In this document: positions 1 to 32,149 of the stretch, in pieces
Position numbering within the stretch: position 1 is the stretch's first letter
Layout: each line of letters starts with the position of its first letter
DNA from: Candidatus Peregrinibacteria bacterium CG1_02_54_53
GTDB lineage: Bacteria > Patescibacteriota > Gracilibacteria > Peribacterales > Peribacteraceae
Direction of reading: 5' to 3'
Assembly: GCA_001872575.1 (NCBI GenBank)
Contig: MNWP01000002.1
Coordinates: 1 to 32,149 of the forward strand
Length of the DNA stretch: 32,149 nucleotides
The notes under the pieces: generated by a model
Databases searched by the model: none
What the model was told of the DNA's origin: nothing
The model's input: the letters and a program-made list of their open reading frames with translations, nothing else
Program-made: the position numbers and the translations under genes

Positions 1-154
1 GCCATGAGTGAATTCTCTCCAGATTTCTTTCTTCTTCGACGGCGATTTCTGACGGAATTGTTTACCGCACTCCGTACATTTCCATAACTGCTTTCCATAT
101 CGAGATCCATTCTTCTTCACTGATCGTGAACTGCAATGAGAACATATTTTTCAT
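1..154 (-). pseudogene. Transposase N-terminus, frameshifted after the start codon
   Basis: Read leftwards, one frame encodes a two-CxxC zinc-ribbon start (ICSHCSSRSVKKNGSR, then WKCTECGKQFRQ) followed by IWREFTHG, which is the usual beginning of IS transposases of the zinc-ribbon plus DDE type. The frame has no usual start: the only well-placed ATG (bases 152-154) is followed by five A residues, where four would put it in frame to read MKICSHC. The seen sequence therefore contains a one-base shift in a homopolymer. It may be an inactivating mutation, a sequencing error or, less likely, slippage-regulated expression. The rest of the gene lies outside the window. Confidence 0.6.
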
Positions 155-280
155 GATGCATTGGGAAAAATCTGAGCATACTTTGGCTTCCAGAAAAGGA
201 AAGATGCTCATTTCAGCCTGCAAAATTGTCCACTAGCCCTAAAATTAAATGCCAGCCTCCGAGTGACTTAACTATGTAAA
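1..280 (-). mobile_element. Right-hand end of an insertion sequence (partial)
   Basis: The segment holds the 5' end of a transposase gene reading left off the window, followed by about 125 bases without a gene, and it stops where an RNase Y coding frame resumes near base 281. The exact terminal inverted repeat cannot be set because the other end lies outside the window. The boundary is inferred from the loss and resumption of RNase Y homology, not from a seen target-site duplication. Confidence 0.6.
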
Positions 281-394
281 GAACCTGAGTTCACCAAAGA
301 CATCGCAGAGAAGATCGAAAAGGATCTCACCTACCCCGGCGTGATCAAGGTGAATGTGATCAGAGAGCGAAGAATTGAAGAAACAGCCAAATAA
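281..394 (+). pseudogene. rny: 3' remnant of RNase Y gene (rny)
   Basis: The frame encodes KEPEFTKDIAEKIEKD, then LTYPGVIKVNVIRERR, then IEETAK and a stop. This is the characteristic C-terminus of RNase Y, the membrane-anchored endoribonuclease that starts mRNA decay; family members end with a very similar IAKKIE..LTYPG.IKVTVIRE block. An in-frame stop (269-271) lies just upstream, and the preceding DNA belongs to an insertion sequence, so the C-terminal 35 or so codons are cut off from the rest. The main body of rny presumably lies left of the element, outside the window. Whether the resulting truncated enzyme still works cannot be told from here. Confidence 0.75.
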
Positions 395-405
395 AGGATC
401 CTCAA

Positions 406-437
406 AACCGGGGAGTTTTGCGCTCCTCGGTTTTTTT
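406..437 (+). terminator. Rho-independent terminator of rny
   Basis: A 10-bp stem (AACCGGGGAG with CTCCTCGGTT, one G-U pair) encloses a seven-base loop and runs into seven T residues. It sits 12 bases after the rny stop codon. Confidence 0.85.
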
Positions 438-567
438 CGCTGCCTGAAGCCAAAGTGTTGATTCCATTCATCGAGGGGAACACCTGTTCATCACATCGAA
501 CAAAATGTGAGTAACGGTTTTTCTATTTCAATCGTCAAGCCATCACAGATGCGCTCAGATGCAACAA

Positions 568-576
568 TGGTACGAT
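568..576 (+). promoter_or_regulatory. Possible extended -10 promoter for the Cys-rich operon
   Basis: TGGTACGAT is an extended -10 element and closely resembles the TGGTACAAT before the gene at 15503. No good -35 is visible. It would give a leader of about 20 bases that is almost all pyrimidine just before the ATG at 604. Confidence 0.35.
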
Positions 577-603
577 TTCCTAAATTCTTTTCCGCTCTCT
601 CTC

Positions 604-3600
604 ATGGTCTCAAAGCGCACCGTCATCCTTGGAGTATTTTCTTTGAGCGTCGCCGCCGCATTTGCCGGAACGCTCTGGAACCTTCAGGGAACGAATATCC
701 GGGGGCAAATCGCCTCAGGAACGTCAATGGTCGTCGACGACGGCGATGCGGGATTTACTTCGACCGGCCAGGGCTGGCAGCGTTTTCAGCACTCTCTGGG
801 ATATCAGGGAGACATTCTTGCGCCATCGAGTATCGCGGACAAATCACTGTCTGCAACATGGACATTCTCAAATGTAACGGCCGGACAATACAAATTCTTC
901 GTCACCTTTAAGGCCTACAGCCTGCTGACGAACAAAGCGCCGTTCACGATGAAAGACGGTGCAACGACACTGGGATCGTCAACCGTCAATCAGAAGACCG
1001 ATCCATCCGGTAACGCATATGACGGGAAAAACTGGGTTCTGCTCGGAACGTACACGGTGAAAGGTCCGACGGTCTCGATCACACTTTCTCGTCCGGAGGA
1101 TCTGACGATCAACGGCGTCATCGCAGATAGCGCACGTATTGAACGCGTTGCCATGCAGCCTATGGCTTCGGGGCTTTCCCCCACCCTCGAAACTACGGGA
1201 ACGAACAACGTTTGTCGTGCCGGATTCACCCGTGTCGAGGGCGGCAGCTATCCGTTCATCACGTGTTCGAATTTCTGCGGAGGATCGTGCAATGCGGAGG
1301 ATTACTATCTGCTGAGCGGGTCGACTGCCTGCTGTAAATGCGGCATCAGTCCGTGGTGTGCTTCGTCATCTGCTGCTGCAAATCATGAGGCGGCACCGAA
1401 TCCGGATGACGGTATGATGGCGGATATTCCGCCTGTGGAAGAGCCGGTCATGCCGGCCGAGATCTACGAGCCCGAGATGCCCGCGGATATTCCAATCGTG
1501 GAGGAGCCGGTCATGCCGGCTGAGATCTACGAACCGACTGTCGAACCGGCAGAGCCAGAAATCGGATACATGCCGGCCGAGATCTACGATCCTTCACTTG
1601 TGGGATCAGGCGTGGAATACGACAATCAAATCTGCACTCCCGCTTCTTCTTCCAACGTTTGTGCGGCAGGCGGAGGAAATTGGGATTTTTCTCGTCGGTG
1701 CTGCATCTGCAACGCTTGGAATATGATTTTCAATTCAACAACAAACAGTTGCGACTGCCCCCGAAATGCTTCGCTGGTCACGGATCCGATGACGGGACAG
1801 CAAGGTTGCTGCCCCAATGGCACCTCTTTGGATTGTACCTATCCCAGCTATTGCACTTGCGAACCCATCCAGTGTCCGCCCGGATTCTACGTCGGACCGA
1901 ACAACACATGCATGCCCCTTTCGGTGTGCGGTGACGGATATCTGGAACGCGAAGGATCTCCCCGCGAGATCTGTGAGACCGGCACGAACGAAGGATGTGC
2001 TCCCGGTCGTACGTGTATCGGTTGTACCAGCTGTGGACTGTGCGGCAACACCATCGTCGAGCGCGGCGAAACCTGCGAAGCCGACTACTCCTGTGCAAGC
2101 GGAAGCGCCTGTCAGGATTGTCTGTGCACCGCATCATCCACGCATCTCACGGCAAACATGATTTCCACACTCGATAGCACCAGCCCCGGCTACTCCGATT
2201 ATACCTCTCCGCAAGATACGCAGGTTGATTCGTGGACTCTCGCCATTGAGCCGCAGAATACGTACGACGTGTACGTCAAACTGAGTCGAATCTACTCCGA
2301 TCCTTGTCCCATCATCAGCTATTGGCGCGTGTACGACGGCAGCCGACAGGTGCGTCCTCTCAATATCGAATACGGCAACTATCTCTGTTCAACGTGGCCG
2401 GGAAACAATGTGCAAGGACAACAGGAAGCATGGGTGAACCTCGGAAAGGTCGTGGCATCTTCTTCTTCGTTGCGCATCGAACATGTTCCGCCTCCGACAC
2501 CGGTGGGGCAACAGCCGACGATCCCTGTCTTCAGGCCGAGTGCCGTGCGCGTTGTGAAACAATTTAACATTGCGGATCCCGCCCCCATCGGCGTCACTCT
2601 GATCGACAACGGCGATCTGGGCTTTCGGGCAATGGGAGGAACATGGAAAGAGCGCTCACGTTCCATGCCCGATCCCTCGGTCATCGGTCCGATGACAAAT
2701 CCCCTCTTCGATGATGACATCGTCCTCGAATACACCACTTCCACCTCATCGGGTCCGATCTCCAGTTGGAGCTTTACTGTCTCTCCGGGTCGCTATCGTG
2801 TTTTGGTGTCATACGGCAAGCTCTCTGCAACGAACTTCATCAACAAGAACGCCATATACTCCATTCGTGCCGGAACCGCTGCACAGGCCGCTTCTGAAGT
2901 GGGGCGCGTAACGGTGGATCACTCGTATTCGCCCAATGGTCCGATGTACCGATTCGTAACATGGAAAGATCTGGGCACCTACACCGTCACCGGCAATCGT
3001 CTCTCCGTCGTACTCACCAATCCCTACGGCTTGAGTTCCGATGCCATTCGCATCGAACAAATCGGCGGCCCCGGTTCCTCGGCACAATCGTCTTATTGGA
3101 GTGCAACATCGTCACAGGGCATGAACTGCTCTACGTTGCCCTGGCTGCAGTGCACTGCCGACTTCCAGTGCCTGGTCGATTGTTCCAACGGAGAATGTAC
3201 CGGAATTGATGTAATCGATTGTCCTATCGGCACTGTTCCTGAGTACACGGGAACCTGCGGCAATGATCTGTGTCGCAGCAAATGTGCTCGGTGCATTCCG
3301 GTCACCACTTCTTCACGCTCGTCTTCATCGGCCGCTTCTCAGGCACTGACGTGCAACACTCCACCATGGCAGGCGTGTGACAACGGATTCACCTGTCTTT
3401 CACAGTGCCCCAACGGGCAGTGCTTGTCGCAGAGTGACATCGACTGCCAGCCGGGGTACATAGCGCAGTACTTCGGTACCTGTGGCAATTTCCTCTGCGA
3501 GGGAAAGTGTGCACGGTGCCTTCCAGGCACAACTTCTTCGCGTTCTTCTGCGGCCTCTTCGGCGATCGCCTGCGCCAGAGAAGGAGAAGTGATTACCGAA

Positions 3601-6012
3601 CTGAATTTGCGACTCTGTTGCGATGGCCTCAGTGCCCTGCCGAACATTCAACCCGATGCCAACAATCAATGCAGCGGTGCTTCGTTGAGCAGAATCTGCG
3701 GGCGGTGCGGCGACAATCAGTGCGGAACGGGGGAGAACTTCTGTAACTGTCCCGATGACTGTCCGCGGCCGATCTGTGGCGACAACCGACTCGACACCGG
3801 CGAGCAATGTGACGGGTTGCAGTATCCCTGCCCGCTCGGCCAGGTATGCACGAATGGATGCCAGTGCGCCACGCAACCTCCCAGCGCGATTCAGTGGGAA
3901 ACCGTGGGTGATTCATATCTCATCAGCACGCTCAGTGATTACGCACTCTTCGGTCACGGTTCCTACCTCTACCTCGTGGGAGGCATGGGGTTCTGGGGAA
4001 CGACACGTGATGAACTGCGCTCAACCGACGGACTGAGTTGGAGCAGAGTAGCCTCGCTGCCACAGTCGCTCTCGAATACCGCCTATTGGCAAGATAATGC
4101 AGCTGCCCTTCTTGTGGGCGGCTTGACGAGCACATCGAGTGCGGTGGACTGGGCCCTCGAAACGACGAATCTGCAGACGGCAGGCTTTCAATCGAGCCCG
4201 AAATATACGCTTCCGAGCCCGCGCTCCGACGGCGCACTCCTTCGCATGGGGAGCCGGACGTACTACTTGGGCGGCTACGGCAAAGGCAATACGCTGGGCG
4301 GATTCCTCTTGAGTTCGCTCTTAGGGTCGCTCGTGAGTCAGACAATCTCTTCGACTCCATCGAAAGAAATCTACGTGCACGACGGAACCCGATGGACGCG
4401 CGTGCAGCCCGACCTTCCGTTCTCCGTTACGGAAAATGACGCTTTCACCATCGGCAATCGGCTCTTTATCATTGATCGTTCGACTCCCCGCAAAGTGTAC
4501 TCGTCGTCCACCGGAACATCCTGGTCACAAGTCGCGACACTTCCGTCAACGACGGCGAAATCCGAATTCCTGAAACCCATCATGCACAAGGGTGCCATCT
4601 GGCTTATCGGCACATCCGGCACCTTCGCGGGATCGGCTGTCGCCACGACGGATGGATTGCAGTGGGTGACTGTCGCCGGAGCCTTCCCGGCGAATCTCGA
4701 AGATTTCAACCCGGATGCAGTTGTTTCGTTCCAGGATGAAATTTGGCTGCTTGGTTCCGTAGCCGACTACTATGCAGGAGGCAATGCCCGCAACGGCAAA
4801 GTGCTCCGTACCGGCGCTGCCGGCGGTCCGTTCTGCGGCGACGGTCACGTGCTTCCCTCCGAGCAGTGCGACGATGGCAATACCATCCCCAGTGACGGAT
4901 GTTCCAACTGTCAGATCGACAGTGGCTGGACGTGCACGGGTTCTCCGAGTCGCTGCACGAGAGTCTCGAGCTCCTCTTCTGCGTACTCCTCTTATAGTTC
5001 GGCCCAATCGTGTGCGCAAACCGGACAGTCGGTGTTCAGTTCGCCGCAGTTCGGTCCCACGACATGCTGCAGCAAGAATGATGGCATCAAGCCAAGTGCA
5101 GTGCTTGTAGGAGACCAGTGCGTTGAACCGAACACTGTTGCCGGCACCTGTGTGGCCAACTGGTGGCAGACATGCGGCGACGGTACGTGTAGCAGTGCAG
5201 AAGACAAGTGTACGTGCGAAGAAGATTGCTTTGTCACCTGCACACCCGCCGGAAAGACCCATGCCGTTGTTCCGAATGAACAGTGTTGCTCGGGTCTCGT
5301 CGGTGTGAATCCCGGCGCTGTTCCGCAGGCAGATGGCCAATGTCCGACGATTCTCCCTGTCGGCGCGGAACTCTGTACGAACTGCGGCAACGGGACGTGC
5401 GAACAGTGGGAAAATTACTGTAACTGTGCAAAAGATTGCCTGGCTCCCTGTGCCCAGAACGGCGAGAGAGTCTTCGGTTCGTCACAGTTCGGTCCCACCA
5501 CATGCTGCAGCAAGAATGCTGGCATAAAGCCTAACAGTTATCTCGCTGGAGGCATGTGCGTCTCGACGAATGACGGCTCGAAGGGGACGTGTATCGACTA
5601 CTGGTGGCAGACGTGCGGAAACGGTTTATGCGGCAACGGAGAAGATCAGTGCAGCTGTCCTGTGGATTGTGCGGGCGGCGGCCCCACCTGCGGCAACGGC
5701 GGAATTGAGGGATCGGAAAGGTGTGATGACGGAAACAAGAGCAGCGGAGATGGCTGCTCGTACCCCGCCTGTCTGATTGAAGACGGGTGGACCTGCTCCG
5801 GCATGCCGAGCAAATGTTCGCATGTATGCCCTGTCTATTCGGCACCGTACTGCCCCAATGGCGTCTTGGTTCCGCAATTGGGACCGGATAAGTACGGCTG
5901 CCAGCTTCCTCCTGTCTGCTGCAATGGAGCACAGAATCCTTCGGCCCAGTGCTCCCTTACTCTCAAATGCAGCCAGGGTTCCTGCGTCATCTCTTCGTGT
6001 TCTTGCAAGTAA
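604..6012 (+). CDS. Giant secreted Cys-rich multidomain surface protein (about 1802 aa)
   Basis: I chose the ATG at 604 because it begins a clean signal peptide (MVSKRTVILGVFSLSVAAAFAG); an upstream in-frame ATG at 559 adds only hydrophilic residues. In order: a golvesin C-terminal-like beta-sandwich (about 42-182, starting VVDDGDAGF, ending IADSARIER), a Cys-rich block, a Pro/Glu repeat (277-330), more Cys-rich modules, a second beta-sandwich (516-647), a second golvesin-like domain (663-821), two similar Cys modules separated by poly-Ser linkers, a kelch-like beta-propeller (1097-1409), then DUF4215-type repeats (CGDG...EQCDDGN...GDGC pattern) and two copies of a Cys module containing FGPTTCCSKN. 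All this suggests an extracellular, disulfide-stabilised adhesin or carbohydrate-binding protein. The function is inferred from domain types only. The next gene follows after 21 bases and shares modules. Confidence 0.85.
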   Translation: MVSKRTVILGVFSLSVAAAFAGTLWNLQGTNIRGQIASGTSMVVDDGDAGFTSTGQGWQRFQHSLGYQGDILAPSSIADKSLSATWTFSNVTAGQYKFFVTFKAYSLLTNKAPFTMKDGATTLGSSTVNQKTDPSGNAYDGKNWVLLGTYTVKGPTVSITLSRPEDLTINGVIADSARIERVAMQPMASGLSPTLETTGTNNVCRAGFTRVEGGSYPFITCSNFCGGSCNAEDYYLLSGSTACCKCGISPWCASSSAAANHEAAPNPDDGMMADIPPVEEPVMPAEIYEPEMPADIPIVEEPVMPAEIYEPTVEPAEPEIGYMPAEIYDPSLVGSGVEYDNQICTPASSSNVCAAGGGNWDFSRRCCICNAWNMIFNSTTNSCDCPRNASLVTDPMTGQQGCCPNGTSLDCTYPSYCTCEPIQCPPGFYVGPNNTCMPLSVCGDGYLEREGSPREICETGTNEGCAPGRTCIGCTSCGLCGNTIVERGETCEADYSCASGSACQDCLCTASSTHLTANMISTLDSTSPGYSDYTSPQDTQVDSWTLAIEPQNTYDVYVKLSRIYSDPCPIISYWRVYDGSRQVRPLNIEYGNYLCSTWPGNNVQGQQEAWVNLGKVVASSSSLRIEHVPPPTPVGQQPTIPVFRPSAVRVVKQFNIADPAPIGVTLIDNGDLGFRAMGGTWKERSRSMPDPSVIGPMTNPLFDDDIVLEYTTSTSSGPISSWSFTVSPGRYRVLVSYGKLSATNFINKNAIYSIRAGTAAQAASEVGRVTVDHSYSPNGPMYRFVTWKDLGTYTVTGNRLSVVLTNPYGLSSDAIRIEQIGGPGSSAQSSYWSATSSQGMNCSTLPWLQCTADFQCLVDCSNGECTGIDVIDCPIGTVPEYTGTCGNDLCRSKCARCIPVTTSSRSSSSAASQALTCNTPPWQACDNGFTCLSQCPNGQCLSQSDIDCQPGYIAQYFGTCGNFLCEGKCARCLPGTTSSRSSAASSAIACAREGEVITELNLRLCCDGLSALPNIQPDANNQCSGASLSRICGRCGDNQCGTGENFCNCPDDCPRPICGDNRLDTGEQCDGLQYPCPLGQVCTNGCQCATQPPSAIQWETVGDSYLISTLSDYALFGHGSYLYLVGGMGFWGTTRDELRSTDGLSWSRVASLPQSLSNTAYWQDNAAALLVGGLTSTSSAVDWALETTNLQTAGFQSSPKYTLPSPRSDGALLRMGSRTYYLGGYGKGNTLGGFLLSSLLGSLVSQTISSTPSKEIYVHDGTRWTRVQPDLPFSVTENDAFTIGNRLFIIDRSTPRKVYSSSTGTSWSQVATLPSTTAKSEFLKPIMHKGAIWLIGTSGTFAGSAVATTDGLQWVTVAGAFPANLEDFNPDAVVSFQDEIWLLGSVADYYAGGNARNGKVLRTGAAGGPFCGDGHVLPSEQCDDGNTIPSDGCSNCQIDSGWTCTGSPSRCTRVSSSSSAYSSYSSAQSCAQTGQSVFSSPQFGPTTCCSKNDGIKPSAVLVGDQCVEPNTVAGTCVANWWQTCGDGTCSSAEDKCTCEEDCFVTCTPAGKTHAVVPNEQCCSGLVGVNPGAVPQADGQCPTILPVGAELCTNCGNGTCEQWENYCNCAKDCLAPCAQNGERVFGSSQFGPTTCCSKNAGIKPNSYLAGGMCVSTNDGSKGTCIDYWWQTCGNGLCGNGEDQCSCPVDCAGGGPTCGNGGIEGSERCDDGNKSSGDGCSYPACLIEDGWTCSGMPSKCSHVCPVYSAPYCPNGVLVPQLGPDKYGCQLPPVCCNGAQNPSAQCSLTLKCSQGSCVISSCSCK
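1432..1593 (+). repeat. Pro/Glu tandem repeat in coding sequence
   Basis: Three to four imperfect units built on EEPVMPAEIYEP recur; the DNA behind them is repeated too (the string ATGCCGGC[CT]GAGATCTACGA occurs three times). It probably forms an extended, acidic spacer between a golvesin-like domain and the Cys-rich modules. Confidence 0.7.
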
Positions 6013-6033
6013 TTCTCTCCCCTTAAGCTTCTG

Positions 6034-9000
6034 ATGTCCTCCCTTCACCTGCGCTGGTCATCCCTGCTCCTCCCCCTTGGCCTCTTTGCAATTATCGCGG
6101 CGGTCATCGTCACCTTCAGATCGCCCACTCCCTGGACAGCGCAGACCACGTCGGCCGCCACCTGCGGCAACGGCAAGGCTGATGCGGGAGAAAACTGCAT
6201 GGAACCGTTTCTCGGTACCTGCTCCGGATCTCAAGAGTGCATTCAGTGCCGATGTCAGACGCCGAATATGAGCTTCCGTTGCGGCAACTTGTATGGCCAA
6301 ACGGGCGGGTGCCGGAATGCGGGACAGGCATGCATTATTACCTGCAATAACAACCGCCCTATCATGGGCATATGTGACGCCAACAAAAACTGCTACGGCT
6401 ATTGCAATAACGGCAGATTAGACCCGGGGGAAGAGTGCGATACCGGAGATAACCTTAATAGTGCAGCGTGCAATGAGTGGTGCAAAATCCGCTCAGGCTG
6501 GACATGTACGGGATCTCCCTCCCACTGCACCCTGACTCCGACTGCAGCTTCGTCGTCTGCCGCTGCCGCATCGGCGGCCATGGCCAATCGAGAGGATATT
6601 GTGCTCGATAACACGGACCGCGGTTTCATGTCGTACACCGGCACATGGTCGGTAAGTTCGGTCGGCTATGGAGGTTCACAGCATGTTCATGCTGCCGGCT
6701 CGCAGGACCCAAATCGCCCTCTCGAATGGGGCGGATGGGGTGTCACCAGAGTGCCGGAAGGCAGGTACGGTATCTACGCTACATGGGAACCGGGTTCCAT
6801 ATACTCCAAGAAAGTCACCCTTGAGATCGACCGTTCGAGAGGGCTCGTCTCCGCACCATCAGAAAACAACCGATGGACACGGGCCACCATCAACCAGCAG
6901 AGTGCCCCTTCCGCCAGTTGGACATGCAATGGTAGAAAATGGCAATACTTCGGAAATCTGACCATCTCCGGAGACTACAACTACGTCGGTGTCTTCATGT
7001 ACGCAGAGAACGGCGCTCCCAGAAACTCCCGGTTCGCCATGGATGCCTTCATCCTCGCACCATCCGATCGCAATCCCGTGTGCTACGAGGAGCCCGTGTG
7101 CGGCAATAACACGCTGGAAGGATCGGAAGAGTGCGACGGTACGGCGGGTTCGTGCCCATCAGGTAAAGCCTGTAATGACTCATGCTTCTGCCAATCAACA
7201 GGGCCGGTTTGTGGCAACGGCTCGCTTGAGAACAGCAACACTCAGACCCCTGAGACCTGTGACGACGGCAACGTCAATCCAAACGACGGCTGTTCCGCGC
7301 AATGTGCGATTGAATCCGGATGGACCTGTAGGTCGGTTTGCACCTCGGTGTGCCGAAGTATCTGCACAAGAATCGTACAATCTTCTTCGAGTAGCGTCTC
7401 TGGCGGCATCGGACAGGAAGAAGTGACCTTCGCCCGCCAGTACACGAACGTCTACGGCAATCGTGCCTCACTTTCGTGGAGCCCCGATCAGCGCTACGTC
7501 GCCTATACGCGCAGACCAAGTACCCAGGCTAATGAAGCGCTGTACCTGCTCGATACACAAATGCTTACTCGCCGGGAAATTCCGGCAACGATCCAGAATT
7601 ATCGCAGTTTTTGGCAACCCCATGTCCTCTTGGATGGTCGCGCGGTTGGCGTACGCGAGTTCATGTCCTATGGCGATACAGACAACATGACATCTTCTAT
7701 GTGGATCTATGACACGACTACAAAGCAACGAATACTCATCGCTTCCGTTCTCGCTCCGGGGAGCACCGGCAAACAGGAGGCTTTCACTCGCGATGCTCAG
7801 CACGCCGCTTTCCTCTCGCAATGGACCCTGGGCGCGTCGGGGTGGACACCGGGTTACGGAGGATCGCACGTGTACTTCTGGCGACGATCGACGGGACGCT
7901 TCGAGGAGGTCACCGGCCTCGACGATTCTGCCGTGGTCGATGACGTGCGCTTTGTGGAATTACCCGGCGCTTCCGGTCGCTTCATCTTCTTCTACCTTTC
8001 TCCCTCTGCCGGGGTCAGTACCGGTCAGTACAAACTCTACGACACACTCACCGGCGAGCTGTACACGGTCTACAGTTTTGAAGGAGCAACGCAGATGGCG
8101 GAAGACATCCTTGGGCAACCGACACAATCCTCGTCCAGCTCCCGACAGTCCTCGGTGAGTTCCTCTGCAACTTGTGCAGAGTCCGGTCAGATCGTGTACG
8201 CCTCTCCTGCTCTCGGCCCCACAGCCTGCTGCAGCAGTAATGACGGTATCAAGCCGTTGAGCTGGTTACTGGGAGGAAGGTGTCAATCGCCCATCAGCAG
8301 CGTCGCCGGCTCATGTGTGAGTGGCTGGTCACAGATGTGCGGAAACGGCCAATGCGATAGCAAAGAGGACCAGTGCACCTGTCCTTCGGATTGTCACGGC
8401 AGCGCTCCCGCCTGTGGCGACGGACAAGTACTTTCACCCGAACAGTGCGACGACGGCAACATTCTCAATGGGGACGGCTGCTCCAATTGTCGTATCGATA
8501 CAGGGTGGTCGTGCACGGGCTCACCAAGCCGTTGTACGGGAATGATGAGCTCATCCAGTTCTGTTCGCCCCGCCTGTGGCAATGGCAAAATTGAAGGATC
8601 GGAACAGTGCGAAGTGGGCATCGTGTGCCCGCCCATCAACTGTCTCGTTGCACCCTGTCCACAGCAACGCTGTGATTACGCAACGTGTTCCTGCGAAATG
8701 ATCTGTCCGGATATTTCCGTTCCCACATGTGCAGGCGGAGTGCTCTTTCCGCAGATCGGCACGGATGAGAACGGATGTCAGCGTCCTCCCGTCTGCTGCG
8801 AAGGTGCTGCCAGCGGAGGTCAGTGCACCACCAATATGAGCTGCACGAACGGCAAGTGCGTAGTGGATTCATGTTCGTGCAACATGGAGTGTGCCGCACC
8901 AACGCCTCCCCTCTGCCCCGGCGGAGTGCTCTTTCCGCAGATCGGCACGGATGAGAACGGATGTCAGCGTCCTCCCGTCTGCTGCGCAGGCGCCGCAAGC

Positions 9001-10101
9001 GGAGGTCAGTGCACCACCAATATGAGCTGCACGAACGGCAAGTGCGTTGTGGATTCATGTACGTGCGGGTACGGTGCTGCTCAGATTTCGTCCCAGTCAT
9101 CGCAGGCATCCAGCACTTCGGTGAGCGGTCAGCTCTACTCCGATATCATCTACGGCGAAGTCATTCCCCAACCCAAACTCAAGCTCACCATCGACGGCCC
9201 CACGTACGGACAGATCGGCACTCCCTATACCCTAACTGCAGTCGTCGAAAACACGGGTGATCTCATCGATATCGCAACGGAATTTACGATCTCACACATC
9301 TTCAGCAAGCCCACAACTGTTTCAATTCCTCAGGACTGCAGGGAACACCGCCCCTCCGGCGGACAGTCAGGTTATCCCGTGTACTTCACCTGTACCGTGC
9401 CCGCCATCACCCCGGCAACTCCCGGTCACAAACTCTCTTTTCCCTTCACGTTTGTTCTCAATTACCAGGCCGGCTATTGCCCTCAGTCTCAAACCTCGAT
9501 GATCTATGAATTGAAACCCATTGTCATCCGACAGAGAACCCCCGTGGGCAACATCATCAACCACAATATGGGCGGTCAAAAAGTACCGTTGCTCTATACG
9601 CACCGATGCGATTCAAGTTCGAGCAGTAAGAAAATCGCCGTCTGCGGCAACGGCATTATGGAACTGCCGGAGTGGTGCGACGACGGCAATACCGCCGCTG
9701 GCGACGGTTGCTACAAGTGTCTGACGCAGGGCGGATTCTCCTGCACCAAGGTGGTGGGAAAGAAATCGATCTGCACGCGAACACAGTGCGGTAACGGTAT
9801 CGTTGACACTGGAGAGGTGTGTGATGATGGCAACGTGGTCGGCAACGACGGCTGCGGCGGGGACTGTAAAGTGGAACGTGGATTCTCCTGCGTCATCTTC
9901 AAAGACCAGCCCTCTCGCTGCAGTAGGGGAACATGCGGTAATGGCCGGTGGGATCTGTACGAAGACTGCGACGACGGCAATAAGAACGGTGGCGACGGAT
10001 GCAGTGCGGCCTGTAAGTACGAATCGGGCTGGGTTTGCCCGGGCTACGGATCGCCGTGCATCCGATCCACAACGTTTCCGACGCCTAAAATCACGTATTG
10101 A
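6034..10101 (+). CDS. Second giant secreted Cys-rich protein (1355 aa)
   Basis: The N-terminus is a signal peptide or membrane anchor (LLLPLGLFAIIAAVIVTF). Then come Cys-rich modules, a DUF4215-type repeat (about 125-165), a golvesin-like beta-sandwich (187-350, starting IVLDNTDRGF), two further DUF4215-like units, a TolB/WD40-like beta-propeller (463-686, with SLSWSPDQRYVAYTRR), a Cys module shared with the upstream protein (GPTACCSSNDGIKP), a near-identical 62-residue tandem repeat, a CARDB/DUF11-like beta-sandwich (1035-1192), and three C-terminal DUF4215 repeats each with CDDGN. Poly-Ser linkers separate modules. It lies 21 bases after the upstream gene and is almost certainly co-transcribed. 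A surface or secreted partner protein is likely. No catalytic site is recognisable. Confidence 0.85.
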   Translation: MSSLHLRWSSLLLPLGLFAIIAAVIVTFRSPTPWTAQTTSAATCGNGKADAGENCMEPFLGTCSGSQECIQCRCQTPNMSFRCGNLYGQTGGCRNAGQACIITCNNNRPIMGICDANKNCYGYCNNGRLDPGEECDTGDNLNSAACNEWCKIRSGWTCTGSPSHCTLTPTAASSSAAAASAAMANREDIVLDNTDRGFMSYTGTWSVSSVGYGGSQHVHAAGSQDPNRPLEWGGWGVTRVPEGRYGIYATWEPGSIYSKKVTLEIDRSRGLVSAPSENNRWTRATINQQSAPSASWTCNGRKWQYFGNLTISGDYNYVGVFMYAENGAPRNSRFAMDAFILAPSDRNPVCYEEPVCGNNTLEGSEECDGTAGSCPSGKACNDSCFCQSTGPVCGNGSLENSNTQTPETCDDGNVNPNDGCSAQCAIESGWTCRSVCTSVCRSICTRIVQSSSSSVSGGIGQEEVTFARQYTNVYGNRASLSWSPDQRYVAYTRRPSTQANEALYLLDTQMLTRREIPATIQNYRSFWQPHVLLDGRAVGVREFMSYGDTDNMTSSMWIYDTTTKQRILIASVLAPGSTGKQEAFTRDAQHAAFLSQWTLGASGWTPGYGGSHVYFWRRSTGRFEEVTGLDDSAVVDDVRFVELPGASGRFIFFYLSPSAGVSTGQYKLYDTLTGELYTVYSFEGATQMAEDILGQPTQSSSSSRQSSVSSSATCAESGQIVYASPALGPTACCSSNDGIKPLSWLLGGRCQSPISSVAGSCVSGWSQMCGNGQCDSKEDQCTCPSDCHGSAPACGDGQVLSPEQCDDGNILNGDGCSNCRIDTGWSCTGSPSRCTGMMSSSSSVRPACGNGKIEGSEQCEVGIVCPPINCLVAPCPQQRCDYATCSCEMICPDISVPTCAGGVLFPQIGTDENGCQRPPVCCEGAASGGQCTTNMSCTNGKCVVDSCSCNMECAAPTPPLCPGGVLFPQIGTDENGCQRPPVCCAGAASGGQCTTNMSCTNGKCVVDSCTCGYGAAQISSQSSQASSTSVSGQLYSDIIYGEVIPQPKLKLTIDGPTYGQIGTPYTLTAVVENTGDLIDIATEFTISHIFSKPTTVSIPQDCREHRPSGGQSGYPVYFTCTVPAITPATPGHKLSFPFTFVLNYQAGYCPQSQTSMIYELKPIVIRQRTPVGNIINHNMGGQKVPLLYTHRCDSSSSSKKIAVCGNGIMELPEWCDDGNTAAGDGCYKCLTQGGFSCTKVVGKKSICTRTQCGNGIVDTGEVCDDGNVVGNDGCGGDCKVERGFSCVIFKDQPSRCSRGTCGNGRWDLYEDCDDGNKNGGDGCSAACKYESGWVCPGYGSPCIRSTTFPTPKITY
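8734..9066 (+). repeat. Near-identical 186-bp tandem repeat inside the coding sequence
   Basis: Bases 8734-8880 and 8920-9066 are almost identical (147 bases each, period 186, 62 codons). Each unit encodes a Cys-rich module beginning GGVLFPQIGTDENGCQRPPV and ending in a VVDSC[ST]C block. The high DNA identity points to recent duplication. A diverged third version ends the neighbouring protein encoded at 604-6012. Confidence 0.9.
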
Positions 10102-11205
10102 TCACTTATGGAGGACGTAGATTGCTCCCTTGCGGGCAACCAGTTTCTCCTGTTCCAGTTTCTTCAGTAACTTCATCAGCCATCTCCGCTGCGTCACCGA
10201 CCAATCGGTGCAGACTTTCCGTCCGATGGAAGCCACGAGCAGCCCCTCCGTTGCATCACGAAGCGACTCGATAATTCTGCCCCGCGTGATGCGATTGGGG
10301 ACGAAGCGGCCGGCAATGGTGCGACCGGGTTCGGATTTCGGGATTCGAGATTTGAACTGCGGAAAATTTCTGGCAGATGCCTTCATGAGGTTTTGGTCGG
10401 TGAGCGGACACTGCGACCACTTGGGACTGCGCTTTGTCTGTACGAGAGAACCGAAATCCATCAGTGCTGCGTGCCAGTTGGATGGCGCGAGAGACAAACC
10501 AACGGTTTTTCTCTCGCGATCTCTCTTTTCCCTCAGCGGTGCGGCTCCCCGCCCGTACCGAACGGTACGTTCGGGCGGGCAGCCTCGGGGCCCACAAGAC
10601 CCGCGCTTCGCCGCGACATTATTGAAAAATTCGTCATACTGCCGTATCGCTTCATCCAAAACTTCCTCGGCTATCCCCAATAAATAGTGATCGTTTTTCT
10701 CCCATGTTCCATCTTCCCGCTCCGGACCCACGAATGTGCGATGCAGAATGCGACGAATATTGGTGTCGATACACGGAGTCGGCAGATTGAAAGCAAAATT
10801 GCGAATGGCGGCCGCCGTGTAGAAACCCAATCCGTCCATCGCGAGAAGGGCGTTCATCTCGCACGGAAAAATGCCATGATGTTGCTGCAAAACCGCGCGC
10901 GCTGCATCCCGCAATCGAAGTGCGCGACTGTTGTATCCCATTCCGCGCCAGGCAAGAATTACATCACGATTGGAGGCTGTTGCAAGATCACGAAGACGAG
11001 GAAACCGTTTCAGAAATCTTTCGTAAATGACGATGACGCGCTCAACCTGCGTCTGTTGCAGCATGACTTCCGAAACAAGGATGCGATAGGCACGCTCGGT
11101 GTCGTCATTGATGGCCAGATCACGCCATGGCAGCGACCGTTTATGCTGTCCATACCAGTGCCAGATTGCCTCAACGAAGGCATGTATCCTCTCTTTTTGC
11201 TTCAT
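10102..11205 (-). CDS. mutY: A/G-specific adenine DNA glycosylase MutY, atypical
   Basis: MutY removes adenine mispaired with 8-oxoguanine. The core is clear: SEVMLQQTQVERV with catalytic Glu46, the helix-hairpin-helix LLAMDGLGFYTAAAI, and CIDTNIRRILHR with Asp147. The start (ATG at 11205) fits the family N-terminus, and a TACACT hexamer lies 7 bases upstream, so the mRNA may be leaderless. Two oddities stand out. Residues about 197-241 are a low-complexity, Arg/Gly/Pro-rich insert encoded by a palindromic element. The iron-sulfur loop, normally C-x6-C-x2-C-x5-C, reads VQTKRSPKWSQCPLTDQNLM and keeps only one cysteine. The C-terminus looks like a winged-helix segment rather than a full NUDIX-like domain. 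Its stop codon directly abuts that of the convergent gene ending at 10101. Confidence 0.85.
   Translation of the reverse strand: MKQKERIHAFVEAIWHWYGQHKRSLPWRDLAINDDTERAYRILVSEVMLQQTQVERVIVIYERFLKRFPRLRDLATASNRDVILAWRGMGYNSRALRLRDAARAVLQQHHGIFPCEMNALLAMDGLGFYTAAAIRNFAFNLPTPCIDTNIRRILHRTFVGPEREDGTWEKNDHYLLGIAEEVLDEAIRQYDEFFNNVAAKRGSCGPRGCPPERTVRYGRGAAPLREKRDRERKTVGLSLAPSNWHAALMDFGSLVQTKRSPKWSQCPLTDQNLMKASARNFPQFKSRIPKSEPGRTIAGRFVPNRITRGRIIESLRDATEGLLVASIGRKVCTDWSVTQRRWLMKLLKKLEQEKLVARKGAIYVLHK
10483..10617. repeat. Palindromic element inserted in frame in mutY
   Basis: The core is an inverted repeat in which CCCGCCCGTACCG faces a complementary CGGGCGGG arm. Read on the minus strand it contains GCTGCCCGCCCGAACG, identical to bases 22948-22963 in a hairpin-rich non-coding region. 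The segment adds about 45 residues between MutY family blocks without breaking the frame, as Rickettsia palindromic elements do in other genomes. The precise ends are estimated from the protein alignment, not from target-site duplications. Confidence 0.65.
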
Positions 11206-11295
11206 TATATGCAGTGTAATCGACAGGGCCATATGAAAACCATTCCAACCGGCGAATGAAATCAGTCTCCCTCCCCGATTTTGGCCGTAAATCCG

Positions 11296-11324
11296 TTGAC
11301 TGCCCCTGGCAATCTCCCTAGACT
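11296..11324 (+). promoter_or_regulatory. Promoter of tuf (-35/-10)
   Basis: TTGACT, a 17-base spacer and TAGACT make the best sigma70-type promoter in the window. It predicts a leader of about 50 bases with a small hairpin (GAAGC/GCTTC, 11339-11354) and a pyrimidine tract directly before the ATG, with no Shine-Dalgarno sequence. Confidence 0.75.
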
Positions 11325-11380
11325 TTCCGGGCAAAAAGAAGCTAAAGTGCTTCTGATATTCTCCTTTTCCCTCCTTTGCT

Positions 11381-12562
11381 ATGGCAGATCAGAAGAAATT
11401 TGACCGCAGTAAGCCGCACGTCAACGTCGGAACCATCGGTCACGTCGACCACGGAAAGACGACGCTTACAGCGGCTCTCTCCGTTAACTTCTCACCGGAA
11501 GGCGAGAAGAAGGTCTTCGCTGATATCGATAACGCTCCCGAAGAGAAAGAGCGTGGTATTACCATCAACACTTCTCACGTGGAGTACGAGTCTGCCAAGC
11601 GCCACTACGCCCACGTTGACTGTCCGGGTCACGCCGACTACGTGAAGAACATGATCACGGGTGCCGCGCAGATGGACGGTGCGATTCTTGTTGTTTCTGC
11701 CGCCGATGGTCCCATGCCCCAGACCCGTGAGCACATTCTTCTGGCCCGCCAGGTGAACGTGCCATACATCGTGGTCTACCTGAACAAAGTGGACCTCGTG
11801 ACAGATCAGGAGCTCATCGACCTCGTCGAAACCGAGGTGCGTGAGCTGCTCACCAAATACGAATTCCCCGGCGATAAGACGCCGATCCTGCGAGGTTCCG
11901 CCTTGAAGGCACTCGAGGGAGACAAGGCCGAGATCGAGACGCTGAAGAAGCTGCTCGACACGCTCGACGAGTGGATTCCCGTTCCCGAGCGCCAGGTCGA
12001 CAAGCCTTTCCTTATGTCAGTCGAAGACGTCTTCTCGATCAAGGGACGTGGTACCGTGGCTACAGGTCGTATCGAGCAGGGTAAGGTGAAGGTGAACGAA
12101 GAAGTGGAAATCGTCGGCATCAGGCCGACCAGCAAAACCGTTGTCACAGGCGTGGAGATGTTCCATAAGCTCCTCGACGAAGGAATGGCCGGAGACAACG
12201 TGGGTCTGCTCCTGCGCGGTATTGAGCGCGAGGATATCGAGCGCGGCCAGGTGTTGGCGAAGCCCGGTTCCATCACTCCGCACACCAAATTCGAGGCGGA
12301 GGTCTACATCCTCACCAAAGAGGAAGGAGGCCGCCACACGCCGTTCTTCAAGGGGTACAAGCCGCAGTTCTACCTCCGCACGACCGACGTGACAGGTGCT
12401 GTCGAATTGCCTGAAAACGTTGAAATGGTCATGCCGGGTGACAATATTAAGTTCGTCGTCACACTGGGTGCGCCGATCGCTCTGGCGGACGGCACCCGTT
12501 TCGCCATTCGTGAAGGCGGCCGCACGGTCGGTTCAGGTGTGGTGACCAAAGTTGTTGAATAA
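11381..12562 (+). CDS. tuf: Elongation factor Tu
   Basis: EF-Tu delivers aminoacyl-tRNA to the ribosome as a GTP complex. The protein is 393 aa, the normal length. It has GHVDHGKTT (G1), the switch [23 protein letters not shown] (G3), NKVD (G4) and [10 protein letters not shown] (G5 region), followed by the two beta-barrel domains ending in [17 protein letters not shown]. It has its own strong promoter, and rpsJ follows after 75 bases; tuf-rpsJ adjacency is the usual junction of the str and S10 operons. Here the rest of the S10 operon does not follow. The leader before the ATG is TTTTCCCTCCTTTGCT, all pyrimidine but one base. Confidence 0.98.
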
Positions 12563-12574
12563 TACATACGAGTC

Positions 12575-12602
12575 GTAACGGAGGATTACGGTCCTCCGTT
12601 AC
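12575..12602 (+). promoter_or_regulatory. Perfect 11-bp hairpin between tuf and rpsJ
   Basis: GTAACGGAGGA and TCCTCCGTTAC pair perfectly around a six-base loop. No T-run follows at once, so it is not a standard terminator. It may be a processing or stability element separating the abundant tuf message from rpsJ, or an attenuator. It begins 12 bases after the tuf stop. Confidence 0.6.
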
Positions 12603-12637
12603 GGCCCCGTTATCCTGCTCTTTCCCCCCTCCTCTCC

Positions 12638-13138
12638 ATGGCTCCTCAAAAGAAGGCACCAGCAAAGAAATCCACTGCTACAAAGAAGAAAACGCCTCTC
12701 GCGCAGAAGAAGCCCAGTGCCCCCCAGCCTTCGCCGAAGCTTCGCCCGGCAGGCAAGAAGGAGTCTGTGGTTGCCGTACAGGAGAAGAAATCCACTTCCG
12801 CCACATCTAAGAAAGCAGCTGATACTAAGACCGCCCCCTCGATTCGCATTCGTCTGAGTGCCTTTGATCATACCGTTCTGGATGAAGCTGCGGCAAAAAT
12901 CATCGATACTGCCGAGCGTTCCGGCGCCGTGATTCACGGACCGATCCCCCTCCCCACCCGCATCCGCAAGTTCACCGTGAATCGTTCGACCTTCGTGCAC
13001 AAAAACGCACGCGATCAGTTCGAAATGCGCACACACCGTCGCCTGATCGATCTCAAAGAGACCACGTTCAAGACCATGGAGAGCCTGCAGAACCTCAGCC
13101 TGCCGAGCGGAGTGGACATTGAGATCAAGATGGGATGA
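12638..13138 (+). CDS. rpsJ: Ribosomal protein S10 with long basic N-terminal extension
   Basis: uS10 is a small-subunit protein near the head of the 30S particle that also pairs with NusB in antitermination. The canonical S10 fold starts near residue 68 ([20 protein letters not shown]) and runs through [20 protein letters not shown] to GVDIEIKMG. About 67 residues rich in Lys, Ala, Pro and Ser precede it, whereas S10 is normally about 100 aa in all. Methionine 1 is the only ATG in the extension. The start follows a strong pyrimidine tract (CTTTCCCCCCTCCTCTCC). NusB, its known partner in other bacteria, is encoded in the facing operon. Confidence 0.93.
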
Positions 13139-13147
13139 CGAAGGTTT

Positions 13148-13245
13148 GAGAGGTTGTAGAAGTGAGAGAAGCCTGAGAGGTGACAAAGTGTTACCAACTT
13201 CCCAAACCTGTCAGGCCTTCCTAACCTCTTCTTCTACAACCTCTC
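13148..13245. terminator. Long inverted repeat between convergent rpsJ and rnc
   Basis: GAGAGGTTGTAGAAG (13148-13162) is exactly complementary to 13231-13245. Inside it, GAAGCCTGA/TCAGGCCTTC and GGTGAC/GTTACC pair further, giving one nested hairpin about 100 bases long. It ends in the rnc stop codon and lies between convergent genes, so a shared bidirectional terminator is the simplest reading, although no long T-run is present on either strand. Confidence 0.6.
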
Positions 13246-13933
13246 ATTTCCATTTCTTCATTCTGAGTCCGGCCTCAGCCGCCGCCTGCTCGGCCTCCTG
13301 TTTGCTTGCTCCCGATCCCTGTGTCACCTGTTCATCGCCGATAAAAACGGCGCACGTGAATATTTTTGCATGGTCCGGGCCCCGCTCGTCAATCACCTCA
13401 TAACGCGGTGTAATGCCGAGAATCTCTTGGGATTTCTCTTGAAAGAGACTCTTGAAATCACGATGCTTACCGGCTTTGAGCAATTCACCCAGGCGCTGAA
13501 GAATGTGATCGAAACAGAACGTGCGTGCCGCTTCAAACCCCTGATCAAGGTAAATCCCTCCGATGAGAGCCTCAAGCGTGTTTGCGAGCGTTGATTCCTT
13601 GTCACGACCACCGCTGGCTTCTTCTCCGCGACTCATGAAGAGGTAGTCTCCCAATTTCAGTTCCCGCGCCACAACGGCAAGCTGCTTACCGTTCACCAAT
13701 GCGGCACGCCAATTGGTCAGCTCCCCTTCACTCTTGCCCTCAAACGAAAACAAATACTCGGTTGCCACAAGCTCGAGCACCGCATCACCCAGAAACTCCA
13801 TACGCTCATTGTGTTTGTGTAAATGGGCTTTGCCCGTGGCACTGCGATGCGTCAGTGCTTGCGCCAGCAGATCCTTATTGCTAAAGGAGAGATGAATCGA
13901 TTTCTCAAGGAGTGAGAGCGATTGAGGAGCCAT
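13244..13933 (-). CDS. rnc: Ribonuclease III
   Basis: RNase III cuts double-stranded RNA in rRNA and mRNA processing. The catalytic domain has ALTHRS and the signature ERMEFLGDAVLEL, then the acidic ALIGGIYLDQG. The C-terminal double-stranded-RNA-binding domain ends with GSGASKQEAEQAAAEAGL. The ATG at 13933 gives MAPQSLSLLEKSIHLSF, the family-typical N-terminus and length (229 aa). A GTG at 13993 would add 20 residues and overlap the nusB stop (TAGTG), so translational coupling from there is an alternative. It is the last gene of the L32-like/nusB/rnc operon. Confidence 0.95.
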   Translation of the reverse strand: MAPQSLSLLEKSIHLSFSNKDLLAQALTHRSATGKAHLHKHNERMEFLGDAVLELVATEYLFSFEGKSEGELTNWRAALVNGKQLAVVARELKLGDYLFMSRGEEASGGRDKESTLANTLEALIGGIYLDQGFEAARTFCFDHILQRLGELLKAGKHRDFKSLFQEKSQEILGITPRYEVIDERGPDHAKIFTCAVFIGDEQVTQGSGASKQEAEQAAAEAGLRMKKWK

Positions 13934-13992
13934 GTCGATATCAGTGTATGGGATGGACGGAAGAAGTGAAATAGGCAGCAGGCCATCGGGCA

Positions 13993-14397
13993 CTACACCG
14001 GTTTGCTCTGTGCGATCGCATTCAGAACGCCATTCACAAATTTTCCGCTCTCGGATGTTCCGTACTCCTTCGCAATTTCAATGGCCTCATTCATGATGAC
14101 GGCAGGGGGTGCTTCTTTGAGCATGAGCAATTCGTACGCTCCGACGAGAAGCACGCAGCGCGAAATCGGATCCATGCGTTCAAGGGACCAACCGGGTGCG
14201 TGTTTCTGAATGGCATTCCTGAGAGCATCTTCCTGCTCCGTAATACCCAAAAGCAGAGCTTGTGCAAACGACTCATCCATCTCACCCAAACCCTCTGCGT
14301 TACGCGAAAGCGACTCCACCTCGTCGCACGGCCTCCTTTCGCGCTCGAAGAGCGTCTGCATGACGGCAATCCTGGAGAGGTGACGGCGACGAGCCAT
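13993..14397 (-). CDS. nusB: Transcription antitermination factor NusB
   Basis: NusB binds BoxA RNA with S10 and supports antitermination of rRNA operons. The 134-residue protein begins MARRRHLSRIAVMQTLFERE and has the family pattern AP..SLERMDPISRCVLLVGAYELLMLKEAPPAV followed by INEAIEIAKEYGTSESGKFVNGVLNAI. A longer reading from 14424 lacks family support. The ATG at 14397 follows a pyrimidine-rich leader (GTTCTTTCCGTTCTCCT) and lies 33 bases after the small ribosomal-like gene. The rnc gene follows with at most a short overlap. Confidence 0.95.
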   Translation of the reverse strand: MARRRHLSRIAVMQTLFERERRPCDEVESLSRNAEGLGEMDESFAQALLLGITEQEDALRNAIQKHAPGWSLERMDPISRCVLLVGAYELLMLKEAPPAVIMNEAIEIAKEYGTSESGKFVNGVLNAIAQSKPV

Positions 14398-14430
14398 AGG
14401 AGAACGGAAAGAACAACGTGACAATGACGA

Positions 14431-14616
14431 TTACGCCTTGATTCTCGTGATGCCCTTTAGGGCCTTCTGTGCCTTCTTCTTGGGCGTTGCAACACCGGCA
14501 AACGGGGACTGCTGCTTATTCTTCAGTTTGCGAATGCGTTTTTGCACATAGATAGAATGCTGCCGCCTGCCGCGGCTTTTCTCGCGCCGTTTCTTGGGTG
14601 TCGGTCGCTTCGACAT
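14431..14616 (-). CDS. Small basic protein, probable L32-like ribosomal protein
   Basis: The 61-residue, strongly basic product starts MSKRPTPKKRREKSRGRRQH. The start resembles bL32 (which reads P-K-R-K-T-S-K-S-R-R-D-x-R-R-x-H), and L32 genes are commonly upstream of rnc. The C-terminal zinc-binding CxxC pairs of many L32 proteins are absent; the tail is FAGVATPKKKAQKALKGITRIKA-like and lysine-rich. It heads the nusB-rnc operon and has a good promoter. Assignment to L32 is an inference. Another small ribosomal or nucleic-acid-binding protein is possible. Confidence 0.6.
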   Translation of the reverse strand: MSKRPTPKKRREKSRGRRQHSIYVQKRIRKLKNKQQSPFAGVATPKKKAQKALKGITRIKA

Positions 14617-14625
14617 GTTGGGCGT

Positions 14626-14654
14626 AGGGTAAACGAGAGCAAGGGTTTGTGCAA
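14626..14654 (-). promoter_or_regulatory. Promoter of the L32-like/nusB/rnc operon
   Basis: On the minus strand, TTGCAC, a 17-base spacer and TACCCT are followed nine bases later by the ATG. This predicts an essentially leaderless transcript. Confidence 0.6.
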
Positions 14655-14694
14655 AGAAAATGTAAGCGGAATACCGCCCTTTGTCCGGCAGATA

Positions 14695-15384
14695 TCACCG
14701 CCTGTTACCGCTGATCGCCAGCATGAAACGCAGGATATACAGAAAGAGATTGAAGATATCGAGGTAAAGGCTTAAGGCCAGAAGAAAGGGATTGGCCCCC
14801 AAGCGACCGAGCGCCTGAATGCGCTGAACGTCGTATGCCGTAAATGCCGCAAAGATCACCACGCCCACACCGGCGATCAGTACTTCCGCGCCTCCGGTGC
14901 GAAGAGACGGAACGAAAATCTGCAGCAGCGCAATGGCAATCAGGCCGATGAGCCCCATGAAGAGCACTCTGCCAAGCCCCGAAAGATCCGCCTTGGTCGT
15001 GAGGGCGAAGACTGCGGAGCCTGCCGCCATGAAAACCGTTGCCGCCAGTGCATTCAGCAGAATCGGTGCTCCGTTCACGTACCCCGCGAGGACGTACAGA
15101 ATGTAAGGAGACACGGTGATTCCCGACAGCAGAGGAAAAGTAGCGAAGAGAATGATATTGAGCGGCGAGGAGCGTATCCACATGCGCGATGTGAATATCA
15201 AGAGAAGCTCGGCGATGAGAAAGACGATTTGCACACCGGAACCAATGAGCACCTGCGCGAATGCAATGCCGAGAAAAGCCCCGACAACCGTGAGAGCGAG
15301 CGCCAGAGCAAAGAGCCCGTACACTTTCGCCTGGGAGGAAGAATCGAGTGCAACCGGATGGCTGCGAACAGAGGAGAACACCAT
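14695..15384 (-). CDS. BI-1/YccA family integral membrane protein
   Basis: The 229-residue protein has about seven hydrophobic segments and the family landmarks FAAFTAYDVQRIQALG near residue 180 and LSLYLDIFNLFLYILRFM at the end. Bax-inhibitor-1/YccA proteins act in membranes as leak channels or modulators of membrane protease FtsH in known bacteria; the role here is not known. The ATG at 15384 is supported by a promoter whose -10 ends eight bases upstream. It is divergent from the VirB2-like gene pair at 15503. Confidence 0.88.
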   Translation of the reverse strand: MVFSSVRSHPVALDSSSQAKVYGLFALALALTVVGAFLGIAFAQVLIGSGVQIVFLIAELLLIFTSRMWIRSSPLNIILFATFPLLSGITVSPYILYVLAGYVNGAPILLNALAATVFMAAGSAVFALTTKADLSGLGRVLFMGLIGLIAIALLQIFVPSLRTGGAEVLIAGVGVVIFAAFTAYDVQRIQALGRLGANPFLLALSLYLDIFNLFLYILRFMLAISGNRR

Positions 15385-15392
15385 AGAGCCCC

Positions 15393-15420
15393 ATCATACG
15401 GGCGAAAATGGAGAATGCAA
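15393..15420 (-). promoter_or_regulatory. Promoter of the BI-1 family gene
   Basis: TTGCAT, a 16-base spacer and TATGAT on the minus strand end eight bases before the start codon, so the message should be leaderless. Confidence 0.65.
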
Positions 15421-15483
15421 TTGCCGCTAACCTAAGCCTCTTGTCGACAACCGTTCTTAAGGATAGCCACAGAATGCTGTTTC

Positions 15484-15492
15484 TGGTACAAT
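15484..15492 (+). promoter_or_regulatory. Extended -10 promoter of the VirB2-like operon
   Basis: TGGTACAAT is an extended -10 element that ends ten bases before the ATG at 15503. No good -35 is visible. The transcript should begin within a few bases of the start codon. Confidence 0.55.
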
Positions 15493-15502
15493 ATATGGAT
15501 TT

Positions 15503-16309
15503 ATGCGCAAATTCTCTTCAGCTATTGCCGCCGCACTGTCCGCCATCCTTCCGCAGGTGACGTTCGCTGCTTCAAACCCGAATCCGGGCATTATTCAGAC
15601 ATGTGTCGTACCGGGGATTTCATGTATTGGCGGCGATCTGGCTTCGTACATCAACTCAACACTTCTTGAGGGTGCGCGAATCGGTTTCACCGGACTGCTG
15701 TTCGGCGGCATCTTATTTTACGGTCTTCGGCTGCTCATCACTCCGGATAGTGAGAATACGATGACCGAAACCATGAAAGCCTTCGAATACGCGCTGTTCG
15801 GCGTCATCCTTATGGCTGGAGCCAATCTTATCGCTTCCAGTTTTGTGACGGGAGGCGTGGCTCAGTCCGCAGGAATCAATACGGTGCTCGATACGGTCAT
15901 CACGTTTATCAAAGCGATCATCGCCGTGGCCCTGCTCGTGAACATCACCATTCAGGGATTCAACATGATCACCTCAATGGATGAAGGCGGCTTTACCAAG
16001 GCCCGAACACGTTTTCTTCACGGTGTGTACGGCGCAGCCATCGTGCTTCTGGCCTCGCCGATCGTGAACATGATGTACGACAAGAATCCTTCGGCAGGCG
16101 AGCTCGAACTCAAGGGAATCGCCAACTACATCATCACCATCTTCGGTCTGCTCGCCGTCGTGGCATTGATTGTGAGCGGCATTATGCTGATTATCTCCGT
16201 CGATGAGAGTTTCAAAGATCGCGCCAAAAAGCTGGCAACCGCCAGTCTTGTCGCTCTTATCGTGGTGATCTCGGCCGGCGCACTCGTGAACTTCTTCATC
16301 ATTCAATGA
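15503..16309 (+). CDS. Membrane protein with three tandem VirB2/TrbC-like modules (A)
   Basis: A signal peptide (residues 1-23, ending VTFAAS) is followed by six membrane segments arranged as three helix-hairpin units of about 75 residues: 60-112, 136-190 and 211-265. Each unit has a polar turn between its two helices: PDSENTMTETMKAF, SMDEGGFTKARTRF and SVDESFKDRAKKLA. The third unit reads like a normal CPR VirB2/TrbC pilin-like protein (VALIVSGIMLIISVDE...RAKK...AGALVNFFI). VirB2 forms conjugative or secretion pili as a single unit, so a triple unit is unusual. No VirB4, VirB6 or coupling ATPase lies nearby. The stop overlaps the next start (ATGA). Confidence 0.8.
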   Translation: MRKFSSAIAAALSAILPQVTFAASNPNPGIIQTCVVPGISCIGGDLASYINSTLLEGARIGFTGLLFGGILFYGLRLLITPDSENTMTETMKAFEYALFGVILMAGANLIASSFVTGGVAQSAGINTVLDTVITFIKAIIAVALLVNITIQGFNMITSMDEGGFTKARTRFLHGVYGAAIVLLASPIVNMMYDKNPSAGELELKGIANYIITIFGLLAVVALIVSGIMLIISVDESFKDRAKKLATASLVALIVVISAGALVNFFIIQ

Positions 16310-17115
16310 CACACCGATCCGTCATTCGCTGGCTGGGAGCAAGCCTGCTCTGGGCAATGCCCATGGCGGCATACGGATATTTTGAAGATACCATCCAGCA
16401 CGTGGGAGGCTCGCTCTCGAGCGGTATTGGCGGAGCGGAATTCGGCAGTATCTTCCAGGTCATGATTGAGTCGCTCGTGGGAATGGTATCGCTGGTAGGC
16501 ATCGTGATGATCGTGCGAACAGGGCTTACCCTCACCATCAGTCAGGATGAGGGACAATTTGCCAAGGCGAAGAAAACAATCATCGCCGTTTCTGCGGCGC
16601 TTATTATCATCAACCTTGCACCGCGAATCGCCGAAGCATTGATCAGCTACCAAAGCGGAGGAGCCGGTATCCTGGATACGGAAATAAAGGGCCTGCTCAG
16701 CTTCTTCGAAACCGTTGCCGCGATCACAGCAATCATCTTCCTTATCGTGAGCGGCATCCGTGCCGTTGTCAGCTACGGCGGTGAAGACGGCTGGACACAC
16801 CTAAAGCGCGCCATCATCAGTATTGGAGCAGGCATTCTCGTCATTGCCGCAAAACTTCTCATTGCAAACGCCGTTGTTTACGAACGTACGCCAAGCGGCA
16901 TCCTCTCAATTATCTCCAAATTCATGCAGGTTCTGCTCAGCTTCGGTGCATTCGTCGCGACAATCGTACTCATCTGGGCCGGCCTCCTGATGATCGTAAA
17001 CTTGGGAAAAGACGAACAGTACACGCGCGCAAAGAACCTCGTCATTCGCGTGGGTATCGGGCTCATTATCATTCTGGTGAGCCTCGCGCTGGTTCAGTTC
17101 GTCATCATCAACTAG
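16306..17115 (+). CDS. Membrane protein with three tandem VirB2/TrbC-like modules (B)
   Basis: This 269-residue paralogue begins with a signal peptide (MTHRSVIRWLGASLLWAMPM, then AAYG) and again carries three two-helix units, with polar turns at residues 79-90 (SQDEGQFAKAKK), 158-168 (GGEDGWTHLKR) and 233-243 (LGKDEQYTRAKN). It is translationally coupled to the upstream gene by a four-base ATGA overlap, so the two products are probably made in similar amounts and may assemble together. A pilus, secretion channel or membrane lattice are all possible; the sequence does not decide. No associated motor gene is in the window. Confidence 0.8.
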   Translation: MTHRSVIRWLGASLLWAMPMAAYGYFEDTIQHVGGSLSSGIGGAEFGSIFQVMIESLVGMVSLVGIVMIVRTGLTLTISQDEGQFAKAKKTIIAVSAALIIINLAPRIAEALISYQSGGAGILDTEIKGLLSFFETVAAITAIIFLIVSGIRAVVSYGGEDGWTHLKRAIISIGAGILVIAAKLLIANAVVYERTPSGILSIISKFMQVLLSFGAFVATIVLIWAGLLMIVNLGKDEQYTRAKNLVIRVGIGLIIILVSLALVQFVIIN

Positions 17116-17135
17116 TCGCAACTCATTCATGTATT

Positions 17136-18797
17136 TCAGGAGATCCATGCTTTTTCGAGATACTCCTTGATGCACCGGTGAGTGTTGAAGTATCCGATCA
17201 GCCCGATGGCACGTTTCATGCGGCGAATCCAGCGAGTACGTCCCTCGAAATAGTATTCGGGAATCACCTCGTATTGCAGTTGCGTATAGATATCTTCGGC
17301 ATCCACAACACGTGTGGAATCGAGCGAGGTCGCTTGTACGAGCGGGCCGATACGCCAACCCGACTCGGGATCGTATCCGTATCCTTCGATCCACCAGCCA
17401 TCGAGTGTCGAGAAGTTGAGCACGCCGTTGAGGCACGCTTTCATGCCGGATGTTCCCGATGCTTCATGCAACCGCATGGGCGTGTTCAACCAGACATCGG
17501 CTCCCTGCACGAGCAATTTGGCAAGATCGGGATTGTAGTTCTCGAGGTAGGCAATCTTTACTTTATCGCGCAGGGCGTGCGAACGCTCCACCATGCGCTG
17601 AATCACTCCTTGCGCAAACGCATCGGACGGGTGGGCATTGCCCGAGTGCACGATCTGCACGCGCCCGCGACAGACATCCGCCAGACGCTCGAGATTGTCA
17701 TACAGCAGTTCCGGCTGTTTGTACGAAACCACGCGCCGTGCACTGGCAATGGTCAGTACCTCAGAATCAAAACCGAGACCCGTACGTTGGTTGACTTCGG
17801 CAATGAGGCGCATCTTTGCGGCCTGATGGGCCTGCCACAGTTCATCATCCTCATAGTTTCGACATGTCGAGAGCAAAATGGACGGATCCGTACGCCATCC
17901 CTTGCTCTTTGCATCGAAGAGAGAACGCATTTCGGGGCTCGACCACGTAAGGTGGTGCACGCCGTTCGTAATGGCGTCGATCTTGACGCCGGGAAACATG
18001 CGACGCGAGACCTCGGCATGAATTCGCGAAACACCGCAGGTGAAACGGCTCATGTTCATGGCAAGCCTGGTCATGGAAAGCGCATCATTCCCCGCCAGCT
18101 TGCGAATATGCCACGGCAGGTTATCGCCGGCGATTTTCCATGCAAGATCATAAGGAAACACGTCGTGCCCCGCCTCGATGGGCGTGTGCGTGGTGAACGC
18201 ACAGGATCGGCGCACGTCCTGATCGCGCCACTCTCGTTCGCGCAGTAACTCCAAAGTCAGAAACGCCGCATGGCCTTCGTTCATGTGGTACGTGCCGATA
18301 TCGTCATAGCCGAGTGCACGCAGCATCCTGACTCCTCCTATGCCGAGTACGATCTCCTGACGAATGCGCTGACTTAGGTCACCGCCGTACAGACGATGCG
18401 TAATGCGATGCACCTCGGCCGGGTTCTCGGGCAGACTGGTATCAAGAAAGATCACCGGCACCGTTCCCTTCTCGCCTTGAAGATCGAGCTGCCAGGCGCC
18501 CACCGTCACCGTCTGCCCCTCAATCGTGACCGTGACACGCTGCGGAAGAGGTTTGAGATATGCCGAGGGATCCCACGCAATCTCCTCGTACCGTTGGGAT
18601 CCGTCGGGGTTCAGGGTCTGCTTGAGGTAGCCGTGCTTCCAGCACCCCGTCACACACACGGCAGGAACTCCCATGTCCGCACACGATTGCATCAGATCGG
18701 CTGTGAGAATACCCAGTCCCCCCGCGTAGGTAGGAATGGCACTCTTCAGGCCGATCTCCATCGAGAAGTACGCGACGGTAAGGGTGGATTTAGGCAT
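17136..18797 (-). CDS. glgP: Alpha-glucan (glycogen/maltodextrin) phosphorylase, short form
   Basis: The enzyme releases glucose-1-phosphate from alpha-1,4-glucans with pyridoxal phosphate (family GT35). At 553 aa it belongs to the short bacterial/archaeal type lacking the long N-terminal region. Visible landmarks are AYFSMEIGL and YAGGLGILTADL at the start, YHMNEGHAAF, TNGVHHLTW, and the PLP-lysine block EASGTSGMKACLNGVLNFST then LDGWWIEGYG. It is convergent with the VirB2-like pair and divergent from a phosphohexomutase, which could convert its product to glucose-6-phosphate. The pair makes a plausible glycogen-use route in a cell with minimal metabolism. Confidence 0.93.
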   Translation of the reverse strand: MPKSTLTVAYFSMEIGLKSAIPTYAGGLGILTADLMQSCADMGVPAVCVTGCWKHGYLKQTLNPDGSQRYEEIAWDPSAYLKPLPQRVTVTIEGQTVTVGAWQLDLQGEKGTVPVIFLDTSLPENPAEVHRITHRLYGGDLSQRIRQEIVLGIGGVRMLRALGYDDIGTYHMNEGHAAFLTLELLREREWRDQDVRRSCAFTTHTPIEAGHDVFPYDLAWKIAGDNLPWHIRKLAGNDALSMTRLAMNMSRFTCGVSRIHAEVSRRMFPGVKIDAITNGVHHLTWSSPEMRSLFDAKSKGWRTDPSILLSTCRNYEDDELWQAHQAAKMRLIAEVNQRTGLGFDSEVLTIASARRVVSYKQPELLYDNLERLADVCRGRVQIVHSGNAHPSDAFAQGVIQRMVERSHALRDKVKIAYLENYNPDLAKLLVQGADVWLNTPMRLHEASGTSGMKACLNGVLNFSTLDGWWIEGYGYDPESGWRIGPLVQATSLDSTRVVDAEDIYTQLQYEVIPEYYFEGRTRWIRRMKRAIGLIGYFNTHRCIKEYLEKAWIS

Positions 18798-18905
18798 GAG
18801 TTTGGCTGTTAATATTATTATACAATATTATTGAATATATTGGAAGCACTGCCTGCGCAGATGAGGAGTGACCGAAGGACGAGAAATCCGTATCCTCGCC
18901 GTACC
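18798..18905. promoter_or_regulatory. Divergent promoter region of glgP and phosphohexomutase
   Basis: An A+T-rich stretch (18813-18840) lies between the two divergent starts. For glgP, a minus-strand TATAAT with TTCCAA 17 bases upstream is visible, 19 bases from the ATG. For the plus-strand gene, TATCCT at 18891-18896 ends nine bases before the ATG at 18906, matching the leaderless pattern seen elsewhere, but its -35 is weak. Confidence 0.5.
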
Positions 18906-20294
18906 ATGACTGTGATCGATCCCTTCATTTTTCGCGCCTACGACATCCGAGGAAAGGTTCCCGGTCAGATGAACGAGAGAGTCTACCACTCAGTCGGTCA
19001 GGCATTCGGTTCGACGGTACGTGAACTCTACGATCTGGAGCATCCGACACTGGTGGTGGGCCGAGACATGCGCACGCACAGCGCAAGCCTGCAGCAGGCA
19101 CTCATCGATGGCCTCGTTGCAACGGGATGCCACATCATCGACATCGGCATGACACCGAGCCCCGTGAACTACTTCACAATCGTCCATCAGAAACTGGATG
19201 GAGGACTGCAGGTCACTGCGAGCCACAATCCCAAAGAAGATAACGGCGTCAAATTGCAAATTCGATCGGCAGTGGCATTCGCAGGTGACGACATTCAGAC
19301 GCTCCTCGCGAGAATTCAATCCGGTTCTTTTTTGACGGGTCAGGGATCAGTGAAGACGCTCGATGGAATCACCCCCTATCTCGACTGGATCGAGCGGCAA
19401 TTCCACGCCTCTGCCAAGGGGGCCACGGTGGTGATCGACACGGGAAACGGTACATCCGGCCCCGTCATGATGAAGGCGCTCAAGCGAATGGGCGCGAAGG
19501 TGGTCGGACTCTATTTGGAACCGGACGGCACGTTCCCGAATCATCCCGCCGATCCCAGCAAAAGGGCGACGCTCAAAGAGCTGCAGGAACGCGTACGATC
19601 CGAACATGCCGATATCGGCTTTGCCTTGGACGGCGACGGAGACCGTCTGGGTGTGGTGGATGAGCAGGGCATGATTCTCAGTTGTGACGAGACGCTGCTC
19701 TTTCTCGCCGAAGATTACCTCAAGAGGTTCCCCGGCAAGCCGGTCGTGTTCACGACCAGCATGTCATCCACCCTCGAGACCGAAATCACCAAGTGGGGCG
19801 GAAAGCCCATCATGTGCAAAGTGGGCCACTCATTCGTTGAGCACGAAATGCAGAAACACGGCGCTCCGCTGGGCGGCGAACAGTCGGGCCACTTCTTCCT
19901 GGAAGATCTTGCCCACGGCTACGACGACGCACTCATCGTGGCTCTGCAAGTGCTCGCCATCCTCCGTAAAGGAGCCGAACCGCTTTCGAAGCGCCTTGCA
20001 CGCTATCCCAAGATGTACGTAGCACAGGAACTCAGACCGGCCTGTTCTGACGACCGCAAGTTCCAGGTGGTCGACAGTATCATTGAGCACTTCAAAAAGG
20101 AGTACCCCGTGAATACAATGGACGGCGCACGCATCGACTTCGGCTCCGGTGCGTGGTCGAATATCCGTGCGAGCAACACCAGCCCCAAACTTTCGGTCTG
20201 CATCGAAGCGCGATCGCCCGAAAAACTCTCAGCGATCGAAAAACTCATCTTGGACCACCTCAAAACGTATCCGGAAATCACGTTCAAAGAATGA
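18906..20294 (+). CDS. Phosphomannomutase/phosphoglucomutase
   Basis: This alpha-D-phosphohexomutase interconverts hexose 1- and 6-phosphates. In order it has FRAYDIRGKVP, the phosphoserine loop TASHNPKEDNG, the metal loop DGDGDRLGV, the sugar-binding GGEQSGH and the C-terminal phosphate loop RASNTSPKLSV. The length (462 aa) is normal. I chose the ATG at 18906 because it gives MTVIDPFIFRAYDIRG, the family start; the frame is open further upstream to 18831 but that stretch is promoter-like. Likely roles are glycogen metabolism with the divergent glgP, or nucleotide-sugar supply for surface polymers. Confidence 0.93.
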   Translation: MTVIDPFIFRAYDIRGKVPGQMNERVYHSVGQAFGSTVRELYDLEHPTLVVGRDMRTHSASLQQALIDGLVATGCHIIDIGMTPSPVNYFTIVHQKLDGGLQVTASHNPKEDNGVKLQIRSAVAFAGDDIQTLLARIQSGSFLTGQGSVKTLDGITPYLDWIERQFHASAKGATVVIDTGNGTSGPVMMKALKRMGAKVVGLYLEPDGTFPNHPADPSKRATLKELQERVRSEHADIGFALDGDGDRLGVVDEQGMILSCDETLLFLAEDYLKRFPGKPVVFTTSMSSTLETEITKWGGKPIMCKVGHSFVEHEMQKHGAPLGGEQSGHFFLEDLAHGYDDALIVALQVLAILRKGAEPLSKRLARYPKMYVAQELRPACSDDRKFQVVDSIIEHFKKEYPVNTMDGARIDFGSGAWSNIRASNTSPKLSVCIEARSPEKLSAIEKLILDHLKTYPEITFKE

Positions 20295-20304
20295 AGATTC
20301 CGTC

Positions 20305-20332
20305 TTGTGCCAGCCGCTATCCGGCATAGGAT
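20305..20332 (+). promoter_or_regulatory. Promoter of small gene 20341-20640
   Basis: TTGTGC, a 16-base spacer and TAGGAT end eight bases before the ATG. The fit to the leaderless pattern supports the small gene downstream. Confidence 0.5.
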
Positions 20333-20340
20333 CCCCCTCT

Positions 20341-20640
20341 ATGCCGTCGTTGCGCATCGAATTACTGCCGCTAGAAAAAGCCGTTCACAATGCGCTGCCA
20401 TTCAATGAGATGGTCATCAAAACGGCTCGTGAGGCGATCGCCGCGCGGCACATCGCGGATCTATGCTTCGTGGAGTCGCATGCCATGCAATGCGTCCTGT
20501 GGATCAGTGTCCCGGATGCAGGTCTTGCAACGCTCCAGAAGTATCTCGACGATCACCACTTCGGGTACACCTCATATCCGAACAGCCCAGAGCCCCAAAA
20601 TGACGGTCAGAAAGCTCCGACCAGACAGAATGAACAATAA
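20341..20640 (+). CDS. Hypothetical protein, 99 aa
   Basis: I do not recognise this protein. It starts MPSLRIELLPLEKAVHNALP, has a mixed alpha/beta character with a hydrophobic core segment (MQCVLWISVPDAGLATLQKY) and ends in a polar tail. No signal peptide or membrane helix is apparent. A promoter-like pair just upstream and the ATG-initiated frame support it as a gene. It stands between the phosphohexomutase and a small membrane protein. Its N-terminal half is slightly reminiscent of peptidyl-tRNA hydrolase-like or regulatory small folds, but I would not assign a family. Confidence 0.6.
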   Translation: MPSLRIELLPLEKAVHNALPFNEMVIKTAREAIAARHIADLCFVESHAMQCVLWISVPDAGLATLQKYLDDHHFGYTSYPNSPEPQNDGQKAPTRQNEQ

Positions 20641-20655
20641 GACCGAGCACAATAT

Positions 20656-20685
20656 TTGCTCAAACGTTTGGAGGTGTGCTAGAGT
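20656..20685 (+). promoter_or_regulatory. Promoter of small membrane protein gene
   Basis: TTGCTC, an 18-base spacer and an extended -10 (TGCTAGAGT) end eight bases before the ATG at 20694. The transcript should be leaderless. Confidence 0.6.
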
Positions 20686-20693
20686 GCTCGGCG

Positions 20694-20858
20694 ATGTGGC
20701 CATTCCGCCGCCGCGACAACGGAGAAAAGAAGGGCAACCGCCTGATCAAGCGGCTTATCGTTGGCCTGATCATCGGCGGGGCAATCGGCTCGATTGTCGG
20801 CGGCAAGGTGATCGAAAAACACCGCAAAGAGCACGGTGTGGATAAAGAGGAAGAATGA
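20694..20858 (+). CDS. Small glycine-rich single-pass membrane protein, 54 aa
   Basis: The product starts MWPFRRRDNGEKKGNRLIKR, has one glycine-rich hydrophobic helix (LIVGLIIGGAIGSIVGG) and ends in a charged tail (KHRKEHGVDKEEE). The GxxxG-like spacing suggests helix-helix packing in the membrane. The start at 20694 is set by the promoter; an ATG at 20676 lies inside the -10 region. Small YtxH-like proteins have a similar layout, but the similarity is too short for assignment. It precedes the convergent asparaginase gene by six bases. Confidence 0.6.
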   Translation: MWPFRRRDNGEKKGNRLIKRLIVGLIIGGAIGSIVGGKVIEKHRKEHGVDKEEE

Positions 20859-20864
20859 TATCGA

Positions 20865-21857
20865 TTACTCTTCCAGCTCTCCTGCAACATTACGTTCCAT
20901 CAACTCACGCAGCCGATGGCTGCTCTTGGTTTGCGTAAGCGCCCACATGAGTTTGACGAGTGCGCACTCGAACGTCATATCTTTGCCCGAGATCACTCCA
21001 AACTGCTCAAGCGCCGCCTGCTTGCGAAAGCGATGCAGATCCACCCGACCGCGAATGGTCTGTGACGTCATGACGATGGGAATGCCCTGCTCCGTCACAC
21101 GGCGCAGCCACGGAAAGAGTCGCTCCGGCAGCATACCAGAGCCGTACGCGCGCATGATGATTCCATGGGGTTTCGTTGCGAGAATCACGTCGAGGAATGC
21201 CGGTTGCAATGCGGGGTGCAGCGTGGCTACGGCCACATGAGAATCGAATGTCGGACGACAGAGAAGCTGACGCTTGCGACGCACAATCCGATGCTCACCC
21301 AAATGCACGCCCTCGTTGAACTCTGCGAGCGGAGGAATGCGTGTGGTATCGAATGTCTGTAACAGCGATTGATCGACCTTCTTTGCGCGACAGCCTCGCA
21401 ACACGCGCGGACCCAGGGCAATACACACCTCGGCAATATCGAGCTGGGCAGCGCGAATGGCAAATACCAGATTCATACGACCATCGCCCGAAATATCATT
21501 GATCGGCAAGAGGGCCCCCGTAAGGATCACCGGCTTACTGAGCCCCTGCAGCGCAAAGCTGAGCGCGGCAGCGGTGTATCCCATGGTGTTGGTACCGTGC
21601 ACCACAACGAAACCATCGAACGCGTCATAGTGATCCTCAATGGTATGCGCGATTTCGACCCAATCCTGCTCGGTGACTTCGGATGATCCTACGTTATTTA
21701 ACGAGAAAAACCTCAGGGCGACTTCGCGCTGCAGCTCGGGTAAAAAGCGATGGATCTCATTCAAAGACTCGATGGGTTCAATACGTCCTGTCTTGCGGTT
21801 CATCTTCATCCCGATGGATCCGCCGACGTATAAAAGGGCAATCTTCGAACGTGCCAT
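20865..21857 (-). CDS. ansA: L-asparaginase family protein with altered active site
   Basis: Asparaginases hydrolyse asparagine to aspartate and ammonia; relatives include the GatD subunit of archaeal amidotransferase. The fold is plain: ALLYVGGSIGM (first nucleophile region), VVVHGTNTMGYTAAALSFAL, LTGALLPI, and LRGCRAKKV with the lysine. Two catalytic positions differ from the consensus: the first threonine of TGGTI is Ser14, and the aspartate of HGTDT is Asn90 (codon AAC). The first change is conservative; the second affects a residue that normally activates the nucleophile. There is no signal peptide, so it is cytoplasmic. Activity as an asparaginase is therefore doubtful, although the family assignment is secure. 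Confidence 0.88.
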   Translation of the reverse strand: MARSKIALLYVGGSIGMKMNRKTGRIEPIESLNEIHRFLPELQREVALRFFSLNNVGSSEVTEQDWVEIAHTIEDHYDAFDGFVVVHGTNTMGYTAAALSFALQGLSKPVILTGALLPINDISGDGRMNLVFAIRAAQLDIAEVCIALGPRVLRGCRAKKVDQSLLQTFDTTRIPPLAEFNEGVHLGEHRIVRRKRQLLCRPTFDSHVAVATLHPALQPAFLDVILATKPHGIIMRAYGSGMLPERLFPWLRRVTEQGIPIVMTSQTIRGRVDLHRFRKQAALEQFGVISGKDMTFECALVKLMWALTQTKSSHRLRELMERNVAGELEE

Positions 21858-21863
21858 GGATGG

Positions 21864-21891
21864 AGTTTACTGAAGTGCGCAGTGGGCGCAA
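21864..21891 (-). promoter_or_regulatory. Promoter of the asparaginase gene
   Basis: On the minus strand TTGCGC, a 16-base spacer and TAAACT end six bases before the ATG at 21857. Confidence 0.5.
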
Positions 21892-21987
21892 CAAAATGCA
21901 TGCCGGAGCGAGGACCAGGATTAGGGATAGGGTGAGGGATAGGACGAAAGTAGGAGCGCGCAACAAACCTAACCTCCAGGCCTACCC

Positions 21988-22608
21988 CTATCCGCGAATC
22001 ACCTTCTCCACCTCCTGTACCGTTATTTCAAGCGCTCCGTCACGATTCACCACGCGCGCCGTACACAGATCTGCGTCCTGTAATTCTTTGTTCATGCTGG
22101 CAATGCGTCGCTGCAGTTCTTCTTCTTCAATCGGCGCGCGTTTGCGGATGCGCTCAATAAGACCTTCTCGGCTCTCGGGCAGAATGAAAATCGAAACGAG
22201 TGGAAAACGTGCCTCCTCGCCCGAAAAGAGAGCATGCGTACGAATACTGTGAAAACCCTGAATATCCACTTCACGCACAACGGTTCTGCCTTGTGTTAAC
22301 GCAGGAATGATCTCTTCTTCGAGAGTGCCGTAACGCGATCCTTCATGCACCTGCGCCCACTCAAGCACCTTTCCCCTTGCAACAAGCTCATCGAATTCGG
22401 TATTCGAGAGAAAGCGATAGAGATCGTCACTCTCTCCTGATCGCTGTTTGCGGGTAGTGGCGCTCCGCGGAAATACAAACTCAGGATGGAGCTTTTTTAA
22501 CTCCAAAAGCACCACGCTCTTACCCACGCCACTCGGCCCGATGATGAGCACGAGCTTGCCCTTTGGAGCACTGGATAATGCGCCTGTAATGCGGTTGGAA
22601 GAGATCAT
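21988..22608 (-). CDS. gmk: Guanylate kinase
   Basis: GMP kinase makes GDP from GMP and ATP. It has the P-loop GPSGVGKS near residue 25, the GMP-binding PRSATTRKQRSGE, then SRYGTLEEEI and VDIQGFHSI, and the lid region ESREGLIERIRKRA. I chose the ATG at 22608 (MISSNRITGALSS) because TAGGAT ends ten bases upstream; an ATG at 22620 adds four residues. Length is about 206 aa, normal for the family. The intergenic region to the right carries a divergent plus-strand promoter. Confidence 0.92.
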   Translation of the reverse strand: MISSNRITGALSSAPKGKLVLIIGPSGVGKSVVLLELKKLHPEFVFPRSATTRKQRSGESDDLYRFLSNTEFDELVARGKVLEWAQVHEGSRYGTLEEEIIPALTQGRTVVREVDIQGFHSIRTHALFSGEEARFPLVSIFILPESREGLIERIRKRAPIEEEELQRRIASMNKELQDADLCTARVVNRDGALEITVQEVEKVIRG

Positions 22609-22637
22609 ACCCTCGCGCATCCTACCGCATAGGACGG

Positions 22638-22666
22638 TTGTCTGACCATGGTAAGCGTGCTATACT
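22638..22666 (+). promoter_or_regulatory. Promoter facing the hairpin-rich region
   Basis: TTGTCT, an exact 17-base spacer and an extended -10 (TGCTATACT) make a strong sigma70-type promoter. Transcription would start near 22673. No start codon lies 6-10 bases downstream, unlike the promoters of protein genes in this window. Confidence 0.7.
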
Positions 22667-22672
22667 GACTAG

Positions 22673-23262
22673 ATTTGTTCTTTAACATTCCCTGTCCTTC
22701 ATTGAGCGCAGGGAGCAGTGAGAAGTGACACCGCGATTGTACGGCTTCGGTGGCTTTATCGCTCTCGTCGTCCGTACATCTCGGATCCTCCTGAAGATCT
22801 TCTTCAGGCCCCGCACATTTCTGCGTCCGCGCAGAAGTGTGCGGGGTCAGTCACTTCTCGCTCCTCCCTGCCCTTCTCTGCACTCCGTGCAGAACACGGT
22901 TGACCACCGTGCTTGTCCTCCGAAGCCTCGGCGAAGGAGGACCACGCTGCCCGCCCGAACGATCCATTCGTTCCCATGCGGGTCCGCCCTCATCCGCTCG
23001 TTCGGATCGGGCGGGGGGCCTTAGGGTTCCGGCAAACACAAACATTCCCCGCTCCCGGGGAACTATCGGGAGGCCGATGCCCGAGCTTCGGGCTACCACC
23101 AACACAAACACTGGTGCGCGCCCATCTAGCGCGTACAGGACAGGGGGCCAGACCCGGTCACTCTGGAACGATCTCACGCACATTACACTCGTGCATGAGA
23201 TCACGGGGCACTCGCCTCTTGCGTTCCACAGGGAACATGAGGGGCGGGTGCCCCACTTTTAT
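22673..23262 (+). ncRNA. Candidate large structured RNA of unknown family (about 590 nt)
   Basis: Behind a strong promoter lie about twelve consecutive stems. A 21-position helix pairs 22709-22729 with 22850-22870 (one C-C mismatch, one G-U). It encloses three stems: 22738-22744 with 22772-22778, 22790-22797 with 22801-22808, and 22809-22825 with 22830-22846 (17 positions, loop TCCG). Further stems follow at 22877-22893, 22895-22911, 22915-22942, 22950-23015, 23045-23062, 23065-23078, 23079-23093, 23114-23136, 23148-23166 and 23170-23202. Two A/C-rich linkers share AACACAAACA. A final 50-base hairpin (23205-23254) is followed by ACTTTT, like a weak terminator. I see no RNase P, tmRNA, SRP or rRNA signature. 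Some stems resemble palindromic repeats, so a cluster of repeats rather than one RNA is the main alternative. Confidence 0.5.
22915..22942. repeat. Palindromic repeat bounded by GTCCTCC/GGAGGAC
   Basis: GTCCTCC and GGAGGAC pair around an inner GCC/GGC stem. Similar palindromes bounded by TCCTCC/GGAGGA occur near the tRNA genes at 24720-24756 and 24792-24827. Confidence 0.6.
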
Positions 23263-23267
23263 AAGGA

Positions 23268-23375
23268 CTATTCTTCTCCCTTCTTTTCCATCAACCGCAA
23301 CATGTACGACGTCGCCACCGCAATGAATACGGTGAACCCCAATGTGGCACAGCCCACAACGGCGCCGATGATGAG
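23268..23375 (-). other. Possible micro-ORF with one membrane helix, start unclear
   Basis: On the minus strand the frame reads LIIGAVVGCATLGFTVFIAV, then ATSYMLRLMEKKGEE and a stop: a convincing transmembrane helix with a charged tail. The only ATG in frame is three codons further upstream of an in-frame TGA (23376-23378), reading M-N-P-stop. It may be a decayed gene, may use an unusual start, or may be chance. Confidence 0.25.
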
Positions 23376-23477
23376 TCAAGGATTCATTGAGCCGTCACGT
23401 GTAACCGAAATGAGATTTTTTTCAAGGCTCTGGGAGCCAACTTCTCTTCACGTCATATCGGATGGACATCCGCCCTT

Positions 23478-23792
23478 TTACCGAGATGAATCAAGAAGAT
23501 CTTCACGTACCGAGAAGCTGCCCATGCCGCGATGAGGTTGCTGGTCTATGCAGGAGACAAAAACCCAGATCGTTCCGTCACCCTCCACCCAGAGACCTTG
23601 TACGACACCTTCCCACTCGCGCCTCACATGCGCGACAACATCACCCACTCTGTGACGAACACCAAGAAGTATCTGCGCTTCTTCATGTGTACTGAGTCGT
23701 GCACGCGTCAAACGCCACGGCACGAACGACGTTGTTGATTCCTCCGAGTCGTCCGGAACCTCAACCTGGCCGGCTTCGAGAAGCGCGGACAT
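23478..23792 (-). CDS. Hypothetical protein, 104 aa
   Basis: I do not recognise it. The product starts MSALLEAGQVEVPDDSEEST and contains a compact segment with alternating hydrophobic residues (AQILLGVRHRVGDVVAHV, then GLWVEGDGTIWVFVSCIDQQ), suggesting a small beta-rich or alpha/beta domain. It follows the methyltransferase gene by 21 bases on the same strand, so it is probably its operon partner. An overlapping plus-strand frame (23532-23738) is a weaker candidate because it has no promoter or partner. Confidence 0.5.
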   Translation of the reverse strand: MSALLEAGQVEVPDDSEESTTSFVPWRLTRARLSTHEEAQILLGVRHRVGDVVAHVRREWEGVVQGLWVEGDGTIWVFVSCIDQQPHRGMGSFSVREDLLDSSR

Positions 23793-23813
23793 GAAACGGT
23801 ACGATGATACGCT

Positions 23814-24470
23814 TCACCACCTATAGAGCCAGAGCATGTTCGTTTTGCCGAGCCAGGGTACGACTTTTTGTGCCACAGGCTTTCGGTGTGGAAACGGAAA
23901 GACGTACGACACGACTTTTGTGCCGGGCCTGAGCTCCCGATTCAGCTTCTCTTCAAGAGAAGGCATAACCGAACCAAAGAGGTAGAGCAGCAGGCAATCG
24001 GCCTCACCGAGATTCTGATTTTTGGAATCACCCAGCCGAAAAGTGATCTTTTGCCCGCTCCACCGGATTCGCAGCTTGCCAAGCAGCCAGACCGTCGGTA
24101 CGTACTCCCACCCGATGGCACGGATGCCCGGATGCAGACGTTTGGCCGTGATGAGAACCCGCCCGTCCCCCGCCCCGAGATCGTAGACCGTCTCGTCCCC
24201 TTTGAGATCGGCGAAGCGCACCATCTCTTCGCACACCTGCTTGGATGTGGGAACGAACGGCACACCAACGAAGATGTTGCCCAGCGCCGTCACGATGACG
24301 ACGAAGAGCAGGATGAACGCAATGCCGAGAAGAAGGTATCCGAAAATGATGCGTACACTGTACTCCCGAAATACGAGGGTGACGCGATGTGGAAACAGGC
24401 ACTGAACTTGTTGTTTCGCAATTGGGCAGATGCTACCCTCCCACGAGCCTTGATCAGGCTCTGTTCCCAC
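23814..24470 (-). CDS. Membrane-anchored SAM-dependent methyltransferase
   Basis: One strong N-terminal helix (FGYLLLGIAFILLFVVIVTALG) precedes a class I methyltransferase domain: VYDLGAGDGRVLITAKRLHP is motif I, followed by AIGWEYVPT and ADCLLLYLFGSVMPSLEEKL, ending with a strand pair around TKVVSYVFPFPH. The substrate is unknown. The start is uncertain. A GTG at 24470 gives 218 residues; the conserved part needs only the helix onward. The frame is open to 24656 but that part is occupied by the tRNA-Arg gene on the other strand and should not be coding. The likely operon partner is the 104-aa protein. Confidence 0.75.
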   Translation of the reverse strand: MGTEPDQGSWEGSICPIAKQQVQCLFPHRVTLVFREYSVRIIFGYLLLGIAFILLFVVIVTALGNIFVGVPFVPTSKQVCEEMVRFADLKGDETVYDLGAGDGRVLITAKRLHPGIRAIGWEYVPTVWLLGKLRIRWSGQKITFRLGDSKNQNLGEADCLLLYLFGSVMPSLEEKLNRELRPGTKVVSYVFPFPHRKPVAQKVVPWLGKTNMLWLYRW

Positions 24471-24508
24471 AGTTCTTTTGAAATCGTGCGCCCGTAGTTT
24501 CCACCTTC

Positions 24509-24553
24509 GCCCCGCTGCTGCGGGGCTACGGCGGACAGGCAGCCCTCCGGGCT
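24509..24553. repeat. Pair of palindromes upstream of tRNA-Arg
   Basis: GCCCCGC/GCGGGGC (24509-24526, loop TGCT) is followed by AGCCC/GGGCT (24541-24553, loop TCC). On the minus strand they lie upstream of the methyltransferase start. They resemble the other palindromes in this window in their CCGC/GCGG core. Confidence 0.5.
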
Positions 24554-24596
24554 TCCCCCTGCTATGGATTCCCTTGATCTTTCTTTTCATCACTGT

Positions 24597-24674
24597 GCGC
24601 CCGTAGTTCAGCCCGGATAGAACGCCAGGTTGCGGACCTGGAAGTCGTAGGTTCAAATCCTGCCGGGCGCACCA
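24597..24674 (+). tRNA. tRNA-Arg (anticodon GCG)
   Basis: A perfect seven-pair acceptor stem (GCGCCCG/CGGGCGC), D arm GTTC/GAAC, anticodon arm CCAGG/CCTGG with loop TTGCGGA, T arm GTAGG/CCTGC with loop TTCAAAT, and an encoded CCA. The anticodon reads GCG, which would decode CGC and CGU; most bacteria use an ACG (inosine) anticodon for this box. Confidence 0.93.
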
Positions 24675-24719
24675 TATCTTCAGAGCGCCGCAGGCGAAGC
24701 CGAGGACGTTCTGGGATAT
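24674..24719 (+). terminator. Hairpin just downstream of tRNA-Arg
   Basis: ATATC..CAGA pairs with TCTG..GATAT around a GC-rich loop that includes GAAGCCGAGGAC. There is no T-run, so termination is an inference; 3'-end processing is equally possible. Confidence 0.35.
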
Positions 24720-24756
24720 GTCCTCCGTAGACCCGCATTTGCGGGCGGAGGAGGAC
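24720..24756. repeat. Palindromic repeat bounded by TCCTCCG/CGGAGGA
   Basis: TCCTCCG and CGGAGGA enclose an inner CCCGC/GCGGG stem. The layout matches the repeats at 22915 and 24792. Confidence 0.6.
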
Positions 24757-24791
24757 TCGTTCTTTCTTTCTTCTGGCAGTGTAGATGAGCC

Positions 24792-24827
24792 TGCCCTCCT
24801 TCGCCGCTGCGCGGACTACGGAGGGCA
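24792..24827. repeat. Palindromic repeat bounded by TGCCCTCC/GGAGGGCA
   Basis: Eight perfect pairs enclose an inner CCGC/GCGG stem with loop TGC. It lies between the two tRNA genes. Confidence 0.6.
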
Positions 24828-24885
24828 ACGGATCTTGCAACTTACTGCGTCACTGAAGTTCCTTGTTCGTCTGCAATTCACCGTT

Positions 24886-24944
<59 letters not shown>

Positions 24945-24962
<18 letters not shown>

Positions 24963-25125
24963 TCAGGGAATTCAAAAGCCGGAAACGGCTTTTTATTAAG
25001 GAATTTTTAGGATATAGGCGGTTCTAAGCGAGTTCAAAATTGAGATTTCTCTCCTCATAGGATTCTCATCACTCAGTGCCATAAATGGCTTTGCATGGCG
25101 GTTTTCTTAGAGTTCAAAATCCTCA
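24945..25125 (+). repeat. att-like direct repeat, left copy (tRNA-Ala 3' end)
   Basis: TTCCCCTCAGCTCCACCAT recurs exactly at 29699-29717. Diverged similarity continues for about 180 bases in both copies, with shared blocks GATATAGGC, TGGCGGTT and CTTAGAGTTC. AGTTC-type words (25031, 25111) may be recombinase arm sites. This marks the left edge of the accessory island. Confidence 0.7.
24974..24994 (+). terminator. Rho-independent terminator after tRNA-Ala
   Basis: AAAAGCCG and CGGCTTTT pair around a GAAA tetraloop, with five T residues at the 3' side. It lies 12 bases after the tRNA. Confidence 0.75.
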
Positions 25126-25188
25126 ATCGTGATGGGTTAGTTTCGACTCATGGGTTGCACATGCTGCAAATTTGTAGCTGTGTCGTTC

Positions 25189-25611
25189 TTACAGTATCTG
25201 CTTCCACTTTCCCTTCAGCGCCTTAATCGTTTTAATTTTTTTCCGAGCCGCGAGTTGATGTTCCCACAGACGGATGACGGTCCAACCTTCGGAACGCAAC
25301 CGAACGTTGACCGCCTTATCTCGAGCGATATTTCGTTCGATCTTTGCGACCCAAAATACTTGATTCGATTTAATATTCCCTTTGCGGATTTTCCACTTAT
25401 ATCCATGCCAAAACTCACTGTCGAAGAACACTGCTATTTTCTTCGACTTATTGGCGGCATCGGGCTTTCCAAAAATTCCCTTTGGGTGTTTTCTGAATGT
25501 AAATCCAGCCTCTTTCAAAATCTCCCAGCCAATCTGTTCCAAACCAGTGAGCTTGCCCTTGATATTGGACATTATTTCACTGCGCCTTCTCTTGGAAAAG
25601 ATGTCGGCCAT
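25189..25611 (-). CDS. vsr: Very short patch repair endonuclease (Vsr)
   Basis: Vsr nicks DNA at T-G mismatches left by deamination of 5-methylcytosine. The 140-aa protein has DIFSKRRRSEIMSNIKG at the start, GKPD with Asp51, then FFDSEFWHG with Trp68 and His69, and IERNIARDKAVN; the numbering equals that of E. coli Vsr. The zinc-site cysteines of E. coli Vsr are missing (HGYKW for HGHxC, WEHQL for WECxL). It is divergent from the restriction gene, sharing a short promoter region, and the methyltransferase whose damage it would repair lies 0.9 kb away. This composition makes an R-M-V cassette. Confidence 0.92.
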   Translation of the reverse strand: MADIFSKRRRSEIMSNIKGKLTGLEQIGWEILKEAGFTFRKHPKGIFGKPDAANKSKKIAVFFDSEFWHGYKWKIRKGNIKSNQVFWVAKIERNIARDKAVNVRLRSEGWTVIRLWEHQLAARKKIKTIKALKGKWKQIL

Positions 25612-25643
25612 AGAAACGGGCTTACGCCAGCTGCTATTAATTG

Positions 25644-25649
25644 TATACT
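25644..25649 (+). promoter_or_regulatory. -10 element of the restriction endonuclease gene (divergent with vsr)
   Basis: TATACT ends eight bases before the ATG at 25658. On the opposite strand the same palindromic region reads TACAAT, which could serve vsr, so the two divergent genes may compete for polymerase. No good -35 is visible on either strand. Confidence 0.5.
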
Positions 25650-25657
25650 CCGCTCAT

Positions 25658-26533
25658 ATGGATGCAGAATTTGTCGATGCCAAAGGCGGGGTGAAGAAAG
25701 AAGCCGCAATCGGAGCAAGATTCGCCAATGAATTCCCTGAAGGGAATATCGAGGAATTGCTTCAGTCCATTCAAGCAACCGTTATCAGTTATGCCAAGAA
25801 GAACAAATTGAAGGTTCCTGCTCAGGCTGCCTTCAACAATGCTCGTGGCGATTGGTTGGAATTGATATTGGCTGCCCGTTTCTGGAATGCGGTGATCGAC
25901 AGGAATATCGACATGCTTGTGCTGCGCTTGCCGAATGTTGCAAAAATGGAGTTTATTAAAATCTTTGATGAGGAAGCTCAAGAAAGAATTCAATCAGGAT
26001 TGATGAGAACTCTTGAAGAGCATGATGCAAGACTGGATATGTCCAACCCTGATTTAATCGGAGTTCGCATAGACAGAAGCTCTTTACCTCCTGAGTTTCA
26101 TAAACGTCTGGACAGTCTTGGGGCAGCCGATGCACATATGCTCTTCGATGCCTATAAACATCTGATCGGAAAATGTCCGTACAACAGCATCCTGTTCGGG
26201 GTATCTATTAAAACTTCACTGCGTGGCGACAGGAGATATCAAATTGTGCATGAAGGAAGCATAGTAAAAGCCTTCATTGCACATTTGCAGACCCGTTATT
26301 GGGATACCTCATTTGAAACCAAGTTCTACGGCGCGGTTACGGATAATGTCAGTGACAACGACCACGAGATATTCAGAACAGCAGCGACACACAGCATCGT
26401 CAATGTATTCAGTCCATCAGTTCGAGCTGTTGATAAGGTCTATCACATACCGACTACGGATGACGTTGATGATATGATCGAGAAAATAATCAATGCAGCA
26501 TCAAACGCGCCTCAACTAAACAAGGCTTCATAG
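25658..26533 (+). CDS. Type II restriction endonuclease, Cfr10I/Bse634I/NgoMIV family
   Basis: The family has a permuted active site PD-x(46-55)-(S/T)xK-x(12-13)-E. Here Pro131-Asp132, 50 residues, Ser183-Ile-Lys185, 13 residues, Glu199 fit exactly, in CPYNSILFGVSIKTSLRGDR then RYQIVHEGS. Glu68 (RGDWLE) fits the additional family glutamate. Known members cut CCGG-core sites (RCCGGY or GCCGGC) as tetramers; the site here is inferred, not seen. I chose the ATG at 25658 because the -10 element ends eight bases upstream; an ATG at 25601 would overlap vsr. Its 3' end overlaps that of the convergent methyltransferase by 44 bases. Confidence 0.85.
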   Translation: MDAEFVDAKGGVKKEAAIGARFANEFPEGNIEELLQSIQATVISYAKKNKLKVPAQAAFNNARGDWLELILAARFWNAVIDRNIDMLVLRLPNVAKMEFIKIFDEEAQERIQSGLMRTLEEHDARLDMSNPDLIGVRIDRSSLPPEFHKRLDSLGAADAHMLFDAYKHLIGKCPYNSILFGVSIKTSLRGDRRYQIVHEGSIVKAFIAHLQTRYWDTSFETKFYGAVTDNVSDNDHEIFRTAATHSIVNVFSPSVRAVDKVYHIPTTDDVDDMIEKIINAASNAPQLNKAS

Positions 26534-27611
26534 CTTCTCCTATTGCCCTGGCCAGCAGAGGAGGAACGGCATTGCCAATTTGCACGCCGACGGATTTCAG
26601 GTTTCCAACAAAAACGAAGTCCTTCGGAAAAGATTGAAGAGCGGCCATCTCCAATGTATTCAGTCCTCTGTTTTCCGTGGGATGAATATAGCGACCCTTG
26701 GTCGGATTGTAGCCGCTTGTACGAATTGTGATGCTGGGTTCATTCAACTTGAGACGGCCGAACGTGTCTTGACCTTGATGTTTGCCGCTTTTCCAACAAT
26801 CGGGGAGATGTTTCTTCGGAAGATCATGGAAATTGCCTCCGGGCGGTACCATTTTCATTCTGTTTACCATTTCCAAGGAATGATTCATGCCAAGACAATC
26901 AGGCCTTAATAAATCTTGCACCGTAATTTTCTTAAAAGCTTCACCGACGGTAACCCATCGTTTTGTTTCAGGTACGTCTCCGAAGCGTGAATGTGTCGGC
27001 TTTGGGAATCGAGGTTCAACACCCAGACAGCCCAGCACAATCACTCTCTTCCTCTTTTGGGGAACACCATAGTCGGCTGCAATCACTGTTTCGCATTTTA
27101 CTTTATATCCCATAGCTTCCAGCTCTTTTTGCAGCTCATCGAGCACTCCGTGTTGTTTGATGCCTTCGACATTTTCAAAAATGATACCTAACGGTCTTAT
27201 TTCATAAACCAACCTCAAATAGTCTCGAAACAGTCGGCCACGAGCATCGTTCACACCCTTTCTGTTCCCCATGTTACTGAAGGATTGGCACGGCGGACCG
27301 CCGACCAGCAAATCTACCTGACCTTTGGCCAAACCCGCTCGCTCCAGTAGTAAATCCGACGTGATACAAGTGACGTCTCCGTCAAAATCATCAAGAGGGT
27401 TCCAATCGGGTCTGTTTCGCCTCATTGTTTCTCTGAATACAGGATCTATTTCCACGCATGCTCTAGTGCTGTATCCAGCCATTTCCAATCCTAAGTCCAA
27501 TCCACCTGCTCCGCTGAACAGGCTGACTACATTGAAAAATCGAACGGGCATTTTTTCGCTTTTGACTTTCTTAGTCAGGGGAACGACGGGTGAAAGTGTC
27601 GTGTATGTCAT
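26490..27611 (-). CDS. DNA cytosine-5 methyltransferase of the R-M system
   Basis: This modifies cytosine within the recognition site and protects the host from the partner nuclease. Motif I is FSGAGGLDLG (residues 32-41), motif IV GGPPCQSF with Cys108, motif VI FENVEG, motif VIII QKRKRVIVLG, and motif X VQIGNAVPPLLARAIGEAM. The target-recognition region (about residues 220-320) is short, as in type II enzymes. The ATG at 27611 is backed by a strong promoter ending eight bases upstream. Two GTACTATGA words overlap the -10 and start, a possible site for autoregulation. The gene is convergent with and slightly overlaps the restriction gene. Confidence 0.93.
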   Translation of the reverse strand: MTYTTLSPVVPLTKKVKSEKMPVRFFNVVSLFSGAGGLDLGLEMAGYSTRACVEIDPVFRETMRRNRPDWNPLDDFDGDVTCITSDLLLERAGLAKGQVDLLVGGPPCQSFSNMGNRKGVNDARGRLFRDYLRLVYEIRPLGIIFENVEGIKQHGVLDELQKELEAMGYKVKCETVIAADYGVPQKRKRVIVLGCLGVEPRFPKPTHSRFGDVPETKRWVTVGEAFKKITVQDLLRPDCLGMNHSLEMVNRMKMVPPGGNFHDLPKKHLPDCWKSGKHQGQDTFGRLKLNEPSITIRTSGYNPTKGRYIHPTENRGLNTLEMAALQSFPKDFVFVGNLKSVGVQIGNAVPPLLARAIGEAMKPCLVEARLMLH

Positions 27612-27619
27612 AGTACTTC

Positions 27620-27648
27620 ATAGTACGAAGAGGGTGTATGATTGTCCA
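27620..27648 (-). promoter_or_regulatory. Promoter of the methyltransferase gene with repeated GTACTATGA
   Basis: On the minus strand TGGACA, a 17-base spacer and TACTAT end eight bases before the ATG, predicting a leaderless message. GTACTATGA occurs twice in 20 bases, over the -10 and over the start codon, which could bind the methyltransferase or a controller. Confidence 0.65.
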
Positions 27649-27783
27649 CCCATTCTTCTTGAAAAGAACGTATTCCATTGTGCCTTATCATTTTTGCTAA
27701 AGAAATTGAACTATCTTTGGAATGTATGCATGGCATCAATAATGCTGGCAAGCTTATGAAAACGCTTACTTTTCAGGTACGGA

Positions 27784-29436
27784 TTAGAACGGAATTGTCA
27801 TTTCTTCCGTCACGGTAACTTCAACAATCGGCGTAGAGGGAGAAACGGCTGACTCGGTGAGAAACAATTGTATTTTCTGCAACTCGATAGGGACAACTTC
27901 GGTCGGGACAGTTGATGCCCAATTATAAGCGTCCGCGACTTTATGCTTCTTTCTGAAGCTGCTGCCTGGGAATTTGTCAGACAAAAAATTTTCAAGATTC
28001 TGGGGTATTTCAATGCCTTTTCCCTCCTGTTGGGCGAACGCGAGGTTACCAAAGTCGTCTGCAATCGTTTCGCCATCGTTATCTTCATCCCACATTGCAA
28101 AGAAGTCCGTGATACCGAGAAGTCGACATACCCCGATGAAGTACAGGACTCCCGTCTTACCTCCGCACGAAATTACCGAGACACCTTCCTTGTCGAGATT
28201 AATGCCCCAACGTTCGCATAGGGTATTGACCAAAATTTCGTCGGAATCTCCTTCTACCAATACGACTTTGCGAGCAAAGAACAGTTCGTTCCTCTCGGTA
28301 TTAAAATGCGTGTATATCCTGAAGCGGCCTTCTCGCAGAGATTCTGGTGTGATTGCGGGGCTTTTTTCGAGCTTGTACGTTCCTCGGTCTTTATTCTTCA
28401 ATAGCATCTCGATTTCATCCGCCCTCTGAGCATCAACGAAATTGGGATTGTGCGTGGTGTAGAAGATTTGCGTGCCGTCACCTTCATCGGGGTACGCCAA
28501 ATTCGTGAAACATTTGAATAATTGCCGCTGCGCTTGCGGGTACAAATAAATCTCTGGTTCCTCGATGGCCAAGATGGTCTTGTTTTTCATTATTTGCGCG
28601 TAGGTTCTGAAGAGAGAAAGCAGCACCAAATTCTGTACACCCGAACCCAACTCATGCACGTTGAATATCCCCAGTTCTTCCTTCCCGATGATTTGAATGG
28701 TTTTGTAGTAGAAAAGCGGGTCATAAATCTCCAAATCCAAGCTGAAGTTGTGCGCCAGTCCTTGGGTGTAGTCGCGGCATACTTCGATAAACGCATCTTT
28801 GAATTTCTTGTAATCCAAGCTGTCGTGGAACTCCGATTCGAGAATGCTTTTTGGCTGTTCCATGGCTTCCCTGAATCGTTTCTCCAAATCGCTAAGATGT
28901 TCTCCTGCCTGCCGCTTCCTGAAATTCTCGTCTATCTTCTTCAGTATCTTCCCAAGCAGCGTCCACTGGCTGACGGACATCTGTTTTTCTAGGCTTCGGT
29001 CTGAAGGAATGTAGATGAAACTCACTTGGTCACGGGCAAGACCCGAACCCCAAAACTCTCGTCCGTCAGAATCAATGACCAAAAACTTTGTCGCTGCGAA
29101 CGATACACTTTCATTTTTCGTATGAGTAAGTTGAAAACTCTGCGGGTAACAGGACATTTTTCCCGCCCCTCTCTCGGTTGATGTTAATTTGCACAATTCC
29201 AGTGATTCCTTGAACCAAATTTGAATAGTGATTGTTTCGTCAGTTTTCCTCTCAAAGAAATCATCCTTCGTAAAAGCCCTGTCTCCCGGGTACGTCTCAC
29301 CCAATAGTATTTCCATTGCTTTCAGTATGTTGGTCTTTCCCGCGCTGTTCGCCCCAATCAGCCCACAGAGATGCTTGGGTTCAATTGTCAGTTCCTTGAT
29401 GGAACGAAAGTTTTTGATGAATATCTTCTCAATCAT
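27784..29436 (-). CDS. OLD family ATP-dependent endonuclease (ATPase plus TOPRIM)
   Basis: The 550-residue protein starts with an SMC/RecF-like head: MIEKIFIKNFRSIKEL, Walker A GANSAGKT (28-35), signature-like NVHELGSGVQNLVLL (259-273), Walker B ILAIEEPEIYLYP (288-300) and the TTHNPNFVD switch. The TOPRIM nuclease domain follows with VVLVEGDSDE (391-400) and WDEDND (449-454). OLD proteins are phage or foreign-DNA defence nucleases. Gabija systems pair a similar GajA with the UvrD-like GajB, and no such helicase is near, so a stand-alone class 1 OLD is the better call. The start has an extended -10 (TGCTAGACT, 29458-29463) 21 bases upstream. Confidence 0.88.
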   Translation of the reverse strand: MIEKIFIKNFRSIKELTIEPKHLCGLIGANSAGKTNILKAMEILLGETYPGDRAFTKDDFFERKTDETITIQIWFKESLELCKLTSTERGAGKMSCYPQSFQLTHTKNESVSFAATKFLVIDSDGREFWGSGLARDQVSFIYIPSDRSLEKQMSVSQWTLLGKILKKIDENFRKRQAGEHLSDLEKRFREAMEQPKSILESEFHDSLDYKKFKDAFIEVCRDYTQGLAHNFSLDLEIYDPLFYYKTIQIIGKEELGIFNVHELGSGVQNLVLLSLFRTYAQIMKNKTILAIEEPEIYLYPQAQRQLFKCFTNLAYPDEGDGTQIFYTTHNPNFVDAQRADEIEMLLKNKDRGTYKLEKSPAITPESLREGRFRIYTHFNTERNELFFARKVVLVEGDSDEILVNTLCERWGINLDKEGVSVISCGGKTGVLYFIGVCRLLGITDFFAMWDEDNDGETIADDFGNLAFAQQEGKGIEIPQNLENFLSDKFPGSSFRKKHKVADAYNWASTVPTEVVPIELQKIQLFLTESAVSPSTPIVEVTVTEEMTIPF

Positions 29437-29530
29437 AGCGGGAGCGAATGAGTGCTTAGTCTAGCAGAATTAACCAGGAATTCCTTGTTGGGCAAGCATG
29501 CAAGTTCTAGCTTCAATTGAGACGTCTAAA

Positions 29531-29555
29531 AGTTCAAAATCGTTCCCCACAGCTC
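29531..29555 (+). repeat. Degenerate third att-like copy
   Basis: AGTTCAAAATCGTTCCCC followed by ACAGCTC parallels AGTTCAAAAACTTTCCCC followed by TCAGCTC at 29688-29710. It suggests an older integration event at the same site. Confidence 0.4.
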
Positions 29556-29698
29556 ATTGACTGATCTATATTTACAGGACCAGACCATCTTTTTTCTCTG
29601 ATTGGCTATTCAAGATCATTTTGACGCAATCGAGTGAAAATTTAAGCTCAGCGAACTTTCTCGCCAGTTCTAGCGGATCTAATGTGAGTTCAAAAACT

Positions 29699-29880
29699 TT
29701 CCCCTCAGCTCCACCATTCGGGAAAAGAAACCACGGAAATGGCGTTTCAATAAAGAATTTTGAAGATATAGGCCATTCTGAGAGAGTTCCCAAACAAGAT
29801 TTCTGACTTTTTGAAATTCTAAACCTCAAATGCAAAGAGCCGCTCTGTGTGGCGGTTATCTTAGAGTTCCCAAATCCAAA
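29699..29880 (+). repeat. att-like direct repeat, right copy
   Basis: It begins with the 19-base copy of the tRNA-Ala 3' end and continues for about 180 bases with interrupted similarity to 24945-25125. The tRNA terminator hairpin is replaced by a different hairpin (GAAAC/GTTTC). Around it, 29437-29946 has no convincing gene; a minus-strand frame (29572-29835) crosses the repeat. Confidence 0.7.
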
Positions 29881-29908
29881 AACAAATCCCTAAGTGCATG
29901 ACCCCTGA

Positions 29909-29937
29909 TTGCTTGGTGGCCAAGAAAGTGATTGAAT
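29909..29937 (+). promoter_or_regulatory. Promoter of the DUF4145 gene
   Basis: TTGCTT, a 17-base spacer and TTGAAT end nine bases before the ATG at 29947. Confidence 0.5.
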
Positions 29938-29946
29938 CATAACGCT

Positions 29947-30651
29947 ATGGTAATTTCAGAACACCCAAAGGACAGATCTTCAATAGACCACAAAGAACTA
30001 AGCGTTCATTGCCCTTACGATTGCAATATGCCGGTGGGCGTTACTTTAATTTCTATCCCAGACCACAACCGGGTTCGTAGACATGGACTAACCGAAGTAG
30101 GGGCAGTTTATATGTGCAATGGTTGCAAGAAGCCAATCTACATTCGTTACAGTAATGCTTTGAGTAGCGGCAATGATGTCCATGCACAGGATGCATTTCA
30201 AGTGCAGAGAGTTAGGCCAGTTCTAAAGACAGGAAATGTAAAAAGCAAAAATGTTAAAAGAGATATTGAAGAAGCGTTGGATTGTTATTCAGTGGAAGCT
30301 TGGAATGGTTTTGCATCTTTGTGCAGGAGAACCATTCAGTCCATTTGTGATGATCACGATGTGAAGGGTAAAGCAAAAGTCGAAAAACAAGTTCAGACTT
30401 TTACCGACAACTATGATCTTGATGATGAAATGAAGGAATTATTAAAGGAGATTACATTAACCGGTCACGACGGTGCACATCCTCATCTTCCAGCTGTTTC
30501 GAAAGAACGAGCCGAAAAACTTTTTGCCTTCATGCAAGAAATCGTTCGGCAAGTTTATGATTTGCCATCGATGCTAGGTGCATCGAAAAAATTGCGCGTA
30601 GATGCTGTTAAAGAAAAGGCAGAGACCAAGAATCAACCTGTCGCTGCCTGA
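29947..30651 (+). CDS. DUF4145 domain protein with N-terminal Cys pairs
   Basis: The 234-residue protein has a probable zinc-ribbon (VHCPYDCNMPVG, then YMCNGCKKPIYIRY) followed by the DUF4145 helical core: DIEEALDCYSVEAWNGFASL, CRRTIQSICD, and the conserved HDGAHPHLP motif. DUF4145 domains are common in defence islands and sometimes fused to restriction or helicase proteins; their function is not settled. I chose ATG 29947 over a TTG at 29932, which lies in the -10 element. It begins the segment right of the second att-like copy. Confidence 0.8.
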   Translation: MVISEHPKDRSSIDHKELSVHCPYDCNMPVGVTLISIPDHNRVRRHGLTEVGAVYMCNGCKKPIYIRYSNALSSGNDVHAQDAFQVQRVRPVLKTGNVKSKNVKRDIEEALDCYSVEAWNGFASLCRRTIQSICDDHDVKGKAKVEKQVQTFTDNYDLDDEMKELLKEITLTGHDGAHPHLPAVSKERAEKLFAFMQEIVRQVYDLPSMLGASKKLRVDAVKEKAETKNQPVAA

Positions 30652-30660
30652 AAAAGGTGT

Positions 30661-30688
30661 TTGTAATAGGGTTTGCTACCTGTAATCT
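30661..30688 (+). promoter_or_regulatory. Promoter of lipoprotein gene
   Basis: TTGTAA, a 16-base spacer and TAATCT end eight bases before the ATG at 30697. An AGGA lies only two bases from the ATG, too close to act as a Shine-Dalgarno. Confidence 0.5.
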
Positions 30689-30696
30689 ATTAGGAA

Positions 30697-30933
30697 ATGA
30701 AACGCTACATGATTTCTTTGGCCGTAATCTTACTTGCTGGGTGTGGCGGGAGTTCTGGTGGCCTGAATACTGAAAATGAAGAACGAGGTTACATTGGTAA
30801 TCCCTATTCGGACGGCACTGGTCATTATGCAGGTTACGATTGGGCAGAACAGACAGGTGGTGATTGCAACGGCCATTCTGCTTCATTCAACGAAGGTTGT
30901 GAGGAGTACTACCGACAAATCGGCGACCAATAA
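30697..30933 (+). CDS. Small lipoprotein, 78 aa
   Basis: MKRYMISLAVILLAGCGGSS is a type II signal peptide with lipobox LLAGC; Cys16 would be lipidated and the protein anchored outside the membrane. The mature part is short, Gly/Asp/Tyr-rich and has two further cysteines (GGDCNGHSASFNEGCEEYY), probably one disulfide. The family is not recognised. The next gene starts two bases after its stop, so the two are surely co-translated. Confidence 0.8.
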   Translation: MKRYMISLAVILLAGCGGSSGGLNTENEERGYIGNPYSDGTGHYAGYDWAEQTGGDCNGHSASFNEGCEEYYRQIGDQ

Positions 30934-30935
30934 CT

Positions 30936-31931
30936 ATGCATATCCCTCGGAAGAGTCTCGGCACACACCTGTGGTACAGACTTACCAAGGTGTTTTATTT
31001 CGTCGCCGTCGCGATTCTTGTGGCTATCTCGGTTGCCCTCATGTTTGCCGAATTCAATTTTGGTCTTGGTGTGCTGTCGTTCGTTGGTGTGCTTTCCGAA
31101 ATCGTGCGTCAGTTATTTTTCTACGTCGTAACGGGTGAGTTTCTTTCTGCACAGTACAAAGAAAACCTACGGAAACTTTTGAAGCCGCTTGCTGCAATCG
31201 CCGCCGTGGGCATCCTTACCGTAGTTGGGGCCAAGGCGATGGAAATGGTATCTGAATCTAGGTGTTCATCGAACCTTGGAGAATTTGCCCTTTATGAAGA
31301 TGGAAATTGCGGGTGCATCTATGGCTATGAACTTCATGACAATGTTTGTATTAGCAATGATGAGGCTTGTGAGAAGGAATTGGGGAAATACAGCATTTAC
31401 GATGGTGGGATTTGCAGATGTCTCACGAACTACTCGGAACTAAATGGTGTCTGCGTTTTTACTAACGATATTTGTACACAACAATTTGGGGATAATGCTC
31501 ACGCTGTTCCAGGATTGGATAAGTGTGCGTGTGACGATGGATACGTGTGGAACGAAAACAGGGATAAGTGCATAAAGTTCGTTCCGCCTCCTCTAACTGA
31601 AAAGGAGAAATGCGAAAAACAAGGCTACAAAGCGCAGTTCAATGTTATGAGCAATACCTGCGAATGCACGTTCAGCTACGTGAAGATTGATGGCATCTGC
31701 CAGACAGCACCATATTGCGGGGAAAACGCTCATTACGAAGAAGGGAAGAAGTGCGTTTGTGATCCTGGTTTCAAAAGTGAGGGTAGCGAGTGTGTTGATC
31801 CAGGGTGCTCCGTTAATAGCACTTATGATGCAGAAGATGATAAATGCTACTGCAAGGATGGTTACCTAGCGAGGAATGGTCTTCACACCTTTGGGTCGGT
31901 TCGTCGCAGCCCGTGTGCCATACACGGCTAG
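30936..31931 (+). CDS. Membrane-anchored EGF-like Cys-rich repeat protein, possibly truncated
   Basis: Residues 1-110 hold about three membrane helices (VFYFVAVAILVAISVALMF, LGVLSFVGVLSEIVRQLFFY, LLKPLAAIAAVGILTVVGA). From residue 110 there are about six EGF-like Cys units, each roughly C-x(n)-Y..G.C.C..GY....G.C (for example YDGGICRCLTNYSELNGVC). The layout suggests an extracellular, disulfide-rich ectodomain on a multi-pass anchor. The last unit breaks off at CYCKDGY, and the final residues (HTFGSVRRSPCAIHG) are encoded by a palindrome at 31899-31945, so the gene looks truncated at the island edge. It pairs with the lipoprotein gene two bases upstream. Confidence 0.75.
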   Translation: MHIPRKSLGTHLWYRLTKVFYFVAVAILVAISVALMFAEFNFGLGVLSFVGVLSEIVRQLFFYVVTGEFLSAQYKENLRKLLKPLAAIAAVGILTVVGAKAMEMVSESRCSSNLGEFALYEDGNCGCIYGYELHDNVCISNDEACEKELGKYSIYDGGICRCLTNYSELNGVCVFTNDICTQQFGDNAHAVPGLDKCACDDGYVWNENRDKCIKFVPPPLTEKEKCEKQGYKAQFNVMSNTCECTFSYVKIDGICQTAPYCGENAHYEEGKKCVCDPGFKSEGSECVDPGCSVNSTYDAEDDKCYCKDGYLARNGLHTFGSVRRSPCAIHG

Positions 31932-31945
31932 GTGCTGCGGAGAAC
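31899..31945. repeat. Palindrome at the right edge of the accessory region
   Basis: GTTC, CGCAG and CCGTGT pair with ACACGG, CTGCG and GAAC around a GCCAT loop. It overlaps the end of the Cys-rich gene and lies seven bases from the stop of the convergent minus-strand gene; it may be a terminator or another palindromic repeat. Confidence 0.5.
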
Positions 31946-31951
31946 TTCCTC

Positions 31952-32149
31952 TCACGCCGTGTCCATAACCGGGAGCAGGGTGAGTTGTGGTGAAAGGCGG
32001 GGCACGAGATCAGGATCACATTGGCGCTGATCGGCACGCAGGCTGTCTCCGATGTGATCGGCAAGGAGGTACGGCGAGAGAATGTGCGTGTCTCCCTCGA
32101 TGCTGCGGAGCAGGATTTCCCGAAGACTCGCACCGATGGGACGAACGCC
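31952..32149 (-). CDS. 3' end of an unrecognised gene (partial)
   Basis: The minus-strand frame is open from the window edge to a TGA at 31952-31954 and encodes 65 residues such as GVRPIGASLREILLRSIEGD then THILSPYLLADHIGDSLRAD. The composition returns to that of the G+C-richer resident genes, unlike the island. I do not recognise the family. The start lies outside the window. Confidence 0.6.
   Translation of the reverse strand, partial: GVRPIGASLREILLRSIEGDTHILSPYLLADHIGDSLRADQRQCDPDLVPRLSPQLTLLPVMDTA

Follow-up and report, generated by a model that had tools for sequence, protein, structure and literature searches.

Genomic context and transcription signals

The window analyzed here is a stretch of 32,149 nucleotides of DNA from Candidatus Peregrinibacteria bacterium CG1_02_54_53, in which positions 22638–23262 hold, as judged from the sequence, an independent noncoding RNA gene composed of a promoter, a boxA, a structure of ~585 nt and a terminator hairpin (Table 1). 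The guanylate kinase gene gmk lies divergently beside it and outside the RNA, and the next recognizable gene downstream is on the opposite strand. A coding gene was rejected, as none of the ORFs overlapping the RNA region had a Pfam match, in line with the original prediction that no frame gives a family-like protein.

Table 1. Features of the RNA gene and of its surroundings (positions in the window).
Feature	Position	Strand	Remark
gmk (guanylate kinase)	21988–22620	−	divergent neighbor, outside RNA
Promoter	22638–22666	+	−35 TTGTCT, 17 nt, upstream TG, −10 TATACT
boxA GTTCTTTAACA	22677–22687	+	perfect match to GYTCTTTAANA
P1, 5' strand CCCTGTCC	22690–22697	+	pairs with 23138–23145, closes the RNA; MFE, swap test
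P2, 5' strand	22708–22729	+	covariation
Stem in P2 junction	22731–22784	+	MFE
Hairpin in P2 junction	22789–22808	+	
17-bp hairpin in P2 junction	22809–22846	+	TCCG loop; length differs among species
P2, 3' strand	22850–22871	+	covariation
P3 hairpin	22895–22911	+	loop 22901–22905 (UGACC) kisses P6
Inserted dispersed-repeat hairpin TCCTCCGAAGCCTCGGCGAAGGAGGA	22915–22942	+	variable arm
Two hairpins	22950–23014	+	variable arm
Single-stranded linker AAACACAAACA	23034–23044	+	
Pseudoknot PK1	23045–23072	+	23046–23050/23057–23061 and 23052–23056/23068–23072
P5 hairpin	23079–23093	+	GCCCGA-GCT-TCGGGC; 99% of cells paired
Single-stranded linker AACACAAACAC	23101–23111	+	
Pseudoknot PK2	23112–23134	+	23112–23114/23122–23124 and 23116–23120/23130–23134
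P1, 3' strand GGACAGGGGG	23138–23147	+	MFE, swap test
P6 hairpin	23148–23166	+	loop 23156–23160 (GGUCA) kisses P3
P7 hairpin	23170–23202	+	MFE
Terminator-type hairpin, ACTTTT tail	23205–23258	+	hairpin 23205–23254, then ACTTTTAT
Vsr endonuclease	25189–25611	−	
Cfr10I/Bse634I-type restriction enzyme	25382–26533	+	
C5 cytosine methylase	26490–27611	−	
OLD-like ATPase with TOPRIM	27784–29436	−	

The promoter and the 50-nt 3' hairpin had both been foreseen and are present, the former as the sole sigma-70-like site within 22400–23500. Transcription is predicted to start at ~22673, and boxA begins ~4 nt downstream. The boxA at 22677 fits without mismatch a published gamma-proteobacterial consensus (PMC5725501). 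Perfect matches to this consensus number seven in nearly the whole assembly, and only the copy at 22677 stands directly behind a −10. Within the family, which from its named genomes is Ca. Peribacteraceae, a TATAMT-type −10 is located immediately 5' of boxA in 38 homologues, and in 31 of these 38 with a recognized −10 the boxA string starts 9–10 nt past it. In the window, the perfect consensus at 22677 lies shortly after the promoter, as is asked of boxA-dependent transcripts. The window also encodes NusB (13993–14424), and polymerase may be modified at the 22677 boxA as it is on rRNA. No boxA-type sites were found at the RNase P and tmRNA loci in the stretch scanned. A protein-motif scan of the same genome, too insensitive for conclusions, detected no Rho, an apparent match proving to be a histidine kinase; boxA may hence have another purpose than shielding the transcript from Rho. 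In some other orders a second boxA-like string, CCGCTCTTTAAAAGG, is located 3' of P6 (L178 and L193, divergently upstream of gmk).

Architecture of the RNA

The + strand of 22673–23262 folds with −317 kcal/mol, as compared to −216 ± 8 kcal/mol for dinucleotide shuffles (z = −13.3, 0/100 shuffles equal). The − strand is also well folded (z −11), because inverted repeats fold well on either strand, and the strand was hence assigned from the promoter, the terminator and the homologues. In 21 species, the outer eight pairs of P2 are nearly invariant, while nearly every inner pair shows compensatory changes. The original prediction had described this long-range helix with 21 positions (22709–22729/22850–22870) and proposed to look for covariation there; the helix is present with one mismatch (22716 × 22863) and does covary, and the predicted 17-position stem with a TCCG loop lies within its junction. 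The mismatch, the ninth position of P2, is non-Watson-Crick, A·C or C·C, in 20 of the 21 species.

For the 98-nt 3' core, a covariance model (R1) was built and 45 family sequences were aligned to it for pair counts. Two-sided changes, or nearly so, were seen at 14 of the 16 R1 pairs. The pairs are formed in 93.1% of cells, as compared to 68.2% after shuffling and 23–48% when slid by 1–3, and although an alignment fitted to the model favors the model, the slid controls are nonetheless far lower. The covariation score is 0.610 versus 0.188, and all five measures exceed those of all 500 shuffles. The A/C-rich linkers are present in nearly all homologues; as predicted, they share a sequence, AACACAAACA, which occurs twice (linkers at 23034 and 23101). 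Arms other than that of the dispersed-repeat hairpin are gained and lost between relatives. H-type pseudoknots were searched with a blind program and tested against shuffles (p<0.05), which PK2 surpassed in 45/53 homologues and PK1 in 24/38, the search window for PK1 being misplaced in several. A class-wide MAFFT alignment of PK2, which misplaces stem 1 in several rows, was left out of the pair counts.

When strands were exchanged between species, the paired fraction of matched versus swapped partners was 0.91 versus 0.61 for P1, 1.00 versus 0.57 and 1.00 versus 0.66 for PK1, 1.00 versus 0.66 and 0.98 versus 0.48 for PK2, and 1.00 versus 0.49 for the contact between P3 and P6 (0/5000 in each case); since this table was segmented by hand, with strands picked by eye for pairing, it speaks for species-specific pairing and is not an unbiased effect size.

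The loops of P3 and P6 are complementary, and P6 lies outside P1. In the family, 23 species have G-C and 8 have A-T as the pair beside the GAC/GTC core of this contact; the exceptions are L030, with C-G, and L070, with a mismatch (counts read by eye from the rows). In other orders the two strands read CCAACTA/TAGTTGG, CCAACA/TGTTGG, AGGCTA/TAGCCT and CGACGA/TCGTCG. Permutations that swap partners, which ignore kinship between species, reached the observed pairing in 1/10000 cases within the family and in 0/20000 outside it with P3 fixed by position; an earlier, noisier version outside the family that used all hairpins gave 72/20000. At the level of predicted structure, a long-range kissing contact between P3 and P6 is thus shown by covariation. 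This contact, the two pseudoknots and boxA are additions to what had originally been described.

Distribution among relatives

Searching 74 family genomes at the DNA level returned full-length or partial orthologues (L003–L006 and others), as well as many scattered copies of the hairpin at 22915–22942 alone (query 275–304, equivalent to 22912–22941). In its own genome this hairpin has two copies, the second at G000:C35:10212–10252. The scattered single-hairpin copies identify this arm as a dispersed repeat and the remainder as an orthologous unit. Hence the alternative raised originally, a transcribed array of palindromes, holds for this one hairpin and fails for the orthologous, covarying rest.

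R1 matches 55 of the 74 Ca. Peribacteraceae genomes at E≤0.1, nearly always once each, and ~50 of the 74 carry a single copy. Six family genomes have no R1 match although gmk was found, and five of them carry a much-diverged element beside gmk, with promoter and boxA. Where the flank is long enough, nearly every homologue has gmk immediately upstream in divergent orientation, while in L060 and L078 it lies downstream on the same strand. An asparaginase gene is often found on one or the other side, and the downstream neighbor differs (asparaginase, gmk, methyltransferase and others).

Outside the family, ~230 genomes of the class gave no R1 match at E≤0.001. A further sample comprised ~41 gmk loci with upstream sequence from other Peregrinibacteria/Gracilibacteria; the ten weak R1 matches over these loci (E 0.013–1.8) all fall at the expected position and strand beside gmk. 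All but three of the loci have A/C-rich linkers within 700 nt divergently upstream of gmk, and most of the fully read loci share one layout, namely a −10, a boxA-like string, a P2 strand, P3, linkers, PK2, the P1 3' strand and P6; a few are short or degenerate (e.g., L164, L165, and L172). In other classes of the phylum, 14/14 gmk loci lacked the linkers. As A/C-rich linkers by themselves count for little where genomes are AT-rich, homology outside the family rests on position, architecture and the kissing covariation, by which the spread of the predicted element through most of the class is well supported. The comparison of relatives beside gmk that had been suggested with the original prediction thus finds the region kept. 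Taken together, the comparisons show an independent RNA gene that is conserved and covarying, has a kissing lock in addition to its two pseudoknots, occurs once per genome and adjoins gmk.

Relation to known RNAs

The search of the window against Rfam 15 gave no match at gathering score, with only weak chance-type matches below threshold, and ten diverged loci gave nothing beyond tRNAs and sub-threshold chance matches; the comparison with Rfam that had been proposed is therefore empty for both sets, including 6S RNA (RF00013), GOLLD, ROOL, and OLE. The hallmarks of RNase P RNA and tmRNA had been noted as missing, and both RNAs indeed map elsewhere in the same genome, RNase P RNA (RF00010) at G000:C19:121504–121951 and tmRNA (RF00023) at G000:C5:30752–31145, while ARAGORN found no tmRNA at this locus. 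The SRP hallmark had likewise been found lacking, and the domain IV motif (GGAA loop, AGCAG) is absent from the element. The SRP RNA models RF00169 and RF01854 had no match in eight genomes (the own genome and seven relatives), and an SRP replacement was hence considered and rejected, as the element has no SRP motif; the absence of SRP from these genomes is only a lead. Motif scans of the own genome for the Ffh/FtsY GTPase, and also for SecA and Rho, were empty, the scans being too insensitive. A phage origin was discarded after 0 matches in 50,697 phage records, and a literature search on the subject found no report of a noncoding RNA from CPR or Peregrinibacteria.

GOLLD occurs in phages and prophages. 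Like OLE, GOLLD and ROOL, which are large ornate bacterial RNAs with kissing loops (PMC12286853), the Peregrinibacteria RNA is big, intricately folded and unclear in function, but it has no sequence or Rfam match to them and is chromosomal beside gmk in one class, present once per genome and led by boxA. It shares with the rRNA operon leader, in which boxA follows the promoter and a leader–trailer helix unites the 5' and 3' ends (PMC10250234; PMC5725501), both boxA behind the promoter and an end-joining helix, yet it contains no rRNA, and the 16S gene lies on a different contig. With tmRNA and RNase P RNA it has in common that it is single-copy, of housekeeping scale and pseudoknotted, whereas both of those occupy other loci of the same genome. 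Being an RNA without a match to any known family, it is, on this sequence evidence, apparently new, and large conserved RNAs of unclear function have precedents in OLE, GOLLD and ROOL.

Proposed function and alternatives

Covariation of the helix, conservation beside gmk and the empty Rfam search bear out the earlier reading as an undescribed structured RNA. The element is very probably a self-contained gene whose product is a trans-acting noncoding RNA, large and stable. RNA polymerase would start near 22673, with boxA emerging at once, and boxA would be expected to recruit NusB–S10 as on pre-rRNA, which would keep the polymerase processive along a long, untranslated and strongly folding transcript. 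P1 would unite the ends, giving one multi-branched domain with P2–P3, the A/C-rich linkers, PK1, P5, and PK2. Across P1, the loops of P3 and P6 pair, as the covariation shows, and so lock the fold; transcription would stop at the 23205–23258 hairpin. In Gracilibacteria/Peregrinibacteria, the folded RNA would most likely have a housekeeping task, either as a ribozyme or as a ribonucleoprotein core; its stability, boxA-dependent transcription and housekeeping function are what we infer. With moderate confidence, it can further be regarded as a housekeeping RNA of the whole class, Nus-controlled, of a complexity near that of RNase P RNA or tmRNA, and either catalytic or a scaffold. Structured RNAs that occur in single copy throughout a class are few in number, and the majority have central parts in translation, RNA processing or transcription.

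Among the alternatives, an extremely diverged 6S, SRP, RNase P or tmRNA would agree with the similar scale and conservation, and SRP RNA did go undetected by two Rfam models in eight genomes; this is nevertheless most unlikely, as RNase P RNA and tmRNA reside elsewhere in the genome, Rfam gives no match to the RNA in either the window or ten diverged loci, and the SRP domain IV motif is missing. Two H-type pseudoknots in tandem and a kissing hairpin outside P1 are moreover a misfit for 6S or SRP RNA. A transcribed array of palindromes that itself has no function is scarcely credible: the hairpin at 22915–22942 is a dispersed repeat and other arms come and go, but the core is orthologous, with compensatory changes and long-range contacts, and occurs once per genome in a constant position.

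The remaining alternatives concern the neighbors and boxA. In several relatives the structured RNA precedes L-asparaginase, as a cis-acting leader or riboswitch for the downstream gene would, but because the downstream neighbor varies, the window's next recognizable gene being on the other strand, and the 3' end carries a terminator-like hairpin, a leader is very improbable. The near-invariant adjacency to gmk could point to a regulator of this divergent gene, for which there is very little likelihood, since divergent genes allow neither overlap nor antisense pairing and gmk is downstream on the same strand in L060 and L078. That the RNA is mainly a boxA decoy, titrating NusB–S10 and thereby tuning rRNA synthesis, is very unlikely even though boxA sits near the 5' end, 9–10 nt past the −10 in most homologues, and some other orders have a second boxA-like string, GCTCTTTAAAA, 3' of P6; a decoy would have no need of ~500 nt of covarying tertiary structure.

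This RNA, which resides in largely uncultured, reduced genomes and has no Rfam relative, would carry the use of boxA beyond rRNA to another large noncoding RNA; a 2017 survey of boxA states that noncoding RNAs were not considered (PMC5725501). Folding that is conserved despite changed letters suggests that its job is probably important, and the fold is defined sufficiently for immediate in vitro probing.

Other features of the window

A restriction-modification and defense island occupies 25189–29436 (Table 1). At 559–10101, tandem giant ORFs of 1817 and 1355 aa, cysteine-rich and with Ser-rich linkers, probably encode surface proteins.
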